IMG/VR virus record: IMGVR_UViG_3300045996_002337
Location: 175,971-239,970 of that record
Origin: a virus
Reading direction: 5' to 3' (one strand)
DNA length: 64,000 bases
How positions within the stretch are numbered: position 1 is the first letter of the stretch; each line of letters starts with the position of its first letter. The translations under genes were made by a program, and so were the position numbers. Positions 1 to 64,000 of the stretch are shown here, in pieces. The notes beneath the pieces were generated by a model. It ran no database searches, had not been told where the DNA came from, and worked only from the letters and a program-made list of their open reading frames with translations.

Positions 1-61
1 CCCTTTAAAAATGGGTTGACGAGTCTGCTATTTGCGGTATTTAGAGAGTAATGGAAAGCGT

Positions 62-481
62 TTAGGTTTGCTCGCCCTCCGAAACATGGTCAAGATGGAA
101 CATTTGTCCATGAACGACGGCGCTCGTTTCAATGACGAGGTTGCGGTAAAGAATTTTCTTCGCGATCAACTTGGCGCCAGCCTTGACCGCAAGAGTACCC
201 TCAACTCGAATTACATCACACACGAGGTTGCCGGTGATGATGACGTTTGTGACAGTGACGTCTAGCGCCCGGTCAAAAGATGGAGCACTCAGCTTGCCAT
301 TGACAACCAGGGTGGTTTTAGTATCCACCTTACCATCCTCGGCAGGGATCGTTGAGATAACCTGCGCTGCGACTTCTCCGTCGATAACGAAGGTGCCGTT
401 ACGGGCGAGCGTGATGTCACCAGTAATTTTGGTACCAGCGCCAATCAGCGAATCAAAACCGCGGGGGCGAAAAATGCTCAT
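62..481 (-). CDS. Bactofilin-family protein
   Basis: 139 aa, a complete small bactofilin (polymer-forming cytoskeletal family, formerly DUF583). The protein is nearly all short beta-helix repeats of the type G-x-I-x-G-[DN]-[IL], for example GTKITGDITL near residue 16, NGTFVIDGEV near 28 and VIITGNLVCDVIRVEGTL near 80. The tail after residue 125 is short and charged. Bactofilins assemble into non-polar filaments, often at the membrane in cell shape or polarity control. In a phage this could be a scaffold or could interfere with host bactofilin; that is inference. The start overlaps the DHFR stop by 4 nt (ATGA), so the two are probably co-translated. Confidence 0.8.
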   Translation of the reverse strand: MSIFRPRGFDSLIGAGTKITGDITLARNGTFVIDGEVAAQVISTIPAEDGKVDTKTTLVVNGKLSAPSFDRALDVTVTNVIITGNLVCDVIRVEGTLAVKAGAKLIAKKILYRNLVIETSAVVHGQMFHLDHVSEGEQT

Positions 482-1041
482 CGTGCTCTCTTCAAAGTAA
501 TAAACGTAAAGTGGATGCCGTCATCAGTTTGTTGACGGTCGCTCATTTCGGTAAGATACCATTTTACACCAATTTTCGCCTGTTGGAGGACAAATAGCTT
601 CCAGGCGCTCAGGTCGAAGGGCAAAATAACATCGCCACCAGAGTTTTCATCGACGAGTGTCAAGTAAATTTCATCGACCATCTTCAGCTCCAACGCCTGC
701 GCATAGACGTTGGCGCCACCAATGAGCCAGACATCTGGTGCGGTGCGCCCAAGGCATGCCTGTGATGCCTGAACCCAATCGAAACTGGAGATGATGTCGA
801 TCTTGTCACCTGACTTCCCGCGAATTTCACCGTAAGGTTTCCGAGTCATCACGATGTTTCGACGGTTTGGGAGACCATTTGGTCTCCCGAGAGATTCGAA
901 GGTGTTCCATCCCATGACAACTGTGCCGCCAGTCGTGAGCTCCTTGAACCGTGCCATGTCCCCGGGAATCTTCCACGGCAGACGACCATCTTTCCAACCA
1001 ATCGCGTTGCCGCGATCGACCGCCACGATCATCTTCAGCAT
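478..1041 (-). CDS. folA: Dihydrofolate reductase
   Basis: 187 aa, slightly longer than the usual 160. It reduces dihydrofolate to tetrahydrofolate with NADPH, supporting thymidylate synthesis. Visible DHFR signatures: N-terminal MIVAVDRGNAIGW with the Met20-loop type GNAIGWKDGRLPWK, then MARFKELTTGGTVVMGWNTFESLG (the T-x-G-x-x-x-[VI]-M-G-x-x-T-[FW] block), NIVMTRKP, and VWLIGGANVYAQAL (the GG before the NADPH site). The acidic catalytic position falls in the D/MARF helix. Its C-terminus overlaps bactofilin and its start overlaps the 87-aa gene upstream, so it lies inside an operon. No thymidylate synthase is seen in this window. Confidence 0.93.
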   Translation of the reverse strand: MLKMIVAVDRGNAIGWKDGRLPWKIPGDMARFKELTTGGTVVMGWNTFESLGRPNGLPNRRNIVMTRKPYGEIRGKSGDKIDIISSFDWVQASQACLGRTAPDVWLIGGANVYAQALELKMVDEIYLTLVDENSGGDVILPFDLSAWKLFVLQQAKIGVKWYLTEMSDRQQTDDGIHFTFITLKRAR

Positions 1042-1298
1042 TCGATAAGCTCCTTTAGATTTTCAACCGGTGGGATGGGGCCACGTGAAAAACGGCTGTA
1101 GAAAAGATCAGTGCACGACTTTGGGCCGATGTAATCATAGTTGACGTAGTAGTCTGGTACTGGAAGTTCTCGATCTTTCATCGCTTCCATGCTATATTTC
1201 AGCGCCTCAGCTTCAGTTCTGAACGTCAAGTATCCGCTGATTCTTGAACCCCAGCCCCGCTCATATTCAACACGCTCTATAACGTAAACAATCTTCAC
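1035..1298 (-). CDS. Unknown 87-aa protein, GTG start
   Basis: Not recognised. 87 aa beginning MKIVYVIERVEYERGWGSRISGY with alternating hydrophobic and charged residues suggesting a small alpha/beta fold. The start is GTG, overlapping the TGA of the HD-hydrolase gene (GTGA). The stop overlaps the DHFR start by 7 nt. Its place between the HD protein and DHFR in a tightly coupled operon is the main support. Confidence 0.65.
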   Translation of the reverse strand: MKIVYVIERVEYERGWGSRISGYLTFRTEAEALKYSMEAMKDRELPVPDYYVNYDYIGPKSCTDLFYSRFSRGPIPPVENLKELIEC

Positions 1299-1972
1299 GG
1301 TTGTTCCAATGTTTCCTGCTTTGGCTCATATGCGTTCATGATGTGCTCAATCAGCTGCAATTGGTTGATCAGTTGCAACTTGATGTTCTCGAACACGCCT
1401 TCTTGGTCAGGGAACCGACGACGGGCAAGCTTGATACGGTGCAGGAACTCTTCGACGGTTTCTTTGATGTAGCGCTCAAGGCGAGCTGGCTTGAACACAC
1501 CAAACATCGTTGCAACGTTGTTTGCGCGGTCACCCGCTTTCACGACCGCGGTGTCTTCATCCGCGAAGATGGTATCAAGGCTGTAATCTGGGTTCTTGAT
1601 GCCCATGATTTCCTTAGACAGCTTGCGAACTTTTTCGGCGATCTGATCACCCCAAAGCTGCGAAACTTCTTCAAGCGAGACGTAGTGCTTTTGCTTCGTT
1701 TCTTTATCAGTGCGCGGGTCTTCAACTGCGTCGTGAAGGAACACGAGGATATAAACCGTCACCGGGTTGCGGATGTGCCGGTGCAAGGTGCGAAGGTCGT
1801 GAAAGATGCTCAACTGGTGGATGAACTCCGGTTCACCGCCGTTGCGCAGTCCGTCGTGGTGGGCTGCGCCATATTCCATGGCTTCGAGGACCTTGAAATA
1901 ACGGTGATCAGACTCCGCCATTCCAAGAAGCCAGTAGCGGGCGGCGATCATCAGCTTTTCGTATTTGGTCAT
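1295..1972 (-). CDS. RelA/SpoT-type HD-domain (alarmone hydrolase-like) protein
   Basis: 225 aa. An all-helical HD domain resembling the (p)ppGpp hydrolase half of RelA/SpoT and the small hydrolases (MESH1 type). The order is GAAHHDGLRNGGEPEFIHQLSI (first His of the metal site), VFLHDAVEDPRTD (the HD doublet with ED) and VVKAGDRANNVATM (a KxxDRxxN motif). In characterised enzymes these bind Mn2+ and remove the 3' pyrophosphate of ppGpp. No synthetase domain is present, so the likely role is lowering alarmone level during infection (inference). Start chosen at the ATG at 1972: a TATAAT box ends 6 nt upstream and there is no Shine-Dalgarno, so the mRNA may be leaderless. Confidence 0.75.
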   Translation of the reverse strand: MTKYEKLMIAARYWLLGMAESDHRYFKVLEAMEYGAAHHDGLRNGGEPEFIHQLSIFHDLRTLHRHIRNPVTVYILVFLHDAVEDPRTDKETKQKHYVSLEEVSQLWGDQIAEKVRKLSKEIMGIKNPDYSLDTIFADEDTAVVKAGDRANNVATMFGVFKPARLERYIKETVEEFLHRIKLARRRFPDQEGVFENIKLQLINQLQLIEHIMNAYEPKQETLEQP

Positions 1973-1978
1973 AAGTTT

Positions 1979-1984
1979 ATTATA
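1979..1984 (-). promoter_or_regulatory. -10 box, leaderless-type promoter
   Basis: TATAAT preceded by TGTG (extended -10), ending 6 nt before the ATG at 1972. The usual -35 element (TGTACA) is weak here. Confidence 0.55.
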
Positions 1985-1998
1985 ACACAAAAGCGCGA

Positions 1999-2793
1999 TT
2001 AGCCCTGAACGATTGGCGCACCTTTAAACAGCGCCGCTACACCATCAGGTTGCTTAGACAGCCAGATGTCAAGCTGATCGATAAATGATCGTTCGACAGG
2101 TCCAGTTGGCCGGTGCTTTTCCGGAATCTTCGCGAGTTGATCTTCAGTCAGCATGCGTTCTTCGCGAACCCGGCGAGCGAACGTGCCGCGCTTGAAGAAA
2201 TACGGATAGTCGTTGAAGTTGATCCCCACCTTGAAAAGCATCTCCTGCATCTCAGGTCCGCTCTTGTGCTGCAGTTCCTTGTGCGAGAACATAGATTGGG
2301 CCGCCATGGAGATGGCGTTCTTCGTTGCATCCTGCTGGCGCCAAAGCACGCAGTTGTAGGCCTCAACGAGGTTAGGAACCACGAAGGCCCGAGCATCGAA
2401 GATTGGAAGCTGATCGGCCTTCTCAGGCAGGTGGAACTCGAGCTGCTTGTTGAAGTACGCGGTGGCGTAGGAAGCGCACAGCGACTCCATCTTCTGGATG
2501 CGCCCGTTGAACGGGTAGTCAGCGCTGGAGAACGAGTCCTCGTAGAAAACGAGGGTGATTTCATCCGACTGAGTGTAACCAACGATGGAACCCATGCGGT
2601 CAACCAGCGCCTTCATCGTCTCCACCATGAGGGCGCTCAGCCGTGTATCATATGGCCGCTTGAGCCCCTTGGTGAAGGTGTGAAAGGACTTGCCATCCAG
2701 TCGCACGATCAGCGGTTGTCCCTTGAATGCTTTTCGCGAGGTCGTAACGGCCTCGTAAGATTTCATCCGATCACCTAGGTCGTCCATGCTCAT
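1999..2793 (-). CDS. Thg1-like tRNA 3'-5' polymerase
   Basis: 264 aa, the normal size for Thg1 and Thg1-like proteins (TLPs), which add nucleotides to the 5' end of tRNA in the 3'-5' direction. Thg1 makes G-1 of tRNA-His; bacterial TLPs repair truncated 5' ends. Visible are LIVRLDGKSFHTFTKGLKRP (first metal Asp plus HxFxK), GYTQSDEITLVF (second metal-binding SDE) and the NGRIQKMESLCASYA helix. Start chosen at the ATG at 2793, which overlaps the upstream lipoprotein stop (ATGA). The window also encodes a tRNA-His without an encoded G-1 (22608-22681), a plausible substrate. Confidence 0.88.
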   Translation of the reverse strand: MSMDDLGDRMKSYEAVTTSRKAFKGQPLIVRLDGKSFHTFTKGLKRPYDTRLSALMVETMKALVDRMGSIVGYTQSDEITLVFYEDSFSSADYPFNGRIQKMESLCASYATAYFNKQLEFHLPEKADQLPIFDARAFVVPNLVEAYNCVLWRQQDATKNAISMAAQSMFSHKELQHKSGPEMQEMLFKVGINFNDYPYFFKRGTFARRVREERMLTEDQLAKIPEKHRPTGPVERSFIDQLDIWLSKQPDGVAALFKGAPIVQG

Positions 2794-3035
2794 TTCTCCA
2801 CTCCACATTTAATGCCCACTGCGGCGATTCCGGCAGTGCCATTCCATTCATTTCTGATTTTTGGGGCCAATCCACCACCTTCAGATACTAGGTAAACGTA
2901 GCCGTCGTAGCAAACTTCATTAAGATTGATAACAGGCCTGGCAGCCGCCACCTTTGTTACCAGGTGCGCATCTTCATTTTTCTGACCACACGCCACTAGC
3001 ATCAGAGCTGCAACCACAGAAATTACGCGTTTCAT
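2790..3035 (-). CDS. Small lipoprotein
   Basis: 81 aa. MKRVISVVAALMLVACGQK is a signal peptide with lipobox LVAC, so the mature protein starts at Cys17 and is anchored in a Gram-negative membrane. The rest is short, with two Cys (VCYDGYVY and IKCGVEK) that may form a disulfide. Start at 3035 overlaps the preceding stop (ATGA). Function unknown. Confidence 0.75.
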   Translation of the reverse strand: MKRVISVVAALMLVACGQKNEDAHLVTKVAAARPVINLNEVCYDGYVYLVSEGGGLAPKIRNEWNGTAGIAAVGIKCGVEK

Positions 3036-3526
3036 GATTTCACTTGCTTGATAAGTTGAACCAACTCCATGATCAACCACACCTTTGGTGCAAACCAGAC
3101 CAAGAGAAATTCCTTGAGGTGGGCCATCGTGATGATGAAACCCACAGTCATTCCGAGAAGGCCCGTGGCTACTGCAAAAATTCGTTGGCCGGCCCACTGA
3201 TCAGCGAAATCGTTCTCGGCATTTTGCACGTTCTTGAAGCCGTATCGATAGGCAATCATAAAGAACCCGATGAAGAACGCAAGACCAAGAAGAATCAGCC
3301 CAGTGTTGTAAGCGCGACCGAAGGCCACGTACTGGAAGGCGATTTCAGGGATTTCCTGCGCAACGGCTTTGCCACCTTCGACAGCGAAGTCGGTTGCCTT
3401 CGAGACGGCAGACCCGACTGAAGCAAAGATAGCATCGGCCCGACCGAGGAGCTCAGCCTGCATTGGGGAGAGACCCGAAGCCGGGGCAGAGGCGGCAACA
3501 GCCGCGGCGGCAGCTACGTCAGACAT
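3032..3526 (-). CDS. Unknown multi-pass membrane protein
   Basis: 164 aa. An Ala-rich N-terminal part (about 60 residues), then hydrophobic segments near residues 73-93 (TGLILLGLAFFIGFFMIAY), 110-130 (FAVATGLLGMTVGFIITMA) and 135-155. Between the first two is a charged loop with VQNAENDFADQWAG. Start at the second ATG (3526), which overlaps the previous TGA (TGATG). No family recognised; sits between a lipoprotein and a small soluble gene. Confidence 0.7.
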   Translation of the reverse strand: MSDVAAAAAVAASAPASGLSPMQAELLGRADAIFASVGSAVSKATDFAVEGGKAVAQEIPEIAFQYVAFGRAYNTGLILLGLAFFIGFFMIAYRYGFKNVQNAENDFADQWAGQRIFAVATGLLGMTVGFIITMAHLKEFLLVWFAPKVWLIMELVQLIKQVKS

Positions 3527-3852
3527 CACTTACCTTTCACCGTTTGTTCGAGACCTTGCATCGCATCGATGAGATCAGAAATTCGATCAAAATCTTGGCC
3601 GCTCAAGCCATAAAAATGTTGAGCGCAGAGCTCGATGACAACTCCGAGAGTGATTCGCTCATTTGCCTGCGGGCTTTCAAGCGCTTCCTTCAGCCAAACT
3701 TCACGTTCAGCATCTGTGAGCTCTGAAAAATTGGGAGTTTTTGCTGGCGCAGACTGCTCGTATTGCAAGATAAGCTCATCGAGCTGGTCGGCGAAACACG
3801 CGACCTCGGGAACAGACCCAACGAGGTCATAGTGAATAGTCAAAATGGTCAT
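3526..3852 (-). CDS. Unknown 108-aa protein
   Basis: Begins MTILTIHYDLVGSVPEVACF; acidic and helical. The segment ELTDAEREVWLKEALESPQANE suggests amphipathic helices. The start is 2 nt from the stop of the zinc-knuckle gene and the stop overlaps the next start. No recognised family. Confidence 0.65.
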   Translation of the reverse strand: MTILTIHYDLVGSVPEVACFADQLDELILQYEQSAPAKTPNFSELTDAEREVWLKEALESPQANERITLGVVIELCAQHFYGLSGQDFDRISDLIDAMQGLEQTVKGK

Positions 3853-3853
3853 C

Positions 3854-4180
3854 TTAGTCCTTGAGCTCAAGGCCGTGGCGCTCAGCCAGGTCGGTGCGGC
3901 GCTGATGAAAGTCGATGAACTTACCATCGACGCGATATACCCAATCACCGGAGAGCGGGTTGCCGCGAGGGGTGAGACCATACTCACGTTGAACAGCGTG
4001 AAGTTGATCGTCGGCGACCGCGTTGTAGCAGTCATCAGCAAATTTGGTGAGTGTGATTTTCATGTTCCTATTATAACTAACCGGGACAGGTTGTACAACG
4101 GAAAATTGTAACGGGTTTGGCTGTTTGCACTGATGCGAAGAATGGCCGCCCTGAAGGCAGCGAACGCAGATTTTCGTCAT
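3854..4180 (-). CDS. CCHC zinc-knuckle protein with internal second start
   Basis: 108 aa from the first ATG, which has a strong Shine-Dalgarno (AGGAG, 8 nt spacing). Residues 5-18 read CVRCLQGGHSSHQC, an exact C-x2-C-x4-H-x4-C zinc knuckle (nucleic-acid binding). An in-frame ATG at residue 40 (position 4063) sits 6 nt after a TATAAT box with TGTACA 16 nt further upstream, so a 69-aa form without the knuckle is probably made from its own leaderless transcript. Two products from one frame is inference from these sites. Confidence 0.65.
   Translation of the reverse strand: MTKICVRCLQGGHSSHQCKQPNPLQFSVVQPVPVSYNRNMKITLTKFADDCYNAVADDQLHAVQREYGLTPRGNPLSGDWVYRVDGKFIDFHQRRTDLAERHGLELKD
4070..4097 (-). 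promoter_or_regulatory. TGTACA-N16-TATAAT promoter inside the zinc-knuckle gene
   Basis: TGTACA (4092-4097) and TATAAT (4070-4075), 16 nt apart, lie within the upstream part of the reading frame. The box ends 6 nt before the internal ATG at 4063. Confidence 0.65.
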
Positions 4181-4227
4181 GCCATTTTCTCCTACAGATC
4201 AGCTTGCAGTTGGGTGTTCATAGATGT

Positions 4228-4256
4228 ATTATACATCGTGAACCTGCGTTTGTACA
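4228..4256 (-). promoter_or_regulatory. TGTACA-N17-TATAAT promoter
   Basis: Perfect match to the window's main promoter class. Six nt after the -10 box is an ATG that opens a 9-codon ORF ending just before the AGGAG of the zinc-knuckle gene, perhaps a leader peptide. Confidence 0.65.
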
Positions 4257-4424
4257 TCAATGTCTAGTAGAAGTGGGTGGCAAGATTGGAGCGTTCTTCT
4301 TGCGCGCGATGGCGTCGAACACCATTCGCTCGAGTTTACGCAGTTCCTTGTCGGTCAAATCCTCAAATGGAATCAATCCGTTCAGGGCAAGCTGAATACG
4401 TTCAGCGCTTTTCAGTTTCTTCAT
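4257..4424 (-). CDS. Unknown 55-aa protein
   Basis: Starts MKKLKSAERIQLALNGLIP; charged and helical throughout (DLTDKELRKLERMVFDAIARKK). Its 5' end overlaps the preceding gene by 23 nt in another frame. The ribosome-binding site is weak (AGAGAG). Composition is protein-like, but support is moderate. Confidence 0.5.
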   Translation of the reverse strand: MKKLKSAERIQLALNGLIPFEDLTDKELRKLERMVFDAIARKKNAPILPPTSTRH

Positions 4425-4695
4425 TTGCGGCTCTCTTTGCGGCTCGTTTTTCCATGATCGGGCCTTCGAGGTTATCAGCCACGAAGTCGGCGAAGGAGTG
4501 TAGAAGCTTGCGCGTAGCTTCTGGACCCATCATTTCCGTGCCGCACGACCACTTCTCATGATTGTAGTGAAAGGACAGCTGTCCAAAACCGCAGCCCTTC
4601 CAACTCCAATCAAAGTAAGCACTGGCTGAATGCACACCCTCGCAGGTAGGAGGGTTGTCCTTCATTGATGCAGAAAATAGGTCATTGATAAACAT
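4402..4695 (-). CDS. Unknown 97-aa protein
   Basis: Aromatic-rich centre (SAYFDWSWKGCGFGQLSFHY) followed by a helical, basic C-terminus. The start is ambiguous: ATG at 4695 overlaps the NADAR gene by 14 nt, and ATG at 4665 would not overlap it. Neither has a clear Shine-Dalgarno. No family recognised. Confidence 0.6.
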   Translation of the reverse strand: MFINDLFSASMKDNPPTCEGVHSASAYFDWSWKGCGFGQLSFHYNHEKWSCGTEMMGPEATRKLLHSFADFVADNLEGPIMEKRAAKRAANEETEKR

Positions 4696-5236
4696 TCCAA
4701 TCAAAAGTTGAACCAAAAACGGGTGGCGTGCCAGCTCTCAAATCATCTCGAGCGCGCATCAGCATGTGTCCAAGCCAATTCGTTCCTCGCCACTGCGACT
4801 TGTCAAAGATTCGCTCATCTAGATGCTCCAAACCGACACCCCATTTCGTGTCGAGCGGTGAAGCTTCTACGATGATTTTATCACATGTCGAGAGCAAAAG
4901 ATCACGCTCTTTAGCGTTCTGTTCAAATTTCGCGTAGACGCCTGGATACGTTAAATCGCGGGCGGCGCCGTCCCATACTGCGTCCGAGTAACCTTGAATT
5001 GAACGGCCAATGGCTTTCTGTTTGCGAGGATCTGAAGTTGCCATAACACGCGTCGCGGCGTCTGCATCCTTAAACAGATCAGCCTTGACGCGCATCATGT
5101 ATTGCTCTGACGTGTTGTACCGCTCAAAAGCACCGTCAATCTCAGCTTGCGCGGTAAATCCGATCTTCGCCCAATTGGAGAGGATGCCGCCCCAAAAGTA
5201 GACGCCAGTCTCGGTTTCAAGTTCCCATGTTTTCAT
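4682..5236 (-). CDS. NADAR-domain protein (YbiA/DUF1768-like)
   Basis: 184 aa. NADAR proteins are N-glycosidases; known members cleave riboflavin-pathway intermediates (YbiA) or remove ADP-ribose from guanine bases in DNA. Signatures in order: TGVYFWGGILSNW near the N-terminus, TSEQYMMRVKADLFKD, DPRKQKAIGRSIQGY, YAKFEQNAKERDLLLST, IIVEASPLDTKWGVGL (catalytic-type EASP-D-WG) and WRGTNWLGHMLMRARDDLR. All expected blocks are intact. Start at 5236, just after a palindromic terminator, so it is separated from the Ro60 gene upstream. A role against host ADP-ribosylation defence is inference. Confidence 0.85.
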   Translation of the reverse strand: MKTWELETETGVYFWGGILSNWAKIGFTAQAEIDGAFERYNTSEQYMMRVKADLFKDADAATRVMATSDPRKQKAIGRSIQGYSDAVWDGAARDLTYPGVYAKFEQNAKERDLLLSTCDKIIVEASPLDTKWGVGLEHLDERIFDKSQWRGTNWLGHMLMRARDDLRAGTPPVFGSTFDWNVYQ

Positions 5237-5254
5237 CTTTTCTTTCTCTTTCAA

Positions 5255-5278
5255 GAAGAGGCTCCTAGGAGCCTCTTC
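5255..5278 (-). terminator. Palindromic terminator after the Ro60 gene
   Basis: A perfect 24-nt palindrome (12+12, no loop spacer; GC-rich core GGCTCC/GGAGCC) just 3' of the TROVE stop. It is followed by only a short T stretch, so read-through into NADAR is possible. Confidence 0.6.
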
Positions 5279-5282
5279 ACCT

Positions 5283-6911
5283 TTACAGGTTGGCGATGAT
5301 CTGCGGTGCAGCTGAGTCGAAGCCTGCAATGTCCAGCATCCCACCGTCCTTCGGATCAGCGATCGTGAATTCCGATACCGAGGTACCGATCACGATGGAC
5401 TTCGCGAAGACGCCCGCCTTCTGACGGTACTTCTTCAGTGCCTGCACTGGGGCTTGGCCGCCGGCGTAGGTTTCATTGTCCGTGATGATGACGAACTTGT
5501 CGACCGGGATGTTGTGCGCCGTAGCGTACTCGAAGGTCTTCGCGCAATCGGTTGAACCACCGGACCAGTGCATGTCACGCATTGCCTTGAGCGCTGCGTC
5601 GAGGCGCATCGTCGGGCTGATCATCAGCGGCTCGATGTTGTGCTTGAAGCCAACGATGAAGTGGTTCGGCTGGTTACGAACTGCTGCCATCGCCATCACT
5701 GCCGCAACTTCCGCTGCATAGAGGTTCGGCGAACCGTTGACCGTTGCCCCCGTCATCGAACCAGAGATGTCCACACCGACCATGTAGTTCTCGTCAGTGG
5801 TCTTCGACGTTGCGAAGGCTGCGTAGAACGCGTCATCGAGAGCCGACACGATCTTCTGGTCCGGAGACCAGGTCATCGAGCCACGTTCGCCATGACCAGC
5901 CGAGTACTGCTTCATCGCCTGCAGGATCGTGATCGGGTGAACACGACCGCGCTTCAGCGCTTCGGTATCGAGGAGCTTCGACACGACCAGCTTCGAGCCT
6001 TCCGACATCGGAGCAATCACGCCGTGAGACGTCAGAGCACCGAGCTTACGGATCAGAGCCGTCATGCCCATGTTACGCGCGAGCGCGAACAGAACATCCT
6101 TGTCCTTCAGGAACTGCGTTGGCACCATTTCCCACGTGAGCAGGTCAGAGCCTTCGATCAGCTTGAGAACGGTCTTCTTGTCGTCAGCACGCTTCAGGTA
6201 CTCGAAGTCAACGAGGACTTGCGGAACAGCGGCACCTTCTGGCAGCTCGCCCTTCACGGAGTAACGGAAGAGGTTCGATTGGATTTCAGACGATGGCTTG
6301 ACGTGCGCCAGACGCAGAACGTCACGGTGCGCCCAGCCATTACGCTGCTGGTACTTCAGGAGCTGAACTGCCAGCTTGTCGACCGTCTTCGTGGTGTACC
6401 ATGCGGCAACGCCACGCTTTGCAGCTGCGTTCCACTTGCCCAGCGAGTCGAGGATCGAGACGAACAGGAACAGCCACGTACCCGTACGAGCGACCTTTGG
6501 AAGGGCTTCGTACGCAGCTGCAACAGTCTGTGGGTCGCCGTAGACAGCAGCAATGGCCAGGGCTACAACGGCTGGGTCGTTCTTCGGTGCACGGCCCGCC
6601 AGCGAGTACTCGACGACGCGAGCAACCACACGGAGACCATCTTCCTTCAGACACTTCTTGACGGTGTCGAACGACTTCGCGGTCGTTTCCTTCGCACCGA
6701 CGTAGTAACCAGCTGATTCAGAACCGATCATGAGGAAGCGGTCAAGCACGCCCCAATGGTCCATCGTGAACGTGAAGCCGCCCGCGTTGTTCAGCTTCAT
6801 GTCAGCTTCGCGGCCAGGAATTGGCTGAGTCTGTGGCGTCGACACCTTGGCGGTGACCTTTGCCTTCGTGGAAGTCGAGGACGCGTGGTTCGTGTAGTTC
6901 GAAGATGACAT
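5283..6911 (-). CDS. TROVE-domain protein (Ro60/Rsr homologue)
   Basis: 542 aa, the usual length for Ro60. Ro60/Rsr is a ring of HEAT repeats plus a vWA domain that binds misfolded RNA ends and Y RNAs and helps RNA decay or RNase assembly. A low-complexity S/T-rich N-terminus (about 35 residues) is followed by the TROVE region (RFLMIGSESAGYYVG, then repeated helices). The C-terminal vWA domain has an intact MIDAS, VDISGSM near residue 400, WSGGSTDCAKTF, and VIITDNETYAGG. Start at 6911 with AAAGGAAA 5 nt upstream. A 600-nt stretch without a normal gene lies upstream and is a place to look for a partner RNA. Confidence 0.9.
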   Translation of the reverse strand: MSSSNYTNHASSTSTKAKVTAKVSTPQTQPIPGREADMKLNNAGGFTFTMDHWGVLDRFLMIGSESAGYYVGAKETTAKSFDTVKKCLKEDGLRVVARVVEYSLAGRAPKNDPAVVALAIAAVYGDPQTVAAAYEALPKVARTGTWLFLFVSILDSLGKWNAAAKRGVAAWYTTKTVDKLAVQLLKYQQRNGWAHRDVLRLAHVKPSSEIQSNLFRYSVKGELPEGAAVPQVLVDFEYLKRADDKKTVLKLIEGSDLLTWEMVPTQFLKDKDVLFALARNMGMTALIRKLGALTSHGVIAPMSEGSKLVVSKLLDTEALKRGRVHPITILQAMKQYSAGHGERGSMTWSPDQKIVSALDDAFYAAFATSKTTDENYMVGVDISGSMTGATVNGSPNLYAAEVAAVMAMAAVRNQPNHFIVGFKHNIEPLMISPTMRLDAALKAMRDMHWSGGSTDCAKTFEYATAHNIPVDKFVIITDNETYAGGQAPVQALKKYRQKAGVFAKSIVIGTSVSEFTIADPKDGGMLDIAGFDSAAPQIIANL

Positions 6912-7515
6912 GGTATTTCCTTTCAACGTTACGGCTGCGCATGCAGCAAAAGAGATCAACTCACTGACAAACAAAAGATGCAATTGGAACTTCAGGCCTC
7001 ACTCTACGCTCAAAATTCCTTACGGCATGAGTTTCGAGTGCTCCCTACATCGGGCTTATTTCTGGGTGCGCCGATGACCTGCAAGGTTACGGTCCTTGAA
7101 CAACAGCGAATTTTCGGATCGCTGCAATCTTATCCATCGTATCGCATGATGGCGGGCGTCTGATTTTCAGGCTTCTCTTTCAACTCGCGAAGAAAGATCA
7201 GATTCTCGGATTACAGAGTCACATGTAGTGGATAACCAATACGCGACGGTTTGTCAGTGGGTTGAGTTTGAATTAGACCTAGAGAAAAGAGCGACAAATG
7301 ATGGTGACGAAGTGGAGGTTCTGCTTTCGCTTTGCTCCGATGTTCCCAAAGGGAACCCTTTTCAGTTTGAAGATAATCGTCGACCGTTCGGTCACTTAGT
7401 TCTTTGCAGACCTTGTTAAGCTGGTCTGCTAATTGCGCTACAAGTTCTGTTGCAGCATCAATTTATATATGTATTGTAAGCAGTTTGTGCGCGTTTGGAC
7501 ACCTTTTTACGTAGG
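6912..7515 (-). other. 600-nt region without a normal gene, with an open frame lacking a start codon
   Basis: Upstream of Ro60. From 7462 down to a TAA at 7211 the minus strand holds 83 open codons with protein-like composition (IDAATELVAQLADQLNKV at its 5' end) but no ATG, GTG or TTG near the start; the first codon after a stop is ATT. Hairpins are also present, such as GCAGACC/GGTCTGC (7405-7430) and GTTCCC/GGGAAC (about 7343-7358). Options are a gene remnant, an ATT-started gene, or a structured RNA. A 16-codon ORF near 7130-7080 has no good ribosome-binding site. Confidence 0.4.
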
Positions 7516-8061
7516 TTAAAGGTCCCTGGCGTAAAACAGGCCGTTAACCATTGCAAAGGTCTTTGTGTCGTCCTTTGGGAAAAGAGGGATTCCACGACCA
7601 TCAAGACACGCAAGTGAATGATAGAAGTACTTTTCTTCCTGACTTGTCTGCGGATCCATTACAACGATCCATTCGTGGATGTCCACGTCGCCGAAACGGC
7701 CGACAATTTCTTCAGAGCAGTCAGCTACCTCTGAGATACCCGCGACGCCGAGCGTCTCAAGTGCCTGCGCATGTTCTTCTGTTCCAACTTTAATCTCGCC
7801 GTTGCTAAGCGCATCATCAAGGTTGTTGATGCCGAGTCGCATGTGTTCGGCTTCAAGATCTTCTTGTGTGATCACGGTTCCAAGATAAACCGCGGCAAGA
7901 GTAATGCTCGCGTAGTACGTGATGATCCCAAGCGGAATTAGAAAGATCGTGTACCAGAATGGAAGATTGAAGACGACAAGCAGGGTCGCAAGAACCATGC
8001 CAAGTGCCCACGTCTTTCGAACCCGCTCCATCGTGGAGACAATACGCTGTTGTACGTTCAT
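7516..8061 (-). CDS. Unknown membrane protein, 181 aa
   Basis: Two adjacent membrane segments near residues 18-60 (ALGMVLATLLVVFNLPFWYT, then IPLGIITYYASITLAAVYLG), then a soluble domain of about 110 residues. The domain has GISEVADCSEEIVGRFGDVD and ends LFPKDDTKTFAMVNGLFYARDL. Start at 8061 with TTGGAAAT upstream. Preceded by a small membrane protein gene and the HNH gene. Family not recognised. Confidence 0.7.
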   Translation of the reverse strand: MNVQQRIVSTMERVRKTWALGMVLATLLVVFNLPFWYTIFLIPLGIITYYASITLAAVYLGTVITQEDLEAEHMRLGINNLDDALSNGEIKVGTEEHAQALETLGVAGISEVADCSEEIVGRFGDVDIHEWIVVMDPQTSQEEKYFYHSLACLDGRGIPLFPKDDTKTFAMVNGLFYARDL

Positions 8062-8077
8062 GATTTCCAATCGTTGT

Positions 8078-8239
8078 TTACCACACACCAATCACGTGCA
8101 ACAGGACGATGCTGTTAAGCACGAGAGCGATCATCGCACACACGGTCCTGATCACCTCCATGCGGTGGCTCCAGAGCTTTTTTCGCTTTCGCTCTGAAGC
8201 CTTCTCCGCTTTTTCCTGCTCAGTCATCGCCCGTGTCAT
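8078..8239 (-). CDS. Small single-pass membrane protein, 53 aa
   Basis: MTRAMTEQEKAEKASERKRK gives a very charged N-terminus, then one transmembrane helix (TVCAMIALVLNSIVLLHVIG). The start overlaps the HNH stop (TAATG), which supports translation. Topology is probably N-in. Confidence 0.65.
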   Translation of the reverse strand: MTRAMTEQEKAEKASERKRKKLWSHRMEVIRTVCAMIALVLNSIVLLHVIGVW

Positions 8240-8832
8240 TAGTGCCCTCTTGCACGGATGTCATCCCAAACACGCGAATGTGTTGGAATAAAACCACACA
8301 GGTATTCCATCTGGCACGCGAGAACGTTTCGGTTCTCGAGAATCAGCGCTTCAGCCCAGTTCGGGGCGTACGGCACGTACAGGAGCTTCATGCCACATTC
8401 TTCCAGAAGCTGGTCATCCTTGTCATGGTTGCAGTCAAGGCACGCTGTGACAACGTTGGTCCACACGTCCTTGCCGCCGCGAGAAGTCGGGATCACGTGG
8501 TCGCGAGACAAGTGAGAATCACGGAACAGTCGGCCACAGTAAGCGCACAGCATGCGGTCACGGCGGAACAGTTCCGGGTTCGTCAGGGTCGGCGTCTTGT
8601 TCATCCGCTTTGCGGCACCTGGCGACTTTCCCTTGATAGCGATAATCGGAGCAGTTGTGATTCGCGACTGCGTGCCAGTCAAGCGGTTATCTCCACCACG
8701 GAAAAGAATGTCGCCCTCGCCTTCACCAAGCTGCCATGCAACAAGGTTCTTGGCGTGGTAAACGATTGCGTCCTGGTGGGAGCACCATTCCTTCGGTTGG
8801 CCCGAAGCGTCGAGTGTCAAAATTCTGCTCAT
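8239..8832 (-). CDS. HNH endonuclease
   Basis: 197 aa. The N-terminal half (MSRILTLDASGQPKEWCSHQ, AKNLVAWQLGEGE) and the nuclease core LCAYCGRLF ... HLSRDHVIPTSRGGKDVWTN ... ACLDCNHDKDDQ match the common bacterial HNH family of this size: two CxxC zinc pairs and an RDHVIP-GG-W-N bba-metal motif. Cuts DNA; the target is unknown. ATGA overlap with the Nudix gene. Confidence 0.85.
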   Translation of the reverse strand: MSRILTLDASGQPKEWCSHQDAIVYHAKNLVAWQLGEGEGDILFRGGDNRLTGTQSRITTAPIIAIKGKSPGAAKRMNKTPTLTNPELFRRDRMLCAYCGRLFRDSHLSRDHVIPTSRGGKDVWTNVVTACLDCNHDKDDQLLEECGMKLLYVPYAPNWAEALILENRNVLACQMEYLCGFIPTHSRVWDDIRARGH

Positions 8833-9284
8833 GATTTCCTCAAGATTTCTTCTAAGCGTTCCACGTATTTCACGTGGTCCTTGCGACCTTTTTGTTTGAA
8901 ACTATCTAACGACATCCAAGTTGTGAACTCTGTCTCGTCACACCACTTGTCAAAGTCATACTTGTCCATGATCTCAACACCAAACACCGCGAGATCATAG
9001 GTGCCAGAATGAAGGGTCACCCTTTCATCTGCAATCTCAAACAACGGAAGACGCATGTTCCGTTGTTTGAAGCCAAGTTCTTCTTCAGCTTCACGAATCG
9101 CCGCCTGGAGCTTTGTCTCGCCTGGCTCGATTTTCCCTTTCGAGATCATCGGACGTGGCCCGCCGAAACGGGGATCTGAGCTGACCATCATCAAATAACG
9201 GTATTGACCGTCATCTGCCTTCATGTAGGGGATGAGACCTGCTCGAGCCCGTTTTTCGTATCCAGTTTCGTCAATGTTGTGCAT
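8829..9284 (-). CDS. Nudix hydrolase
   Basis: 151 aa. A complete Nudix box GKIEPGETKLQAAIREAEEE followed by LGF near residues 58-80 (G-x5-E-x7-R-E-x2-E-E-x-G). It hydrolyses a nucleoside diphosphate linked to another moiety; the substrate cannot be read from sequence. Start chosen at the ATG at 9284 because a TATAAT box ends 6 nt upstream and there is no Shine-Dalgarno, so it is probably leaderless. Confidence 0.88.
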   Translation of the reverse strand: MHNIDETGYEKRARAGLIPYMKADDGQYRYLMMVSSDPRFGGPRPMISKGKIEPGETKLQAAIREAEEELGFKQRNMRLPLFEIADERVTLHSGTYDLAVFGVEIMDKYDFDKWCDETEFTTWMSLDSFKQKGRKDHVKYVERLEEILRKS

Positions 9285-9290
9285 GAAGCA

Positions 9291-9319
9291 ATTATAACCT
9301 GAAAAACCCGCTCTGTAAA
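9291..9319 (-). promoter_or_regulatory. TTTACA-N17-TATAAT promoter of the Nudix operon
   Basis: TTTACA (9314-9319), 17 nt, TATAAT (9291-9296), then 6 nt to the ATG. The initial transcribed region TTGCTTCAT is shared with the two promoters near 24.1-24.2 kb. Confidence 0.7.
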
Positions 9320-9325
9320 CAAAAA

Positions 9326-9353
9326 CGGGGTCCTGCTTGTGAACAGGACCCCG
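9326..9353 (-). terminator. Rho-independent terminator
   Basis: Perfect 10-bp stem CGGGGTCCTG/CAGGACCCCG with an 8-nt loop followed by TTTTTG on the minus strand. Ends the operon of small genes at 9380-10078. Confidence 0.85.
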
Positions 9354-9379
9354 ACTTGCTATTAAGAGTGCTGTTCTTT

Positions 9380-9460
9380 TTAACGTAAGCGCGCGTCCAT
9401 GCCCCAGGCATGAAACCCGGTGCATACCTCATTCAATTTGATTGTTGGTTGTGTGTTCAT
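9380..9460 (-). CDS. Possible 26-aa peptide
   Basis: MNTQPTIKLNEVCTGFHAWG and six more residues. Its start overlaps the stop of the 44-aa gene (ATGA), followed by the terminator. Very short, so only tentative. Confidence 0.35.
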   Translation of the reverse strand: MNTQPTIKLNEVCTGFHAWGMDARLR

Positions 9461-9591
9461 ACAGCGAAGATAAAGCGAAGAAATAAAACGTCAAGAACAA
9501 TGGAATTCGGGATATCATCTTCAGGGATGGCGTCTACGTATTCGAGACCAAAAGACAGACCTTGGATGAGAGAAAGTGATGCGAGTGTCAT
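9457..9591 (-). CDS. Small 44-aa protein
   Basis: Begins MTLASLSLIQGLSFGLEYVD and continues with an acidic turn, then a hydrophobic stretch (SIVLDVLFLRFIFAV). Upstream TTTTGGAA is a modest ribosome-binding site. Lies in a run of small genes before a strong terminator. Confidence 0.5.
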   Translation of the reverse strand: MTLASLSLIQGLSFGLEYVDAIPEDDIPNSIVLDVLFLRFIFAV

Positions 9592-9629
9592 ATGCGTTCC
9601 AAAAGAAGGATCGTAACTTCTACTCTTAT

Positions 9630-9776
9630 TTATTCGTGCCGCCTTTCAGGTCCAACGTAACCCGGGTCAGGGCGCTTACGCCTAAACCCCGGCTTGGTAC
9701 GCATGTAACCTACCAAGAGGACAACCCCGACCACGGCAATGACGCCAATTGCGCAGATGACGCCGAGCGTGTTCAT
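9630..9776 (-). CDS. Small single-pass membrane protein, 48 aa
   Basis: MNTLGVICAIGVIAVVGVVL begins a transmembrane helix of about 22 residues, followed by a basic, Pro/Gly-rich tail (RTKPGFRRKRPDPGYVG). Starts 3 nt after the stop of the 99-aa charged protein. Confidence 0.6.
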   Translation of the reverse strand: MNTLGVICAIGVIAVVGVVLLVGYMRTKPGFRRKRPDPGYVGPERRHE

Positions 9777-9778
9777 GA

Positions 9779-10078
9779 TTACTTTTTCTTGCGCGAACGA
9801 GTCTTGGCCTTCTTCGCGGCCGCGTGCTCGATCTTGGCTTCATCAACTTCAGCAGCTGCGTTAATTGCTTCAACTGAATCTACACCAGATGTTTTCTCAG
9901 CCACCTCTTGCTTCACTTCGGCCCTATCGAGCTTTTTGTCAGCAGCTTCTTCTTCCTTGTCGTGCTTAATTTTTTCTTCAAGCTCGTCTTTTGCGGCTTC
10001 ATACTTCGTCTCTACATTCGTCAGAAACGATTTGAACCATGCCTTGATTCTTGCAAAGAACTTACGAATTGCTTCCAT
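9779..10078 (-). CDS. Highly charged coiled-coil protein, 99 aa
   Basis: MEAIRKFFARIKAWFKSF gives an amphipathic, aromatic N-terminal helix, then a Lys/Glu-rich coiled coil (YEAAKDELEEKIKHDKEEEA) and a Lys/Arg tail ending RSRKKK. Shine-Dalgarno AAGGAG fits the second of two tandem ATGs (10078) best. A CATAAATA late-type promoter (10115-10122) is 37 nt upstream. The basic tail could bind nucleic acid; function unknown. Confidence 0.65.
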   Translation of the reverse strand: MEAIRKFFARIKAWFKSFLTNVETKYEAAKDELEEKIKHDKEEEAADKKLDRAEVKQEVAEKTSGVDSVEAINAAAEVDEAKIEHAAAKKAKTRSRKKK

Positions 10079-10114
10079 CATCTTCTCCTTTATGCCAGGA
10101 CAACTGGCTTGCAC

Positions 10115-10122
10115 TATTTATG
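10115..10122 (-). promoter_or_regulatory. T4-late-like octamer CATAAATA
   Basis: Upstream of the charged coiled-coil gene at the distance expected for a late promoter with an SD-containing leader. Confidence 0.5.
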
Positions 10123-10125
10123 CCT

Positions 10126-10812
10126 TCACTTTGGAAGGCGTCGATTTTCAGGTAGTACGTCACGGAAATAAATTTCAGTGCTGATGTTCAAAGTTTCACC
10201 TTTGATCGAATCTAACTCCTGCGGGGTTGGAACACGGTTCAAGGAAACGGTAATGTACCCCGAGAACTGTCCGTAGTACGGTGGCAGACTTGTTCTACAG
10301 ACATACGGAAACCTGTTTCCTAGCCCAGGAAACAACGATGCATTACCACCCTCGTTATACGCCGAGCAGGCAAACTCGCCATTGATGACCCCGACAATGC
10401 TCTCGTTGTTCTTCTCGTCAGACGTAAAGAGAGGAATGCCACCGTAGCGTCCATTGAACAGCGTCTCTAGCTGGCGCTGCACTGATGCATCATCAGAGTA
10501 CCATTGAATCGGCAAGCGCCGGTTGTTTCGAATGTCCGCGTTCAGAACCGTGATTGCAATCACCGCATCATCGACATCAACCAAATGTTTGATTCGCGCC
10601 TTAGATGTATCTGACATGGTGAATGTCGTTACTTGAGGCGTGTCACCTTCTGGCCCATTGACAATGTAATTGACAATCACCGTGCGGTTTTCAAAGATGG
10701 TGTAGCCGATCAGTGCCACTAGAGCGGCAAAGGTCCAAATCGCCACGTTCTTCAACGAGATGACGCGAATTACCTTTGCCGCAAGTGAGAACAGCCGGTC
10801 TTGAATGGCCAT
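10126..10812 (-). CDS. Membrane-anchored periplasmic protein, paralog A of five
   Basis: 228 aa. A short cytoplasmic N-terminus, a transmembrane helix near residues 23-42 (VAIWTFAALVALIGYTIF) and a periplasmic domain. Features shared with the genes at 10885, 25136, 30861 and 31538 are SDTSK at the domain start, DIRNNRR, VINGEFAC, a second Cys then LPPYYGQFSGYITVSL, a P-x-x-Q-E-L motif and a terminal EIYFRDV. The two conserved Cys may form a disulfide. Second of a pair after paralog B and a solute-binding protein gene, so probably part of one envelope module. Function unknown. Confidence 0.75.
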   Translation of the reverse strand: MAIQDRLFSLAAKVIRVISLKNVAIWTFAALVALIGYTIFENRTVIVNYIVNGPEGDTPQVTTFTMSDTSKARIKHLVDVDDAVIAITVLNADIRNNRRLPIQWYSDDASVQRQLETLFNGRYGGIPLFTSDEKNNESIVGVINGEFACSAYNEGGNASLFPGLGNRFPYVCRTSLPPYYGQFSGYITVSLNRVPTPQELDSIKGETLNISTEIYFRDVLPENRRLPK

Positions 10813-10842
10813 TGCGTTTTCCCTAGATTTTTTCTGTCAACC

Positions 10843-10850
10843 TATTTAGG
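10843..10850 (-). promoter_or_regulatory. Late-type octamer CCTAAATA
   Basis: 31 nt upstream of the paralog A start; a T4-late-like core TAAATA. Confidence 0.45.
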
Positions 10851-10884
10851 ACAATGACCTCCAACCGTGACACTTACATTGGTG

Positions 10885-11673
10885 TCATTGGGGCTTTTTT
10901 GTGACGTCGTTTAGATAAATTTCTACCGCCAAACGTGAGACTTCTAGTCGAATCGTGTCCAATTCTTGCTTTGTTAGCTGCTGACTCATCCCCACCGAAA
11001 CGAAGCCGACAAACTGCCCCACGAATGGAGGGATCGCTAAGCGACAAATCGTGGGCAGTTTGCCGGCCAAGTCAGGTGCAAAACGAAAATAGATGGTGTC
11101 CTTGTAGTTGTCACACTTGAATTCATTTCCCAGGATAGCAACCATTTGAGCCGTGTTTTTTGCGTCATAATCAAACACCGCACGAGGCAAAGAAAGGGCA
11201 GATGTTATCTCTGGCGTGATAGCGACTGAGGCGTCATCGATGTAGTAGTAACGTACGACCCTGCGATTTTTCTTAAGGTCAACCTCAGAGACGCTTACGA
11301 AGGAAACGTTTGTTGATTTTGCTAAATTTTGGAGTGCTGTTTTGCTCGCCTCAGATAATTCCCAGGATGTGACGACTGGCTCGGCGGCGATGGGTGGTTG
11401 CACGAGCTTCTCGACGATGGTGAGCCGATTCTCATATAGCGAGAATAAAATCAACCCAATAATGGTGAGAAGACCGATGAGCGCAACCCGCTTGAACGTA
11501 AGCGTATCAATCAGGTCCTCAATGAAGGTTAAAACCTTTTCCTTGTCTACTTTTGGCGCGGCTGGGGCAGGAGTGGCCTCTGGTTCTGGCGAAGGTTTTG
11601 GGGCGGGAAGTTGATCTCCTTCCATTTCGGGTGCCCGAACTTCTTGATCGCTGAGAGATTTTTTGCTAGGCAT
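10885..11673 (-). CDS. Membrane-anchored periplasmic protein, paralog B of five
   Basis: 262 aa, with a longer Pro/Glu/Ala-rich cytoplasmic N-terminus (about 60 residues, PSPEPEATPAPAAPK) before the membrane helix (ALIGLLTIIGLILFSLY). The periplasmic domain has SEASKTAL, VDLKKNRRV, ILGNEFKC, TICRLAIPPFVGQFVGF and VEIYLNDV. The strong AAGGAG 8 nt before the ATG lies inside the TAXI gene, so the two frames overlap by 127 nt. Paralogous to the genes at 10126, 25136, 30861 and 31538. Confidence 0.78.
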   Translation of the reverse strand: MPSKKSLSDQEVRAPEMEGDQLPAPKPSPEPEATPAPAAPKVDKEKVLTFIEDLIDTLTFKRVALIGLLTIIGLILFSLYENRLTIVEKLVQPPIAAEPVVTSWELSEASKTALQNLAKSTNVSFVSVSEVDLKKNRRVVRYYYIDDASVAITPEITSALSLPRAVFDYDAKNTAQMVAILGNEFKCDNYKDTIYFRFAPDLAGKLPTICRLAIPPFVGQFVGFVSVGMSQQLTKQELDTIRLEVSRLAVEIYLNDVTKKPQ

Positions 11674-12440
11674 GAATTGAACTCCTTGATAGCATTATCA
11701 GGTACATCGGCAGCTGCGATGAGAATAGATTGGGTTGCCTTTGTTTCTACGGGATAATCCTGCCAAAGATACGTAAGAGCGGGGATGCGTGCTGGTTGAT
11801 ATACTTTTTCAAATTCTGTCTCCGTTATGGGAATCATTAGGATGCGTTCGGCCATGCTTTGCCCTAGTTCTTGAAATAGCCGTACAGGGGAACCGCCGAC
11901 AATTAACATCGCGTCAACTTCACCCGTTAGAACCAGAAGAATGCTTTCTTCTGGAAGGCGGTCAACTTGAAGCCACTTGATGTTTAGCGCATTTCTGATG
12001 GTGTTGGCGGTAAACCACATTCCAGACCCAGGCAGCCCGCTTGCGACGCGCTTGCCATTGAGGTCCTTTAACGTCTTGATGCCGGATTTTTTATTGGCGA
12101 TGATGGTAATTTCTTCACTGTAGAACGGCATGACCATTTTGTAAACGGTCTTCGCCTTTGGTTCTGATCCGAGGATTGCATCGAGCGCGTCCTTTTGAAC
12201 GAGCGCCAACCGATGGCCATTTTTAATTACGGGAGGAGCAATCAGTGCGTTAATGTTAGCCAGCGAGCCTTGCGTTGGCTCTACGTTGATCTGAAACTGT
12301 GGACAGGCCTTTTGAATGTCTTCTGCAATGAGCGCATACGTGCCCTTTTGAAACCCGGTGTAGACGGTGTACAGCGGTTTACCTTGCCCGAACGTGAATG
12401 CGGGCAAGAGCAGCGTGACAACAAGCAAAAGACGTCTCAT
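11547..12440 (-). CDS. TAXI-family periplasmic solute-binding protein
   Basis: 297 aa. Signal peptide MRRLLLVVTLLLPAFTFGQG, then a two-lobed binding protein of the TAXI/TRAP type: YTVYTGFQKGTYALIAEDIQ (ligand loop GxxxGTY), ALVQKDAL, GIKTLKDLNGKRVASG, GSGMWFTA and LVLTGEVDAML. No TRAP permease genes are nearby, so transport is unlikely and a sensor or decoy role is possible (inference). The last 17 residues overlap paralog B in another frame and look like a shadow tail. Good Shine-Dalgarno GGAGG and a CATAAATA box upstream. Confidence 0.8.
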   Translation of the reverse strand: MRRLLLVVTLLLPAFTFGQGKPLYTVYTGFQKGTYALIAEDIQKACPQFQINVEPTQGSLANINALIAPPVIKNGHRLALVQKDALDAILGSEPKAKTVYKMVMPFYSEEITIIANKKSGIKTLKDLNGKRVASGLPGSGMWFTANTIRNALNIKWLQVDRLPEESILLVLTGEVDAMLIVGGSPVRLFQELGQSMAERILMIPITETEFEKVYQPARIPALTYLWQDYPVETKATQSILIAAADVPDNAIKEFNSCLAKNLSAIKKFGHPKWKEINFPPQNLRQNQRPLLPQPRQK

Positions 12441-12472
12441 ATGTTTATTCCTCCATGACCCTAGGTCAGACT

Positions 12473-12480
12473 TATTTATG
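12473..12480 (-). promoter_or_regulatory. T4-late-like octamer CATAAATA
   Basis: 33 nt upstream of the TAXI gene start; probably drives TAXI, paralog B and paralog A. Confidence 0.55.
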
Positions 12481-12495
12481 GAGCAAACCCCACAA

Positions 12496-12511
12496 AGGGC
12501 CCGAAGGCCCT
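12496..12511 (-). terminator. Terminator hairpin
   Basis: AGGGCC-TTCG-GGCCCT hairpin followed by TTTG on the minus strand, just after the 82-aa gene. Confidence 0.65.
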
Positions 12512-12530
12512 AGTGCTGGGTGTCGATGAC

Positions 12531-12779
12531 TTAGAAGAGCCAACCCATCGGGAAGCCGGGGTGCTGGCTGCGTGCAGCGTACGTTTCGTTCAGACTTTTG
12601 GCAATGTCTTGCATCGCGGTGATGCCTTCAGCTTCCGTGCCAGAGTGAATTGCGCCGCCCGGGAGGGCCGCCTTGTAGTCATGGTACATCGAGACCAGCC
12701 CATCCTGGGTGGCTGCACGAATCTTGATCTTTTCGACTTCCGTGAGGCGGTTCAGGAGGGCTTGTGCTGCTGCGTTCAT
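12531..12779 (-). CDS. Unknown 82-aa protein
   Basis: MNAAAQALLNRLTEVEKIKI starts a helical N-terminal half. Shine-Dalgarno AAAGGA 5 nt from the ATG, a TGTACA-type promoter upstream and a terminator downstream make it a single-gene transcription unit. Not recognised. Confidence 0.7.
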   Translation of the reverse strand: MNAAAQALLNRLTEVEKIKIRAATQDGLVSMYHDYKAALPGGAIHSGTEAEGITAMQDIAKSLNETYAARSQHPGFPMGWLF

Positions 12780-12805
12780 GAGAGTCCTTTTGTTGATGAT
12801 GTGTT

Positions 12806-12834
12806 ATTGTACACCATCAAGGCTCTCATGTACA
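12806..12834 (-). promoter_or_regulatory. TGTACA-N17-TACAAT promoter
   Basis: TGTACA at 12829-12834 and TACAAT at 12806-12811. GGTGTACA occurs at both boxes as a direct repeat. Confidence 0.65.
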
Positions 12835-12842
12835 CCGCTAAA

Positions 12843-13964
12843 TCACCTTCTTACGACGGCGCTAATGGCATAGTGCACCTTTTCAGCTGCAGCATCCCAT
12901 GTAGAGCGCTTCACGATTTCATTTGACAGCGCTAGTCGGTGCGCCTGCTCAACCTCAGACTCCTTCAGCAGGTGCTCAATGTGCTTGATGAATTCTTCAT
13001 GGCTGTAGCCAATTTCAACAACACTGCCATAAAGTTCAACAACGTCATGCACCGCGGTTGACACGATGGGCTTCTCTGCGGCCATGTACTCAAGGGTCTT
13101 CGTTGGTGAAATGAACTTCGTGCTGTCATTAAGGGCGAAAGGCAGCATGCAGACGTCCCACCCTTGAACGATCATTGGTAGAATGGCGTAATCTTTTTGG
13201 CCCAGCCAATGAATGTTTTCACGTTGCGGCAGAATTGCAGGATCGATCTTAACAACCGGACCAACCATTACAACATGCCAACGTGGATTGGCATCGGCAA
13301 TTTTTGCCACAAGCTCAACATCAAGTCGTTCGTCGATAACGCCGAAGAAGCCAATCCGTGGGTGTGGAATTTTTGTTTCTTCTTCAAACAGTGTCTCAGC
13401 TTCAATTTCACGAGCTCGAGATGGTGAATAGTGCTTAGAATCAACGCATGATGGAAGACAAATGGTGTCTGGACGAATTTTTGATTTTGCTGCCCACAAT
13501 GATGGACCGCCGGCGATGACCACATCCGCGGTTTGAAGTAGATCGGCCTCACGTTCCTTTAGCTCCTTGGGCGCGTTGTGGAACATCGTCAGTTCGTCCA
13601 TTACGTCGAACACGACAAAATCTGGCGAGAATAGATTATGAAGCGGGTAGGCCTGTGGGGTGTAGAACCAAATACCATAGGAGTCATCACCGCAGCCATT
13701 TGAAAAGAACCATTCGCGCAGCAATGGGCCAAATGAAATCATGTGCTGATTGGTGAAACCCCACCCTTCCTCATTTGTGTGTGGCACTACAACGGTGATG
13801 TTAGCTGCCACCTTTGCAGTGTAGAGGTGAGGTGCGCCAGTCGTAAACATCGGCTCCTCAACGAAGACGATGTTATAGTGCTCAGCCAGCCTCGATAGAA
13901 GGTGCTGTGGACGTTGAAAAACGAAGTTCCAGCGTAGGTGGGAGAATACTAGGAGGGTTTTCAT
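12843..13964 (-). CDS. Glycosyltransferase (GT-B, GT4/GT1-like)
   Basis: 373 aa. LLVFSHLRWNFVFQRPQHLL near the N-terminus is typical of a bacterial glycosyltransferase family found in exopolysaccharide clusters. The C-terminal Rossmann half has PRIGFFGVIDERLD, WHVVMVGPV, ENIHWLGQKDY, and SPTKTLEYMAAEKPIVST (nucleotide-sugar E-x7-E type region). Transfers a sugar from an activated donor; the acceptor is unknown and could be a host surface glycan. Overlaps the preceding glycosidase gene by 83 nt in another frame. Confidence 0.82.
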   Translation of the reverse strand: MKTLLVFSHLRWNFVFQRPQHLLSRLAEHYNIVFVEEPMFTTGAPHLYTAKVAANITVVVPHTNEEGWGFTNQHMISFGPLLREWFFSNGCGDDSYGIWFYTPQAYPLHNLFSPDFVVFDVMDELTMFHNAPKELKEREADLLQTADVVIAGGPSLWAAKSKIRPDTICLPSCVDSKHYSPSRAREIEAETLFEEETKIPHPRIGFFGVIDERLDVELVAKIADANPRWHVVMVGPVVKIDPAILPQRENIHWLGQKDYAILPMIVQGWDVCMLPFALNDSTKFISPTKTLEYMAAEKPIVSTAVHDVVELYGSVVEIGYSHEEFIKHIEHLLKESEVEQAHRLALSNEIVKRSTWDAAAEKVHYAISAVVRR

Positions 13965-15126
13965 TACGAGTCTTTCTTTTGAAATGATGTTGCCAACGAC
14001 GTAGGGTTTTTAGAGACCCAAAATGATGGGTGCGGGTGTCGTTAATAATCCCGCACCGAATAATAAAACTTGGATCATGCCAACATGGCCTATCCAAGAT
14101 GGGATAAATGCAAAGACCCTGCAAATTTACACCGTGCTTAAGGGCAACGTTTACTTCGCGCAAAACATATTCTAGCCACTGAGCGCGGTCGTCACCAAAG
14201 TGCCCCGTTTCAGATACAATGATTGGCCGTTGATATCTATCTGATACTTCTGACAGCAACGCCGAGAATGGGAGGCGGCGGGCGTCTGGTGGGTTCCAAC
14301 TCAAGTGCTTGTCGGTCTGCACCTCCATTTGTCCGTTGTAATAGTAGTTGACGCCGATGAGATCTAGGGCATCTGGGTGACCGCCTAGATGGGGTTCCAT
14401 AGAGCCCTTCAACAGTTCCCAAGTCTGCCATTGGTAGCCACGTACCTCCTGTGCTAGTTCAGCTAGATCTGGGCGATCCTCTGGCGCGACAACATGTAGA
14501 AGCGGCTCGACGTGCAGGAATCGAGCGTCAGGACTAACGTCCCTCACCGCGTCCATGGCCTTCAACACTGCACGTACGAGCCGACATTTTGTTCTGTAGC
14601 CTTCATGCGCGGCTTCACTTTTGGCTCCCTCAGGGCGCCCTCGATATGGCCACATGAAATCTGTTTGTGAAGTAGCCCAGGCCAAGAAGCTTATCTCATT
14701 GATGAGATTGAAGACGGGTGGCCGTGTGTGATATGGCTTTAGTGCTTTGGCGGCTTCAACCGCGTACTTCACAAAATGATCAATGAAAGAATCATCGAGC
14801 AGGCTCACGCCCGCAGGAGTGCCATAGTGCATGAACGTCCAAATAATTTGGATGCCTTGCTCTTTTGCTTCCTTGGCGAATGAAATGGCGCGGCTGAAAT
14901 CAATTGGCGCGTCAATGCTCGGCTGCGAAATGCGCCAACCGATGCTTTCACGAATTGTGTAGATACCGAGTTTGTTGAGCTTTTGATAATCTTGGCGATA
15001 GTGGTCCAGGTGGCCGCTACCTTGAACCATGTCAAGCTTATTTTCTTGTGCATTGACGTGATCTGCACCTTCAAAGCCACCCATCCAGAATGACTTGTAC
15101 AGACCCGCTGTGGGTGTTTCGTTCAT
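13882..15126 (-). CDS. Clan GH-A glycoside hydrolase (GH1-like)
   Basis: 414 aa TIM-barrel glycosidase. NLINEISFLAW carries the Asn-Glu acid/base pair and PIIVSETGHFGDDRAQW the nucleophile Glu; DLIGVNYYYNGQ lies between, as in GH1/GH5. The fold probably ends near LKTLRRWQ, and the last 35 residues overlap the glycosyltransferase frame. No signal peptide, so it is cytoplasmic. In bacteria such proteins are paired with this glycosyltransferase type, so the two genes may have been acquired together. Confidence 0.78.
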   Translation of the reverse strand: MNETPTAGLYKSFWMGGFEGADHVNAQENKLDMVQGSGHLDHYRQDYQKLNKLGIYTIRESIGWRISQPSIDAPIDFSRAISFAKEAKEQGIQIIWTFMHYGTPAGVSLLDDSFIDHFVKYAVEAAKALKPYHTRPPVFNLINEISFLAWATSQTDFMWPYRGRPEGAKSEAAHEGYRTKCRLVRAVLKAMDAVRDVSPDARFLHVEPLLHVVAPEDRPDLAELAQEVRGYQWQTWELLKGSMEPHLGGHPDALDLIGVNYYYNGQMEVQTDKHLSWNPPDARRLPFSALLSEVSDRYQRPIIVSETGHFGDDRAQWLEYVLREVNVALKHGVNLQGLCIYPILDRPCWHDPSFIIRCGIINDTRTHHFGSLKTLRRWQHHFKRKTRNENPPSILPPTLELRFSTSTAPSIEAG

Positions 15127-15174
15127 CGTTTGTCATCAGTAGTTCATCGGATATATTTACACCCTGAAAGCAAA

Positions 15175-15197
15175 CAAGGGTGCCCTGGGCACCCTTG
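15175..15197 (-). terminator. Terminator hairpin
   Basis: Near-perfect stem CAAGGGTGCCC/GGGCACCCTTG followed by TTTGC on the minus strand, after the 135-aa gene. Confidence 0.75.
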
Positions 15198-15218
15198 TAT
15201 TGAGTAGATTTTACCTAC

Positions 15219-15626
15219 TTACTTACGTTCACCGGGCAGGTCGCTCTTGAAGCGCGCAATGAAAAGCATCTTGCTACGTGAGTCATACTGCATGAACCCT
15301 GTGCGGATTCTAATTGGGCTACCATCCATTGGAACACCCAGAATATCAAGCATGAAGGCAACGATCGGGTCTTCATTGCGAATACCGAACACCTTGTCCT
15401 TTAGATTAAATGACTTGTCAGAAGGCGATAGCATCACAGTGTGAATGCGGGACATGCTCAGCTGCTTCGTCGGATCCTTGATTGACTTTCCGTCTTTTGA
15501 ACCAAAGAGAGAAAATTTCTCATAGAGGTCTTCAATAGACTCAAGAAGTGATTCGTACTGTTCGTTCGTGACTTCTTCTGTAATTGGTGCTGGAACGTAA
15601 GTTGACAGTTCTTTAAGGATGGACAT
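15219..15626 (-). CDS. Unknown 135-aa protein
   Basis: Acidic helical N-terminus (TNEQYESLLESIEDLYEKF) followed by a mixed region with RIRTGFMQYDSRSKMLFIARF. GAAAGG ribosome-binding site and a perfect TATAAATA late-type box 24 nt upstream; terminator behind. A monocistronic late gene, possibly a virion or assembly protein (inference). Confidence 0.68.
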   Translation of the reverse strand: MSILKELSTYVPAPITEEVTNEQYESLLESIEDLYEKFSLFGSKDGKSIKDPTKQLSMSRIHTVMLSPSDKSFNLKDKVFGIRNEDPIVAFMLDILGVPMDGSPIRIRTGFMQYDSRSKMLFIARFKSDLPGERK

Positions 15627-15649
15627 GGTGACCTTTCAAATGTATCGCG

Positions 15650-15657
15650 TATTTATA
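15650..15657 (-). promoter_or_regulatory. T4-late promoter TATAAATA
   Basis: Exact T4 late consensus octamer, 24 nt before the ATG at 15626. Confidence 0.7.
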
Positions 15658-15672
15658 AGTTCCGGATACAAA

Positions 15673-15695
15673 AATGCCCAGCTTAGCTGGGCATT
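15673..15695 (-). terminator. Rho-independent terminator
   Basis: AATGCCCAGC/GCTGGGCATT stem followed by TTTTG on the minus strand, 10 nt after the lipoprotein stop. Confidence 0.85.
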
Positions 15696-15704
15696 AAGTT
15701 CAAC

Positions 15705-15962
15705 TTACTTTGTCTCGACTGTTGTCGAGGACTCGGTCGTTGAAGAAGCTGGTGCGTCTGGCGATGAAGCTGCAGATGCTGGATCAGCTGGGACTGTTGG
15801 TTCAACGGGTGTTGGAGTCGTGATCACTGGAGCTGGGACCGTTGTAGGGTTCTCAGTAGTGGTCGTCGATTCCGTTTCCGTTGTCGTCGTAGTCTTCTTC
15901 TCGCAGGCTGCGAGACCGAGAGTGGCAGCCGTAATGGCTACAATAGCGATTGCTGTTTTCAT
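15705..15962 (-). CDS. Thr/Pro-rich lipoprotein
   Basis: 85 aa. Signal peptide MKTAIAIVAITAATLGLAAC with lipobox LAAC, mature Cys20. The rest is almost wholly Thr, Ser, Pro, Ala and Glu (TTTTTETESTTTT and similar), so a disordered surface or periplasmic spacer. Probably follows the glycine-zipper lipoprotein in one transcript. Confidence 0.75.
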   Translation of the reverse strand: MKTAIAIVAITAATLGLAACEKKTTTTTETESTTTTENPTTVPAPVITTPTPVEPTVPADPASAASSPDAPASSTTESSTTVETK

Positions 15963-16050
15963 GGGGGTTTCCTCCTATCAGCGTGTAAAGGGGGTGGAGG
16001 GCGCGGTTAAAACTGCGTCACGCCCACCTCTAGCATCGAACGAAGGGGTT

Positions 16051-16455
16051 TTACTCGCGAACCCACTTACCTTGCTTCTTGACAACGGTCGTTGTTTCAA
16101 CCTTGTCACCAGCAGTTACGGTAACTTCCTTCTTGTCTGCGCCAACTTCCTTGACTTCAGACGTCATTTGAACGCCCTTAGCCGAGGTCCACGACTGAGT
16201 CGTGTTGGTTTCGACAGATTTGACAACCATCGAGTGATCGTGCTTGTCCATGTGCTTACCAACTGCACCGCCGACAAGAGCACCACCGAGGGTACCAATT
16301 ACGCCACCAGCGATTGCGCCAGTACCGGAACCAATTGCGGCTCCAGCTACGCCGCCGACCATCGCGCCGACGAGCATACCAGTTTGCTGGTGCGTTGCGC
16401 AACCAGTTGCGAGTGCGGCTGCTGCGAGAACAGCTCCAAGTTTCATTGTCATCAT
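16051..16455 (-). CDS. Glycine-zipper lipoprotein
   Basis: 134 aa. Signal peptide with lipobox ATGC near residue 19, then a glycine zipper (GAMVGGVAGAAIGSGTGAIA) typical of the Rick_17kDa/OmpA-associated envelope lipoproteins, then a soluble beta-rich C-terminus (VTVTAGDKVETTTVVKKQGKW). AAGGAG upstream. Likely inserted in or attached to the outer membrane. Confidence 0.82.
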   Translation of the reverse strand: MMTMKLGAVLAAAALATGCATHQQTGMLVGAMVGGVAGAAIGSGTGAIAGGVIGTLGGALVGGAVGKHMDKHDHSMVVKSVETNTTQSWTSAKGVQMTSEVKEVGADKKEVTVTAGDKVETTTVVKKQGKWVRE

Positions 16456-16563
16456 AATAATTCTCCTTCAAGAATATGTGTACACTTCCCCAAAGGGGAC
16501 GAACAGCCTATTTAATAGGTCTTGATATCGCTATGAGGTGTTTCAGGCAAAGGCTTTGTAAAA

Positions 16564-16581
16564 CTTACACTCCCGTGTAAG
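16564..16581 (-). terminator. Terminator hairpin
   Basis: CTTACAC-GGGA-GTGTAAG hairpin followed by TTTTAC on the minus strand, after the 109-aa lipoprotein gene. Confidence 0.7.
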
Positions 16582-16602
16582 GGACGTACCAGCCTATGAG
16601 GA

Positions 16603-16932
16603 TCATTTTGAAATCCAGATTCCGTTTTCTTGCCGACAAGCGGTGCCTGTTAACGTTCTTCCACCATAGATGGCGCGGAAGTCACGACAATCAAGTTCGC
16701 CCTTTTTGAAAGTGCGAGTAGGTGAAACGGTAAATCGCTTACCGCTTCGTGGATTAACCCAAGACACGGGTTGATTTTCAGAGCCACCTTCAAGGACCTC
16801 ATTGGCACGAGCATGGTCTGAAGCGTCCATCAACGAACCAAAAGAGCCGGAGAGATAACTTGCGGGAATTGTCTGTGGTTGGGTGGCACAGCCCACAAGT
16901 GTAATTGCAAGTGCGAGTGCGAGAACCTTCAT
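16603..16932 (-). CDS. Lipoprotein, 17-kDa surface-antigen-like
   Basis: 109 aa. Lipobox VGCA near residue 14. The C-terminal part (VSWVNPRSGKRFTVSPTRTF, CRDFRAIYGG, GTACRQENGIWI) matches the pattern of common-antigen/RT821-type envelope lipoproteins: W-x-N-x-x-SG, two conserved Cys and a terminal W. ATG at 16932 follows AAGGAGG, with a TATAAATA box 35 nt upstream and a terminator behind. Confidence 0.75.
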   Translation of the reverse strand: MKVLALALAITLVGCATQPQTIPASYLSGSFGSLMDASDHARANEVLEGGSENQPVSWVNPRSGKRFTVSPTRTFKKGELDCRDFRAIYGGRTLTGTACRQENGIWISK

Positions 16933-16966
16933 CAAAGACTTCCTCCTTCTAGGTGTCTGAAGTGTT

Positions 16967-16974
16967 TATTTATA
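16967..16974 (-). promoter_or_regulatory. T4-late promoter TATAAATA
   Basis: Exact late octamer 35 nt upstream of the lipoprotein at 16932. Confidence 0.7.
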
Positions 16975-16987
16975 GGAAAAATCTAGA

Positions 16988-17009
16988 AGCATGGGCGCTA
17001 ACCCATGCT
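16988..17009 (-). terminator. Terminator hairpin
   Basis: AGCATGGG/CCCATGCT stem, 6-nt loop, then a T-rich tract (GATTTTTCC) on the minus strand. Ends the DUF72-DUF3309 transcript. Confidence 0.75.
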
Positions 17010-17018
17010 CTTTGAAGG

Positions 17019-17174
17019 TTACAATCGGATTGCACCACTACCGAAAATGAGCCAGAGAACAAGAATCAGCACGATCACACCAACTGGGCCATAACCCCAG
17101 TTAGAAGAGTAGCCCCAAGTAGGGAGAGCGCCAACAAGAAGAAGTACCAGAAGTACGAGTAGAATTGTAGACAT
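17019..17174 (-). CDS. DUF3309 small membrane protein
   Basis: 51 aa. Two hydrophobic segments around the motif LPTWGYSSNWGYGPVG, which is the DUF3309 signature (ALPTWPYS-WGYGP in bacterial members). Function unknown; common in proteobacterial genomes as a stress-associated small protein. GGAAAT upstream of the ATG. Follows the DUF72 gene. Confidence 0.85.
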   Translation of the reverse strand: MSTILLVLLVLLLVGALPTWGYSSNWGYGPVGVIVLILVLWLIFGSGAIRL

Positions 17175-17186
17175 TTCAATTTCCTT

Positions 17187-17999
17187 TCAACGTAATGCGT
17201 TAACCTGCTGGAGCAGGCTTTCGTGTTTCGACCCTGGTGGTAGCACTCCAAGCAGGTGCATCAAGGTCTGTGCATTATGAGGGGCGTGAGCCCTTCCATC
17301 ATTATTGAAGAAAATGTAGACTTCTTTGCCGGCTTCTGCAAGTCGACGAATCATGGCTGCATCGTTCTTCAAGTCTTGGTCTGTGTAGTTACCCCAGTAT
17401 TTACCGGAGGTTTTTGGCCCGTGTCTGCGAATGTAGACAAAATCCGCGGTGTCAGTTGGATCTGTTTCAGTGAAACGGTCTGATGCCACAAGCACTGCGT
17501 TGTGACGCTTGAGCTCGTCATACGTCTCCCGAACAAGCCAAGAGGTGTTGCGCACTTCCAGCGCAAGCTTCAAGCCGCTGGAGTTCAGAAATTCAGCAAG
17601 CGGGCCAACTCGATCAAGGAGCTTGCTGCTCGAGCGCTCTGCGAGCTGCACTAGAACTGGACCTCGTTTGTTGACATCAATCTTGTGAATGCCTTCGACG
17701 AAGTACTTCATCAGCTCAATGCCGTCTCTTGTGTCCCCGTCTGAATGCAGCTTGAGCTGACGCGAATGTGTGAATGACTTTGGCGACTTCAGGACAAGCT
17801 TGCTATTTGCATGCATCTTAGCACCCCAACGCTCAACTGAATCGGGCTTTGGGATGTTGTAGAAGGACGCGTTAATTTCCAACGTGTTGAAGTGGTCAGC
17901 GTAGTACTGGAGCAGATCACCTGTTTTCGGTGGATAAAATGCTCCATTCTGCCAATGGTGGTACGAGTACCCACTACAACCAATATAAACGTTCTTCAT
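17187..17999 (-). CDS. DUF72 family protein (YecE-like)
   Basis: 270 aa, typical length. TIM-barrel signatures: VYIGCSGYSYHHWQNGAFYP at the start, YYADHFNTLEINASFYNIPK, FVLKSPKSFTH-type block, LALEVRNTSWL, FVYIRRHGPK and VYIFFNNDGRAHAPHNAQTL (conserved N-x-x-x-A-x-A-x-N at the end). Biochemical function is unknown. Followed within 12 nt by DUF3309. CTAAATA late-like motif near 18023. Confidence 0.88.
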   Translation of the reverse strand: MKNVYIGCSGYSYHHWQNGAFYPPKTGDLLQYYADHFNTLEINASFYNIPKPDSVERWGAKMHANSKLVLKSPKSFTHSRQLKLHSDGDTRDGIELMKYFVEGIHKIDVNKRGPVLVQLAERSSSKLLDRVGPLAEFLNSSGLKLALEVRNTSWLVRETYDELKRHNAVLVASDRFTETDPTDTADFVYIRRHGPKTSGKYWGNYTDQDLKNDAAMIRRLAEAGKEVYIFFNNDGRAHAPHNAQTLMHLLGVLPPGSKHESLLQQVNALR

Positions 18000-18031
18000 C
18001 TGTGCTTCCGAGTCATCGTGGAGTATTTAGG

Positions 18032-18451
18032 TCACTCTTTATTAGTGAGCGCCTTTTCAACAGCCCTATCTTTTGGAATGACGGCGACACGCGGAAGACG
18101 GAGAATGAACGGCCAAATTGCAATTGCAGTTGCCACGGAGGCAATCGCGGTTGCGGCCTTCACCCAGCCCTGTAGCCAGTAAAGTGGGTACCAGATAACA
18201 GCGATATCGACGAGGTGAGTCGTGCCGCACAAGAAAATGAAGGCGCAGAAGAGCATGAACACCCAACTTGCAATGATGTCCTTGCGCTTGTCGAGGAGAA
18301 CAAGCAACGCAACGGGGATGGAATAGTAAGCAAGGGCGATCAACAGGTCCGAGAGGACCATCAGCAGAACTAGATCGCCGTTCCATTGGAAACAATAGCC
18401 ATGCGGAAGAAGGCCGTTTCTAGCGACCCAGTTGACTAGGTTATCACCCAT
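18032..18451 (-). CDS. Stand-alone ETR1-type ethylene-sensor transmembrane domain
   Basis: 139 aa, three transmembrane helices and nothing else. It matches the N-terminal domain of plant and bacterial ethylene receptors: LSDLLIALAYYSIPVALL in helix 1 (Asp35 and Tyr42/43), FCAFIFLCGTTHLVDI in helix 2 (Cys75 and His79, equivalent to the copper ligands Cys65 and His69 of ETR1) and helix 3 (WVKAATAIASVATAIAIWPF). In cellular proteins it is fused to GAF/kinase modules, which are absent here. Metal or ligand binding is inferred. A CATAAATA box lies upstream. Confidence 0.8.
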   Translation of the reverse strand: MGDNLVNWVARNGLLPHGYCFQWNGDLVLLMVLSDLLIALAYYSIPVALLVLLDKRKDIIASWVFMLFCAFIFLCGTTHLVDIAVIWYPLYWLQGWVKAATAIASVATAIAIWPFILRLPRVAVIPKDRAVEKALTNKE

Positions 18452-18481
18452 GTTATTCTCTCATCGTGTGTGTTGAAAGGT

Positions 18482-19156
18482 TTATTTATGGGGCCAGAGA
18501 AGATCAAAGTTTCCCGCCATCACCCTATCACAGGCCGCGGATCGCCCAGTTCGATGATCCTTTACAAGATTATCTTGAAAGCGGTACGTTCGAATTTTAT
18601 CGCCACGTTCGCCACTTCCAACCTGTGCCTTGCGATCAGCTGCCAGCTCCAGGAGCTGACCATTTCGGGCAACGGAATTCAGGCGCACCATTATTTCTGT
18701 TTTGGCTTCGTTCAGAGAATTTTCACGTGAGCGGCACTGCGCTGTCACAATTTCACTTGATGGAATGTGCGTGATGCGACACGAATTTTGGTGCTTGTTT
18801 CTATGCTGGCCTCCAGCACCCGTGCCAGAGTACCATTCTATCTTGAAGTCACGCTCATTGAAGGTGACTCGTTTGATCTCTCCTGGATGGATGATTGCCA
18901 CCGTGACGGTCGAGGAGTGTACCCGTCCCCGTCTCTCGGTTGGCGGTATGCGCTGAATCCGGTGTCCGCCTGGCTCGTTGTTGAGCTCTGACAGATCCTC
19001 GCCGGTTACCTCAATGCTGAGTTCGCGAGAATCAATCAGGCGGGTAGTTCAGCCGACGCGTTGCGCGTGGGCGATGTAGGCTTTAGCCAGGTCCTTCACG
19101 AACAGCTTGCTGTCCTCTCCGCCTTCGGCGGCTCGAATCTCAATAATGCGTTTCAT
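18482..19156 (-). CDS. RF1-type release factor (no domain 1) with in-frame UGA
   Basis: 225 codons from an ATG with GGAG 6 nt upstream. Codons 1-35 read MKRIIEIRAAEGGEDSKLFV...HAQRVG, codon 36 (19049-19051) is TGA, and the same frame continues through GGHRIQRIPPTERRGRVHSS (anticodon-like P-x-T motif of RF1, for UAA/UAG), GTGAGGQHRNKHQNSCRITH (catalytic GGQ) and a C-terminal IRTYRFQDNLVKDHRTG as in RF1. The UGA falls at the conserved Trp of the [GR]-W motif in class I release factors. No good start exists after the UGA that keeps the PxT motif, so a functional protein needs UGA read-through. A mutation or sequencing error is the alternative. Confidence 0.8.
18483..18490 (-). promoter_or_regulatory. 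T4-late-like octamer CATAAATA
   Basis: Within the last codons of the release factor, 32 nt upstream of the ETR1-like gene. Confidence 0.5.
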
Positions 19157-19168
19157 AACTTCTCCAAA

Positions 19169-19243
19169 TGGCGCCCCTGGCAGGAATCGAACCCACATTC
19201 ACGCTTTAGAAGAGCGGTGTATTTTCCATTATACGACAGGGGC
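19169..19243 (-). tRNA. tRNA-Arg(TCT)
   Basis: Acceptor GCCCCTG/CAGGGGC, T-loop GGTTCGATTCC, anticodon loop CTTCTAA, CCA encoded. Reads AGA. Confidence 0.88.
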
Positions 19244-19249
19244 AGAGGT

Positions 19250-19768
19250 TTATTTTAACTCGTTTTTCTTCTCTATCTCAACTATTTGTTCAAGAACTGC
19301 GGTTGGGTTTGTTTCATCTGAAAGTCCCTGTGCTTCCGTGCGGTGTTCTTGTCTAACATCTAACCGCTCAGCTATCTTGTCAAGCAGCCGGAGGATAGCT
19401 GTGCTCTCGCGTTCAGCCAGCAGGTTAATTTGCAGGTCGAGTTTGTGTCGCTTGTCTGCTTCTTCAGCTAGACGATTCTGACTCAACAAAAGGAAACCAG
19501 AAAGGAGAATGGCCTCGAGCGAGACGAGTGTCGTGAGCAGGGTAAATGGGAACGGATCAAACTGCCATACAGTCAAATTAAGGGTTGTCCAGCCAATGAA
19601 GATGGCTAGATGAACGGCGATGAAGCTGACGGTGCCAGCCCATTGTGCCACAGTATGTGCCACTTTTTCCGGGATGGATTGTTTCTTGAGCTGATCTTGC
19701 TCGTGCACAAAGATCGCCTCGATGTTCTCGTGGGTGATCTGCACTGGGTCATTAGGTGCTTCATTCAT
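19250..19768 (-). CDS. DUF1003 membrane protein
   Basis: 172 aa. Typical DUF1003 layout: a soluble N-terminus, two transmembrane helices (TVSFIAVHLAIFIGWTTLNL and the segment with LLTTLVSLEAILLSGFLLLS), then a charged coiled coil (NRLAEEADKRHKLDLQINLL). The ATG is only 5 nt after a CATAAATA box, so the message may lack a leader. Lies between tRNA genes. Confidence 0.85.
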   Translation of the reverse strand: MNEAPNDPVQITHENIEAIFVHEQDQLKKQSIPEKVAHTVAQWAGTVSFIAVHLAIFIGWTTLNLTVWQFDPFPFTLLTTLVSLEAILLSGFLLLSQNRLAEEADKRHKLDLQINLLAERESTAILRLLDKIAERLDVRQEHRTEAQGLSDETNPTAVLEQIVEIEKKNELK

Positions 19769-19773
19769 GCACC

Positions 19774-19781
19774 TATTTATG
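19774..19781 (-). promoter_or_regulatory. CATAAATA box next to the DUF1003 start
   Basis: Ends 5 nt before the ATG at 19768. It partly overlaps the CCA end of the tRNA-like locus upstream. Confidence 0.45.
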
Positions 19782-19782
19782 T

Positions 19783-19909
19783 TGGTGGTGGCGGAAGGAA
19801 TCGAACCTCCCCTGGCCGTTTATGAGTCGGATAACCAATTACGGACGGTTGAGCTAACAACGAAAGGTGCAATCGATGTTTACCGTGCTGTCCACTACAC
19901 TACGCCACC
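19783..19909 (-). tRNA. Interrupted or chimeric tRNA-Met(CAT)-like locus
   Basis: 127 nt. The ends pair as an acceptor stem (GGTGGCG/CGCCACC, A73, CCA encoded), and the 3' half has a good T-arm and a CTCATAA loop. About 50 extra nt separate the 5' strand and a D-arm-like GTGTAGTGGACAGCAC from a second D-arm-like TTAGCTCAAC. Either a tRNA with a short insertion or the fusion of two genes. Confidence 0.45.
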
Positions 19910-19914
19910 ATGTT

Positions 19915-19986
19915 TGGAACCGCGGATGGGATTCGAACCCACACATCAATCCTTCGGAGGGATCGTGCCGTTCCACCGGCCGCGGT
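19915..19986 (-). tRNA. tRNA-Arg(CCG)
   Basis: Acceptor ACCGCGG/CCGCGGT, loop CTCCGAA, T-loop GGTTCGAATCC, CCA encoded. Short D-arm. Confidence 0.85.
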
Positions 19987-19987
19987 A

Positions 19988-20063
19988 TGGTGCTCTCGTC
20001 CAGGCTCGAACTGGATCCTCCGGATTACGAAACCGGCATACCACCATGTAATACTTCGAGAGC
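19988..20063 (-). tRNA. tRNA-Thr(CGT)
   Basis: Acceptor GCTCTCG/CGAGAGC, anticodon stem CCGG, loop TTCGTAA, CCA encoded. Confidence 0.83.
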
Positions 20064-20129
20064 ATAGCCTAGATTCGATGTGAGCAGTTTCTACTCAAGT
20101 CATCAGTCTCTAGGCGGGACTTTAATTGA

Positions 20130-20211
20130 TCTGAACAAAGCCTTGCGGCGGCGCGGTCGAGGGCGAGTTCAAGTAAAAGTTGATAACCCTGCGGGTGCGA
20201 TCCGGTTCAGA
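20130..20211 (-). ncRNA. Structured RNA, copy 1
   Basis: 82 nt closed by a perfect 7-bp stem (TCTGAAC/GTTCAGA). It contains a GCC-GCAA-GGC hairpin (a GNRA loop if read on the minus strand), an AGGG/CCCT stem and an inner TCAA/TTGA hairpin. A second copy lies at 23200-23278 with compensatory changes. Both flank the tRNA cluster. Strand is inferred from the GNRA loop and neighbours. Confidence 0.55.
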
Positions 20212-20223
20212 AATTTTGTGTGT

Positions 20224-20445
20224 TCAAACAGCTTCGAGACCCTTTGCGTTGACCTCGAGCTGTTTTCGGATGTACCGCATGAAGAGCATGGCCTTGTCTT
20301 CCGCAAGGAAGACACCATCACCACAGTCTTCGACAGGCACGACGAAGTCAAAGCCGTCGTCAGTCCGGTAGTGAAGCTCGTTCTTGCGATACATCATGAA
20401 GCGGACCCGTTTTCCAGGTCCGACAAGTTCTTTCAGAGTGCTCAT
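20224..20445 (-). CDS. Unknown 73-aa phage protein
   Basis: MSTLKELVGPGKRVRFMMYR, then FDFVVPVEDCGDGVFLAEDK and MLFMRYIRKQLE. Strongly protein-like; resembles a small protein common in large phages. TGATG overlap with the gene before. Confidence 0.72.
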   Translation of the reverse strand: MSTLKELVGPGKRVRFMMYRKNELHYRTDDGFDFVVPVEDCGDGVFLAEDKAMLFMRYIRKQLEVNAKGLEAV

Positions 20446-20801
20446 CACACCGTGTCTCCAATAAGATGGGGCGCGAGGTCTGGTCGATCAGGGTACTTCG
20501 CATCGATGGCATCGATCGCAAGGTGGGGCGACGTGCCTCGATCCAGTTCGTGGATCTTGGAGAAGCCATTTTCCTTCGTGATTAGTGACTCGTGAGGCGA
20601 GATGCCGCCACGATACTTGCCATCACCCTTCTTGTGCATGAGGTTGCCAGTTGCTGGGTCGATCGAGCCCCACTTTGGCGTGTGCTCGGTCTCGATCGGC
20701 TCGACGTAGTACGTCTTGCCGGTGCGATAGGAGTAGACGATGAACCTGCCCGTGTCGTCGGTGCGACGCAGAAACGCGGAATGTACTTCACGGCTGATCA
20801 T
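20445..20801 (-). CDS. Unknown 118-aa protein
   Basis: MISREVHSAFLRRTDDTGRF starts a beta-rich N-terminal half (FIVYSYRTGKTYYVEPIE); the C-terminus is Asp/Pro/His-rich. Strong AGGAG before the ATG. Coupled to the 73-aa gene. Confidence 0.7.
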   Translation of the reverse strand: MISREVHSAFLRRTDDTGRFIVYSYRTGKTYYVEPIETEHTPKWGSIDPATGNLMHKKGDGKYRGGISPHESLITKENGFSKIHELDRGTSPHLAIDAIDAKYPDRPDLAPHLIGDTV

Positions 20802-20840
20802 CTTCTTTCTCCTTAAGGGTTATGAGCACTATTGCTCGGG

Positions 20841-21176
20841 TTAATTTTTCTCGAATTTGGCTTTGAGCCGCTGATACTGAGCAAGTTCGGCTTCTTTCTT
20901 TTCCTTGCGTTGTTGCTTCTTGCGCTCCTTTGCAAGGAGCTCGATGCGTTCCATCAGTTCAGTATGAGCAGCCTCGGACGCAATGCGATCAGCTTCTTGC
21001 GCATCGGTTTCAAGCCGTTGATAGACCAAATAGATTTCGTTATCGTAGTAGCCGTGCCCCCTCTGGATGACAGCCGACTCAATTTCTTCTGGAGACAAGT
21101 TCGCGAGCAAGTCGCTCAAGCGATGCTGATTAGTGATTTCAAAGAGTTGAAAGGTTTCGGTAATCTTTTGCTTCAT
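20841..21176 (-). CDS. Coiled-coil protein, 111 aa
   Basis: First half globular (LSDLLANLSPEEIESAVIQR); second half a Lys/Glu-rich coiled coil (LLAKERKKQQRKEKKEAELA). AGAGG ribosome-binding site. Between tRNA genes; unknown function. Confidence 0.68.
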   Translation of the reverse strand: MKQKITETFQLFEITNQHRLSDLLANLSPEEIESAVIQRGHGYYDNEIYLVYQRLETDAQEADRIASEAAHTELMERIELLAKERKKQQRKEKKEAELAQYQRLKAKFEKN

Positions 21177-21194
21177 AAAAACCTCTGTTTATTG

Positions 21195-21268
21195 TGGTGC
21201 TCAATGAAGGAATTGAACCTTCTCTTCATCCTTACCAAAGATGCGTACTGCCATTATACGAAGAGAGC
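21195..21268 (-). tRNA. tRNA-Thr(GGT)
   Basis: Loop TTGGTAA with a 5-bp stem, T-loop GGTTCAATTCC, CCA encoded. The inner acceptor stem has two mismatches. Confidence 0.78.
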
Positions 21269-21274
21269 ATGGAT

Positions 21275-21349
21275 TGGTGGTGATGGTGGGAATCGGACCC
21301 ACGACACAGAGCTTATGAGACTCCTGCTTAACCATTCAGCTTCATCACC
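21275..21349 (-). tRNA. tRNA-Met(CAT)
   Basis: Acceptor GGTGATG/CATCACC, loop CTCATAA, T-loop GGTCCGATTCC, A73, CCA encoded. Could also be a lysidine-type Ile tRNA. Confidence 0.82.
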
Positions 21350-21354
21350 ATGTT

Positions 21355-21427
21355 TGGCAAGCCTCCATGGATTTTAACCACGACCTCCGTTCGCGACACG
21401 GCGCACTGACAATTGTGCTAAAGACTT
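21355..21427 (-). tRNA. tRNA-Ala(CGC), atypical T-loop
   Basis: Acceptor AAGTCTT/GAGGCTT with G-U pairs, anticodon loop GTCGCGA, T-loop TTAAAAT instead of TTCRANN. CCA encoded. Possibly degenerate. Confidence 0.6.
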
Positions 21428-21433
21428 ATTGTT

Positions 21434-21509
21434 TGGCAACCCCGGTCAGACTCGAACTGACGCCCTTCGCGCTCAGAACGCGACGCTCTACCAACTAAGC
21501 TACGAGGCA
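21434..21509 (-). tRNA. tRNA-Gln(CTG)
   Basis: Stem TCGCG/CGCGA with loop TTCTGAG, T-loop AGTTCGAGTCT, CCA encoded. T1 is unpaired with T72. Confidence 0.82.
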
Positions 21510-21518
21510 ACTGATTTT

Positions 21519-21592
21519 TGGCGATCCGTAGGGGAATCGAACCCCTTTCTTACGCTAGACAGGCGTAGATAATACCAATATATGAACGGACC
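21519..21592 (-). tRNA. tRNA-Asp(GTC) copy 1
   Basis: Acceptor GGTCCGT/ACGGATC, stem TACGC/GCGTA, loop CTGTCTA, CCA encoded. Confidence 0.87.
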
Positions 21593-21597
21593 ATGTT

Positions 21598-21672
21598 TGG
21601 TGCCTGAGAAAGGAATCGAACCTTAGGTCTACCGCTTATCAAGCGGGTGCTCTACCATTGAGCTACTCAGGC
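21598..21672 (-). tRNA. tRNA-Ile(GAT)
   Basis: Acceptor GCCTGAG/CTCAGGC, loop TTGATAA, CCA encoded. The HNH gene's last 14 codons run into it. Confidence 0.9.
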
Positions 21673-22042
21673 GTTTTTTGTTTCCTTTGCCACCTTTGGA
21701 TGAGGCGGCACGGTGCATTTCCTTCCATCGCTCTTCACCGTATTTCGCGACGTTTTTCGCATATTGCGACGACCATGTTCCCGCTGCTTTTTGATCAAAC
21801 AGATTGTCACTGGGCGTTCCCCAATACAGATGTTTAGGGTTTGAACACGCGTGAACATTACACGCGTGGCACAGAAGGATCTTCATGCCTGCAGGAATTG
21901 TCGTTTTAAGCGTGTGAGCTAAAAGACCTCGATAATGACGGCTGTCCGCTCCTCCAATGAGAATACAGGGCTCAGTCAAATCTAAATGCGCAATACGTTC
22001 TGCCCGAGAGCGCTGTATATAGGCTTCAATGTCTTCAAACAT
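21629..22042 (-). CDS. HNH homing-type endonuclease in the tRNA cluster
   Basis: 137 aa. LLCHACNVHACSNPKHLYWG followed by TPSDNLFD is the zinc-loop and N-x-x-H-x-x-x-GT-x-x-[DE]-N core of small phage HNH nucleases. The reading frame ends inside tRNA-Ile, typical of genes that hop into tRNA arrays. ATG lies 5 nt after a TATAAT box (22048-22053) with no Shine-Dalgarno: leaderless candidate. Confidence 0.8.
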   Translation of the reverse strand: MFEDIEAYIQRSRAERIAHLDLTEPCILIGGADSRHYRGLLAHTLKTTIPAGMKILLCHACNVHACSNPKHLYWGTPSDNLFDQKAAGTWSSQYAKNVAKYGEERWKEMHRAASSKGGKGNKKRLSSSMVEHPLDKR

Positions 22043-22062
22043 GATGCATTATAACACAAATT

Positions 22063-22137
22063 TGGTACTCCTGACGGGTTTCGATCCCGCTTCTCAACCT
22101 TGAAAGGGTCGTGTCCTAGCCACTAGACGACAGGAGT
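22063..22137 (-). tRNA. tRNA-Glu(TTC) copy 1
   Basis: Acceptor ACTCCTG/CAGGAGT, loop CTTTCAA, T-loop GGATCGAAACC, CCA encoded. Confidence 0.85.
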
Positions 22138-22139
22138 AT

Positions 22140-22213
22140 TGGTACCTGCAGAAGGAATCGAACCTTCTTCTCAACGATGTCAACGTCGCGCTCTACCATT
22201 GAGCTATGCGGGT
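22140..22213 (-). tRNA. tRNA-Val(GAC)
   Basis: Acceptor ACCCGCA/TGCAGGT (one mismatch), loop TTGACAT, CCA encoded. Confidence 0.85.
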
Positions 22214-22219
22214 GATGTT

Positions 22220-22294
22220 TGGCGCCGACGACGGGACTCGAACCCGCCTAAACCTCATAGACAGTGAGGTGTTCTCCCTGAGAACTACGTCGGC
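22220..22294 (-). tRNA. tRNA-Asp(GTC) copy 2
   Basis: Acceptor GCCGACG/CGTCGGC, stem CCTCA/TGAGG, loop CTGTCTA, CCA encoded. Not a recent duplicate of copy 1. Confidence 0.87.
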
Positions 22295-22300
22295 AATGTT

Positions 22301-22376
22301 TGGCAAGGGAGGTGGGACTCGAACCCACAACAGGCGCATTCAAAGTGCGGTGCTCTACCAATTGAGCTACTCCCCA
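22301..22376 (-). tRNA. tRNA-Gln(TTG)
   Basis: Loop CTTTGAA, stem CGCA/TGCG, T-loop GGTTCGAGTCC, CCA encoded. Confidence 0.85.
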
Positions 22377-22396
22377 ACAGAAATTTATGTCTTAAG

Positions 22397-22478
22397 CTCC
22401 ACGATCTGGGCTCGAACCAGACTTGATCTTTCGATCGCGGATTAACAGTCCGCTGCCACACCCGGCGGCTCTCGTGGA
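22397..22478 (-). tRNA. tRNA-Asn(GTT) with long variable arm, inside a 17-bp inverted repeat
   Basis: Stem GCGGA/TCCGC, loop CTGTTAA. The variable region is 15 nt with a GATC-GAAA-GATC hairpin, as in class II tRNAs. G73, no CCA encoded. The acceptor helix extends outward to 17 perfect bp (22388-22404 with 22472-22488). Confidence 0.75.
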
Positions 22479-22506
22479 GCTTAAGACACTTACATAATGT
22501 TCTTTG

Positions 22507-22578
22507 CTCCAGAGGCAGGGATCGAACCTACGACGGACGCATTAACAGTGCGCTGCTCTACCGCTGAGCTACACTGGA
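22507..22578 (-). tRNA. tRNA-Asn(GTT), normal variable loop, extended acceptor helix
   Basis: Stem GCGCA/TGCGT, loop CTGTTAA, T-loop GGTTCGATCCC, no CCA encoded. Flanked by a 15-bp perfect inverted repeat (22498-22512 with 22574-22588) that continues the acceptor stem. Confidence 0.83.
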
Positions 22579-22607
22579 GCAAAGAACACGTTTCAAAAAT
22601 ACTTAGG

Positions 22608-22681
22608 AGTGACCAGAGGGACTTGAACCCTCATTATCTGCATTCACAGTGCAGCGCGTCTACCAATTCCGCCATGGCCAC
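22608..22681 (-). tRNA. tRNA-His(GTG) without encoded G-1
   Basis: Acceptor GTGGCCA/TGGTCAC, stem CTGCA/TGCAG, loop CTGTGAA. Position -1 is C and 73 is U, so the G-1:C73 pair of bacterial tRNA-His is absent. No CCA. A further 10-bp inverted repeat (22598-22607 with 22683-22692) flanks it. Confidence 0.83.
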
Positions 22682-22698
22682 GCCTAAGTATTCTTACT

Positions 22699-22774
22699 TG
22701 GTACGTCTGAGAGGATTCGAACCTCCAACCTGAGCCTTCGTAGGACCCTGCTCTTCCAGTTGAGCTACAGACGT
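22699..22774 (-). tRNA. tRNA-Arg(ACG)
   Basis: Acceptor ACGTCTG/CAGACGT, loop CTACGAA, A73, CCA encoded. A34 would need deamination to inosine. Confidence 0.87.
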
Positions 22775-22780
22775 ATTGTT

Positions 22781-22856
22781 TGGTAGGGGCACAGGGATTC
22801 GAACCCTGACTTGACGGATTAAAAGTCCGCTGTGATAACCATTTCACCATACCCCC
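22781..22856 (-). tRNA. tRNA-Lys(TTT)
   Basis: Acceptor GGGGGTA/TGCCCCT, stem GCGGA/TCCGT, loop CTTTTAA, CCA encoded. Confidence 0.87.
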
Positions 22857-22865
22857 GTTAGGAGG

Positions 22866-22915
22866 TACGTTTGGCAGACGCGCTAGGCGTCGAAGACATT
22901 TGTCGCATTGCGCGT
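22866..22915 (-). other. tRNA-like minihelix or tRNA remnant
   Basis: GACGCGC pairs with GCGCGTC, followed by TGCCA; a short GCG/CGC inner stem is present but no T-loop or anticodon loop. Could be a decayed tRNA in this 70-nt gap. Confidence 0.3.
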
Positions 22916-22930
22916 CCTTTCTTTGTTGAT

Positions 22931-23002
22931 TGGCATCCCGTCAGAGAGTCGAACTCTGTCCATGCGTTTTGGAGACGACAGGCCCTAGCCGTAGGCCGAG
23001 AT
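22931..23002 (-). tRNA. tRNA-Trp(CCA), atypical
   Basis: Loop CTCCAAA and T-loop AGTTCGACTCT are good and CCA is encoded. The D-arm is abnormal (CCTA-CGGC-TAGG) and the anticodon stem has only 3 clear pairs. A canonical tRNA-Trp is also present at 23449. Confidence 0.65.
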
Positions 23003-23014
23003 ATTAACTTGATT

Positions 23015-23108
23015 TGGCTCCCTCGGACGGACTCGAACCGCCATATTACGCCTTACGGCCTTTACGTCTGATTAACAGTCAGGTCTCTTACCATTAGAGT
23101 ACAAGGGA
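23015..23108 (-). tRNA. tRNA-Asn(GTT) with long variable arm
   Basis: 94 nt. Acceptor TCCCTTG/CGAGGGA, stem CTGA/TCAG, loop CTGTTAA, then about 25 nt of variable arm with a GCC-GTAA-GGC hairpin. G73, CCA encoded. Class II architecture is normally Leu, Ser or Tyr. Confidence 0.75.
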
Positions 23109-23116
23109 ATAGAACT

Positions 23117-23191
23117 TGGTGCGCCTCCCCAGAATCGAACTGGGCTCTCTCCGGTTAAGAGCCGGGACTTCGCCAGCAAAGTTTGAGACGC
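23117..23191 (-). tRNA. tRNA-Lys(CTT)
   Basis: Acceptor GCGTCTC/GAGGCGC, D-stem ACTT/AAGT, loop CTCTTAA, CCA encoded. Confidence 0.85.
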
Positions 23192-23199
23192 GAAGAAAG

Positions 23200-23278
23200 T
23201 CTGAACAAAAGCCTTGCGGCGTGCGGTCTCAAGGAGGTTCAATAAAAGTGATAACCTTGAAGTTGCGAGCGGTTCAGA
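23200..23278 (-). ncRNA. Structured RNA, copy 2
   Basis: 79 nt, closed by the same TCTGAAC/GTTCAGA stem as copy 1 with the same GCC-GCAA-GGC hairpin. The middle stem is AAGG/CCTT (AGGG/CCCT in copy 1) and the inner hairpin TCA/TGA (TCAA/TTGA in copy 1), so pairing is preserved where sequence differs. Sits between tRNA-Lys(CTT) and tRNA-Glu. Confidence 0.58.
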
Positions 23279-23283
23279 TTGTT

Positions 23284-23358
23284 TGGCGCTCCGTAGGGGT
23301 TACGATCCCCTCTAGCCAGGTTGAAAGCCTGGTGACCTCACCAGATGTCTAACGGAGC
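23284..23358 (-). tRNA. tRNA-Glu(TTC) copy 2
   Basis: Acceptor GCTCCGT/ACGGAGC, stem CCAGG/CCTGG, loop CTTTCAA, T-loop GGATCGTAACC, CCA encoded. Confidence 0.83.
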
Positions 23359-23364
23359 ATTGTT

Positions 23365-23440
23365 TGGTGGGCCCTCACGGAATCGAACCGTGTCCTTCGG
23401 AGCTTCAATCCGACGTACGCACCAGCTATACCAAAGACCC
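23365..23440 (-). tRNA. tRNA-Phe(GAA)
   Basis: Stem TCGGA/TCCGA, loop TTGAAGC, A73, CCA encoded. Confidence 0.87.
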
Positions 23441-23448
23441 ATAAATTT

Positions 23449-23524
23449 TGGCTGGCCACCGCGGTCTCGAACCGCGAACCCCTGGTTTTGGAGACCAGTG
23501 CTCTGCCAATTGAGCTAGTGACCA
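23449..23524 (-). tRNA. tRNA-Trp(CCA), canonical
   Basis: Acceptor TGGTCAC/GTGGCCA, D-stem GCTC/GAGC, loop CTCCAAA, G73, CCA encoded. Confidence 0.9.
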
Positions 23525-23528
23525 ATAT

Positions 23529-23605
23529 CTATTTCTTCAACGCTCTAGAAGTCGAGGTCGCCTTGAGAGCTTAGTCCAACCGCCGTACGAACGTTGAAGA
23601 AATAG
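23529..23605 (-). ncRNA. Stem-enclosed RNA element X1
   Basis: A perfect 14-bp inverted repeat (23529-23542 with 23592-23605) encloses 49 nt that contain a GCTCT/AGAGC stem. Resembles the extended helices around the Asn and His tRNAs but has no tRNA inside. Confidence 0.4.
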
Positions 23606-23661
23606 TCCATTGCCACCGAGGTGGTACGAGAATCCTCTTCCGAGAATCCTCCAATGGACTA
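23603..23661 (-). ncRNA. Stem-enclosed RNA element X2
   Basis: A 10-bp inverted repeat (23603-23612 with 23652-23661) overlapping X1 by 3 nt. The inside holds a direct repeat GAGGATTCTCG and a CCACC/GGTGG hairpin. Function unknown. Confidence 0.4.
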
Positions 23662-23784
23662 AAACATATCCATCCCTTTTCGCGCTCGGCAGTCTGAAGA
23701 GTACTCGACTGATTCATGGCGGTCCATCTTGTTTATATCCCGCGAGATGTAGCAACGCGGTAAAAATTGTCTCTAAAAAACAAC

Positions 23785-23814
23785 CCAGGGTCCAATCTTT
23801 CGAGAGGACCCTGG
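23785..23814 (-). terminator. Rho-independent terminator
   Basis: CCAGGGTCC/GGACCCTGG stem, 12-nt loop, then GTTGTTTTTT on the minus strand. Ends the unit started by promoters at 24.1-24.2 kb. Confidence 0.85.
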
Positions 23815-23838
23815 TTCTTGTGAGTGTGGAAGAAGCGC

Positions 23839-23976
23839 TTAGCTTACTTTCCTCCCTAGAACCAGGGACGTATCGGTGATAATCTCATCATTTCGCTTAT
23901 TCTCGAAACGCACAGAGACGTCTTGGCTTTGTTGCCAATGCATTTCTGTTTGTTTAAAGAAGGTTACGAAGTTCAC
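23839..23976 (-). CDS. Small 45-aa protein, GTG start
   Basis: MNFVTFFKQTEMHWQQSQDV and 25 more, charged. AGGA 7 nt before the GTG. Overlaps the 38-aa ORF by 23 nt. Lies between a tandem promoter and a strong terminator. Confidence 0.45.
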   Translation of the reverse strand: MNFVTFFKQTEMHWQQSQDVSVRFENKRNDEIITDTSLVLGRKVS

Positions 23977-24070
23977 GATAAGTTCCTAGTAAGGTTGTTC
24001 TGTTGCGACGCTTGCACGTCTTGTTAAATCTATATATGCGATTTCTCAGAAGTTCAGCGATTGCCTTCAT
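23954..24070 (-). CDS. Small basic 38-aa protein
   Basis: MKAIAELLRNRIYRFNKTCK followed by RRNRTTLLGTYRELRNLL: Arg/Leu-rich helical, somewhat like short DUF1127-type proteins. Ribosome-binding site weak (CAGG). Tentative. Confidence 0.4.
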   Translation of the reverse strand: MKAIAELLRNRIYRFNKTCKRRNRTTLLGTYRELRNLL

Positions 24071-24104
24071 CCTGTGAAGATCAGTTTGTTTAACCGATGA
24101 AGCA

Positions 24105-24132
24105 ATTATAACATGTCTTCACCGTTTGTACA
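24105..24132 (-). promoter_or_regulatory. TGTACA-N16-TATAAT promoter, proximal copy
   Basis: TATAAT at 24105-24110 and TGTACA at 24127-24132. Followed by TTGCTTCATCGGTT, duplicated at the distal copy. Confidence 0.7.
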
Positions 24133-24200
24133 CTATCTTTTTCAACCTGTTGTTTGAAGCAGCTTCGTTATGTTGCTGCTTGTTCTCAACCGATGAAGCA

Positions 24201-24228
24201 ATTTTAACACACATGGAGCCGATGTACA
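24201..24228 (-). promoter_or_regulatory. TGTACA-N16-TAAAAT promoter, distal copy
   Basis: TAAAAT at 24201-24206, TGTACA at 24223-24228, and the same TTGCTTCATCGGTT start region as the proximal copy. Confidence 0.6.
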
Positions 24229-24247
24229 CACAAAGAGTGTAACTCTT

Positions 24248-25069
24248 TCAGGTCGGTTTTGGCAACTTGATCTTCTTCAGCCCAAGAATGAAATCGTTGG
24301 CGATGAGGTCATTGTCGTCTACGATCGGGTCAAGAATCACTATTTGACCGTCGCGCAGTGCAAGGTTGCGGTCTGCCACATCATAGCGGTCGTATTTACC
24401 CATCACCTTAGCCAGTTTCACAGAGATTGCCATCAATTCAAGCACATCGGGATTCAGCTTCTCAATGTACTTTGACAAATCTGCACCTTCAATGTCTGAG
24501 TCCTCAGCATGGTAGTGAAGCATTTCGATAAGCGCGGCGCGCGGGTTGTTACCCATGCCTCCCCATTCAAACACCGTTTCGATCGACGTGTAGTTCTCAA
24601 TGTCGTTGAACTCCATGCCAATCTCTTCAAGCACCTTCCGGTCCTTGAAGAGCCACAGTACGCTGTCGCCTTTGAATGGTTGAAGAAGCTCCATCTTCAC
24701 GTACTTCAGACCGCGGAGGATTTCGGCATCAGCTTCAAGATTATCCGGATCTTCTTTCGCGGACTTCAAATTTAGAAGACGCGGGAGATGCTTGATTTTT
24801 GATTTGAACTTTGGCAGCCATCGCGATGGGTTCTCCATGCAGAACTCAACGAACTTTTCGTAGGCACTGTCACGATGCCAGAACTTGTACACCTTTTCGC
24901 CATCAGTTAGGGCGAGGGCATTCGCACCCCTTCCCAATGGGCGCAGCTTGGTAACCCCAGCATCGATAGCTTGCTGAAGGCGCTGTAAGACAGCAGCAAC
25001 ATGGCTCTCTTCGTCATTTTGCGAAGGCGCCGTGATGGATTTAATGCCGGTGAGTTCAAGTAGATTCAT
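24248..25069 (-). CDS. Protein-kinase-like fold protein
   Basis: 273 aa. LRPLGRGANALALTDGEKVY followed by KFW resembles a kinase glycine-rich loop and ATP-binding Lys; KYVKMELLQPF fits the hinge; YDVADRNLALRDGQIVILDP has the D-x-x-x-x-N catalytic loop and a DP in place of DFG. Could phosphorylate or AMPylate a host target (inference). ATG at 25069 lies 5 nt after a GTAAATA motif, without a Shine-Dalgarno. Confidence 0.6.
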   Translation of the reverse strand: MNLLELTGIKSITAPSQNDEESHVAAVLQRLQQAIDAGVTKLRPLGRGANALALTDGEKVYKFWHRDSAYEKFVEFCMENPSRWLPKFKSKIKHLPRLLNLKSAKEDPDNLEADAEILRGLKYVKMELLQPFKGDSVLWLFKDRKVLEEIGMEFNDIENYTSIETVFEWGGMGNNPRAALIEMLHYHAEDSDIEGADLSKYIEKLNPDVLELMAISVKLAKVMGKYDRYDVADRNLALRDGQIVILDPIVDDNDLIANDFILGLKKIKLPKPT

Positions 25070-25135
25070 GCAGCTATTTACGTGGGGTGGGGTTGCAAAC
25101 TCACTAAATAGACAAGTTGCCAAGGAGCAGTGACG

Positions 25136-25834
25136 ATGAGAGACTTTCTTGAACAGAACAACACGCTAGTTGTCGGTTTAGCCGTTGGCGGAACCGTGCT
25201 TGCGATCATCCTCGGCATTCTTCTGTATGGAGCTAGGGAACTTCAAGTCGAAACGCTGAAGAGAATTGATCAACCGGCTGTTGGCGCTGTGGAGCTACCA
25301 GGGCCTAAGAATCAAATCAGCGACCGTTCGAAGAAACAGGTGGATACATTGCTAGATGAAACACCCCACATCGTCGGCGGCTGGGTCACGAAGCTCCAGT
25401 ATGGAAAGACGGAAAACCCCATCATTCACTTCTGGACAGAGAGTGACACCGTCAAGGACCTGATCATTGAGTTCGGAGAAATTCAGGAGAGTGGACGCGG
25501 ATCGAGCTCCGCCGAGCTAAACGCGGCGAGCGAGCAGTCGCTAAGGAATTCTGAAGAAGCCAAAAGCGGTCTCATTAAGTGTGGGCCGTTGAGCGCCACA
25601 AACCTTCTTCAAATTGCACCGTCAATCGTCAACGTTGCAAAGGGAGTCTGCCGAGCAACTATCCCACCATTTGATGAAAACGTTAACCTAGGCGTGGTGG
25701 TGCTGATTGACGTTGATCCAAATGACAACAATGCGGACATCCAAGCGATTCGCCGCACGCTGCTTCAACTTCAGATTGACGTGTTCAACCGCGATTACCA
25801 AGGTCGTGAGACCTGGGCGCGTGCGATAGAGTGA
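25136..25834 (+). CDS. Membrane-anchored periplasmic protein, paralog C of five
   Basis: 232 aa on the plus strand. Transmembrane helix at residues 11-32 (LVVGLAVGGTVLAIILGILLY), then ISDRSKKQVDTL, LIKCGPL, VCRATIPPFDENVNLGVVV and DVFNRDY at the end, aligning with the other four paralogs. The middle has a longer Ser/Glu-rich insert near residues 125-145. Start at 25136 with AGGAG 8 nt upstream. Most divergent family member; no solute-binding gene next to it. Confidence 0.75.
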   Translation: MRDFLEQNNTLVVGLAVGGTVLAIILGILLYGARELQVETLKRIDQPAVGAVELPGPKNQISDRSKKQVDTLLDETPHIVGGWVTKLQYGKTENPIIHFWTESDTVKDLIIEFGEIQESGRGSSSAELNAASEQSLRNSEEAKSGLIKCGPLSATNLLQIAPSIVNVAKGVCRATIPPFDENVNLGVVVLIDVDPNDNNADIQAIRRTLLQLQIDVFNRDYQGRETWARAIE

Positions 25835-26218
25835 TTACATTCCAGCGCTGATGGCTTCGCGCTGGGCGTTCTTCAGCTCATGATCTATTGCACGTTCTTC
25901 ACATTCGCTTTTTAGTTTAACGATGTCACGATTTGTGATCGGGCGGCGGAGTGAAGTCTTCCAGCCAGTCAGCGTGTTTTTGACGCACGTGTCTGCTTTC
26001 ATTTCTGCCACGATCGTTTCTGCTGTTGCAACTGTATCAAGATACCTTTGCCAAACAACTGCGCCAATAAGGGGACCTAGAAGGACCGTAGTCAGTGTGA
26101 TACCGAAAATTGATTCTTTGAACCATGTATAGAACTTTACAGGCGCTGCCAGGATAGGCGCGATCAACCATCCAGCACGTGCGGCGCGCCGCGCCCAAAG
26201 ACGACGAGTTGCGGTCAT
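25835..26218 (-). CDS. Membrane protein, paralog of the next gene
   Basis: 127 aa. MTATRRLWARRAARAGWLIA, a membrane helix (GITLTTVLLGPLIGAVVW), then ADTCVKNTLTGWKTSL and PITNRDIVKLKSECEE. Shares the N-terminal RRLWARRA motif, the CVK motif and an ITN-x-D segment with the gene at 26215-26553. Convergent with paralog C, with no gap. Confidence 0.7.
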   Translation of the reverse strand: MTATRRLWARRAARAGWLIAPILAAPVKFYTWFKESIFGITLTTVLLGPLIGAVVWQRYLDTVATAETIVAEMKADTCVKNTLTGWKTSLRRPITNRDIVKLKSECEERAIDHELKNAQREAISAGM

Positions 26219-26553
26219 TTCAAAATCTCCATTTGTTTCTCACGCTCACGTAGACCATCACAAGCTTTGATGGCCCAGTCGACATCCCAGTTAGTAATGG
26301 CTTTAAGGGTGGCGCCTTGAACCAACAGCTTTTTCACACACGGGTCTTTTGCGGCTTTCGCAATACTTTCGTTGGTTGCGGCTCGGGTCTCATGGAAAAT
26401 GACGAAGTAGAGAAGCGCTGTAATAAGCGGTGGAAGCCAGATTCCCATCCATGCAATCATGAATTTGCGGATGGCTTCGACAAGAGAGCCAAGACCCCAT
26501 ACGAGTCGATGCGCTCGTCGGGCCCACAGGCGACGGGTTGCTGTACTTTTCAC
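26215..26553 (-). CDS. Membrane protein, paralog of the previous gene
   Basis: 112 aa. MKSTATRRLWARRAHRLVWG, a membrane segment (WLPPLITALLYFVIF), KDPCVKKLLVQG and AITNWDVDWAIKACDG. The GTG start overlaps the ATP-grasp stop (GTGA) and has AAGGA 8 nt upstream. Two Cys are conserved in both copies. Confidence 0.68.
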   Translation of the reverse strand: MKSTATRRLWARRAHRLVWGLGSLVEAIRKFMIAWMGIWLPPLITALLYFVIFHETRAATNESIAKAAKDPCVKKLLVQGATLKAITNWDVDWAIKACDGLREREKQMEILK

Positions 26554-27347
26554 CGTGAGAATCCTTCTTCTAGAGCCATGACCAGCTTTGGAATGTCGGC
26601 GGCATAGAAGCCGCACGAGTTCAACGTATTGATTTCTACAACCTTCATTCCATCTGGCGTGTCACAGACGTCGATCACAAATGCGGCGTGAGGCTGCCAT
26701 TCAGCAATTCTATCACGCGCGTAGTCGAAGAAACACTGGTCAACCTCCGAAGAGTAGATGACCTGGTCGCCGCGCTTGTAGAGCGAAGCCGTGATGATGT
26801 CACCGTGTACGACCCAGAAACGGTATTCGGAGTAGATCACCTTCGGTTTGGTGACTTGAACGAGGGTGTTCTTCGTCAAGGAGTTGCCGTAGTCCTCTTC
26901 AAGGACGCAGACCTTTCGCTTCCAGGTGTAGAATTCTTCCTTCTCGAAAACCTTACCGGCGAATACCTTGCTGTCCTCAATTGGTCGAATGAAGGCGAGA
27001 TGCTCCTCACCACGTTCAAAGAACGGAAACACCGCGTCCTCGAAACGGCTGACCTTCGAGTCGAAGTTAAGCATATGCTCGCCCCACTTCTCGCGCTGCA
27101 TTTCAAAGTTGCACGGCTCGAGGTCGAACACGCCAGGTGTCCAAATCTTGCGCTTCGCATAGTGCCGGAGGGAGTACGACCCCATGCAGATCACGTTCTT
27201 GTGGTCAAGCTCGGGCTCTGGCATGAGGTCACCAACGAATGGAACGACCTTGTGAATGGAGTAGGGCAAGCCAAGCCGCTCGAGGGTGTCGAGTAGGGTC
27301 TGGTAGGCGGCCTCATTGAAGAGGTTGTTCTGTAGAATCCAATGCAT
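26550..27347 (-). CDS. ATP-grasp protein (R2K-like)
   Basis: 265 aa. Resembles the phage and bacterial ATP-grasp R2K clade: MHWILQNNLFNEAAYQTLLD, ICMGSYSLRHYA, FIRPIEDSKVFAGKVF, YSEYRFWVVHGDIITASLYK and FVIDVCDTPDGMKVVEINTL followed by N. The C-terminal [VI]-D-x-x-x-x-x-[DG]-x-x-x-[VI]-E-[IL]-N is the Mg-ATP motif. Forms a C-N bond, probably on a peptide; substrate unknown. Coupled to its neighbours. Confidence 0.78.
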   Translation of the reverse strand: MHWILQNNLFNEAAYQTLLDTLERLGLPYSIHKVVPFVGDLMPEPELDHKNVICMGSYSLRHYAKRKIWTPGVFDLEPCNFEMQREKWGEHMLNFDSKVSRFEDAVFPFFERGEEHLAFIRPIEDSKVFAGKVFEKEEFYTWKRKVCVLEEDYGNSLTKNTLVQVTKPKVIYSEYRFWVVHGDIITASLYKRGDQVIYSSEVDQCFFDYARDRIAEWQPHAAFVIDVCDTPDGMKVVEINTLNSCGFYAADIPKLVMALEEGFSR

Positions 27348-27348
27348 G

Positions 27349-27696
27349 TCAGTGCAGCGGCGGGCTGTCGTCGAGGTAGATGTTGTCGTCATCTTCAGCT
27401 GTCACTTCTATCAGGTGCAAGATGATCGTCTGAAGAACTTCAGCATCCAGTTCGTGGATGATTGGGGCCTCTTCTCCGTCACCACCTATTTCGTAGCGCA
27501 TGAGGTCGCGTGACCCACCCTCAATCGGATCCGCGATCACGATGTGCGAAAAGTTCATCAGCTGATAGGAGCTGTCAGGACCAACGGTGAACATGGGCGC
27601 GAGGTCCCCAAATTCACCGTCATCGTCGACGGTAACTTGTGCGAAGCACTTTTCGCCTTCAACGTCAGGCACACGAAAAATGGCAAGCTTTGACAT
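27349..27696 (-). CDS. Unknown acidic 115-aa protein
   Basis: MSKLAIFRVPDVEGEKCFAQ, beta-rich and acidic, ending EDDDNIYLDDSPPLH. TGATG overlap with the gene before and a 1-nt gap to ATP-grasp. Not recognised. Confidence 0.65.
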   Translation of the reverse strand: MSKLAIFRVPDVEGEKCFAQVTVDDDGEFGDLAPMFTVGPDSSYQLMNFSHIVIADPIEGGSRDLMRYEIGGDGEEAPIIHELDAEVLQTIILHLIEVTAEDDDNIYLDDSPPLH

Positions 27697-27980
27697 CACA
27701 TCACCTCGAAAGCAAAGTTGAGCAGTTCTTGGGCACCCCATAGATCGAAGGGCACAGGGTCAGGGGTTTCACCGCAGCAGAACTCTTCGAGCTCGGCAGG
27801 TGAGAGCTTCGAGAGGGCAATGTCCACCGCCTTGATGTCAGCTTCAGCATAACGCTCCTCGACGAGATGCATCACGTGGTTAACAACCGATTCCTCGGTC
27901 ACCCCACGGTAAATGACGCCACTGTCGTAGGCAATCTCAATGACGGCCTTGATGAGCGATGGGTACTTGTGTGGGATCAT
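27696..27980 (-). CDS. Unknown 94-aa protein
   Basis: MIPHKYPSLIKAVIEIAYDS; helical, acidic, with a Cys pair (EEFCCGE). ATGA overlap with the RNA ligase. Not recognised. Confidence 0.65.
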   Translation of the reverse strand: MIPHKYPSLIKAVIEIAYDSGVIYRGVTEESVVNHVMHLVEERYAEADIKAVDIALSKLSPAELEEFCCGETPDPVPFDLWGAQELLNFAFEVM

Positions 27981-29032
27981 TTTGCAAGCTCGTTTGGAAT
28001 GAAGGCGCGGCCGGCCCGCCAGTGTTTTTGCGTTTGAACATGATTGGCGCGAACGAACTTTGCCACGCTCTTGCGAAAATCGCCGTAGCTAAACTCACCA
28101 GCAATCCGAACCACGTAACCTTCGTCCTTTTCAAAGTCTAGACTCTTCTCAATGTCACGAACAGTTTTCTCATCCCACATGCCATCATAAAGAACTGGGA
28201 CAGGTGTTAGGCCGAGCAGCTCACACCAGACGATGGTGTCATCCCACCTCAAGCAGCGGTTCTTTGCATCCCAAATGCTAAAGCACATGAAGTATGAAGG
28301 CAGGGCGGTGTAGTGAATCGAGTGCTCGGCCCAGAGGTTCTCGCCGCAAACACGCCAGCCTTCAGGAAGATTGAAGCAGACGTTCTCGATCAGGAACTTC
28401 TTGACCCAGGCCCGGTCTTCGCCACCACGGCTGTCAATCGAACGTGCGTGAATGTGACCATCGCTGTACGCGGTGGTGTTCTCACCGTCCATCTTCTTGG
28501 TGATGACTACACGGCGACCTTCAAACTGCGAGCAGTCCTTCAGGGCTTTGTCGTCGTCTTGTTTTCCAGGAGACCAGGGGAGGTGGAACGTCCGCTCGTA
28601 CTTGACGTACGAGGTAAACAGATCCAACGCTCCACCCGCGGCCAGAACTTTCTGTACGGACTCGTCAAAGAAGAGCTCGCCCTTGGCGCGGCGACCGTCA
28701 GCAAGTACTGGGTTTCCCCATTTGTCGTACTGATGGTCAGGGTAGAAGTGCGGAGGAACCACGATCTTCGTGATGCCTGCTGCTTGACGCACGTCCTCGA
28801 CCGAGTAGAACGTTTTCTCGCAGAGAAGATGATGCAGCTCGCACACGGTCGCGCCGTTCTCGAGATAGTAGCCACCATCTGGCCACAGCCGCCGCTCGAG
28901 AATGTGATGCGCGTCGAGCTTGCCCTCAGGGGTTTGCGCTGCAGTGATTCCGCAGAAAACGCACTTGTGACCATCTCGAAGGAACACACCTTCGCGGAAG
29001 TTGTCTCGAGTAAGTAGTTTGGGCTCTGCCAT
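27977..29032 (-). CDS. HNH nuclease-RNA ligase fusion
   Basis: 351 aa. N-terminal HNH domain: GHKCVFCGITAAQTPEGKLD, AHHILERRLWPDGGYY, ATVCELHH. From about residue 150 an RNA ligase (Rnl-type nucleotidyltransferase): YERTFHLPWSPGK, then motif I VVITKKMDGENTTAYSDG (K-x-D-G, AMP attachment), HARSIDS, VCGENLWAEHSIHY (motif III) and EGYVVR (motif IV). It probably seals RNA breaks such as cleaved tRNAs; the HNH part is unusual. ATG at 29032 has GGAG 6 nt upstream; TATAAT at 29054. Confidence 0.83.
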   Translation of the reverse strand: MAEPKLLTRDNFREGVFLRDGHKCVFCGITAAQTPEGKLDAHHILERRLWPDGGYYLENGATVCELHHLLCEKTFYSVEDVRQAAGITKIVVPPHFYPDHQYDKWGNPVLADGRRAKGELFFDESVQKVLAAGGALDLFTSYVKYERTFHLPWSPGKQDDDKALKDCSQFEGRRVVITKKMDGENTTAYSDGHIHARSIDSRGGEDRAWVKKFLIENVCFNLPEGWRVCGENLWAEHSIHYTALPSYFMCFSIWDAKNRCLRWDDTIVWCELLGLTPVPVLYDGMWDEKTVRDIEKSLDFEKDEGYVVRIAGEFSYGDFRKSVAKFVRANHVQTQKHWRAGRAFIPNELAK

Positions 29033-29053
29033 GTTATTCTCCATTTACAGAGG

Positions 29054-29082
29054 ATTATAACGTCAATAGAGGCTCTTGTACA
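29054..29082 (-). promoter_or_regulatory. TGTACA-N17-TATAAT promoter of the RNA ligase operon
   Basis: TGTACA at 29077-29082, TATAAT at 29054-29059; lies in the 3' end of the 75-aa gene. Confidence 0.7.
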
Positions 29083-29290
29083 TAGTTGCCAGCATCTGTT
29101 TGGCAACTTTGCGACCTTCTTCCGTAATGAACGCATGGTTAAAGTGATGATTGGAACAATGGCGGGCGGCCAGTCCGTTTCGCTCAAGCTCAATGATGTG
29201 GCCAGCGTGGGCGTCGACAGACATCGGCGTTTGCCCTTCATCCAAGGCAAGCAGGACAATAGCTGCCCCATGACATGAGAGTGAAGACAT
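29063..29290 (-). CDS. Unknown 75-aa protein, winged-helix-like
   Basis: LDEGQTPMSVDAHAGHIIEL followed by ERNGLA and AFITEEGRKVA looks like a small winged helix (helix-turn-helix then a beta wing). Start overlaps the preceding stop (TGATG). Identification tentative. Confidence 0.6.
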   Translation of the reverse strand: MSSLSCHGAAIVLLALDEGQTPMSVDAHAGHIIELERNGLAARHCSNHHFNHAFITEEGRKVAKQMLATMYKSLY

Positions 29291-29598
29291 CAGAGTGGCA
29301 CCCCGATGAGATGACAGCTTTCAACGCCAAACTTGACAGCCTTGTCAAGGCCGTCCTTATCATCAGCGGCTTTCATCCTCGTCATCATGTCAAGGTAGTG
29401 ATGCGCGAGATCGACCGCGTTGTGGACGTTTTTCGCTTTCAGCAGCGCGCGTTCAACGGCTGGGGCATTTGCCGAGATTGCATGAATGGCGGAGCAGGCA
29501 GCGGACCGCAGATCAAGTGGATCTGGCTTGATGGCCGGAGGCAATGAAGCAGCGGCGGCCGTGTTGGTCGCCACAATCAACGCAAAGAGCAAACTCAT
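29290..29598 (-). CDS. Secreted 102-aa protein
   Basis: MSLLFALIVATNTAAAASLP is a signal peptide; the mature helical domain has two Cys (RSAACSA and VESCHL). AGAGG upstream and a TATAAT box at about 29621. Function unknown. Confidence 0.65.
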   Translation of the reverse strand: MSLLFALIVATNTAAAASLPPAIKPDPLDLRSAACSAIHAISANAPAVERALLKAKNVHNAVDLAHHYLDMMTRMKAADDKDGLDKAVKFGVESCHLIGVPL

Positions 29599-29639
29599 GG
29601 AATCACCTCTGTTAAGATGATTCCATTATAACACAGGAT

Positions 29640-29996
29640 TTAGTCTTCCATGCGCTCAAGCAGTGCATCTTCTTCGCCTTGTCCTGATTCAATGTAGGCG
29701 TTCGAACCGTATGCCGGTCGGGCCCATTCCCAGTTTGCGAAACCGACGGGGAGCTTGCCCTTCTTGAAACGTTCGGTGAGGCGGGCCGCGAACTCTTCGG
29801 CGAAGGGCAGAACTTCGTGCTCATAGCCAATTGCGAGTCGAAGGCGCAGGCGATTGCCGTTCTCGTCTTCGGCGCAGACGTAAGCTGCAGATCGAATGAT
29901 TTCACCGCGAGGATTGTCGTAGTCAGCCATTTCGGAATTGTGACCTACGACAACCAGGTCCGTGCTACCGAAGAACGTGAGGTTGGATGTTTGCAT
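29640..29996 (-). CDS. Unknown 118-aa protein
   Basis: MQTSNLTFFGSTDLVVVGHN; beta-rich with a charged C-terminus ending EEDALLERMED. ATG is 6 nt after TATAAT and has no Shine-Dalgarno: leaderless candidate. Confidence 0.65.
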   Translation of the reverse strand: MQTSNLTFFGSTDLVVVGHNSEMADYDNPRGEIIRSAAYVCAEDENGNRLRLRLAIGYEHEVLPFAEEFAARLTERFKKGKLPVGFANWEWARPAYGSNAYIESGQGEEDALLERMED

Positions 29997-30002
29997 GAAT
30001 GC

Positions 30003-30031
30003 ATTATAACATCCAACCTGATTTATGTAGA
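30003..30031 (-). promoter_or_regulatory. TCTACA-N17-TATAAT promoter
   Basis: -35 at 30026-30031, -10 at 30003-30008, then 6 nt to the ATG at 29996. Confidence 0.65.
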
Positions 30032-30065
30032 ACTGTTACACAAAATGTTCAACCTTGGCCGTATC

Positions 30066-30073
30066 CATAAATA
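30066..30073 (+). promoter_or_regulatory. T4-late-like octamer CATAAATA
   Basis: 30 nt before the solute-binding lipoprotein start; drives the plus-strand trio at 30103-32179. Confidence 0.6.
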
Positions 30074-30102
30074 GAGGTTTGAGGATGATGAGGAGAACGA
30101 AC

Positions 30103-30861
30103 ATGGCAAAACTTTTCGCCGTGCTTTTGCTCACGCTGCTGACTGGTTGTTTTAATCACGTTGATGAGTCAAAGATTCCACTGACTGAGGATGAGCTGGC
30201 ATACATTGCTGGGCACCCTACGGTCACCTTCGCGGCCGAGGATAATCGACCTCCATACATTTTTGTGGAGGGCGATCAAGTGAAGGGGCTTTCGACCGAG
30301 TACATTGAGCTGATCGCAAAGAAGACGGGTCTTAAATTCCAGCCTGTTAAAACGGGCAGCTACATCGAAAGCATGGACGCATTAGAAATGGAAAAGGTAG
30401 ATGTGATGACCTCCATCAGGCCAACTCCGGAAAATACTCGGTTTATGGGCTTCACCCCGCCAATTGCATATCAGGGCGGTGTTTACGTTTTTCGGGTAAA
30501 CACTCTTCCTCGTTCTCCGCTTACAACTGGACTTCACAAAGGGTGTCCAGCCCGAGGCTACCTCGTGTCTAGATTTCCGGACATGCAGCTCGTTGACACA
30601 GTTGATGATGAAGAAGCGATTTCCCTTCTTCATAAAGGGCTGCTAGACGGAGTGGTCACTGATGCTGGAACAGCACGATACCTAACAAACAAAAGTGACG
30701 TTCAAGTGCGGTGGGCTTCCATTAACTTCGACTTCCCGTTTTCATTTGCATACAACAGCAATGCTGTCACGCTTGGCAGCATTCTAACAAAAGCTATCTC
30801 CTCAATCACCCCCGAGGATAAGCACACCATCAATTCACGTTGGTTAGTAGGAACAAAATAA
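30103..30861 (+). CDS. Family 3 solute-binding lipoprotein (BvgS/EvgS VFT-like)
   Basis: 252 aa. Lipobox LTGC after MAKLFAVLLLTLL. The rest is a Venus-flytrap domain as in SBP_bac_3 and BvgS sensors: LAYIAGHPTVTFAAEDNRPP, GLSTEYIELIAKKTGLKFQP, KVDVMTSIRPTPENTRFMGF, TPPIAYQGGVYVF, ISLLHKGLLDGVVTDAGTARY. Outer- or inner-membrane-tethered ligand binder. AGGAG 8 nt before the ATG at 30103. TAATG overlap with paralog D repeats the layout of the TAXI-B-A module on the other strand. Confidence 0.82.
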   Translation: MAKLFAVLLLTLLTGCFNHVDESKIPLTEDELAYIAGHPTVTFAAEDNRPPYIFVEGDQVKGLSTEYIELIAKKTGLKFQPVKTGSYIESMDALEMEKVDVMTSIRPTPENTRFMGFTPPIAYQGGVYVFRVNTLPRSPLTTGLHKGCPARGYLVSRFPDMQLVDTVDDEEAISLLHKGLLDGVVTDAGTARYLTNKSDVQVRWASINFDFPFSFAYNSNAVTLGSILTKAISSITPEDKHTINSRWLVGTK

Positions 30862-31523
30862 TGGTCATGAAGGTAACTCCCACCACTACCGCCCGTGAAG
30901 AGCGCACGTGGAAAACTCTAGCAATTGCCGCGTGTGGCGTTGCAGCCCTAACTGCGGGGCTCGTCGTGTACAAGGGGTGGGACGTGAAGGAACGAGTTGA
31001 CAATCTGCCACCTGTTATCTCAAACACAAAATTTCAAATTTCTGATCGTTCAAAAGACGCGCTGGTTGAATACATGCGTGAAGAGCCGCTCATTGTCGGC
31101 GTTGCAGCTGTTGAAGTTGATCTTGCAAAGAACACGCGCCGCACTGTTTTCTTTCAGGCAAGCTTGTCAGCTCTTCAGCGGGTGTGGGATGATTATCTAA
31201 CACGCAGAGCCCCACCACCTGCAGTCTTTTCAGCTTCTTCACCTGCCCAGCAAAATGAGCGCATGGCGCACGTGATCAATGGCAACTTTGACTGTCGCCC
31301 ATTTAGAGACACTGTCGGCTTCAAATACTATCCAGAGGCAGAGAACTTTGCACCCTGGATCTGCTCAATTTCCGTTCCGCCTGGATTTACCGGCGGGGAT
31401 TTTAGCGGCTTCATTACGTTTTACTTAACGCGAGAACCAGAAGACGCTGAAATGAAGAAGATGACAAAGAACGCAATTGAGCTGTCAGCTTTGATTCACC
31501 GTCGCGATATCCAGAAGAAATAA
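30861..31523 (+). CDS. Membrane-anchored periplasmic protein, paralog D of five
   Basis: 220 aa. Membrane helix near residues 22-40 (IAACGVAALTAGLVVYKGW), then ISDRSKDALVEYM, VDLAKNTRRTVFF, VINGNFDCRPF, WICSISVPPGFTGGDFSGFI and LIHRRDI. The ATG overlaps the previous TAA and has AGGA 8 nt upstream. Same architecture as paralogs A, B, C and E. Confidence 0.78.
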   Translation: MVMKVTPTTTAREERTWKTLAIAACGVAALTAGLVVYKGWDVKERVDNLPPVISNTKFQISDRSKDALVEYMREEPLIVGVAAVEVDLAKNTRRTVFFQASLSALQRVWDDYLTRRAPPPAVFSASSPAQQNERMAHVINGNFDCRPFRDTVGFKYYPEAENFAPWICSISVPPGFTGGDFSGFITFYLTREPEDAEMKKMTKNAIELSALIHRRDIQKK

Positions 31524-31537
31524 GGATTGTTCACATA

Positions 31538-32179
31538 ATGCAAAACAGACCAGACCGCCTACAGTTTTGGAAACTGATCACCATCGTCTTTACGCTCATT
31601 AGCATTGTGGCCTTGGGCATCTTTGGATTTCAGCAACGTCAACCGATCGCTCTTCAAATTGTCGGGAAGCGAGTCAATTTAGATAGTGGACGAATGCCGG
31701 CACCAAGTGACGCGTCTATCAGCGAGCTGCAGGATTTTACCGAAGCCGGGGGAAACATCATGGGCATCAACGTCATTCGAGTGGATTTTAGAATGAACAC
31801 CCGCAATACGACGTTCCGTCATTTTAAGGAACCTGCAGTAACTGCTGCTTGGGAAAAATTTCTTGAGACGCAGCAGGTGGCACCGCTGTTTGGCTCTAAC
31901 GAACAGACAAACCAACGTCTGATTAACCTGATCAATGGTCAATTTCTGTGCGTTAATACCACGAACACCGTGGCGGCGCAATTGATTCCTGAAGTTGCAT
32001 CACACAGTCAAACTACGTGTATGGCACCGATCCCGCCTGGCTACGGCGACTTCGTCGGCTTCATCAATGTGTTCCTTCGCAAGGCACCCTCAGTGCAGGA
32101 GATCACTGAGCTTGAAGAATCAACTAGAAAATTGGCGATTGACATCTACGAACGAGACGTCGTAAAAACTAAAAAATGA
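31538..32179 (+). CDS. Membrane-anchored periplasmic protein, paralog E of five
   Basis: 213 aa. Membrane helix near residues 13-30 (ITIVFTLISIVALGIFGF), then DASISELQDFTEAGG, VDFRMNTRNTTF, LINGQFLCVNTTNT, TCMAPIPPGYGDFVGFINVF and DIYERDV. Last gene before a strong terminator. Shares the Cys pair, the PP-G-F-G loop and the acidic tail with the other paralogs. Confidence 0.78.
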   Translation: MQNRPDRLQFWKLITIVFTLISIVALGIFGFQQRQPIALQIVGKRVNLDSGRMPAPSDASISELQDFTEAGGNIMGINVIRVDFRMNTRNTTFRHFKEPAVTAAWEKFLETQQVAPLFGSNEQTNQRLINLINGQFLCVNTTNTVAAQLIPEVASHSQTTCMAPIPPGYGDFVGFINVFLRKAPSVQEITELEESTRKLAIDIYERDVVKTKK

Positions 32180-32180
32180 A

Positions 32181-32210
32181 GAAAGGGTCCGTAAGGACCC
32201 TTTCTTTTTT
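32181..32210. terminator. Bidirectional terminator
   Basis: AAAGGGTCC-GTAA-GGACCCTTT stem with TTTTTT on the plus side and matching A residues, so it also serves the convergent minus-strand gene. Confidence 0.85.
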
Positions 32211-33112
32211 CAGCGGTACTTGAACAGCTCGCGTCGGGATCGGGCTGCCGAGTCTTCCTTGAACTCTGCAGTACCAACGAGGCCAAAGCGCTTGAGCAGC
32301 TTGCGGCCAGCGATGCGCTTTTTGAAGTAGTAACGCCCGCTTGGGCATGGGCTTTGTCGGTAGCCGTAGCCAGGAACAGCAGGAGCCGGAACAGCAGCGT
32401 CTTGGTAGACGTATTCCTTGTCACCTTGCTTCTTCTTCTCGTCGGTGGTCAGAGCGTCCCAGGTGGCGCTGTTGATTCGCCGCCAGGGGCGAACGTAACG
32501 TACGGTTGGAGGGGTGCGATCTACGATCGCAAAAACCCACCAGACGCCATCTTGGAAGTAGAGGTGGTGATCCTTATCGACGACACGGAACACAGCATCC
32601 TGGCGCGTCTTAAGCTCCTCAGCCTCCTTCACCTTGTAGGAAGGGTCGTTGTCCTTCTCAGTCGTGCAGAGAATTTTGGTGGTGGGGTGCACGTAGAAGT
32701 TGCGACGCCAGCTCTTTGCAACTGGGGTCCAGCCATCGTAGGCGTTGAAGGTGCACACGACACCATCGATCAGCTTGGTCTTGGTTTCGACGAAATCGAG
32801 CAGCAGGTGCTGGTGAACGTGGTCCTTGATCTGACTGCGACGGTCGAAGAGCTCGGAAACTTCGCTGTAGACGACGTCCCAGTTCTTGCCGACTTGCTTT
32901 CGGACCCAGCGTTCGAGCGGGTTCAGCAGGTCGCCAAAGCGCTTGCGGTCCTGCTTCTTTTGGTTGCGGCGCTGAGCCATGATGGACTCTTTGCCGCCGC
33001 TGAACTCCTCGTCGAAGATCGAGTTGAGCTTGCAGCGACGAATTTGTCCGAACTTGTTGCGGCTGCCCCGACGCGGATCCTCGGTGAGGACGCGGTTGAA
33101 GTCTTTACGCAT
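32210..33112 (-). CDS. Unknown 300-aa protein
   Basis: Arg/Lys-rich. N-terminus MRKDFNRVLTEDPRRGSRNK, then LNPLERWVRKQVGKNWDVVY followed by SEVSELFD, a C-terminal YYFKKRIAGRKLLKRFGLVG. Resembles a hypothetical family scattered in bacterial and phage genomes; function unknown. AAAGGAG before the ATG is inside an inverted repeat (33118-33164) that could hide the ribosome-binding site. Confidence 0.72.
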   Translation of the reverse strand: MRKDFNRVLTEDPRRGSRNKFGQIRRCKLNSIFDEEFSGGKESIMAQRRNQKKQDRKRFGDLLNPLERWVRKQVGKNWDVVYSEVSELFDRRSQIKDHVHQHLLLDFVETKTKLIDGVVCTFNAYDGWTPVAKSWRRNFYVHPTTKILCTTEKDNDPSYKVKEAEELKTRQDAVFRVVDKDHHLYFQDGVWWVFAIVDRTPPTVRYVRPWRRINSATWDALTTDEKKKQGDKEYVYQDAAVPAPAVPGYGYRQSPCPSGRYYFKKRIAGRKLLKRFGLVGTAEFKEDSAARSRRELFKYR

Positions 33113-33117
33113 TTTTC

Positions 33118-33164
33118 TCCTTTCAGGTTAAAGTACACTAGTGCATACTAAAAACCTGAAAGGA
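33118..33164 (-). promoter_or_regulatory. Hairpin that could sequester the ribosome-binding site
   Basis: 12-bp perfect inverted repeat (33118-33129 with 33153-33164): in the mRNA UCCUUUCAGGUU pairs with AACCUGAAAGGA, which includes the AAGG of the Shine-Dalgarno. The 23-nt loop contains the palindrome CACTAGTG. Confidence 0.6.
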
Positions 33165-33216
33165 AATGAGGTGGAAGAATTGGTGCATGTGAAGATTATA
33201 CAATGTCGGAGGTCAA

Positions 33217-33606
33217 TTATTTACGGTATTTTGCGACCTCGGTTTCGCGGTAGCCGGGCGGATAAGTGGGGTACATGACGTCGACCTGTTGCCACTTGGG
33301 CACATCATTGAAGATGGACCAGTCGTTCGTAGCATTGAATCGGTCAAGGCGCTCTTGAATTTGCTGTCGTGAGAGGCTGGTCGAGAAGTCGTAGGTTTTC
33401 ATGGTCACGTTTTTGCAGGCATGCTCAATTGCTGCGGTGACACGAAGATTTGCAGCATTCAGACCATCGCAGGTGGCTTGAGCTACCTCTTCCTCGGTGA
33501 GGTCGAACTGGAGGCCACCGACATGTTGGCCGTCGGGGCCCACGATGAAGATGCTCCATTCATTGCAGTATTTGCCGCAGTCAAAATCGCGTCGGAGAGT
33601 GTACAT
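33217..33606 (-). CDS. Unknown 129-aa protein
   Basis: MYTLRRDFDCGKYCNEWSIF, then VGGLQFDLTEEEVAQATCDG and repeated WSIF. Contains four Cys. TGATG overlap with the gene before. Not recognised. Confidence 0.65.
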   Translation of the reverse strand: MYTLRRDFDCGKYCNEWSIFIVGPDGQHVGGLQFDLTEEEVAQATCDGLNAANLRVTAAIEHACKNVTMKTYDFSTSLSRQQIQERLDRFNATNDWSIFNDVPKWQQVDVMYPTYPPGYRETEVAKYRK

Positions 33607-34067
33607 CAGTTGTGTCCAATCAATTCATCAAGAAAGCCAAGATCTTCACCAAAGAACTGAATCATTTTATCACGTTCTGCGAAGGATGTAAACCTCAACG
33701 CGTAATGCCAGTCATCGTTGCCGAGGAAGAAGGCGATCGCAGGTTTTTGCCAGTTCAGTTCTGCAACTGCTTTAACAGCTTCGTCTTGGTTGTCAACGTG
33801 AATGCCCGGGAGTTCGCTGTCAAAGAGCGCTTGCGTCATTTCATCGTTGAAGAACACCGGCAACACAAAAGCAGGGTGACCATCAACGTGCGCTTCATGC
33901 GCAATTGCGGTGAAGCAATTGTAGACAGGCTTGTCCCACGTTTGATAGATTGGTGGTGCTGTGTACGGCGTGACAACGATAAACCCTGCCAGTCGGAACT
34001 CCTTCCGCCAGCTCTTGTAATAGTCAGACGTTTGAACTCGAGCTGGGTTGATCAGCAGATTTTTCAC
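33606..34067 (-). CDS. Unknown 153-aa protein, GTG start
   Basis: From the GTG at 34067: KNLLINPARVQTSDYYKSWR, aromatic-rich core (WDKPVYNCFTAIAHEAHVDG, FLGNDDWHYALRF). Upstream in-frame codons overlap the oxygenase-like gene, so the GTG (GGATGG 7 nt upstream) is preferred. Overlap 44 nt. Not recognised. Confidence 0.6.
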   Translation of the reverse strand: MKNLLINPARVQTSDYYKSWRKEFRLAGFIVVTPYTAPPIYQTWDKPVYNCFTAIAHEAHVDGHPAFVLPVFFNDEMTQALFDSELPGIHVDNQDEAVKAVAELNWQKPAIAFFLGNDDWHYALRFTSFAERDKMIQFFGEDLGFLDELIGHN

Positions 34068-34422
34068 GGCGAAGCCATCCAATTGAAAGAAGGTACATGG
34101 ACTCGTTCGAGAAGATGAAGTCGACTGGATCCATACGGTGTTTGTAGAGGTCGGGGCGAAAGAGAATGCCACGACCGCCAAGGAAGATCTTCGCTGGGCC
34201 CTTCACGTGCATCTTGCCTGTGCCGATGCAGGGGCTCTTCAGCGCGATGTTCAGACGGTGGTGCTCGTAACCTGGCGCGGCGGGGTCGGTGTGCTCAGGG
34301 ATTCCACAACCAACGGGAATCTTGATGAGGTAGACGTCGAACTTCAGGAGCTTCGAAGCTGCGAGCAGCATCTTGCTGTAGCCGCTTAGCTGACGACCAG
34401 TGTCCCAACGAAGCCATTTCAT
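34024..34422 (-). CDS. Cupin/2OG-oxygenase-like protein
   Basis: 132 aa. IPVGCGIPEHTDPAAPGYEH followed by HRLNIAL has the His-x-Asp pair and HR of a double-stranded beta-helix oxygenase, and PDLYKHRMDPV supplies a later His. Size and pattern fit small phage 2OG-Fe(II) oxygenase or aspartyl-hydroxylase-like proteins. Starts at 34422 by TAATG overlap with the 38-aa gene. Substrate unknown. Confidence 0.6.
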   Translation of the reverse strand: MKWLRWDTGRQLSGYSKMLLAASKLLKFDVYLIKIPVGCGIPEHTDPAAPGYEHHRLNIALKSPCIGTGKMHVKGPAKIFLGGRGILFRPDLYKHRMDPVDFIFSNESMYLLSIGWLRREKSADQPSSSSNV

Positions 34423-34538
34423 TACCATTTCCCGCAGCACTTGCACGCCGAAGTGTAATAGGGAGTGCCGAATTGATTTAACCGTCTAAATGGAACGTAT
34501 TCATTGCGGCCAAGCAACTTACAAATGAAATGTTTCAT
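34422..34538 (-). CDS. Small 38-aa Cys-containing protein
   Basis: MKHFICKLLGRNEYVPFRRL, ending in a CKCCGKW tail that could bind zinc. Start overlaps the GIY-YIG stop (ATGA) and stop overlaps the next start (TAATG), which strongly supports it. Confidence 0.65.
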   Translation of the reverse strand: MKHFICKLLGRNEYVPFRRLNQFGTPYYTSACKCCGKW

Positions 34539-34861
34539 GCGGTGTTCAGGGTTGCACCCTGCTCCTTAGTGATTTCGCGTTCACGAGTGTGGGCTTCTGC
34601 CTTTCCGCGAACTGTCTCGACTACTTCTACCTTGAAGGAGGTGGGACCGTGGCTGCGAATTGCTTCGCACAGCTTCCAGTCCTTTCCTTGAGTTAGGGCC
34701 CGGGTTACGTGGCGTTGCCACCGGCCTTCGACAGCCTTCTTTGGCGTCATGCCGGAGCATACAGTCATTCCAACGTAGAACTCTCCGGTCTTCGTGTTGA
34801 GGATCCGATAGATGGCGTGCATCCGATCAGATCGCTTTTTACGTTTCGGCTTGATGTCCAT
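34535..34861 (-). CDS. GIY-YIG-like nuclease
   Basis: 108 aa. HAIYRILNTKTGEFYVGMT is the GIY...YIG strand pair (IYR/YVG), followed by GRWQRHVTRAL (conserved Arg and His) and FKVEVVETV, with a final E near KEQG. Single catalytic domain. The ATG is 5 nt after TATAAT without a Shine-Dalgarno: leaderless candidate. Confidence 0.75.
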   Translation of the reverse strand: MDIKPKRKKRSDRMHAIYRILNTKTGEFYVGMTVCSGMTPKKAVEGRWQRHVTRALTQGKDWKLCEAIRSHGPTSFKVEVVETVRGKAEAHTREREITKEQGATLNTA

Positions 34862-34866
34862 GAGTC

Positions 34867-34895
34867 ATTATAACACGACTCATGGAGGTTGAACA
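34867..34895 (-). promoter_or_regulatory. TGTTCA-N17-TATAAT promoter
   Basis: -35 at 34890-34895 and extended -10 (TGTTATAAT) at 34867; 5 nt to the ATG. Confidence 0.7.
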
Positions 34896-34923
34896 TACTT
34901 GATTTCGCTGTTTTACTTCACGC

Positions 34924-35430
34924 TTATCGTAATCTTCCAGGTTTAACTAATGTCCCAGTGACATGCACTATGAACATACCATCTTCCTTCGTGTGTGGAC
35001 CGTTTTTGAGACCGCTCATTGCCATGCCACTCTTCGGCCCGCTAACCGTAATCTCTAGGTCCGACAGTGCAAATCCCATTGCCCCACCTTTTGCTTTTAT
35101 TTTAGCAATAGCCTTTTCAAGCGCTGATTTGGAATCTGGGTGACGGAGGCCGAGCGCTATAGTCAGATCAACCTTTGGGATATTTTTTTCCCAATTGTTT
35201 GCAAGGCGACCCGCATCTTTTGGGAACCATTGATCTTCACGAATTTTTTCTGGTAAGGACTGCACAATTGAATTATTGAGAGCAAGCCATACTTCCTTAA
35301 AGTTTCGTTCCGAAATCTTGACGGGTCTTGTTGTTCTGCCGGGCGACGAATCAGTTTTATCTCTACTTCCAAGCAAATGATTACGATCATTTGCGTTTCG
35401 TTTATTCTCAAACAGGTCACTGACTTTCAT
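34924..35430 (-). CDS. Unknown 168-aa protein
   Basis: MKVSDLFENKRNANDRNHLL start of the type seen in phage head-prohead genes, then Lys-rich central helices and a beta-rich C-terminus (GMFIVHVTGTLVKPGRLR). GAAGGA upstream. Part of the 34924-36685 run. Unknown. Confidence 0.65.
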   Translation of the reverse strand: MKVSDLFENKRNANDRNHLLGSRDKTDSSPGRTTRPVKISERNFKEVWLALNNSIVQSLPEKIREDQWFPKDAGRLANNWEKNIPKVDLTIALGLRHPDSKSALEKAIAKIKAKGGAMGFALSDLEITVSGPKSGMAMSGLKNGPHTKEDGMFIVHVTGTLVKPGRLR

Positions 35431-35432
35431 AT

Positions 35433-36335
35433 CTATTCCTTCGTCTGTTTTGCACTAATGTCAGCTGCATCTTGTGCGGCAGTTTTTGCAATTGCGGCGT
35501 CCCTAGCAGTTTTTCTGGCGGCTGCAGTTTCGTCATCCATTGCGCGGCCTGCAGCCGCGATTGTTTTTGCCTTACCGGCAAATTCATCTGATGCATATGC
35601 AAAGAGCATGTTAAGCGCTTGAGCCGCATCAGGGACTCGAGCTGGATCTGTCTGCTTAATCTTTAGTGACAGCATTGACTTGAAATCAAGATCGTCAATC
35701 TTGAAATCGTCATTGACCTTCATAAGTCGCTTGAAGAAAACCGATTCAGCGCGAACGAATTTTGTCAACGCAGAAGGTACCTCCCCCGTTCTACGAATCT
35801 TGTTCGCGGCACTTTCGTACTTGCCAATCTGTTCTTTTGTAACCTTGCCTGCAGCAACCAGTGACTTGTTAAACCCCTCACGAAGTTTTTCAAGACGTGT
35901 TGAAATATCACGGTACGCCTTGAAGGCGGCGAGCGCGGCTTCGCGCGTCTTGTACTTATCGAGCATGTCCTCTGCACCACCTCCACCACCTTGGTAAGGG
36001 AAGCGCTCAAAGAAATTGGCCACGAAGGTTTCAATGTCATCATGCAGTTCAGCGATAGCTTCAGCCGACTTTACCTTGTGGTCGGCAGCGGCAGCTTTGG
36101 CCGCTTTTTCAGCCTCGGTCTCAGCCTTCTTCTTAATGTCGTCCTCAGCCTTAACTGCAGCTTTAGCCTTACGTTCGGCCTCGTCTTGTGCTTGCTTTGC
36201 CTTCTGTTCGGCCTCTTTTCGCTTCGATTTTGCGTCTTTATAACCATCCGCGGCGTCTTTTGCGAGCTTGCGGACGCCAGACGTAATGCCTTCCTCGGCC
36301 TCGAGGATTAGCAGTTCAGCCAGGGTCTTGAACAT
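35433..36335 (-). CDS. Coiled-coil protein, 300 aa
   Basis: MFKTLAELLILEAEEGITSG, then about 80 residues of Ala/Lys/Glu coiled coil (KAKQAQDEAERKAKAAVKAE). A Gly run (YQGGGGGAED) follows, then a helical domain (LREGFNKSLVAAGKVTKEQI) and an Ala/Thr-rich tail. Could be a virion or scaffold protein by composition only. Adjacent genes are coupled and a late-type box precedes the first. Confidence 0.65.
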   Translation of the reverse strand: MFKTLAELLILEAEEGITSGVRKLAKDAADGYKDAKSKRKEAEQKAKQAQDEAERKAKAAVKAEDDIKKKAETEAEKAAKAAAADHKVKSAEAIAELHDDIETFVANFFERFPYQGGGGGAEDMLDKYKTREAALAAFKAYRDISTRLEKLREGFNKSLVAAGKVTKEQIGKYESAANKIRRTGEVPSALTKFVRAESVFFKRLMKVNDDFKIDDLDFKSMLSLKIKQTDPARVPDAAQALNMLFAYASDEFAGKAKTIAAAGRAMDDETAAARKTARDAAIAKTAAQDAADISAKQTKE

Positions 36336-36685
36336 TATTCGTCGTCTTTCTCAATAGGCTGGCGTCGGTCAACCTGTGTTTCACCCATGTTCAACCTGTC
36401 AAACTCGCGGTCGATGTCCTTCAGGTTGTCCTCAAGATCAGTGATCGCCTTGATTGCGTCGCGAGCAGAACCTTCTGTCATGGTGTCCGAGTTACGATCT
36501 GTTGCGCGCATGTACTCAATCCACTTTGGGTGCTTCATGACCTTCTTCATTTTTGTAACCTGAGCGAAGAGGTCGTAGAACTCATCAGTGAATTCACCCG
36601 AATCGCTGTACTGCTTTGCCTCAGAGAAGAAGCCATTGCCTGCTTCATTTAGCGTTGTGAGATTTTTAAGGTGTTTGAGGTCCAT
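36335..36685 (-). CDS. Unknown acidic 116-aa protein
   Basis: MDLKHLKNLTTLNEAGNGFF; the rest is helical and acidic (AIKAITDLEDNLKDIDREFD). First gene after an AATAAATA box, SD TGGAG. Likely cotranscribed with the coiled-coil gene. Confidence 0.65.
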   Translation of the reverse strand: MDLKHLKNLTTLNEAGNGFFSEAKQYSDSGEFTDEFYDLFAQVTKMKKVMKHPKWIEYMRATDRNSDTMTEGSARDAIKAITDLEDNLKDIDREFDRLNMGETQVDRRQPIEKDDE

Positions 36686-36708
36686 TTTGGCTCCAGTTCA
36701 TGTGCCTG

Positions 36709-36716
36709 TATTTATT
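36709..36716 (-). promoter_or_regulatory. T4-late-like octamer AATAAATA
   Basis: 24 nt upstream of the ATG at 36685. Confidence 0.55.
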
Positions 36717-36731
36717 GTCCCGGGCAACAAA

Positions 36732-36754
36732 AAGGACTCTACAAGAGAGTCCTT
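36732..36754 (-). terminator. Rho-independent terminator
   Basis: AAGGACTCT/AGAGTCCTT stem, 5-nt loop, then TTTTGTT on the minus strand; ends the operon coming from 39.2 kb. Confidence 0.82.
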
Positions 36755-36817
36755 ATGCTATCTAGCACTAATAAAAGCGCGCGCTATTTGTCAACTAATG
36801 CTATAATTGTTGCGCGC

Positions 36818-37603
36818 TCAGTAGACAGGGTCTGGTGTTCTTACTTCCTCAAATCGGGCGAGAACTTCTTTGTAGGCCTCTTCGTTAGGAATGGGCCAGC
36901 GGAAGTTGTAGATCTGTGACAAAGATGGTCGCTCGAGTGGGATGTTCCAGTTAAGTCCACGGCTCGGCATGAAGTGGTATGCCTCCATCAGCAGTGCGTA
37001 CGCATCGGCCCACCCAACTACAGCAAGTCCGAATTCCCAGTTTAGTGGGTGCTGAATGTCCCCAAGGCTCATGATGCCACGTGGTCCATACCCGAGATTG
37101 AACGCCTTGTAGATCAGGGCGTCCATCATGAGCTCGTATTTTTTGTAGATGTCGTAGATGCCCGGAAGCCGCTTGACCGGCGTTGGTAGGTCAACGAGGT
37201 AGGCTTCAGCAAAGTCGTGCATCAGCCCGTGGAATGCGTACATGCGTACATGGCCCATTCTAGATGCATCACGTTGCCTATCTTGAATGCTCGCCCACTT
37301 CCCGAATTCAGTCTCATCGGACAAATTGGCGGTTTTGTCCATCTTACCTTGAATGTACTTCTCGAACACCTCGTACAGATGGGTTCCTGGAGTGAGTGCC
37401 TCTTCGACATACTTCGAGACCAAAACGGTGTGCTGGGCAACTGTATATGGAATCTTGCACATTGTGTGGCCCGCGTACCGCGACTGGCGGCTGAGAGCCC
37501 ACGCGATATCATGAATTTGAATGTCTTCAACCTTTGGATCAAGCAGGTCAATAAAAATGCCGCTAACCGTTTCGGTCATGGTTGGTGTTGTGAGTCCTGT
37601 CAT
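36818..37603 (-). CDS. HD-domain phosphohydrolase (YfbR-like)
   Basis: 261 aa. IDLLDPKVEDIQIHDIAWAL, YTVAQHTVLVSKYVEEA (first His), AFHGLMHDFAEAYLVDLPTP (HD with E-x-x-x-D) and WADAYALLMEA (distal Asp). The arrangement is that of YfbR-type 5'-deoxynucleotidases, which dephosphorylate dNMPs, so a nucleotide-pool role is likely. ATGA overlap with the gene before. Confidence 0.8.
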   Translation of the reverse strand: MTGLTTPTMTETVSGIFIDLLDPKVEDIQIHDIAWALSRQSRYAGHTMCKIPYTVAQHTVLVSKYVEEALTPGTHLYEVFEKYIQGKMDKTANLSDETEFGKWASIQDRQRDASRMGHVRMYAFHGLMHDFAEAYLVDLPTPVKRLPGIYDIYKKYELMMDALIYKAFNLGYGPRGIMSLGDIQHPLNWEFGLAVVGWADAYALLMEAYHFMPSRGLNWNIPLERPSLSQIYNFRWPIPNEEAYKEVLARFEEVRTPDPVY

Positions 37604-38187
37604 TTGAGCGCTCCGTTGTAGCGCTTGCGACAGTTCGGTGAAGCGCAATAGAAGTCAGTGATCGGGTAGCGAGTCACGGCCTTTGGAATGATTGGATCGG
37701 CGGGATCGTATTCAATCTCAACAACGTTGGCATCCTTGTAGCGACCATCAAGCACGTTCTTCGTGACTCTGTGGCCGATCAGCCTCGTGATGTGGCTACG
37801 AAGATCGCCGGCCCGGTTCCAAACCTTGCCAAATTTTGGGCGCGGTTGCCCGAAGGACACCAAAGTTTTGTCAGCTAGCTCGATCTTGTAGACCGCGTTT
37901 GGCTTGGATTTCGGTGAAGCGGGCTCGAAATCTAGGAACTGGTAGTAGAACAGCACCTCAGCTTTGGAATCCTTTAGCCCTTTTTCAAGCTCGCGAATGA
38001 TGATTACTTTCGTAAGATCACTGTGGGCCTTTGCAGAGTAGCCTGTGCCATAATTGGCGCGTTTCATGTGGCGCTTAACGTCTTTCGCGTTGCGGAAAAA
38101 CTTAGGCATCATGTTCAGCGAGCCCTTAAGTCCAAGGTACCGCACACCACCGGGCAAATCAACTTGAACAACGTAGGCAGTGGTCAT
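37600..38187 (-). CDS. Unknown 195-aa protein
   Basis: MTTAYVVQVDLPGGVRYLGL, beta-rich; a repeated pattern YKIELADKTLVSFGQPRPKF with WNRAGDLRSHIT. C-terminal FYCASPNCRKRYNGAL has a C-x4-C. GAGG before the ATG. Not recognised. Confidence 0.65.
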   Translation of the reverse strand: MTTAYVVQVDLPGGVRYLGLKGSLNMMPKFFRNAKDVKRHMKRANYGTGYSAKAHSDLTKVIIIRELEKGLKDSKAEVLFYYQFLDFEPASPKSKPNAVYKIELADKTLVSFGQPRPKFGKVWNRAGDLRSHITRLIGHRVTKNVLDGRYKDANVVEIEYDPADPIIPKAVTRYPITDFYCASPNCRKRYNGALK

Positions 38188-38188
38188 C

Positions 38189-38740
38189 TTAATCCTCTTT
38201 CTTGATTGCAATAAGGCGAACGTCGCGGGTCAACCGCGGCTGCCATTCCTTTTCATAGATCTGTAGGGGGCTCCAGAGCTCTTTAGCATCCTCATCATAA
38301 ATGACAGGACCGTAGCTGTTCAAGTCCTTGAAGTCATGGGCCCAAATGGTGAACTCATCAGAGACGACCATTCTCTTCCACAACTCACGGCCAGTCCTTG
38401 ACTGTTGATAGCCAGATGCGAGGGTGATATTTTCTTGATTGATGATCGTTCGATACAGTAGCTTGCCCCACCCCAGCCCACGAAACGCTTCAAACAAGAA
38501 TGACTGTGCAACCTCGAGGGCCTCCCACCCCTTGCGCTGGCCGAGCAGCATCCAGCCCATTATCTCGTACACGCCATTCACTTCGTGAGCGAGCACGTAC
38601 AGCAGCTTTGTGTTCCACGTCATCTTGTAGATCGGAACACCTTCCAACTTCTCAAATCGTTGCTTCTTGAAACACCTAATCGAGTGTTTTAGAAAAGGCT
38701 CCCAGTACGGCTTTGAAAGCGGTGTATCTACCATATACAT
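38189..38740 (-). CDS. GNAT-like acetyltransferase fold
   Basis: 183 aa. YVLAHEVNGVYEIMGWMLLG, then AQSFLFEAFRGLGWGKLLYR (R-G-x-G-x-G-K-L acetyl-CoA loop, imperfect) and LASGYQQSRTGRELWKRM (the late S-x-x-G-x-x-L-W region). Consistent with a degenerate phage GNAT; substrate unknown. Confidence 0.6.
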   Translation of the reverse strand: MYMVDTPLSKPYWEPFLKHSIRCFKKQRFEKLEGVPIYKMTWNTKLLYVLAHEVNGVYEIMGWMLLGQRKGWEALEVAQSFLFEAFRGLGWGKLLYRTIINQENITLASGYQQSRTGRELWKRMVVSDEFTIWAHDFKDLNSYGPVIYDEDAKELWSPLQIYEKEWQPRLTRDVRLIAIKKED

Positions 38741-38746
38741 GTGATG

Positions 38747-38953
38747 TCACCACTTCCCTGCCGGGCACGAGGCCTGCAGTATCTTTGCCTTGAGGTCCAT
38801 GAAGCACCCGCACAGGTCACATTGGCGAGCCAGCTTCTTGAATGACGGGCACTCCTCACAGACCTTGAGCCGTTCATTCTTCAGCTCATCCTCTGAAAGA
38901 AGGAGCTTACCTGCAAGTAGGTCCCTCGCAATGTCCTTTAACGTGTATGTCAT
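38747..38953 (-). CDS. Small zinc-ribbon protein, 68 aa
   Basis: VCEECPSFKKLARQCDLCGC then an invariant-looking FMDLKAKILQASCPAGKW. CxxC, CxxC and a last Cys suggest one or two zinc sites. A type of small protein common in large phages. ATGA overlap. Confidence 0.72.
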   Translation of the reverse strand: MTYTLKDIARDLLAGKLLLSEDELKNERLKVCEECPSFKKLARQCDLCGCFMDLKAKILQASCPAGKW

Positions 38954-39207
38954 TTTCTAAGTAAGGTTGAGGACAACGAACCGGGTTGCGCGTAGGGGCA
39001 GTACGCCTCCCACAGCGCGGATGCCAGCTCAGGTCGTTGACTGTACAGCGCTCCGACAAGGGTGTGGGCCTGCTTCAGGGCGGCAGTTCCCTTCTCCAGG
39101 CGGACGTCATCTGTTGCGTCAATGTCAAAGTTCCAGTCCATCTTCTTCAGCGCTTCTTCAACACGAACCTCAAGGGACGGCTCGTGAATCAAGTCTTTCA
39201 GTTTCAT
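38950..39207 (-). CDS. Unknown 85-aa protein
   Basis: MKLKDLIHEPSLEVRVEEAL; helical, ends SLSSTLLRK. Coupled to the zinc-ribbon gene. Not recognised. Confidence 0.62.
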   Translation of the reverse strand: MKLKDLIHEPSLEVRVEEALKKMDWNFDIDATDDVRLEKGTAALKQAHTLVGALYSQRPELASALWEAYCPYAQPGSLSSTLLRK

Positions 39208-39219
39208 GTCATCCTTTGG

Positions 39220-39660
39220 TTACACACGTCGCTTGTTACCGCGCAATTGATTTGCGAGTTCTTCCTCTGTCACGAAAACGTCGCCGCCTTTGTTATAGGC
39301 CGGCGCGGTGTTGAACTTTCGCTCCCTTGCAATGCGTTCCCGCTCTGCCAACTCGGGGTCCTCCTTGTACAGAATTTCTGGGCGGATGACCTTCTTTCCT
39401 GCCACGCCACCAAATGAATTCAGGCTTTCACCTAACTTCGTTTCAAGGCGTTGCTTCGTTGGCAGGGTCCCTTCCACCACTGGCGTAACCTTTTTACCAG
39501 GAACGACCTTGGCCCCCTGATATTTCTTTCCAGGAGAACTGAAGAGCTTCATGCTGTTGATGCTCTTCAGCCACTCTGCTTCTTGCGCTGCAGCATCGCG
39601 CCAACCCGGCTTCTTTTTCGGGTTCTTGCACTTGCTTCCAGCGTAAATCATCTTTCCCAT
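39220..39660 (-). CDS. Unknown basic 146-aa protein
   Basis: From 39660: MGKMIYAGSKCKNPKKKPGW then Lys-rich loops (PGKKYQGAKVVPGKKVTPVV) and an Arg/Glu-rich C-terminus (AERERIARERKFNTAPAYNK). An alternative ATG is at 39651. A TATAAT promoter lies 32 nt upstream. Possibly DNA-binding or virion-associated by composition. Confidence 0.6.
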   Translation of the reverse strand: MGKMIYAGSKCKNPKKKPGWRDAAAQEAEWLKSINSMKLFSSPGKKYQGAKVVPGKKVTPVVEGTLPTKQRLETKLGESLNSFGGVAGKKVIRPEILYKEDPELAERERIARERKFNTAPAYNKGGDVFVTEEELANQLRGNKRRV

Positions 39661-39691
39661 ACTACAACGGCTCCAACTAACGTATGCTATC

Positions 39692-39720
39692 ATTATAACA
39701 CACGTCAATGGAGCCGTACA
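39692..39720 (-). promoter_or_regulatory. TGTACG-N17-TATAAT promoter
   Basis: -10 at 39692-39697 with upstream TG (extended), -35 at 39715-39720. Confidence 0.65.
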
Positions 39721-39730
39721 ATTGAAGGGC

Positions 39731-39826
39731 TTACTGATCTTTGTTTCGAATGACCCAATCAATCAAAAGCAGGAGAACGAAAGCGACTAAAATTGCGATG
39801 ATCCAGTCGGTAATGAAGTCAGTCAT
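39731..39826 (-). CDS. Small membrane peptide, 31 aa
   Basis: MTDFITDWIIAILVAFVLLL and 11 more residues: a single transmembrane helix. Start overlaps the previous stop (ATGA). Confidence 0.55.
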   Translation of the reverse strand: MTDFITDWIIAILVAFVLLLLIDWVIRNKDQ

Positions 39827-40080
39827 TTCATGATCCTCTTGATTTCACTGGTGGCGATGTAGTCGGTGGCAATTTCGCGAACTTCATCGAGCGCCTCAAT
39901 CAGGGAGGCCCTTGCATGTGCAAGCCGTTTAGGAATGACAGCCATCATGCCTCCCTCGGTTTTTGCGGCCTCAGCCTCAAGACTACGTTGATACGCAATT
40001 GCCTTTTCACGTTGGCCAGGCTCCAGGCTCCCGATGTAGTCCCACAGGGCCTTCGTCGCTTCCTCGACTGTCTGCGTCAT
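39823..40080 (-). CDS. Unknown 85-aa protein
   Basis: MTQTVEEATKALWDYIGSLE; helical and charged. Strong AAGGAG before the ATG at 40080. The 5' end overlaps the Lar gene by 74 nt. Confidence 0.65.
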   Translation of the reverse strand: MTQTVEEATKALWDYIGSLEPGQREKAIAYQRSLEAEAAKTEGGMMAVIPKRLAHARASLIEALDEVREIATDYIATSEIKRIMK

Positions 40081-40276
40081 GATTACTCCTTCTGTTCCAA
40101 AGTTCAGCCGCCCGCTTCTTACCTTTCGCGAACGAGCCACCCACAGGTCCGCTAGCTCCACACCGGCAGCCAACGTACCACTTCTCAAAAGAAGGACCGA
40201 TCTGGGGTTCAGACTGAGTCTCACGAAAGCCAGGACGGCCCCCGCAAAATGGACAGTCCACGAGATGTGCGCTCAT
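40007..40276 (-). CDS. Lar-like restriction alleviation protein
   Basis: 89 aa. VDCPFCGGRPGFRETQ ... KWYVGCRCGASGPVGGSF ... AAELWNRR is the Lar signature: CPFCGG, a second C-x-C and terminal A-x-E-x-WN-R. Lar proteins in lambdoid phages reduce host EcoKI restriction. The last 25 residues overlap the next gene and may be a non-essential tail. ATGA overlap with the lipoprotein gene. Confidence 0.8.
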   Translation of the reverse strand: MSAHLVDCPFCGGRPGFRETQSEPQIGPSFEKWYVGCRCGASGPVGGSFAKGKKRAAELWNRRSNHDADSRGSDEGPVGLHREPGAWPT

Positions 40277-40650
40277 CGCGTCGCTCCCACATCTCGCGTT
40301 TGAAGAAATCGTTCCACCTTAAGTTCTCTAAGAGTTATTCTTAACCTATTATACCCTCTTTCGTGGCAAACGGTCAAAAATAATTCCTCAATCTCTTTTG
40401 GCTTTTGATCGCGCCTCTCATAGACCTCCTGTAGGATGCCTTCAACTGGGAAGGTAATGTGCCTATCAGCAGCTCGCTGTTGTAGGGTCTCTGGAGGCAC
40501 CCCAATGTCACGTACAGCAGCAATGGTGCCTGCATACGATGCAACTTTTTGACAGTCAGAAAGTGGAGGGGAAGGTGGGAGGCTAGAACAGCCTCCCAGG
40601 GCGAGGAGAAGAGTGGTTACTTGATAACCAGCGTAGCGGTTGAGCAGCAA
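40273..40650 (-). CDS. Lipoprotein, TTG start
   Basis: 125 aa. MLLNRYAGYQVTTLLLALGG then CSS: a signal peptide with lipobox LGGC. The TTG start has AGGAG 8 nt upstream, inside the L,D-transpeptidase gene (34-nt overlap). The mature part is helical with DCQKVASY and TVCHERGY Cys residues. Overlapping the preceding cell-wall gene recalls spanin pairs, but this is inference. Confidence 0.65.
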   Translation of the reverse strand: MLLNRYAGYQVTTLLLALGGCSSLPPSPPLSDCQKVASYAGTIAAVRDIGVPPETLQQRAADRHITFPVEGILQEVYERRDQKPKEIEELFLTVCHERGYNRLRITLRELKVERFLQTRDVGATR

Positions 40651-40970
40651 TCTACCAACTCCTGGTAAACCTTCGGGTCTACGTTGACGCAGCCCTTAGT
40701 AATTCGCCGTTGCTTTGGATCTTTAGCCTTGAGGCGTTGATCGCGCTTTTCCCATGGGCGTAGAAGCCAAACACGGTGAATGGCGTAAACTTCCTTCGAA
40801 TCCTCTTTGAATTGAAGGATGTCTCCGCCATAACCTGGGCTTTCAACAAGCCGTTGCTGAAGCTGAAACTCCCCTTTCGGGGTGTCTCCACCAATCAGCA
40901 CTGGATGGCACTGCTCAACACCGTTGCTAAAGAAACAAATCGTAGCGAGGGCAATTGAGATAGTAACCAT
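40617..40970 (-). CDS. L,D-transpeptidase-like (YkuD) protein
   Basis: 117 aa, very short for the family. Hydrophobic leader MVTISIALATICFFSNG, then CHPVLIGGDTPKGEFQLQQR (G-x-x-x-T-P-x-G-x-F), YAIHRVWLL (His of the motif) and RRITKGCVNVDPKVYQEL (the [ST]-x-G-C-[VI]-[NR] catalytic Cys). In bacteria these enzymes cross-link or edit peptidoglycan in the periplasm. TAATG overlap with the secreted gene before it. Confidence 0.75.
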   Translation of the reverse strand: MVTISIALATICFFSNGVEQCHPVLIGGDTPKGEFQLQQRLVESPGYGGDILQFKEDSKEVYAIHRVWLLRPWEKRDQRLKAKDPKQRRITKGCVNVDPKVYQELVDCCSTATLVIK

Positions 40971-41398
40971 TATTCGCGCGGCTTCTTGATCGGAACTTCC
41001 TTGAGGATGATCCGTTCAGGTCCTGGAACTGGCACTTCAACGATCGTTGGTGCCTGAGGCTCGATGATCTTCGGCGTGAAGAAGAGGTATTCGCCTCGAC
41101 CCATCTTCGGGGTCCAGTGATAGCCTTCACACTTCACAACGCTACCATGACGATGGCATGGAACTTCAACGACACGCGGCCAAATGGTAGCTGCAGTTGG
41201 GTGGTGCGCCATGTACTGTGGTGCATGGAAGATGTCGTTCTCAAGAACAGGCAAAGCATGTTCAAAGCCTGACTTTCCAGGGGTACCAGAGCCAAGGGTT
41301 TCACGTTCGATGCCAACAACTGGCCCATTCATTACTTGGGCTTGGGCAGTTGCCGCCGTAGCGGCAAGGGCCATGATTGCAATGAGTTGCTTGATCAT
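40970..41398 (-). CDS. Secreted 142-aa protein
   Basis: Signal peptide MIKQLIAIMALAATAATAQA, mature part with a single Cys-pair segment (VPCHRHGSVVKCEGY) and a Pro/Val-rich end (IVEVPVPGPERIILKEVPIK). Followed by the L,D-transpeptidase. Unknown. Confidence 0.68.
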   Translation of the reverse strand: MIKQLIAIMALAATAATAQAQVMNGPVVGIERETLGSGTPGKSGFEHALPVLENDIFHAPQYMAHHPTAATIWPRVVEVPCHRHGSVVKCEGYHWTPKMGRGEYLFFTPKIIEPQAPTIVEVPVPGPERIILKEVPIKKPRE

Positions 41399-41410
41399 GG
41401 TCGTGTCCCC

Positions 41411-42085
41411 TTATTCAGCGATCGATGGCAGACCCATGCGCTTACGAACGATCGGATCTGTTGGCTCTTGGCGAGCAACAGCTGCTGCCGAACCAGTGGT
41501 CGAAGCTGCACGTTCACGGCGAGCCGTGGTTTGCGGGCATTCGAAGCCGGTGATCTCGAGAGCTTCGCGGTTGCGGGAGTCAGTGCACATCAGGGCCATT
41601 GCGGCCGCCTTCATGCCCATGTTCCACAGTTCGCGCGAATTCTTCAGCATGACGCAGTTGTCGTCCGTGTAGGTCTTGCCGAGACCGATGCCGAAGCCAG
41701 GGCCGTTGACAGAACCGGAAGCAGAACCCATGCAGGTGTCGTTCGAAGACACGAGCGGAGCACCGTTCACTGAAGGGGTGTTCTTGATCTTTTGCGAACC
41801 GAACGACTGATGAACAGTGCTGTTCGTACCGCCGCTGATGACTTGACGGTTGGTCGTGTCAGTCGGGACTTCCGAGGCTTCGATCGTGAAGTTGTTTGAG
41901 CCAGTAACGCCAGCGTTTGCATTCGAAGATGCTTGCTGTTGTTGCTGGGACGAGCCGTTACCATTGCTACCAAGAGCCGGCATGGCGGCTCCGGTGTTAT
42001 TGACGGTGGTATCACCAATGGTAGTTTGAGCGTTTGCTCCAACGGCCAAAATGGCGATAACGGCCATAATTGCGAATTTCTTCAT
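41411..42085 (-). CDS. Secreted Ser/Asn/Gln-rich protein, 224 aa
   Basis: Signal peptide MKKFAIMAVIAILAVGANAQ. N-terminal half is low-complexity (GSNGNGSSQQQQQASSNANA). C-terminal half has conserved-looking Cys (NDTCMGSASGSVNGPGFGIG, DDNCVMLKNSRELWNMGM, MALMCTDSRNREAL). Resembles tip or secreted attachment proteins by composition only. Confidence 0.68.
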   Translation of the reverse strand: MKKFAIMAVIAILAVGANAQTTIGDTTVNNTGAAMPALGSNGNGSSQQQQQASSNANAGVTGSNNFTIEASEVPTDTTNRQVISGGTNSTVHQSFGSQKIKNTPSVNGAPLVSSNDTCMGSASGSVNGPGFGIGLGKTYTDDNCVMLKNSRELWNMGMKAAAMALMCTDSRNREALEITGFECPQTTARRERAASTTGSAAAVARQEPTDPIVRKRMGLPSIAE

Positions 42086-42149
42086 CTTTGTCCTTTGTGG
42101 TGGAAGGAGGAAGGGCCGAAGCCCTTCCGCTCATCTTTTCAGCAGTTGC

Positions 42150-42935
42150 TTAGTTGTGCGAAGTCGAGACGAACCCCGAGACGCTCGAGACAGCGTTACC
42201 GTTCGCAGAGCTATTCTGCAGAACGCCTCCAACGGCGGAACCGGTAGACGTCGAGGTGTTGAAGGTTGTGCCAGCTTGGACGTTCACGCTTGTTGCTGCG
42301 TTCTTGACGTCACCTTGCGAAACTTTCGTGCCGATGCCAAGGCCAGACAAGGCGCCCTTGATGGCAGTTGTAGTCGTCAGGTCAGCCGAAGCTTGGCTGT
42401 TGAAAGCGGACAGTTGGCCACCGATTTGCGTCGATGTACCATTACCGACCGAAACTGCGCCAGTGACAGTCAGGGCGTTCGAAGAACCGGCAACCGAACC
42501 TTGTGGGCCAGTACCAGTCGTGTGGAATTGGCCAGAGCCTTGCGCTTGGGCAAAGGCCTTACCACCAGCAGCGCCGAAAGCGGAAGCGCCACCAGTAGAC
42601 GTCGTAGCAACATCAGTGCGGTTGTAAGTTTCGGTAACACCTGTCACGCCGACATTGCCAGAGCGCGTGTCAGTGAACGTGGTAACCTTGCTGCCACCAG
42701 AACCGGTGGAGCTGGAACCGAATTGGCTACCAGCGGCACCGGTAGTGCCAACTTCGGTGCGAGCATATCCGACGTTGCCAACCGACGCGGTCGCAGAGCC
42801 GGCGCCGTTAGACGACACCGAAGCGGTAGAGCCTGAAACGACAATGTTCGACCCAGAGGCCGAAGCAGAAGAACCGTGGGCTTGTGCACCAGCGGAGAAA
42901 GCCATAATGGCCAGAGCGAGGAGGGAGAACTTCAT
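42150..42935 (-). CDS. Secreted Gly/Ser/Thr-rich protein, 261 aa
   Basis: Signal peptide MKFSLLALAIMAFSAGAQAH; the mature protein is almost all Gly, Ser, Thr, Ala and Asn (GSSASASGSNIVVSGSTASV), no Cys. Repeats of the [ST]-x-[ST]-G type suggest a beta-solenoid or disordered surface protein. AAAGGA before the ATG at 42935. First of four secreted or lipid-anchored proteins in a row. Confidence 0.7.
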   Translation of the reverse strand: MKFSLLALAIMAFSAGAQAHGSSASASGSNIVVSGSTASVSSNGAGSATASVGNVGYARTEVGTTGAAGSQFGSSSTGSGGSKVTTFTDTRSGNVGVTGVTETYNRTDVATTSTGGASAFGAAGGKAFAQAQGSGQFHTTGTGPQGSVAGSSNALTVTGAVSVGNGTSTQIGGQLSAFNSQASADLTTTTAIKGALSGLGIGTKVSQGDVKNAATSVNVQAGTTFNTSTSTGSAVGGVLQNSSANGNAVSSVSGFVSTSHN

Positions 42936-43133
42936 GAGGGATTTCCTTTGAGATTGCATGTCAAAGGTAACCACATCGGTTAGCTACGCCCAGGACGGGT
43001 TTGGCCTATCAACGTTGTTACCGCTTAGATTCATCTTAACAATTTGTTTCAGATGAGAGGTTGATTATAACCACTTTTAATGATTACGGTCAAATCCTTT
43101 TATAGGTCAAATCATCTTTCTGACCCACGTTAT

Positions 43134-43349
43134 TTATTCGGAAGCGCCTGTTGCGAGCTGCCAGCCGAACCACATTGCAGAGATGGCTTCGTCGGCGTAA
43201 TCGCCGTCTTCGCCCTTCGCAAGCAGCTCAGCTTTCGTCTTCATGTCGGGTGAAGGGCGAAGACCCATTGGGCCCTCTTCCACCACGATTGACTTAATGA
43301 AGTAAGCTTTGTAGACCTCTTCTTCAAAGGTCTCTTGGCTCAACGTCAC
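43134..43349 (-). CDS. Unknown acidic 71-aa protein
   Basis: MTLSQETFEEEVYKAYFIKS, ending MWFGWQLATGASE. ATGA-type overlap with the gene before. Its stop coincides with an AATAAATA motif (43131-43138). Confidence 0.65.
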   Translation of the reverse strand: MTLSQETFEEEVYKAYFIKSIVVEEGPMGLRPSPDMKTKAELLAKGEDGDYADEAISAMWFGWQLATGASE

Positions 43350-43582
43350 TTCGAAGCTCCACCGGCTTCAGCGAGGATCTTCTTGGCCGCAGTCTTTTCA
43401 GACGACCCCGTGGCCTTCAGCTGTTCAGCAATCCGCTTCTGAACTTCCGGGTTGTTCCGATACGTCCAACGCTTCCCGTGCTGGGGATTCGTCTTGCTAG
43501 GACCCTTCTCGCCGTTCTTGTGCATGGCGGAGATTTGGCGGGCCTTGGCCAGATTGCGGGCGTTCTTGCTTTGACGGGACAT
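43346..43582 (-). CDS. Unknown basic 78-aa protein
   Basis: MSRQSKNARNLAKARQISAM then HGKRWTYRNNPEVQKRIAEQ; basic and Gly/Ala-rich at the end. Possible RNA/DNA binder by charge. A TGTTCA-N17-TATAAT promoter (43610-43638) lies just upstream. Confidence 0.65.
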   Translation of the reverse strand: MSRQSKNARNLAKARQISAMHKNGEKGPSKTNPQHGKRWTYRNNPEVQKRIAEQLKATGSSEKTAAKKILAEAGGASK

Positions 43583-43609
43583 TTGTTTCCTTTTGTTAAA
43601 CGATGAGTG

Positions 43610-43638
43610 ATTATAGACTGAGTGTTACGTAATGAACA
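43610..43638 (-). promoter_or_regulatory. TGTTCA-N17-TATAAT promoter
   Basis: -10 at 43610-43615, -35 at 43633-43638; 27 nt before the ATG at 43582. Confidence 0.65.
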
Positions 43639-43647
43639 CCAAATTAT

Positions 43648-44742
43648 TCAGGTCAGAGCACCAGCAATTGCTTCGCGGCGAGCCTGCTCAATTGCCTGAC
43701 CGAGCTCCTTACCTGGAGGAATATCAGGAAAATCTGCAGCTTTAACTGGCTTTGTAACTGAGGCTGCCCTCCACAGATCAAAAGAGTTCACCTTAGGTGA
43801 CTCACCAATCGATGGCATCAGTTCAACTGCTTGCACCAAATCATCGAAGGTAGAGCCTTCGCTCCATGCCTTCGCTGCTTTCAGTAAGTTGAAGACGTCA
43901 TCAACGGTGCGTTCCATGGTTCGAACCCGATTCACATTCTCAAACAGCGTTCGCGTGCGAGTGTCAGCGCTGACACGAACAGTGGTCGAAGACGGAACAG
44001 CTGCGAGCGCAGTGTGAAACATGACGCGTTCTGCTTCATCAACAAACACCGAGACTACTGACGCAGCGGCGATGACAGATTTCAGTCGAGCTGCATCAAT
44101 GTGACCATACAGGCCTTCGAAGAACAAAACGTTTTCATCGCAGTGCATGGCCTTCATGAGCCAGAAAAAGCGCCACGGTGTTTCTTCTTGGAAGACCTTG
44201 TGGAGCTCTGCCCAGAAGCGTTCAGCGGGCAGTTGATTCAGATCGCCGTTCTCGACCATGCGCTTCGCCAAATCCATCGTTTCGGTTGCAACACTGAAGT
44301 TGTCGTAGCGTGCAAAGAAGCGGGCTAGCCGCACCACCCGCAGTGGATCTTCACCGAAGGCAGCAGAGACGTGGCGCAGAACGCGCGCTTCCAGATCTTG
44401 CTGTCCACCCCAAGGATCGATGATTTTGCCGTCCTCATCCTCAGCCATCGCATTGATGGTCAGGTCTCGTCTCGACAGGTCGTCGGCCAGGGTCACACCG
44501 TCGGTTTCAACTGCGAAGCCGAGGTAGCCCTTGCCCGTCTTGCGCTCGGTTCTAGCAAGGGCGAACTCCTCACCACGTTCGTTCAGAAACACGGGGAAAT
44601 CCGCACCCACCTGCTGAAAGCCCATGGCAATCATTTGCTCGGGCGTGGAGCCGACAACGACGTAGTCAAAATCCTTCGGATCTCGCCCCATCAGCTTGTC
44701 ACGAACTGCACCACCGACCGTGTAGACCTGATATGTTTTCAT
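43648..44742 (-). CDS. cca: CCA-adding tRNA nucleotidyltransferase
   Basis: 364 aa. Class [22 protein letters not shown] then DYVVVG (GGxxRD and the DxD metal pair), [29 protein letters not shown] and [15 protein letters not shown] (R-x-x-R-x-x-R-F). It builds or repairs the 3' CCA of tRNAs. This matters here, since the tRNA-His and two tRNA-Asn in the window lack encoded CCA. ATG lies 6 nt after TATAAT with no Shine-Dalgarno: leaderless candidate. Confidence 0.92.
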
Positions 44743-44748
44743 AGATGC

Positions 44749-44777
44749 ATTATACACTGCCCACTCTAGGTTGTAAA
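44749..44777 (-). promoter_or_regulatory. TTTACA-N17-TATAAT promoter of cca
   Basis: -35 at 44772-44777, -10 at 44749-44754; 6 nt to the ATG. Confidence 0.72.
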
Positions 44778-44778
44778 C

Positions 44779-45438
44779 TCATTTCTTCCAAATCATCTGA
44801 GTGGGGTAAGAGATTGAGGACTCCTCATCGCCTTCATCGTTCTTGACAATGGTTGTGAACGAGTGCCCCTTCGAATCGGCAACGACCTTAAATTCCTTGA
44901 TTGCGCCGTGGCACAGCAAAAAGCCAGACCCGTATCGTGCGTTGATGTAGAGCACTTGGTCGCCGACAGACAACAACTTACCGTCGATGTCCCTCTGGTC
45001 TGGATCCTTGAGCAGTTCGTTTTTGGCCGCTTTCCTGTCGAACATTTCGTAGACTGTAGGCCCTGTGTAGTTCGGGAGAAAAATGACTGATGCATCCGGT
45101 AACGAAAGTTGGCAGCTGTTCTTACGTTTGTCCCATTTCGCGATGCCACCAAAAATGTACGGGTTTGTGATCATGTACTGCGTCTCGCCTTGCCAGCTGC
45201 GTGACTGCATTACGGCACGTCCGTACACAACTTCTGGGTCCATTTGCACTTTTGCAATCGACCCCTTCCGATCACCAGCAATGAACTTCACATACAGCTT
45301 GCCGCCCAGAATCTTATCGAGGAGAGCATTTCTGGCCGCGCAGTACGATACTGCCAAAGGATCATCTTCAGTTTCGAAATACTGAGGTACTTGTGGGAGC
45401 TGAAACTCATCTGGAAATTCAAAATCGCTCATAGTCAT
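44779..45438 (-). CDS. Unknown 219-aa protein
   Basis: Begins MTMSDFEFPDEFQLPQVPQY; beta-rich with MITNPYIFGGIAKWDKRKNS and VGDQVLYINARYGSGFLLCH, possibly an SH3-like or KOW-like barrel at the end. ATGA overlap with the small zinc protein. Not recognised. Confidence 0.65.
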   Translation of the reverse strand: MTMSDFEFPDEFQLPQVPQYFETEDDPLAVSYCAARNALLDKILGGKLYVKFIAGDRKGSIAKVQMDPEVVYGRAVMQSRSWQGETQYMITNPYIFGGIAKWDKRKNSCQLSLPDASVIFLPNYTGPTVYEMFDRKAAKNELLKDPDQRDIDGKLLSVGDQVLYINARYGSGFLLCHGAIKEFKVVADSKGHSFTTIVKNDEGDEESSISYPTQMIWKK

Positions 45439-45602
45439 ACATGCCCCTCAAAGGTTCGATGGCGACCGCACTTCGAGCATTCCATCTTCACAGACGTGTG
45501 TTCGTACCCACCGCGAAAGTTGTAATCGCGAAGAACGGCTGGATTGACCCAACGATGCTCGCAAAAGAAAAGCGCCTTGATTCTCTTGAAGATTGATTTC
45601 AC
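45435..45602 (-). CDS. Small zinc-binding protein, 55 aa, GTG start
   Basis: KSIFKRIKALFFCEHRWVNP then MECSKCGRHRTFEG: C-x-H ... C-x-x-C-x-x-H. GTGA overlap with the DUF4031 gene and ATGA with the next. Good support although short. Confidence 0.65.
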   Translation of the reverse strand: MKSIFKRIKALFFCEHRWVNPAVLRDYNFRGGYEHTSVKMECSKCGRHRTFEGHV

Positions 45603-45865
45603 GTTGTCTCTCCATTCATGATTCGCGCAAGAGAAACGAGCTCACGCGAGGTTACCAATTTTGCACCGGCCGCAAGCGCTAGCGTTTGTTGATCACTCGT
45701 GATGTCGAAGTGCGAAAGGGCTTCTTGCGAATGCCAAAAATGCTTCTTCACACCGATTCGCTCTGCAAATTCGCGTACCTCTTCAATTGAATCTGCTACC
45801 ATGTGGGCGTAGGACTTTCTCCCACCGGCAGATTTCTTGAAAACTGGCGAATCAACGTAGATCAT
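45599..45865 (-). CDS. DUF4031 family protein
   Basis: 88 aa. MIYVDSPVFKKSAGGRKSYA then HMVADSIEEVREFAERIGVK and WHSQEALSHFDI matches the DUF4031 pattern ([YV]-[VI]-D-x-P-x-x-x-G-x-R-x-[SW]-x-H). Function unknown. Coupled to both neighbours. Confidence 0.78.
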   Translation of the reverse strand: MIYVDSPVFKKSAGGRKSYAHMVADSIEEVREFAERIGVKKHFWHSQEALSHFDITSDQQTLALAAGAKLVTSRELVSLARIMNGETT

Positions 45866-46272
45866 TAAGACCACGCAAGTAGGCGGGGGATGTCGATATC
45901 CATCGTAACGCTGTGTGGGCCCTGCGCACTGATGGGCATGGGCCACACTAGGGTGTTCGGTTCGATGTGATGCGCGCTGAGATGTTTCTGAAGGCTGATT
46001 TCAAAGTTCTTGTCAGTTGCGATGTGGCCGAACGTATCAGCGTGGTACCCGTCCAGGGTAATTGCAACTGCAGCGAAAATGAGAATGGGGTCATCATTGT
46101 CATCACAAACAACGTCGACTTTTACCCGTGAAATTGTGAACCACTGGGCGATGTCATTTCGACCGTATTGGCCATTCCCATCCTCGCCAAAGGCGCAGAC
46201 AGTCTTTCCAATCAGGGCGCGCTCAAGAAGGGTAGTGCAGTCCTCTTCCAGAAGTTGACGCATGTTTTTCAT
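45865..46272 (-). CDS. Unknown 135-aa protein
   Basis: MKNMRQLLEEDCTTLLERAL, then a beta-rich middle (ISRVKVDVVCDDNDDPILIF) and C-terminal IPRLLAWS. ATGA overlap at the start. Not recognised. Confidence 0.65.
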   Translation of the reverse strand: MKNMRQLLEEDCTTLLERALIGKTVCAFGEDGNGQYGRNDIAQWFTISRVKVDVVCDDNDDPILIFAAVAITLDGYHADTFGHIATDKNFEISLQKHLSAHHIEPNTLVWPMPISAQGPHSVTMDIDIPRLLAWS

Positions 46273-46472
46273 TCCAAATTTCCGTTATGCCAGACGGGGC
46301 GCTTGTTGTCCCCAGTCATGGCGTTCCATTGTTGATACCAGACATCGACCCACATCATTAAAATGCGGTCGTTTTCCAGCTGCGCTTTAGATTGGCATTC
46401 CTGGAGCATGGTCCAGAATGATGTGATTACATCACCTTGAATTTCGATTTCGATGCGATCTAGCTGCATCAT
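46269..46472 (-). CDS. Unknown 67-aa protein
   Basis: MMQLDRIEIEIQGDVITSFW; Trp-rich helix (MMWVDVWYQQWNAM). Overlaps on both sides by ATGA. Not recognised. Confidence 0.62.
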   Translation of the reverse strand: MMQLDRIEIEIQGDVITSFWTMLQECQSKAQLENDRILMMWVDVWYQQWNAMTGDNKRPVWHNGNLE

Positions 46473-46666
46473 TCCCGAAAAATGACGATGTCAGATTTGC
46501 TCGCACCAAGGATTACAGAGCGCCGCTGAGTTCTGCCGACGCATTTCAGATCGACATACGGGTGGCGAACTGCAATGACCGCAAAGACCTTGTGCCCGAT
46601 CTCGGAATAGACCGGATCACGCTTGATTGCCTCGGGATGAAGTTTGACGAGCGAGCCGGCGCGCAT
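46469..46666 (-). CDS. Unknown 65-aa protein
   Basis: MRAGSLVKLHPEAIKRDPVY, beta-rich with AVIAVRHPYVDLKCVGRTQR; maybe a small OB- or SH3-like barrel. Starts one nt after the preceding stop. Confidence 0.62.
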   Translation of the reverse strand: MRAGSLVKLHPEAIKRDPVYSEIGHKVFAVIAVRHPYVDLKCVGRTQRRSVILGASKSDIVIFRE

Positions 46667-46667
46667 C

Positions 46668-46850
46668 TTAATCCTCGAAAGAAAGACGACGAAGTTCCTG
46701 CTTTTCCTTTTGCCGAGAATGGTCCTTAGGACTCTTCATGCGGCCACCAGGTCGACTCAGCAACACGTCGTTGAGATGCTTGTTACGAGGTTTGAGCGGT
46801 TCGATGATGATCGCGTCATCATCCTTGGTGTGTTGTTTGGTCTTGTACAT
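46668..46850 (-). CDS. Unknown basic 60-aa protein
   Basis: MYKTKQHTKDDDAIIIEPLK, Lys/Arg-rich. GACGGAAA before the ATG; promoter upstream at 46882-46910. Confidence 0.6.
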   Translation of the reverse strand: MYKTKQHTKDDDAIIIEPLKPRNKHLNDVLLSRPGGRMKSPKDHSRQKEKQELRRLSFED

Positions 46851-46881
46851 TTTCCGTCATCAAGTAAGGTTGCCAAGAATC

Positions 46882-46910
46882 ATTATACCATCAGCGAGCC
46901 CTTAAGTAAA
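46882..46910 (-). promoter_or_regulatory. TTTACT-N17-TATAAT promoter
   Basis: -10 at 46882-46887, -35 at 46905-46910; starts the operon running from 46850 to 44779. Confidence 0.65.
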
Positions 46911-46916
46911 CCGTCG

Positions 46917-47519
46917 TTACTTCTTACGCTTTCTATCAACAATGCCAATGAACTTAGGGTGCGACATGATGAACTTAACGTTCTCATCGTCTTCCCCGAA
47001 GATCTCAATGGTGGCCTTTTCGATGTAGACGCCCTTAAGAAAGCTGTTCAAGTTCTTCACCTCACCACCTGGGGCTTCGAAGCGCTTCATGTCTATCACT
47101 GGCCTGTCGAGCTTGTCACCATCTGAATCGTGCGTCTTCATGTACGTATCAGGTGTGGCCTGGACGACGAGAAATTCTTCACGTTCCCGCTTGTGATTGT
47201 TACCGCGCGGAAGACTGTAACCCCAGTTGAATGGGATGAACTTGTACTTTTGGCGCAGCTTGTCTTGGTCGATCACGAAAACCACCCCACCCCAGCTGAT
47301 TGCATATTCACGATCGCGGGTGAAGGAAAGCCCCTTCATCCAGTACGATCCTTGATACTCTGGATCGTCGTCCTTCCGCCGCTTGCCATCAGGCCACCAG
47401 CGCTGTGTTGTGGTCGCCAACATCTTGTTGTCACGCAGCGCCTGAGCTGCATATTCGAGCTTCATGCCATGGAATAGCGGGGCTCGTGCCTGCTCCTGAA
47501 GAAGGTCAATGATTTTCAT
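46917..47519 (-). CDS. ADP-ribosyltransferase-like fold protein (tentative)
   Basis: 200 aa. APLFHGMKLEYAAQALRDNK then GLSFTRDREYAISWGGVVFV followed by IDQDKL. The H-G, S-x-T-R-[DS] and [FVI]-x-[VI]-D pattern resembles the NAD-binding core of mono-ADP-ribosyltransferase-like phage proteins. A catalytic ExE is not certain (REREEFLV is a candidate). ATGA overlap with the gene before. Treat as hypothesis. Confidence 0.5.
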   Translation of the reverse strand: MKIIDLLQEQARAPLFHGMKLEYAAQALRDNKMLATTTQRWWPDGKRRKDDDPEYQGSYWMKGLSFTRDREYAISWGGVVFVIDQDKLRQKYKFIPFNWGYSLPRGNNHKREREEFLVVQATPDTYMKTHDSDGDKLDRPVIDMKRFEAPGGEVKNLNSFLKGVYIEKATIEIFGEDDENVKFIMSHPKFIGIVDRKRKK

Positions 47520-47719
47520 GTTGCTAATGTCAGCAGCCACTGCGCTGATTCAATGACAAGTTCGGCCTTGACGATTTTGCATGTAGGGTGCTTTTTGCGG
47601 GCATGATTTAACATCCACGCCCTTTCATCTGGAAGCATCCCAAGCTCCTTGCCGCCAAACAAGTGATCCGCTATAACGTCCTCTTGTTCTGGAGAAACTG
47701 GAATGCTGAGCTGAATCAC
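47516..47719 (-). CDS. Unknown 67-aa protein
   Basis: MIQLSIPVSPEQEDVIADHL; mixed alpha/beta, coupled on both sides. Not recognised. Confidence 0.62.
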   Translation of the reverse strand: MIQLSIPVSPEQEDVIADHLFGGKELGMLPDERAWMLNHARKKHPTCKIVKAELVIESAQWLLTLAT

Positions 47720-47925
47720 TTCAGGCCCTTTGCTTTCCGCTTTTCTGTCATGCTATCAGCCATGCGCTTCAGGTCCTCTGCCGAATACTCGAGCGCGCGA
47801 ATTTGGCTGTTGACAGGAAGGTCAATTTGCTGAACGAGCTTCTCAAGGCGCTCGACCGCGTCTTGGATCTTCATCATTTGCGCGTTGAACATGTCGTCGG
47901 CGTTTGCTTCTTGGATCAGTTTCAT
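47716..47925 (-). CDS. Unknown 69-aa helical protein
   Basis: MKLIQEANADDMFNAQMMKI then a heptad-like helix (LEKLVQQIDLPVNSQIRALE). An AATAAATA box (47953-47960) lies 28 nt upstream. Confidence 0.63.
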   Translation of the reverse strand: MKLIQEANADDMFNAQMMKIQDAVERLEKLVQQIDLPVNSQIRALEYSAEDLKRMADSMTEKRKAKGLK

Positions 47926-47935
47926 GGTGTGTCCG

Positions 47936-48871
47936 TTAGATAAGGTCAGCCTTATTTATTGTCAGCGGTTCCACAGTTCGGAATTCTTTTTCAGTCGCCT
48001 GATAGAAAGTCCAGCTGCCCAGTTCAATGCAGGTAAGGGCACACCAGCCCCGGACCTTTATGTTGCCGCTGTAGCTCTGCTCACCGAATGAACCGTACGC
48101 ACATGTATCGATGTTCGTCTGTCCGACAATCGTGACTGGCCGCTGCATGATGGTGTGACCACTGATGATGTGCGACAACTTGTCGTTGAAGACAGCAGTG
48201 CCGTTTCGCAGCTTCAATGTGCGAATGATCTTTTCGCGGTTGCTTAGGTCGGCACGATAAAAATCGTAGAACAGATGGCGGCCCCACAGAAAAGAATCAC
48301 CATCCCCGTTCTGCTTGGTCGCCAAGGCGTGAACCTTCTGCCCATCCGACAGAATTTCATCGGTTATGACGTTGCCTGGCGGCAGTTCGGCGTGGATCAC
48401 ATGGAACTTCTTCCCATCCGGTCGATTGATCGTGATCATGAAAGGAAGGTTCTCAACGAAGGTCAGCAGGTCAATCAGCTCCATGTCCTCGTCACTGATC
48501 AGTGGCATGTGCTCAACACGCCCAGCTTCCTTCGCTTCAAGAGCGCGAGAAACGTTCCACGCCTCAGCTCCCCACATGCCACCGTTCTGGAACCAAAATT
48601 GCCCCATGTAGCCACCGCGAAACGCTTCAAGCATCATCTGCTCGTGGTTAGAGAGGACTGCATGGAACCAGGGCTTGCGTAGCAGGGCAAGGCAGCCAAG
48701 TGAATCTGGTCCGCGATCGACGAGGTCACCAACTGAGAACATTCGGTCCTTTGTGGAATCAAATGCAAGGTTCTCAAGCAGGTTCTCGAAGCATGCAAGT
48801 GATCCATGCAGGTCACCGATTACGAAGTCCCTACCATCGTTGTTTGGTTCAAATGTTTTGAGAATTGGCAT
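47936..48871 (-). CDS. Ser/Thr-type metallophosphatase (PPP family)
   Basis: 311 aa. RDFVIGDLHGSLACFENLLE (GDxHG), MFSVGDLVDRGPDSLGCLAL (GDxVDRG), AVLSNHEQMMLEAF (GNHE with S for G), FHVIHAELPPG and HIISGHTIM supply the remaining metal His residues. Similar in layout to phage lambda phosphatase. Dephosphorylates proteins or small phosphates. 2-nt gap after the membrane-protein gene. Confidence 0.88.
   Translation of the reverse strand: MPILKTFEPNNDGRDFVIGDLHGSLACFENLLENLAFDSTKDRMFSVGDLVDRGPDSLGCLALLRKPWFHAVLSNHEQMMLEAFRGGYMGQFWFQNGGMWGAEAWNVSRALEAKEAGRVEHMPLISDEDMELIDLLTFVENLPFMITINRPDGKKFHVIHAELPPGNVITDEILSDGQKVHALATKQNGDGDSFLWGRHLFYDFYRADLSNREKIIRTLKLRNGTAVFNDKLSHIISGHTIMQRPVTIVGQTNIDTCAYGSFGEQSYSGNIKVRGWCALTCIELGSWTFYQATEKEFRTVEPLTINKADLI
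47953..47960 (-). promoter_or_regulatory. T4-late-like octamer AATAAATA
   Basis: Lies in the phosphatase 3' end, 28 nt before the 69-aa gene. Confidence 0.5.
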
Positions 48872-48873
48872 GA

Positions 48874-49500
48874 TCAGATCTTAAAAACACCATGGAACGC
48901 GCGGCGCACAACACGGCTAGACATTTTTGTAATGGCATTCGCGATGCCGGTGAAAACATTGAGGAGCAGGTCGCCGATGATCAGACTGACGGCGTAAAAT
49001 GGCCAGAAAAACGTCCAGCAAAACAGGTGGTCGCCCAGCGCATCACGGTTGACCTTAGGCACGATGTTGCCATGTTCTACCTCAACGTTGATGATTCGAT
49101 CGACTCGGAAACCTCCTTCAAGTCTCATAAACGCGACCGCCACTTCAGCTGGATGTTCACGCGTGCCCTGCCGGTTCTTATGGGTTTCCCATTTCACGGC
49201 CCAATGCTTCGCGGCCTTCCTGACCGCGAGACCGAACTCAAGCAGCGAGTACACCAAGCCAATTGTGAGGTACGTGCCCGCCGCCGCCCAAAAGCTCTCT
49301 GATAGGAATAGAGACCATGAGAGACGGCCACCATCTAAAACGTAAGAAATGCACAGCACCATCACGCCGATTACCAACGCCCACCACTTTGGTTCTGGTC
49401 GTCCACTGCGGTCAATCGCACATCCAACAACCAGTGCGATAAAAAAGAGCCCAATGACGATTGCGAGCCACACATTCAGCACAAAGCCAAAAACTTCCAT
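48874..49500 (-). CDS. Unknown multi-pass membrane protein, 208 aa
   Basis: Hydrophobic segments near 8-26 (NVWLAIVIGLFFIALVVG), 38-56, 65-88 and 160-185 (WTFFWPFYAVSLIIGDLLLN), with a soluble basic loop between the third and fourth. AGGAG before the ATG and TATAAT at about 49532. Unknown. Confidence 0.7.
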   Translation of the reverse strand: MEVFGFVLNVWLAIVIGLFFIALVVGCAIDRSGRPEPKWWALVIGVMVLCISYVLDGGRLSWSLFLSESFWAAAGTYLTIGLVYSLLEFGLAVRKAAKHWAVKWETHKNRQGTREHPAEVAVAFMRLEGGFRVDRIINVEVEHGNIVPKVNRDALGDHLFCWTFFWPFYAVSLIIGDLLLNVFTGIANAITKMSSRVVRRAFHGVFKI

Positions 49501-49566
49501 GCAATTCTCCTAAGATGAGTTAAGTCATTATACCACGAAAAATGCACTGGGTTCCAGTTGTTTCAG

Positions 49567-49574
49567 AATAAATA
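49567..49574 (+). promoter_or_regulatory. T4-late-like octamer AATAAATA
   Basis: 27 nt upstream of the plus-strand glycosyltransferase ATG at 49601. Confidence 0.6.
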
Positions 49575-49600
49575 GGCAGACCACCTTGGAGACCTACACG

Positions 49601-50656
49601 ATGACTACCCGCTCACTCTTTATCCTAAAGCGCCGTGCCGATTATGGCACTGACCCATCCTATGAAAGCTCGTACCAAATTGCCACTGGCATGTACAACT
49701 CCGCAAAGTTCGTTGTTGACGAGCTTGAAGCGGCAGGCCGCGAAGCAAAGTTGGTGATCGTAATCGACGGCAATGACATCGACCGTGAGGTAACGGAGTA
49801 CAAACCTACCCACGTGTTCATCGAAGGTTTGTGGGTAACACCGCTGAAGTTTCGACAGTTGAAGTCAATTGCTCGACACAAGGACGTTAAGTGGCACGTC
49901 CGCATTCACTCTGAAATTCCGTTTGTGGCAACTGAAGGAACAGCGTTTGATTGGATTCCGCAGTACCTTGATGAGCGCGTCTATGTTGCCCCAAATGCTC
50001 CAAGGGCCCATGAGCAGGTCAAGTGGCTCGCCACAAACATGATTGGCGATGCTAACGCCACGACGTACGTGCCCTTGCTGCCAAACTGCTATCCTGTGGA
50101 TGACTTCCAACCAATTGGGAACTTGAGCACTCGTGACAAGGACACCCTTGACATCGCCTGCTTTGGCGCCCACCGTCCAATGAAGAACCACCTGCAGTCG
50201 GCATTTATCGCGCTACGCTACGCCGAATCGCAAGGAAAGAAGCTTCGATTCCACGTCAACAACCGTACTGACCAAGGTGGCGATAGCCCCGCGAAAAACG
50301 TGCGAAACCTTTTGTCTGTTGTCAACAACGCTGAGCTTGTTGAGCACAGCTGGGAAGATCGTGAGACGTTCCTTCAAAGCCTGTCTGAAATCGATCTGTT
50401 GCTGCAGGTATCAATGTCCGAGACGTTTAACATCGTGGCTGCTGATGCAACTCTAGTGGGTCGCCCAATGTTGGTCTCTAAGGAAATCTCTTGGGCTTAT
50501 CCTACCTACGGCGATCCTCAATCGGTCGATGATTGCCTGAAGAAGCTTGAGCTGATCATGTCGAACAAGAAGTTCTTCATCAACAGCAATAGAGCCGGCC
50601 TCAACATTTACGCTGCGTCAGCGCGTCGTCGCTGGTTGAACTACTTGGGGGTATGA
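49601..50656 (+). CDS. Glycosyltransferase, GT4-like
   Basis: 351 aa on the plus strand. N-terminal TTRSLFILKRRADYGTDPSY and THVFIEGLWVTPLKFRQL; C-terminal Rossmann half with TLDIACFGAHRPMKNHLQSA, KLRFHVNNRT, and the donor-site region LLLQVSMSETFNIVAADATL then GRPMLVS (E-x7-E-like). GGAG 9 nt before the ATG. Sugar and acceptor unknown. Overlaps the next gene by 4 nt. Confidence 0.75.
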   Translation: MTTRSLFILKRRADYGTDPSYESSYQIATGMYNSAKFVVDELEAAGREAKLVIVIDGNDIDREVTEYKPTHVFIEGLWVTPLKFRQLKSIARHKDVKWHVRIHSEIPFVATEGTAFDWIPQYLDERVYVAPNAPRAHEQVKWLATNMIGDANATTYVPLLPNCYPVDDFQPIGNLSTRDKDTLDIACFGAHRPMKNHLQSAFIALRYAESQGKKLRFHVNNRTDQGGDSPAKNVRNLLSVVNNAELVEHSWEDRETFLQSLSEIDLLLQVSMSETFNIVAADATLVGRPMLVSKEISWAYPTYGDPQSVDDCLKKLELIMSNKKFFINSNRAGLNIYAASARRRWLNYLGV

Positions 50657-51252
50657 TGGGACTTATTGCTGATCGTGACGGAGTGGACGTTGTTATCACT
50701 CCAGCTGGAAATGAACACCCATTCAAGGAGACATTGGATTTCAACTATGGGCGCCTTCAGCTTGCAAAGCTTGAGGACCGCTCGAAGGAATGGAAGATCA
50801 ATGTCTATGATGGACGCACCCGCCTAGGTAAAGCCGAGTTCAAGGCCTACCAATTCATCGCTGATGGTGTCACAAGACGAACCATCAGTCTTTCATTTCT
50901 AGAACTTGATGAACGTCAACGTGGCATGAAGCGAAGCTATGAGCTCGTCAACTTCATTATCGACATGGTCACGAAGTCATGCGACCGTGATTGGGGTGAA
51001 GCCCACGGAAAGCCAGTTGTCTTCATCGAACAAAAGTTCTTTGACAACGTGAAGAAAGAAGATCGCGGTCTCTTTTTCGGCATCTTCAAGAAGGTCATTG
51101 GCGCCATTGTTGGTGGCAAGGATGACAAGCCAAAAGTAACGCCAGACCACGATCTGGTGCTTTCACCAATAGGTGATGACGTGTCAATGCAGCTGATTGA
51201 AGGGCACGTCCTCAGGTCTGATGGGCTTATTTCCCCGATTGGTCATCGCTGA
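50653..51252 (+). CDS. Unknown 199-aa protein
   Basis: MMGLIADRDGVDVVITPAGN; central part RRTISLSFLELDERQRGMKR then SYELVNFIIDMVTKSCDRDW resembles an acyltransferase-like alpha/beta fold, uncertain. ATGA overlap with the glycosyltransferase, so probably a functional partner. 26 nt convergent overlap with the next gene. Confidence 0.62.
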   Translation: MMGLIADRDGVDVVITPAGNEHPFKETLDFNYGRLQLAKLEDRSKEWKINVYDGRTRLGKAEFKAYQFIADGVTRRTISLSFLELDERQRGMKRSYELVNFIIDMVTKSCDRDWGEAHGKPVVFIEQKFFDNVKKEDRGLFFGIFKKVIGAIVGGKDDKPKVTPDHDLVLSPIGDDVSMQLIEGHVLRSDGLISPIGHR

Positions 51253-51415
51253 GATAGACAATAACTGACATCATGTAACCGGCTTTTGCGAGCTCGGTTA
51301 CAATGTCACCGACTTCATCCTGACTGAAGTTGAAGGTTACACGATCAGCGCCATCAGCCCCCGCTTTTTCCAGAGCAGCATCCACAAGGTCCATTGTTGA
51401 CTTGGTGTTTTTCAT
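51227..51415 (-). CDS. Unknown 62-aa protein
   Basis: MKNTKSTMDLVDAALEKAGA; alpha/beta with FNFSQDEVGDIVTELAKAGY. Convergent to the plus-strand gene. Confidence 0.6.
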   Translation of the reverse strand: MKNTKSTMDLVDAALEKAGADGADRVTFNFSQDEVGDIVTELAKAGYMMSVIVYLSDDQSGK

Positions 51416-51421
51416 GTTGAC

Positions 51422-51958
51422 TCACTTTCTATGTTTCAGGATGACTTCATCGCTCAGCTTGTAGCAGAGCACCGCGAGCTGGTCGTAGTATTCCAACGTC
51501 ATGTCGATGACCTGTTCGATCTGTTCGCGTGTTGCCATGATGCGAACAGGAATCATTCGCTCAATGAAGAGCTCACCACATGGTGACTTCCACTGCCCCT
51601 TTGCCGGCGACATGATCGTCAGCCCGCCAGAGATAGCACGAACCTTTTCGTCCCAGACTTTGTGATAGCGTGTGGAGTATGAGTTCCTCTTTTCCCAACG
51701 ATGAATCTCGCCGGCGTAAGCTTCTTCGTCATCCCACTCTTTGCGACGGGGCGTTTTCACACGCTTCTCAGTCGGAATCAAAATTTCCCACATGCACGCC
51801 TTCACTTCTTCCTCCATCGTTTCAAGCACCAGTGGTTGCCCATCATTATCTCGTTGAAGGTGCCGAAAAATGTAATCGCGGTGGCCAGTATCCATGAACT
51901 CACGGTTCACTGGAATCCGGCTAACCTCGCCCCATCTTTCAAAGAGATAGTACTTCAT
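51422..51958 (-). CDS. Unknown 178-aa protein
   Basis: MKYYLFERWGEVSRIPVNRE, basic with many Trp and Arg; C-terminal IEQVIDMTLEYYDQLAVLCY. ATGA overlap with the membrane gene. Not recognised. Confidence 0.65.
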   Translation of the reverse strand: MKYYLFERWGEVSRIPVNREFMDTGHRDYIFRHLQRDNDGQPLVLETMEEEVKACMWEILIPTEKRVKTPRRKEWDDEEAYAGEIHRWEKRNSYSTRYHKVWDEKVRAISGGLTIMSPAKGQWKSPCGELFIERMIPVRIMATREQIEQVIDMTLEYYDQLAVLCYKLSDEVILKHRK

Positions 51959-52419
51959 TTCTCATAATCGAAGTTGATCTTCACGCAGGTCTTTTCCTTA
52001 AACGACTGGTAAGCCATTTGGAAAAAGGTCGGTTCGCGATACTCAAACCTTCTGTTAAACTTACGTTCATTCCTTGCGTCTTCCCAGCGATAAAAAGCTT
52101 TTAGCAGCGTGTAAACAACAAACGTTATGATCGCGGCGAGAGCAATTCCAAAAATCATGCCGAGCGCCATTCGAGCTTCTTCTTCGGGGGCCACAAACCC
52201 GTGCACTGAGATCGCGCCAATCCAACCGATAAGATCAGCGACACCAACCATGACGAGCACGACTGAAACAGCCGCCACGCCGAAAATGATTTTCAGCAGC
52301 CCATACATGACGTACTTAAGATAGGAACAGAGATCCATGCAGCACCGCGCTCTAATAGATCCATAGCCCGTAGCAAGTCGGTAATGGAGGCTTCGCGTCT
52401 TGAGGGTGAATTCTTTCAT
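51955..52419 (-). CDS. Unknown membrane protein, 154 aa
   Basis: Basic N-terminus (MKEFTLKTRSLHYRLATGYG), then two hydrophobic segments (GLLKIIFGVAAVSVVLVMVG and MIFGIALAAIITFVVYTLL) and a charged tail. AGGAAA upstream. A second ATG at residue 28 is possible. Confidence 0.62.
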   Translation of the reverse strand: MKEFTLKTRSLHYRLATGYGSIRARCCMDLCSYLKYVMYGLLKIIFGVAAVSVVLVMVGVADLIGWIGAISVHGFVAPEEEARMALGMIFGIALAAIITFVVYTLLKAFYRWEDARNERKFNRRFEYREPTFFQMAYQSFKEKTCVKINFDYEK

Positions 52420-52431
52420 GATTTTCCTAGG

Positions 52432-52647
52432 TTACGAAAGTGCGTAGTGAAGCATGTGGGCCGCCGTAAGAAGGCAGATCACGAGGCCGGTGACGAATGC
52501 GAACACGATAGAAAGTCCATTTCGAACTTTTTCGCTGAATCGGCGGAAGAGGTAGGTGTAAAGCAACCAGTCGATCGCGACCATGATTACGCCACCCGCA
52601 AGAACGCTTAGACCTAGAAGTGCAATCAGCCAATGTACGAATGTCAT
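52432..52647 (-). CDS. Small two-helix membrane protein, 71 aa
   Basis: MTFVHWLIALLGLSVLAGGV and GLSIVFAFVTGLVICLLTAA form two membrane helices with a short basic loop. AAGGAA before the ATG. Confidence 0.65.
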   Translation of the reverse strand: MTFVHWLIALLGLSVLAGGVIMVAIDWLLYTYLFRRFSEKVRNGLSIVFAFVTGLVICLLTAAHMLHYALS

Positions 52648-52661
52648 CTCATTCCTTTTTG

Positions 52662-52736
52662 TGGTACCGCCGGCGGGAATCGAACCCACGTCTCAGGCTT
52701 AGGAGGCCCGCGCACTTTCCACTGTACTACGGCGGT
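52662..52736 (-). tRNA. tRNA-Arg(CCT)
   Basis: Isolated, 29 kb from the main cluster. Acceptor ACCGCCG/CGGCGGT, anticodon stem CGGGC/GCCTG, loop CTCCTAA, T-loop GGTTCGATTCC, CCA encoded. Reads AGG. Confidence 0.88.
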
Positions 52737-52748
52737 GCAATACTTACG

Positions 52749-52991
52749 TCAAAGCCCTTCAGACGCGTTTCGGACCTTCAGCGCTTCGATTTCAAATTCA
52801 AGCACGAGCCGCTTGCAGGCGTGTGTATCGAAGCTCATCAACATGTAGGCTTCCACGAAAGCAAGGGATTTCTCATGCATTGGGATGTCCGACCGCATCT
52901 TGGTCTTTAGAGCGGCGAGCTTTGGCGCCCGCTCCGCGATCAGCACCATCGCCTGAGCATTGGCGAACTCATCATGATAGATGTTACACAT
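52749..52991 (-). CDS. Unknown 80-aa protein
   Basis: MCNIYHDEFANAQAMVLIAE; helical, ending LEFEIEALKVRNASEGL. Overlaps the preceding gene by 8 nt. Not recognised. Confidence 0.62.
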   Translation of the reverse strand: MCNIYHDEFANAQAMVLIAERAPKLAALKTKMRSDIPMHEKSLAFVEAYMLMSFDTHACKRLVLEFEIEALKVRNASEGL

Positions 52992-53244
52992 CCTTCTTTT
53001 CCTTCTTTGGCTTTCCGCCCTTTACAAAGAAGGACGTGAGCAGATCGTCGGTCATGCTCTTCATGTGGGCGTGCAACCCGTCGTGGGGACGGGTGCCAGC
53101 CATGTAGAACTCCTTCTTCTGACCGGTGGTCAGGAACGTGAGCGCAAGCACGACTCCGACGCGAGGAACGGCGTGTGCACCCCATTCGTAGGCGTCATCT
53201 ACATCGCGGACCGTGTAGCTGAAAAGATCAGGAGAGAAGTTCAT
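52984..53244 (-). CDS. Unknown 86-aa protein
   Basis: MNFSPDLFSYTVRDVDDAYE, beta-rich, with a Lys-rich C-terminus (GGKPKKEKKDV). ATG is 5 nt after TATAAT with no Shine-Dalgarno: leaderless candidate. Confidence 0.63.
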   Translation of the reverse strand: MNFSPDLFSYTVRDVDDAYEWGAHAVPRVGVVLALTFLTTGQKKEFYMAGTRPHDGLHAHMKSMTDDLLTSFFVKGGKPKKEKKDV

Positions 53245-53249
53245 GATGC

Positions 53250-53278
53250 ATTATAACCAACATCATGAACCTTGTACA
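53250..53278 (-). promoter_or_regulatory. TGTACA-N17-TATAAT promoter
   Basis: -35 at 53273-53278, -10 at 53250-53255; 5 nt to the ATG at 53244. Confidence 0.75.
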
Positions 53279-53279
53279 C

Positions 53280-53456
53280 TCACTCGCTACGTTTATGCGC
53301 TTCTAACTGCTCATCCGAAATACCAGCCAAATCAACAATAGCTTCATTGGTGTCCGACTTTTTCTTACCGAAGATCCGATCCCACCCATCGCGGTACGAC
53401 TCGGTTGAGGTCTTCGTGGCGATTGAATCACCCGTGATGTCGTTGCGAGCGGTCAT
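53280..53456 (-). CDS. Small 58-aa protein
   Basis: MTARNDITGDSIATKTSTES then YRDGWDRIFGKKK; a small-protein type known from large phages. ATGA overlap with the gene before; its TGA touches the next promoter. Function unknown. Confidence 0.65.
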   Translation of the reverse strand: MTARNDITGDSIATKTSTESYRDGWDRIFGKKKSDTNEAIVDLAGISDEQLEAHKRSE

Positions 53457-53671
53457 GGAAGATTCCTAAACAGCTCATAGGCGTCATCGCTGTTCTTCTT
53501 GATTTCTTTCTCAGTCCGCACCTTACTGCCGGTGCCGACGTTTGCCATGACCCACTTATCAGCAAGTTCAAGGAGGGCATCCACCTTCTTCTCGTTCATG
53601 CTGACGGTGCGGTGAAAATTGAGGCGATAGAGGAACTGTTCTACGAGTTCGAATTTTTCTTTCTGTGTCAT
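53453..53671 (-). CDS. Unknown 72-aa protein
   Basis: MTQKEKFELVEQFLYRLNFH; charged helices. Coupled on both sides. Confidence 0.6.
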   Translation of the reverse strand: MTQKEKFELVEQFLYRLNFHRTVSMNEKKVDALLELADKWVMANVGTGSKVRTEKEIKKNSDDAYELFRNLP

Positions 53672-53907
53672 GATAGGCTAGATTTGGTTACAGAAGTTGA
53701 ACGAAGATGTGCTGCGTCATCGGGTACCTGCGGACGTGTCGTTGCAGGGCGCAAACATTCCTGTGCAAAGGTAGCCCGCTCGAACAGTCCAGTCACCTCA
53801 TTGAAATAAACCACATGAACACCTGGGATACCATCACTAACCACTGTTAGTATCGGGCTTGACGAGCGAAGCTGCACCAGTTCGCCCGGTTGAAATTGAA
53901 CTTTCAT
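53668..53907 (-). CDS. DUF2158-like small protein
   Basis: 79 aa. FQPGELVQLRSSSPILTVVS then VHVVYFNEVTGLFERATFAQ resembles YodC/DUF2158 (F-x-x-G-[DE]-x-V-x-L-x-S-x-x-P-x-[ML]-TV), a small beta-barrel. Function unknown. The Ser/Thr-rich tail is extra. Confidence 0.62.
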   Translation of the reverse strand: MKVQFQPGELVQLRSSSPILTVVSDGIPGVHVVYFNEVTGLFERATFAQECLRPATTRPQVPDDAAHLRSTSVTKSSLS

Positions 53908-54170
53908 AGGTCCTTAAGGATTGAGTTAAGCCATTCATGAGGAAAATTTGGGTCCTCATAGAGTTCATGTTTGAAAAGGATGCCGGCCCGGATATCCTCT
54001 TTCCACATGGTGACATGAACATTGAGGTACTGCTTGCCCACCGCAAAGCCATTCTTCGGCGTCAGAGACGTGCCGTAGCTTTCATGGTTGTACAGGGAAA
54101 GCAGGGCCTCGTCAGAGAAGTCAAGCACGTGAACCCAGTCATTCGCAAAGACGCGATAGAGCTGGGACAT
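53904..54170 (-). CDS. Unknown 88-aa protein, 5' end unclear
   Basis: MSQLYRVFANDWVHVLDFSD. The ATG at 54170 has a poor ribosome-binding site. The frame stays open upstream for 27 codons (AKRKTNGIPRHSVNGVSKKF), and a strong AGGAGG precedes an out-of-frame ATG at about 54245 that begins with the same MSQL. So the true start, or a frameshift, is uncertain. Confidence 0.55.
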   Translation of the reverse strand: MSQLYRVFANDWVHVLDFSDEALLSLYNHESYGTSLTPKNGFAVGKQYLNVHVTMWKEDIRAGILFKHELYEDPNFPHEWLNSILKDL

Positions 54171-54306
54171 TTTCTTGAACTTCTTAGAAACTCCGTTTAC
54201 AGAGTGACGTGGAATACCATTCGTTTTGCGTTTAGCTGGGACATGCGAACCTCCTCATAAGTTGAATCATTCTAACTTCTATTTACGAAGTGGGCGGCAA
54301 CATTTT

Positions 54307-54927
54307 TCAGGACGATGCGAGCCTTATCACGCGCTCGTTAGTCGATGTTCTGAGTGTCTCAGGTAAGGCCTCAAGGTACTTTAGCGACTCATGAATGTTT
54401 CGAAGGCGGTGGGTCCTAAGCACTGAGTCGTCAAATTCCCACCAATTGAGCTTCTTTAGGCGCTCAATTGTTAAAGCATCAAATCTGAACCTTAGAAATC
54501 TTGCCGGCACGCCAGCGACTACAGCGTAATCTGGAACGTCCTTCGTTACAATTGCACCAGCCCCAATCACCGCCCCATTGCCCACTGTAACACCAGTAAG
54601 AATGATAGCTTTATCACCGATCCACACGTCGTTCTTAATTCGAACGAGGACGCCTGGCTCAGCGGGTCGGTATGATGGAGGTGCATCAAGCTCAAACCAA
54701 GAACTCGTTGACAGCTGGGACATGTCATGATGTCCCGTGCCCAAAGTTACGTCATAGCCAATTGAGCAGTAACGACCAATGTAAACCCCGCTGTGAATGC
54801 GCCCACCATTCATGTAGGTGTGGGAAAGAATTCTTACTCCTGGGTCCACGTGCACGTCTCCCAGCCGAACCGGCGGTTCGTAGAAAAATGGTGCTCTTGG
54901 AAGCTTAAGTGCGGTTAGGCCTTGCAT
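54307..54927 (-). CDS. Hexapeptide-repeat O-acetyltransferase (XAT/CatB-like)
   Basis: 206 aa left-handed beta-helix enzyme. Repeats: [20 protein letters not shown] (the [LIV]-G-x-x hexapeptides) and the catalytic His in [10 protein letters not shown]. Then [20 protein letters not shown] and [20 protein letters not shown] followed by [15 protein letters not shown]. Acetylates a sugar or xenobiotic with acetyl-CoA. Overlaps the membrane coiled-coil gene by 23 nt. With the two glycosyltransferases it fits surface-glycan modification (inference). Confidence 0.83.
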
Positions 54928-55843
54928 TTGTCTTTAGCAGCTGCGCAATTTGAACAATGCGCTCTTGAAGCGCGGTGATTTTCAAGATGGCTTGGGTCAA
55001 CTTCATCTGGGTGGCGATGATGTCGCCTTGAATTTTATGGGCAAAGTAGAGAAGGTCCGCCTGCTCAGTCGAAATGCTCATGCTACGTTCGTATGGATCG
55101 GGAATTTTTGGAAGTTGTGGGCGAGGTGGCTTCTGAACTTCATCGTAAATGATGTAGCCATTTTCATCATATGAAATGGTATACGCGCTGTCACCGTACC
55201 CCCACTTCGCGTCGTACTCCATCTGCGCTTCCCAAATCTTTTGCTCGAGCTGTTGGTCTGACGCAGCGAGCTGGGCTTCATCAATGGCTTTCTCTTCGCC
55301 GTATTGGTACCAGCGCCGAAGCATTTTTTGACGCGAGGCAGAAACGTCAGTAAGATGGCGACGAAGAACTTGAAGACGTGCGAGCTGTGTCTCGGTCGCC
55401 GGCCCGTCCAGAATTTCTCCCGCTCTTGCGTGTTCAAACATTACCTCTAGTCTGAATGTTGACTCATACGCGTCAAACGCGGGGGTCACATCATGCCGGT
55501 CAAGGTTTGAGGCAGGACCCAATTTCGCAAAAAGGTGTGGATGCAAACGATGGCGGGTGTCAACTTCAACAAGGGCGTTGAAGAGCCTGCCATAAAGCTG
55601 ATCCTGCAGACGGACGTAGTGGCTTAAACCCGTCTCAAACTTTTGAATTTGCAGCTCAAGCTGTTCGAGCTGAGTCGACAAGGCGGCCCGTTCATCAGCG
55701 CGCAGCTCAATGAATTTTGGTTGTGGCGCATCTGGCTTTGGGCGCAGATTCTGATAGAAAAGAACGCCAACAAACACGCACGCCACCAATGAAATTGATG
55801 TGACGAGGGTATGAACATCGTTGTTAACTGTCAGCTTTGGCAT
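54905..55843 (-). CDS. Membrane-anchored coiled-coil protein, 312 aa
   Basis: Membrane helix near residues 12-30 ([18 protein letters not shown]), then long coiled coils ([40 protein letters not shown]), an aromatic acidic region ([20 protein letters not shown]) and a terminal helix. N-in, bulk in the periplasm. A CTAAATA late-like motif is upstream at 55859. Distinct from the five-paralog family. Confidence 0.68.
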
Positions 55844-55883
55844 AGAACCGTCCTCTCAAGTATTTAGGGCCGGTGCATGTCAA

Positions 55884-55909
55884 AAAGGGACCTAATCATA
55901 GGTCCCTTT
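55884..55909 (-). terminator. Rho-independent terminator
   Basis: AAAGGGACCTA/TAGGTCCCTTT stem, 4-nt loop, then TTG on the minus strand; follows the helicase gene. Confidence 0.82.
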
Positions 55910-55925
55910 CCAAGGATGGTAAGAT

Positions 55926-57443
55926 TTACTTCTTCATGATTTCAATCAGCACCAGCTCGTGCATTGCACGGGTAGAAGCGACGTAGCAGAGGTTGTTTTC
56001 CTGCACAACTTCCCATTCCTGCTTCGCAAAACCAGACGGGCCGGTCTGAAGCCAGACCACCTTCTTCCACTCACGGCCCTTGCTCTTGTGAATCGAGGAG
56101 AGCAGAACCACCGGCTTGAGGTTGTCCTTGTCGTTGGTGCCGAAGATCGCATCGATCTCGGCGATCACCGCGGTCTGTGGGGGCTGGGTGATGGTGCCCT
56201 TTGCGATCACCCGATCGATGATGACTCGCAGACATTCAACCTTGTCGGCCACATCTTGAGCGCGCTTCGGTTGCTCCTTCTCGGTGAACTTCTTCACTTC
56301 ACGCTCGAGGAAATCGTCGAGCTTGGTGATCAGTGCGTCGATGGACTTGACCTTCCAGCGATTTGCAAGCTGCTTGAGACCGGCCCCGATTTCGCGGCCT
56401 TCAACACGGGCCGGAATACCTGCGGCGATCAGTTGGTAGACGTACTTGATGAGCGGTGCGTTGAAGCGGCAGAGGATGGCATCGCCGACCTTGACCTCGT
56501 TCTGCAGCTCGGCGATTTCAACCGTGCGAACCACGCCTTCAGGTGCGGTCTCAGCTGCTTGAATGTGGTTTACCCATTGTTGTGAGTAGAGAACAACCGC
56601 CTTCGGGCAACGGAAGGTCGTGGTCAGCGGCATGCGGGTTGCATTGACTGCATCACCGATCTTGTCGAGAGCATCTGCATCAGCGCCAGTGAAACCGTAG
56701 ATCGCTTGATGACGATCACCAACAGCAACGAGGCGAGAGGTGTCTTTCATCATCCGCAGGGCCATTTCGCGGCGGCTAGCATTCGTGTCTTGAGCCTCGT
56801 CGATCAGCACCCAATCGTACTTGTCGAAGGTGACATTGAAGAACAACGGGGCAAAAATCATGTCATCAAAGTCGATGACCTTGCGGCATGCATTGGCGGA
56901 TTCCATGAAGAGGTCCTTCGCCAGCATGATGATAGTGTCGGTGTTGTCAATGCCGCGGTATTCGTCGAAGCACTCCACGTTGAAGTGGGTGATCAGCTGC
57001 ATCCAGACGCTGCGGTCGTTTTGGTCAGAGATGACGCCGACAGCGGCTTGCTTGGCGTAGGATACCAGCTGAATAACCGGGCTTTCGAGAACACCGTAGT
57101 CCATCTGTCGGAACGTCATGTCGCGAAAAATGGAGCGGCACTTGTCACCATCGACCTTACAGAACTTGTCTGCAACCCGACGCCATGCTCGCATCCCTGC
57201 GGCATGCATCGTGGAAACTTCCAGCCCGTTGCGCATTCCAGCGCGACCTGCAATTTCTTCCGCGATCTTCTTGTTGTATGCACCGAAGAAGATCTTCCCC
57301 GTCATGAGCTTGAGCGCCTCAATCAGGGTGGTGGTCTTGCCCGCACCAGCGACCGCCTCCAGAATGCAGGAACCCTTCCCGTTAATCACCCAGTCATAAA
57401 AACCGGCTTGTTGGAGGGATGGCTTGAGTTTCGGAGTCTTCAT
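55926..57443 (-). CDS. UvrD/Rep-like SF1 helicase
   Basis: 505 aa. Walker A VAGAGKTTTLIEALK near residue 32, motif Ia FGAYNKKIAEEI, motif II WVLIDEAQDTNASRREMAL, motif III RLVAVGDRHQAIYGFTGAD, motif IV region TTFRCPKAVV, motif V IHKSKGREWKKVV, motif VI YVASTRAMHELVLI. All helicase motifs are intact; no extra nuclease domain. Unwinds DNA, in replication or repair. Promoter TGTACT-N17-TATAAT at 57473. Confidence 0.92.
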   Translation of the reverse strand: MKTPKLKPSLQQAGFYDWVINGKGSCILEAVAGAGKTTTLIEALKLMTGKIFFGAYNKKIAEEIAGRAGMRNGLEVSTMHAAGMRAWRRVADKFCKVDGDKCRSIFRDMTFRQMDYGVLESPVIQLVSYAKQAAVGVISDQNDRSVWMQLITHFNVECFDEYRGIDNTDTIIMLAKDLFMESANACRKVIDFDDMIFAPLFFNVTFDKYDWVLIDEAQDTNASRREMALRMMKDTSRLVAVGDRHQAIYGFTGADADALDKIGDAVNATRMPLTTTFRCPKAVVLYSQQWVNHIQAAETAPEGVVRTVEIAELQNEVKVGDAILCRFNAPLIKYVYQLIAAGIPARVEGREIGAGLKQLANRWKVKSIDALITKLDDFLEREVKKFTEKEQPKRAQDVADKVECLRVIIDRVIAKGTITQPPQTAVIAEIDAIFGTNDKDNLKPVVLLSSIHKSKGREWKKVVWLQTGPSGFAKQEWEVVQENNLCYVASTRAMHELVLIEIMKK

Positions 57444-57472
57444 TTGGTACCTGCGGCGGTTGGTCTAAGGTC

Positions 57473-57500
57473 ATTATAACCAACCTGCCCGCAAAGTACA
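57473..57500 (-). promoter_or_regulatory. TGTACT-TATAAT promoter of the helicase
   Basis: -10 at 57473-57478, -35 at 57495-57500 (16 nt spacing); 29 nt leader before the ATG. Confidence 0.68.
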
Positions 57501-57506
57501 CAACTT

Positions 57507-57869
57507 TTACTCAGTAAAGTACTGCGTCACCATTACTTGACGCGGCACGACGATGTCGAAGGTTCGGTCCCACTCCGTCCCATCATAGGAGGTGTAGTGA
57601 CCCGTCACTCGGAAGTACACGTCCGCTGTGGGCCCGTGATGATCGCTAATCAAGAACACCCGCACAACGCGTTCGCCTTCACCCTCGTCGCCACCCACAC
57701 TATGGACAAGAGCGAGTGAGAAGCCATCCGCGTCCAGCTCGAGTCGTCTGTACGACGCGTTCTCGTAGTGATCACCGACCGCCCAAGGGGCAGTGCCGAT
57801 GGACTCGAGAAATGCTTCAACGAAGGCCCGCGGATCTTCACTTCGCAGTTGGATTAGTTCGTCGCGCAT
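57507..57869 (-). CDS. Unknown 120-aa protein, tandem paralog 1
   Basis: MRDELIQLRSEDPRAFVEAF, then a beta-rich domain ending YFRVTGHYTSYDGTEWDRTF then DIVVPRQVMVTQYFTE. The last 40 residues align with the next gene (TGYYSSDYGTEWDNGFYVVE, PRDVTVVQYFAK), so they are tandem duplicates. The domain is unknown. Confidence 0.7.
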   Translation of the reverse strand: MRDELIQLRSEDPRAFVEAFLESIGTAPWAVGDHYENASYRRLELDADGFSLALVHSVGGDEGEGERVVRVFLISDHHGPTADVYFRVTGHYTSYDGTEWDRTFDIVVPRQVMVTQYFTE

Positions 57870-57872
57870 GGC

Positions 57873-58250
57873 TTACTTCGCGAAGTATTGAACAACCGTG
57901 ACGTCGCGGGGCTCAACGACATAGAAGCCGTTGTCCCATTCGGTGCCGTAGTCAGACGAGTAGTAGCCGGTCGTTTCGACGTAGGCGAGGGCACCTTCAA
58001 CACGACCGTCCTTGGCAACACGACCCTTTGCGGCAATCGCGAAGGTAACTTCTGCGTGCTCACCACCGCCCTCGCAGCCACCTTCAGAAGACACCTCGAT
58101 GAGCTGAAGACCATCGAGCTCGAGGCCATCCATTTCGCCAACGTCACTCTGTTCCAAATCGTGGGCCGCGAGGACCGCGTCGAGCCACTTGAGCGGCTGC
58201 TCGACGGCGAGGGTTGCGAGTTCGGCGGTGGTAAAATCGGTTTGCGACAT
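57873..58250 (-). CDS. Unknown 125-aa protein, tandem paralog 2
   Basis: MSQTDFTTAELATLAVEQPL with a helical N-terminus, Gly/Glu-rich hinge (SSEGGCEGGGEHAEVTF) and the shared C-terminal TG-x-Y-x-S-x-GTEWD-x-F block. GAAGGA before the ATG; promoter at 58276-58304. Confidence 0.7.
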   Translation of the reverse strand: MSQTDFTTAELATLAVEQPLKWLDAVLAAHDLEQSDVGEMDGLELDGLQLIEVSSEGGCEGGGEHAEVTFAIAAKGRVAKDGRVEGALAYVETTGYYSSDYGTEWDNGFYVVEPRDVTVVQYFAK

Positions 58251-58275
58251 TTTGTTTCCTTCGTTGAAAAATTCA

Positions 58276-58304
58276 ATTATACAACCTATGGTTAGGGCTG
58301 TACA
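58276..58304 (-). promoter_or_regulatory. TGTACA-N17-TATAAT promoter
   Basis: -35 at 58299-58304, -10 at 58276-58281; 25 nt leader. Confidence 0.75.
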
Positions 58305-58315
58305 CAGTGTAAAAA

Positions 58316-58714
58316 TTACCAGTCGATCACGATCTGGTATTCACCGGCCGGCAAGAGCCCCTTGTTGTGCAGATCATCGGCGACCATGTTGAGGCTCGGA
58401 TAGAAATTGCGCTCCCAAAACCGTTCTAGATCATAGTCATCACGCGGCCCATTTGGCGCGTTGCTCGGCTGCTTTGGATCACGAGCCAACCATGCCGCGA
58501 AGGAGACACCCATCTCTTCACCATTGACTTCCTCTGTGATTGTTTCATCTTCGTAATCGTCGACATAGGGATATGGAACGATGAGGTATTCGAGCCCACG
58601 GTCCTTGCAGCCGTCTTGCTGTTGGAGCGAATATGGGCGACCGTACGTCTCAACAACCAAGTTATCCCAGTCTTGGAGGTCAATGCTTTGAATAGTTTGA
58701 ATCTTCAGTTTCAT
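58316..58714 (-). CDS. Unknown acidic 132-aa protein
   Basis: MKLKIQTIQSIDLQDWDNLV, aromatic (YLIVPYPYVDDYEDETITEE) with a C-terminal beta strand (GEYQIVIDW). ATGA overlap with the nucleotidyltransferase-like gene. Confidence 0.65.
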   Translation of the reverse strand: MKLKIQTIQSIDLQDWDNLVVETYGRPYSLQQQDGCKDRGLEYLIVPYPYVDDYEDETITEEVNGEEMGVSFAAWLARDPKQPSNAPNGPRDDYDLERFWERNFYPSLNMVADDLHNKGLLPAGEYQIVIDW

Positions 58715-59493
58715 TTTGCTTCCAGTGCTTGAAGGGCGGCATCCATCTTTGTCATCCATTTGTCTTTTCGTTCGTGTAGCAGCTCGTTGCGGTTCAAGAT
58801 GAGAAATTCGGCGAACCAGCCTTTAGTCATCGACGTGCAAAGCTGAAAGTGGGCCCTGCTCATTGCAATTCGCTTCTCGCTCACCTTGTTGGCTTCCTTT
58901 AGGCGACTACGTTCGATCGCAACCGCCATCATCTCCTCGAGAGCCGTCTCAAACTGCTGCTCAACCGGCAACTGTTCAAAGAGCTCTCGGCTGCACCATG
59001 CGGTGTTGTGATCAGCACGAAGCTCCTCATGCATGGGGCGATCGTTGAAGGCGACGAGCAGGTGAAGGTACTCATGGTCGTATTCTCGCTTGACCGCGTC
59101 CTTGAAGAAGGTGTCCATGGTTTTCGCCATGTTTACGCGCTTCTTCCCATGCACCTCCTCCCAAACTTCCTTCAGGATTCGGAGCAGGCGGTAGTTGATC
59201 TTGCAGCCCTTCCGCTTCAGGAAGGAGATGTCTGCCATCGTCTTTTCCCACTTCACGTTCCATTCGGCGTGCGAAAGCTTCAGTGTGAAGAGAAGATCGG
59301 GATCCAAAAACACGGGATCCTTGTTCGCATCGATCAGTTCCTGTGCAGCACGGTGCCAGCTCACGTCAACCACGCAGACCTTGGAATCGTTTCCACTGAT
59401 CTGCGCTGGTGTCAGGAGGTCGATATCACTCGGAACCCGGGCGTCCGGGAACCAGTGATACATCGCGACAGAACCGATGATGCGGTAGTTCAC
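58711..59493 (-). CDS. Nucleotidyltransferase-fold protein
   Basis: 260 aa. IIGSVAMYHWFPDARVPSDI then DLLTP is the G-S-x-A ... D-x-D start of a polymerase-beta-like nucleotidyltransferase. A helical domain follows (KKRVNMAKTMDTFFKDAVKR, EYDHEYLHLLVAF). Common in large phages, where the substrate is not known. Coupled on both sides. Confidence 0.65.
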   Translation of the reverse strand: MNYRIIGSVAMYHWFPDARVPSDIDLLTPAQISGNDSKVCVVDVSWHRAAQELIDANKDPVFLDPDLLFTLKLSHAEWNVKWEKTMADISFLKRKGCKINYRLLRILKEVWEEVHGKKRVNMAKTMDTFFKDAVKREYDHEYLHLLVAFNDRPMHEELRADHNTAWCSRELFEQLPVEQQFETALEEMMAVAIERSRLKEANKVSEKRIAMSRAHFQLCTSMTKGWFAEFLILNRNELLHERKDKWMTKMDAALQALEAK

Positions 59494-59711
59494 TTAGCGT
59501 TCCTCAATTTCAGCTCTTCATCTAGGATGGCTGCGATCTCGGCTTCGACGTCAATAATTCCGCTACATTCGAGATCATCAACGCAAGTCGCAGCAAGATG
59601 AAAGGTTGTTCCTTTGTAGGAGATCGGAATCTGAACCGGCTTAAAAAAGTTAGGGTTTCTAAGCTCCGCTTCTCGTCCGCGCCGCCGCAGATCCTCCACA
59701 TCAATCATCAT
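59490..59711 (-). CDS. Unknown 73-aa protein
   Basis: MMIDVEDLRRRGREAELRNP; then GTTFHLAATCVDDLECSGII. ATGA overlap with the gene before. Not recognised. Confidence 0.62.
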   Translation of the reverse strand: MMIDVEDLRRRGREAELRNPNFFKPVQIPISYKGTTFHLAATCVDDLECSGIIDVEAEIAAILDEELKLRNAK

Positions 59712-59929
59712 GTTGCCTGACGTTCGCGAATTTGCTTTTGCAGATCGGCCAGATCGAGGTACTCGGTTTCGTAACCGCTGTCGATGAAGTAACGCGTGTC
59801 GTAACCAGCTTCCTTCGCTTCCTCATTCAGCTGTCGAACGTACTTCTCTGCGAGATCACGGTTCGAAAGATTGGTGATGAAGATGGTCTTCATCTCGTCT
59901 TGAATCTGCTGAATGATGGCAACTGACAT
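59708..59929 (-). CDS. Unknown 73-aa protein
   Basis: MSVAIIQQIQDEMKTIFITN then an alpha/beta pattern (LNEEAKEAGYDTRYFIDSGY). TTGGAG before the ATG; first gene of its operon. Confidence 0.63.
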   Translation of the reverse strand: MSVAIIQQIQDEMKTIFITNLSNRDLAEKYVRQLNEEAKEAGYDTRYFIDSGYETEYLDLADLQKQIRERQAT

Positions 59930-59953
59930 GCTGGCTCCAATGTTGATAGGTTC

Positions 59954-59982
59954 ATTATATCAAGCGGCTACCAACCTGTACA
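59954..59982 (-). promoter_or_regulatory. TGTACA-N17-TATAAT promoter
   Basis: -35 at 59977-59982, -10 at 59954-59959; drives the 59929 to 58316 operon. Confidence 0.75.
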
Positions 59983-59985
59983 ACG

Positions 59986-60291
59986 TTACTTGAGCACGAT
60001 TACGCGGTTCGTGTAGATCAGCGCGCGAGGTGAGTTGTCGAGATACACATTCATGCCCTCGACCCGCGTCACCTCGCAGATCGAAAGGTAGGGCGAGCTA
60101 CCAAAGGTCATCGCGCGAGCTACCTTCTGACCAACCTGTAGCTCGGTACCTTGAAAGTCCTTGGGCACGGGAGCTGCCTTCTTTGGGACGGGTGGCATGG
60201 GAAGGACGGGTGGCTTAAGCCCCTTGGCCGCTTGCGCGGCGGAAAATTCTGCAGCTCGACGAGCTTGCTCTGCTTTGTTGAATCCATTCAT
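59986..60291 (-). CDS. Unknown Pro/Lys-rich 101-aa protein
   Basis: From the ATG at 60291 (AGGAG 6 nt upstream): MNGFNKAEQARRAAEFSAAQ, a Pro-rich linker (PPVLPMPPVPKKAAPVPKDF) and a small beta domain (QVGQKVARAMTFGSSPYLSI). The in-frame ATG at 60393 is possible but has no Shine-Dalgarno. Confidence 0.6.
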   Translation of the reverse strand: MNGFNKAEQARRAAEFSAAQAAKGLKPPVLPMPPVPKKAAPVPKDFQGTELQVGQKVARAMTFGSSPYLSICEVTRVEGMNVYLDNSPRALIYTNRVIVLK

Positions 60292-60396
60292 TCGTTTCTC
60301 CTGTTGTTTGTACTCATAGATCGTCAAGCTAACACCATCACCGGTTGCTAGTTGACGATCTGCGACTTCTGTTGGGTCGTACGTGCGCCGCATGAA

Positions 60397-61437
60397 TTAG
60401 CGCGCTGACGGACCTTCAAGAAACGCCTTGCCCACGTCCTTCCAGTACATGAGCTGAGTGCCCTTGTCAAGCTTGCGGTTGACTGAGGTAGATTGAATGA
60501 ACACTTCAAAATTGCCCAATTCATCGGGGGCCAGTCGCACCGTGCCGATAGTTGGCAGCGCAAGCATCTGACGTGCAGCGTCACCTGCGTAGACTGCTCC
60601 GGTCTTCTTGTCACGGATCGCGATGCGTTTGTTGGCCTGCACCTTCGGTTCGGTCTTGACGAGCTGGTAGAAAGCACCACCACGGACCATCGCTTCACCG
60701 AGCTTGGACTCAACGAATGGACGGATAAGAGCTTGATCGTCGGCCGGCGTGACAGGGATGAATTGCACTGCAGCCGAGATGTCGGTGAGGGTCTTCTGCA
60801 CGTCAGCAATCGAAACATCAGCGAGGTTCGCATAGAACTTCGTGGTCGACTTCATACCAGCAGAGCGATTCGTCATGAAGTCGGAGAATGCCTGCGTGTT
60901 GGCCTGAGCGGCAACTTGCATGCCTCGTTCGGTTTGATCCCACTCAAGAATGTTGCCAGGCTGAATGCCGTAACGGGTGAGCTCGCTCGAGTAGCCGCGC
61001 GGCACCCGGAAGACAAAGGTCCAACGATCAGTGCCTTGAAGTTCTCGAATGGCTTGAGTGAGACGAGGCGCCAAACCTGGATCGGTTGCTTGACCGTCAG
61101 TAGTTGCCATGACGAGGAATGAAACATCCGGGTCGTTGTAATCCGGAACGGCCTTGAGGATGCTGATCAGGTCGAGAATGGATTCGAACAGAGGGGTGCC
61201 GCCGCCGGTGCGGTAACCGTTTTCCGGGATCGGTTGGAGAACAGAGATGTTGGAGTTGACGACTTCTCGTGTGACTGAACCGCCACAGCGGACGACAGAA
61301 ACGATGGTGTCTTGGTTGTTTGCAACCGCAGCTTCTTTAACTGCTTGAATCGTGGAGTTGTAATCGCGAGCTGCTGCTCGAGCGATTGTTGACATGGAAC
61401 CTGAGTGGTCGCGGGACATGCCGATGTAGTTTTTCAT
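60397..61437 (-). CDS. von Willebrand A domain protein
   Basis: 346 aa. MSRDHSGSMSTIARAAARDY gives the MIDAS D-x-S-x-S at residue 10. YRTGGGTPLFESILDLI has the MIDAS Thr, and FLVMATTDGQATDPG the MIDAS Asp. A beta-rich C-terminal part follows (LMYWKDVGKAFLEGPSAR). GAAAGG before the ATG, a TATAAATA promoter and a hairpin in the leader. Likely a metal-dependent adhesion or chaperone-like role; partner unknown. Confidence 0.8.
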   Translation of the reverse strand: MKNYIGMSRDHSGSMSTIARAAARDYNSTIQAVKEAAVANNQDTIVSVVRCGGSVTREVVNSNISVLQPIPENGYRTGGGTPLFESILDLISILKAVPDYNDPDVSFLVMATTDGQATDPGLAPRLTQAIRELQGTDRWTFVFRVPRGYSSELTRYGIQPGNILEWDQTERGMQVAAQANTQAFSDFMTNRSAGMKSTTKFYANLADVSIADVQKTLTDISAAVQFIPVTPADDQALIRPFVESKLGEAMVRGGAFYQLVKTEPKVQANKRIAIRDKKTGAVYAGDAARQMLALPTIGTVRLAPDELGNFEVFIQSTSVNRKLDKGTQLMYWKDVGKAFLEGPSAR

Positions 61438-61474
61438 TTCTTAAACCTTTCAAAGATGTAAACGCACAAAATTA

Positions 61475-61509
61475 AACTTCACTGCTCATTTGCAGTGAAG
61501 TTATTTATA
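61475..61509 (-). promoter_or_regulatory. T4-late promoter TATAAATA with leader hairpin
   Basis: TATAAATA at 61502-61509, then an 11-bp hairpin AACTTCACTGC/GCAGTGAAGTT (61475-61502) that begins at or near the expected 5' end of the transcript. Confidence 0.65.
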
Positions 61510-61544
61510 GGACGAAAGGCCTCAGGTTGATTTTAGCCTGTGCT

Positions 61545-61727
61545 TCATGCGCCATTGAGAAAGTTCTCGGGATGGTGGTACGTGTGAAGGTGGTTGCCAT
61601 CTGCGTACAGCACAAGATAGCCACTGTCTTCGCCGATGCAATCACGCCAGTAGGCGATCGTACCGTCCTCAAGGGTAACAGCATTCCAGCAGCTGTCAAG
61701 AACAAACTGATCAAGGGCGTAGGCCAT
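61545..61727 (-). CDS. Unknown 60-aa protein
   Basis: MAYALDQFVLDSCWNAVTLE, beta-rich (SGYLVLYADGNHLHTYHHPE). GGAG before the ATG; promoter TGTACT-TATAAT at 61751-61779. Confidence 0.63.
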   Translation of the reverse strand: MAYALDQFVLDSCWNAVTLEDGTIAYWRDCIGEDSGYLVLYADGNHLHTYHHPENFLNGA

Positions 61728-61750
61728 GTGTTTCTCCGTTGTGATGTTGC

Positions 61751-61779
61751 ATTATAGAACAACCTACAAAAGAAGTACA
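61751..61779 (-). promoter_or_regulatory. TGTACT-N17-TATAAT promoter
   Basis: -10 at 61751-61756, -35 at 61774-61779. Confidence 0.68.
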
Positions 61780-61784
61780 CAGCA

Positions 61785-61806
61785 AAAAGGGCCCGAAGGC
61801 CCTTTT
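61785..61806 (-). terminator. Rho-independent terminator
   Basis: AAAAGGGCC-TTCG-GGCCCTTTT hairpin then TGC on the minus strand; after the DUF1328 gene. Confidence 0.8.
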
Positions 61807-61814
61807 CTTAAACG

Positions 61815-61991
61815 TTACAACCGTGGTCCTCTTCGATTGATACCGCCCATAATGAGCGACACAATGAAGAGCACGATAAAGATCCAGAAGAGAATCTTTG
61901 CAATGCCTGCCGCCGCAGAGGCAACAAGGCCAAAGCCAAAGAGACCTGCGATCAGCGCAATGACAAAAAATACGGCGGCGTAGTAAAGCAT
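61815..61991 (-). CDS. DUF1328 (YtjA) small membrane protein
   Basis: 58 aa. [20 protein letters not shown] then [20 protein letters not shown]: two helices around GFGG-like [14 protein letters not shown], the DUF1328 signature. Common in proteobacteria, unknown function. AAGGAG before the ATG. Confidence 0.87.
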
Positions 61992-62004
61992 TTTGGCTCC
62001 TTAA

Positions 62005-62580
62005 TTACTGGTTGTCTTCAAGAACTTCACGGAAGCTTTGGAAGAGAAGGCGTTCCCAACCGTCTGTGCGACCATCACCGTTCAGATCAAGGCTGTTCGA
62101 ACGTGGTTGGCGGCGAACTACTTCGCGCTCGACTTGTTGATCCCAATCGAAGCAAAGAGCTTCAGTGCGTGATGGGTTCCAACGGGCATCAGAGCATGTG
62201 TAAGTTGTCGTTACGATCACACGGCGACCGTATTGATCACGCTCGACTGAACGATAGACGACTGGGTCAATTGATGGTCGGTTGGGACCACCGGCAACTG
62301 GGCCGGATTCAATGTAGCGACGGACAGTTACGTCTTCGTCAAGGCAGCGAAGGTGGTTGTTGCGTGGGTTAACGCGTGTTTGACCGCACGAAGTTGTCGT
62401 TTCAACGCGAATGGTTCGACCATAACGATCACGCTCGTACGTTGTCTCGGTTTTAGATTCAAAGCCGCGAGAGAACGTTACCGTGCCATCATCATTGTGA
62501 TAGTGAATTCGGTTTGATTGGTGCGCTGAAGCGCCAAGTGCAGTAACTGCAAGAGCTGCAGCAAGTAGAAATTTCTTCAT
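62005..62580 (-). CDS. Secreted protein with a dockerin/EF-hand-like Ca site
   Basis: 191 aa. Signal peptide MKKFLLAAALAVTALGASAH. Two similar halves, ERDRYGRTIRVETTTSCGQT and ERDQYGRRVIVTTTYTCSDA, each followed by WNPSR/NPRNN and a Cys. C-terminus SLDLNGDGRTDGWERLLF has D-x-N-x-D-G-x-x-D-x-x-E, a calcium loop. Internal duplication suggests two periplasmic modules. GAAAGG upstream. Confidence 0.75.
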   Translation of the reverse strand: MKKFLLAAALAVTALGASAHQSNRIHYHNDDGTVTFSRGFESKTETTYERDRYGRTIRVETTTSCGQTRVNPRNNHLRCLDEDVTVRRYIESGPVAGGPNRPSIDPVVYRSVERDQYGRRVIVTTTYTCSDARWNPSRTEALCFDWDQQVEREVVRRQPRSNSLDLNGDGRTDGWERLLFQSFREVLEDNQ

Positions 62581-62615
62581 CGAGTAATACCTTTCATCGT
62601 GAATCAACAGGAATG

Positions 62616-62873
62616 TTAGTCTTCTTTTCGAGCGCGGAGAAGTTCCTTTGCCTTTTCAACTTTTTCTTTTTGATCGGAGGGTAGGTTATCACCGCCACGA
62701 TTTACGTAAAAGTTTAAAGAGGCCATCGCCTTTCGAAGATTACCACCATGTGATGACCATGCCCAATCAGCTATCTTTTTGGCAGAGCCATCGGCAAAGA
62801 GCCCCTCTGGAGGGTGCTTCTTCGTCTTGACATCGCTCAATTGCTTCTCGCAAAGAAGTTCATTGACGAGCAT
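62616..62873 (-). CDS. DUF3175-like protein
   Basis: 85 aa. KKIADWAWSSHGGNLRKAMA then SLNFYVNRGGDNLPSDQKEK and VEKAKELLR matches DUF3175 (A-M-[AS]-x-L-N-[FY]-x-x-NR-[AG]-G-x-x-L). Function unknown; a bacterial accessory family. Confidence 0.78.
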   Translation of the reverse strand: MLVNELLCEKQLSDVKTKKHPPEGLFADGSAKKIADWAWSSHGGNLRKAMASLNFYVNRGGDNLPSDQKEKVEKAKELLRARKED

Positions 62874-62931
62874 TTCATCTCCTTATTCATTTGCCCCAGA
62901 GGGCAGGGAGGACCGAAGCCCTCCCTTGGTC

Positions 62932-63540
62932 TTACTTCGTACCCTTGAAAGCAGGCGACTGCTCTTCAAGTTTCTCTGCGCCGATGTCCTTGATCTTTTG
63001 TGCGTCTTCAACGGCGCCTGGCAGAACAGTGTTCATGTCCATTGCGCGTTGCTTAGCAACTGGATCGCGGGTTGGATCACCTGCAGCGAGGAGAGCTTCG
63101 CGCTCACGTTCGATACGGGCGGCACGGCGGAAGCTGTCTTCACCTTCGCGCTCTTCAAAAGCTTCTCCGAAAACACGCTGCTGTTCGAAGTAGTCCTTAC
63201 CTTCGACTTCGGCAGTGATGCTCTTCAGAGTTTCTTGCTCTTGGTTAACTTCAGCCTTGCGATCAACTTGCTTGTCGCCTTCTTGGGCCTTCTTATCACC
63301 TTCAACCGACTTAGCGGCTTCACGTGAATCAGCTGGCTGCGTTTGCGCGGTACGAGCAGTTGGTGCTGGTGCTGGTGCTGGTGCTGCAGTTGGTGTAACT
63401 GGAACTGCAGTAGCATTTGCGGTTGTTTGGTTGCCGGTAGGCAGCTGAGCTGGTTGCTGAGCCGTTACCTTTGCGTTCGGTGCTGAAGTTTCGGCAGTTG
63501 CCTTTTGATCAGCTGGAACGTTTGGGTTGGTTGTTGCCAT
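62932..63540 (-). CDS. Disordered Ala/Pro/Gln-rich protein, 202 aa
   Basis: MATTNPNVPADQKATAETSA, then PVTPTAAPAPAPAPTARTAQ, then a charged coiled-coil-like half (REAAKSVEGDKKAQEGDKQV, RRAARIEREREALLAAGDPT). No enzyme motif. A TAAATA late-type motif near 63623 precedes it. Confidence 0.65.
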   Translation of the reverse strand: MATTNPNVPADQKATAETSAPNAKVTAQQPAQLPTGNQTTANATAVPVTPTAAPAPAPAPTARTAQTQPADSREAAKSVEGDKKAQEGDKQVDRKAEVNQEQETLKSITAEVEGKDYFEQQRVFGEAFEEREGEDSFRRAARIEREREALLAAGDPTRDPVAKQRAMDMNTVLPGAVEDAQKIKDIGAEKLEEQSPAFKGTK

Positions 63541-63678
63541 TTGTCATCTCCTAAAAAGGTTGGAATGTTCCTGGCTCGTTTGAGGGAACCAGCATTCAGG
63601 AAGAATCAACTTCATCCTGACTTTATTTACAGCGCTGGTCCCAAATAGAGCCGGGATCGGTGTCACATTTTGAAAAAT

Positions 63679-64000
63679 TTACATTAGCTGCTGTTTGCGG
63701 GCCAGCATCTGTTGCCCAAGTTTTGCCGTTTCGAGCCCACGTTCTTGAAGCTGAGGAAACATTTCTGTTTCTTCTTCCTTGACGTGATGCTCAATTGCCA
63801 ACTTTAATGCCTTGATTTCCATGTCAAGGCGCATGCCAGTCTTGAGCTTCTCAATGTCAGCGATAAGCTTCTTCGCCATTGAGTGCTCCTTGACAGCTTC
63901 CTCAATGAGGTCGTCATCGCCAAGAACATCACGAGCAGCCGGGTAGAAGAGTTCTTCTTCAATGGTTGTGTGTGCCTTTAGCGACTTGCAGATGTTGAAC
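63679..64000 (-). CDS. Hemerythrin-like HHE protein (5' end outside window)
   Basis: Partial: 107 codons to the edge. HTTIEEELFYPAARDVLG, IEEAVKEHSMAKKLIADIEK and LAIEHHVKEEETEMFPQLQE give the H-x3-[ED]-E, EH and H-H-x-x-x-E-E-x-x-x-F-P ligands of a bacterial hemerythrin HHE domain, which binds a di-iron centre and senses or carries O2 or NO. The start lies to the right of the window. Confidence 0.82.
   Translation of the reverse strand, partial: FNICKSLKAHTTIEEELFYPAARDVLGDDDLIEEAVKEHSMAKKLIADIEKLKTGMRLDMEIKALKLAIEHHVKEEETEMFPQLQERGLETAKLGQQMLARKQQLM

What the first reader, a model, noticed from the sequence alone, without database searches (positions are those of the whole stretch)
18482..19156. 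RF1-type release factor interrupted by UGA at its conserved Trp
Seen: an ATG with a good ribosome-binding site, 35 codons, TGA (19049-19051), then the rest of a domain-1-less RF1 in the same frame with PxT and GGQ motifs. The UGA replaces the conserved Trp of the [GR]-W motif. Known: RF2 autoregulates by a UGA frameshift in its own gene, and UGA-recoded phages tend to carry RF1. Inference: UGA read-through (rather than +1 frameshift) makes an RF1-like factor that spares UGA, controlled by UGA efficiency. Other UGA codons act as stops in this window, so it is not a global recoding here.
Basis: partly seen in the sequence, partly recalled or inferred. Interest (0 to 1): 0.9.

Follow-up and report, generated by a model that had tools for sequence, protein, structure and literature searches.

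The report
Phage release factor with conserved internal stop
Many large phages, and a few bacterial genomes and plasmids, carry an extra translation-termination gene that holds a stop codon (UGA) 36 codons into itself; every relative that could be aligned at this site keeps it, followed by an RNA hairpin, so the protein is probably made only when ribosomes read through that stop, which would let the gene sense how well the cell is terminating translation.

Summary
The window lies in a 349,660-bp phage record. Its gene at 18482-19156(-) encodes an RF1-type factor without domain 1, with TGA as codon 36 at the conserved Trp. All 121 non-redundant family members covering this codon in the aligned frame, from phages, bacterial genomes and plasmids, have TGA there; none has TGG. 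The hosts' ordinary prfA genes have TGG. In four phages compared (about 1.45 Mb) this is the only gene with a convincing conserved in-frame TGA, although TGA ends half of the ORFs in the window's phage. A hairpin starts about 11 nt after the UGA (window z -3.4; family mean z -2.9; compensatory changes). The base after the UGA is never U in 75 representatives. More distant members of the same clade also have internal stops: UGA in a nearby loop, a prfB-like CUU-UGA-C +1 site, possibly CUU-UAG-C. Best explanation: programmed UGA readthrough inserting Trp, regulating an accessory RF1-type factor by the strength of UGA (RF2) termination. Readthrough is well supported by comparison; the sensing role is inferred. 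No experiment exists. No earlier description found in the open-access papers searched. New variant of a known kind (RF2 recoding).

The parts
18482..19156 (-). Accessory RF1-type release factor gene (domains 2-4 only), 224 aa if the UGA is read as Trp; ends TAA
19049..19051 (-). In-frame TGA, codon 36, at the conserved Trp (G-W motif); context GGC TGA ACT
   Evidence: conserved 121/121
18985..19041 (-). Predicted RNA hairpin starting about 11 nt from the UGA; -26.4 kcal/mol, z -3.42, 0 of 200 shuffles as stable
   Evidence: family-wide
19052..19156 (-). First 35 codons: a 35-aa peptide if termination occurs at the UGA
   Evidence: protein-like codon-position divergence
19162..19165 (-). Shine-Dalgarno-like GGAG before the ATG
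18938..18946 (-). PxT (PPT) codon-recognition motif, RF1 type
18806..18814 (-). GGQ peptidyl-hydrolysis motif (GAGGQHRNKHQN)
19169..19243 (-). tRNA-Arg(TCT) ending 12 nt before the ATG; the gene lies at the end of a tRNA cluster
23449..23524 (-). Phage tRNA-Trp(CCA), ordinary 5-bp anticodon stem and G24; a possible decoder of the UGA
22931..23008 (-). Degenerate tRNA-like element with a CCA anticodon loop, missed by ARAGORN; only about 3 bp of anticodon stem; function doubtful
   Evidence: structure read by eye

Best explanation
The gene makes an accessory, domain-1-less RF1-type release factor whose synthesis depends on programmed readthrough of its own codon 36, UGA. Most ribosomes end there and release a 35-aa peptide. 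A fraction reads UGA as Trp with a near-cognate tRNA-Trp (host or phage), helped by a weak stop context (not U after UGA) and a hairpin about 11 nt downstream, and goes on to the full factor. RF2 is the factor that ends translation at UGA, so output should rise when RF2 is scarce or swamped. The product, which should act at UAA and UAG, would take over UAA work, free RF2 for UGA and thereby lower its own synthesis. Shown by comparison: the conserved UGA, coding constraint on both sides, hairpin, context, uniqueness within the phage, and membership in a clade that repeatedly recodes this gene. Inferred: Trp insertion, the amount of readthrough, RF2 dependence, UAA/UAG specificity and the physiological role.
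For: TGA at this codon in 121/121 non-redundant members, 0 TGG, while host prfA genes L168-L172 have TGG; copies in Thalassospira, Jiella, Gemmobacter, a Sphingomonas MAG, and Bosea and Rhizobium plasmids. The hosts also have separate full-length RF1 and RF2 without internal stops. Both sides diverge like coding sequence: codon-position divergence 0.29/0.20/0.57 before and 0.40/0.28/0.61 after the UGA. The only convincing conserved in-frame TGA among four phages. 75 nt after the UGA: mean z -2.89, 93% below -1; other windows -0.1 to -1.3. Stem register i+j=83: 66% paired vs 59% in column shuffles (8.8 sd) and 35-48% at other registers, with compensatory pairs such as 19-64 A-T 23, G-C 19. +4 base A 61, C 8, G 6, T 0 in 75 representatives, against T 66, A 57, G 33, C 31 after this phage's ordinary TGA stops. 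Alternative recoding in the same clade.
Against: No readthrough has been measured. The A at +4 partly follows from the amino acids used there (T, K, I). tRNA-Trp features linked to UGA reading are no commoner here than in control phages (15/21 vs 77/105). RNAalifold found no single consensus structure over all members; the covariation test covers 60 ungapped sequences and its shuffles do not correct fully for relatedness. An RF1-type factor does not by classical rules read UGA, so a direct RF2-style feedback loop is not expected and the indirect loop proposed is untested.
Confidence: 0.72

Rival explanations
1. Direct RF2-style autoregulation: the accessory factor itself recognises UGA (or any stop) and ends its own synthesis when abundant.
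For: In prfB the in-gene stop is always one its own product reads (PMC12421855); here the stop is UGA throughout; one clade member uses the exact prfB site CTT TGA C behind AGGGG and has lost the PxT motif.
Against: The main family keeps the RF1-type PxT motif and matches RF1 best in profile and fold, which predicts UAA/UAG.
Confidence: 0.15
2. A timing switch: phage suppressor-type tRNAs accumulate late in infection and read UGA, so the factor is made only late, as part of a partial code shift.
For: The gene lies among phage tRNAs (66 of 80 loci have tRNAs within 5 kb); 11 of 14 large phage records had a tRNA-Trp(CCA)-like match and two phages carry tRNAs with a UCA anticodon.
Against: UCA tRNAs are not general; suppressor-like tRNA-Trp features are equally common in control phages; about half of this phage's ORFs end in UGA and no other gene has a convincing conserved in-frame UGA; Thalassospira and Jiella copies have no tRNA within about 6 kb.
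Confidence: 0.12
3. Selenocysteine insertion at the UGA, with the hairpin as a bacterial SECIS.
For: UGA followed by a hairpin; ARAGORN labels the UCA tRNAs of two phages tRNA-SeC.
Against: Canonical RF1 has Trp here, not Cys; those tRNAs are of ordinary size (77 nt); cmscan found no SECIS family in this stretch; hairpin geometry varies between members. The tRNA-Sec model search was uninformative because it also hit ordinary tRNAs.
Confidence: 0.03
4. Two products: a 35-aa peptide, and a C-terminal factor started anew after the UGA.
For: In Variovorax the gene is annotated as two CDS split at a UGA.
Against: 43 of 75 members have no in-frame ATG, GTG or TTG within 25 codons after the UGA, and only 5 have ATG, yet residues just after it are conserved.
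Confidence: 0.04
5. Pseudogene, sequencing error or global UGA recoding.
For: A single in-frame stop is a classical pseudogene sign.
Against: 121/121 conservation, purifying-type divergence on both sides, isolates as well as metagenomes; UGA is a common true stop.
Confidence: 0.01

Closest known systems
prfB (RF2) programmed +1 frameshift (PMC12421855 and own knowledge)
   Same: A class-I release factor gene interrupted early by UGA, so that output depends on how well UGA is terminated.
   Different: Here an RF1-type factor, zero-frame readthrough, a 3' hairpin instead of an internal SD and slippery codon, and Trp inserted at a core position. That survey found no programmed frameshift in prfA. 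One distant clade member does use the prfB-type site.
Bacterial RF1 (prfA)
   Same: Domains 2-4, PxT, GGQ, best profile and fold match.
   Different: No domain 1, about 30-35% identical to RF1 in the fold alignments, HRNKHQN after GGQ, internal UGA; hosts have their own prfA as well.
PrfH / RF-H (domain-1-less rescue factor beside RtcB; PMC1586002, 9mor)
   Same: No domain 1; weak similarity (41 bits).
   Different: PxT is kept, score far below the PrfH cut-off of 166.65, and no RtcB in 9 of 11 phage records.
UGA-recoded phages carrying RF1 (described in PMC10746230)
   Same: Phage-encoded RF1-type factor, sometimes with a UCA tRNA.
   Different: No genome-wide recoding here; UGA is a common stop.
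Q-beta coat protein UGA readthrough (own knowledge)
   Same: A phage gene extended by reading UGA as Trp.
   Different: There a coat-protein extension; here the regulated product is itself a termination factor.

Membership tests
Canonical RF1 (prfA) | Full length with domain 1, over the NCBIfam cut-off (400 bits or more) | tested here: not met
   187.8 bits, profile positions 107-333 of 347 only
RF1-type class-I release factor (superfamily) | PCRF and RF-1 domains, PxT and GGQ, RF1-like fold | tested here: met
   pLDDT 82.5; RF1 on the 70S ribosome, TM 0.78-0.81
RF1-type class-I release factor (superfamily) | Releases peptide at UAA and UAG, not UGA | not testable with these tools
   needs a biochemical release assay
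RF2 (prfB) with programmed +1 frameshift | SPF motif and frame change at CUU UGA C behind an SD-like sequence | tested here: not met
   PPT motif and no frame change; frameshift site met only by distant LR745208
PrfH | Over the TIGR03072 cut-off and next to rtcB | tested here: not met
   41.2 of 166.65 bits; no RtcB in this phage record
Stop-codon readthrough element | Conserved stop, coding on both sides, 3' structure | tested here: met
Stop-codon readthrough element | Measured readthrough product | not testable with these tools
   no proteomic data or reporter
Code-4 (UGA=Trp) phage | UGA used as sense throughout, not as stop | tested here: not met
   187/373 ORFs end in TGA; one convincing conserved in-frame TGA gene
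Selenoprotein | SECIS element and Sec/Cys homologues | tested here: not met
   no SECIS hit; RF1 homologues have Trp

The most novel reading that the evidence does not exclude
A clade of mobile, domain-1-less RF1-type release factors carried by large phages and by tRNA-bearing plasmids is defined by an in-gene stop codon. The format of that stop moves during evolution (UGA readthrough at Trp36, UGA in a neighbouring loop, prfB-type +1 frameshift), so the same termination-sensing control as in RF2 has been kept or reinvented in an RF1-type gene and works as a sensor of RF2 capacity.
Probability: 0.5. Interest if true: 0.9.

Novelty: new variant of a known kind. Interest (0 to 1): 0.85.

Why it matters
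RF2's frameshift has been the textbook case of a release factor sensing its own termination activity, and no counterpart was found for RF1 genes (PMC12421855). Here an RF1-type factor in over a hundred phage contigs and several bacteria seems to use a different recoding trick, with relatives that switch format. It offers a natural, very conserved bacterial UGA readthrough element to study, a testable idea for how large phages balance translation termination, and an annotation warning: such genes are now split (Variovorax), overlooked (Bosea, antisense call) or liable to be called pseudogenes.

Tried and rejected
Suppressor-type tRNA-Trp as specific evidence: A24 or a broken 27:43 pair looked striking in these phages, but a control set of phage tRNA-Trp genes shows the same rate (77/105 vs 15/21), so dropped. 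A first all-frames search for other in-frame TGA genes was swamped by antisense matches and redone with best-frame filtering; its remaining sites besides this gene look like gene ends or wrong-frame matches and were judged by eye. RNAalifold over mixed geometries gave no consensus; the register test on 60 ungapped sequences worked. DNA similarity in phage records: none. A random sample of proteobacterial genomes: only the two seed genomes hit, so the gene is rare in bacteria. Relatives of Variovorax and LR745208 in viral contigs: none beyond a 99%-identical copy. RtcB linkage and the tRNA-Sec model (which also rings in ordinary tRNAs) gave no support for PrfH or Sec. Apparent exceptions L279 and L372 were contigs cut before this codon. 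The Hahella CTT TAG C case rests on one MAG and could be an error.

Full report
What is there. The window is positions 175,971-239,970 of a 349,660-bp virus record. On the minus strand, 12 nt after a tRNA-Arg gene, ATG at 19156 opens a frame that meets TGA at 19051-19049 after 35 codons and continues in the same frame to TAA at 18484-18482. Read with TGA as Trp the 224-residue protein has PCRF and RF-1 domains, best profile RF1 (187.8 bits, covering RF1 positions 107-333; RF2 104 bits, PrfH 41 bits), best solved relatives RF1, and an AlphaFold model (mean pLDDT 82.5) that matches ribosome-bound RF1 (TM about 0.8). It therefore corresponds to RF1 without domain 1. TGA stands where RF1 has its conserved Trp.

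Conservation. The first scan of viral contigs gave 80 relatives at 62-73% identity; every one has one in-frame stop, TGA, at this codon. A scan of bacterial genomes gave about 50%-identical genes in Thalassospira, Jiella, Gemmobacter and a Sphingomonas MAG, again with TGA at the same codon, and plasmid records added Bosea and Rhizobium leguminosarum. Pooled and made non-redundant: 121 TGA, no TGG in the family; the TGG rows in that table are the bacteria's ordinary prfA genes. The bacterial genomes carry full-length RF1 and RF2 besides this gene, so it is an accessory factor. It is rare in bacteria: in two samples of 385 and 369 proteobacterial genomes only the seeds were found.

Not a recoded genome. 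In four phages with the gene, TGA ends 187/373, 198/373, 208/454 and 97/345 ORFs of at least 100 aa, often overlapping the next ATG. A best-frame comparison of these four phages (about 1.45 Mb) for in-frame TGA flanked by similar protein on both sides gave this gene, in all four phages with strong scores. The other listed sites look like gene ends or wrong-frame matches (judged by eye).

Cis signals. In 75 representatives below 85% identity, the codon before is GGC or GGT in 69 and the base after TGA is A 61, C 8, G 6, T 0; ordinary TGA stops of this phage are most often followed by T (66 of 187). Part of this reflects the amino acids used (Gly before, Thr/Lys/Ile after). The 75 nt after the UGA fold far better than dinucleotide shuffles (mean z -2.89, 93% below -1), while other windows of the gene lie between -0.1 and -1.3. 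In the window the hairpin occupies 19041-18985, -26.4 kcal/mol, z -3.42, none of 200 shuffles as stable. For 60 ungapped sequences, pairing in the register i+j=83 (counted from the T of TGA) reaches 66% of cells against 59% in column shuffles (8.8 sd), other registers lie between 35 and 48%, and compensatory pairs are seen, e.g. 19-64 A-T 23, G-C 19, G-T 11; 25-58 T-A 16, C-G 13. Divergent members have hairpins of other shapes at a similar place.

Coding on both sides. Divergence by codon position is 0.29/0.20/0.57 before and 0.40/0.28/0.61 after the UGA, as for coding sequence. Restart after the UGA is unlikely: 43 of 75 lack any in-frame start within 25 codons.

The wider clade. More distant domain-1-less relatives also have stops near the same place. 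Three huge phages (LR756502, LR745206, LR756504), which are not code-4 by ORF statistics, have in-frame TGA in the loop after the Trp site; a Variovorax plasmid copy has TGA some 11 codons later and is annotated as two CDS. Phage LR745208 has CGG AGG GGT CTT TGA CCT with a +1 frame change, the layout of the prfB frameshift. A Hahella MAG has Trp but a +1 change at CTT TAG C (a single MAG). In a maximum-likelihood tree these fall together with the main family, apart from host RF1 and RF2 (96/91); deep branches inside are unresolved and some rows are long, so ancestry of the recoding is only suggested. L181 (LR756511), without an internal stop, falls outside.

Setting. 66 of 80 loci have tRNA genes within 5 kb; the Gemmobacter and Variovorax copies lie in arrays of 20 and 10 tRNAs, while Thalassospira and Jiella copies have none within about 6 kb. 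The gene thus often travels with translation parts. Suppressor-like features of phage tRNA-Trp genes are not specific to these phages.

How it most likely works. Shown by comparison: a conserved in-frame UGA with a 3' hairpin in a gene under coding constraint on both sides. Inferred: near-cognate tRNA-Trp reads it; RF2 competes; output rises when RF2 is limiting; the RF1-type product relieves UAA termination and indirectly lowers its own synthesis. The prfB case shows the principle that a stop in a release factor gene acts as a sensor; that survey found the in-gene stop always readable by RF2 and no programmed frameshift in prfA (PMC12421855). If the present factor is UAA/UAG-specific, as its motifs suggest, the loop is indirect; if it reads UGA, it is direct. 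A release assay would decide.

Prior knowledge. Searches of the open-access library for readthrough in phage release factors found nothing describing this. The huge-phage survey mentions release factors 1 and 2 without this feature in the passages read (PMC7162821). Most subscription papers and bioRxiv preprints are not in that library.

Noticed in passing
18032-18451 (-): Gene just downstream encodes an ethylene-receptor-type N-terminal membrane domain (Pfam ETR1_N, 2e-35), unusual for a phage.
   Followed up: no
17187-17999 (-) and 19250-19768 (-): DUF72 and DUF1003 genes flank the region.
   Followed up: no
22931-23008 (-): Degenerate tRNA-like element with CCA anticodon loop and very short anticodon stem, missed by ARAGORN.
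   Followed up: partly
L379:1294-1370, 1430-1506; L380:1016-1092: Ordinary-sized phage tRNAs with UCA anticodon (UGA readers) in two related phages; the one in L380 seems to have a 4-bp anticodon stem and G73.
   Followed up: partly
L361 near 8100-8500 (-), L323, L270 and others: Many viral contigs encode a short GGQHRNKHQN RF-1-domain protein without the codon-recognition domain, ArfB-like; in L361 it directly follows tRNA genes.
   Followed up: no
L387:633-707 (-): ARAGORN reports a tRNA with a four-base anticodon (tttc).
   Followed up: no
G769:C1:149915-149952, G770:C1:113527-113564: Matches that look like the 3' part of a tmRNA in two related phages.
   Followed up: no
L183 (Bosea sp. RAC05 plasmid pBSY19_1): The release-factor locus is annotated as an antisense hypothetical protein and sits next to CRISPR-associated RAMP/Cas6 genes and a HipA toxin gene.
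   Followed up: no
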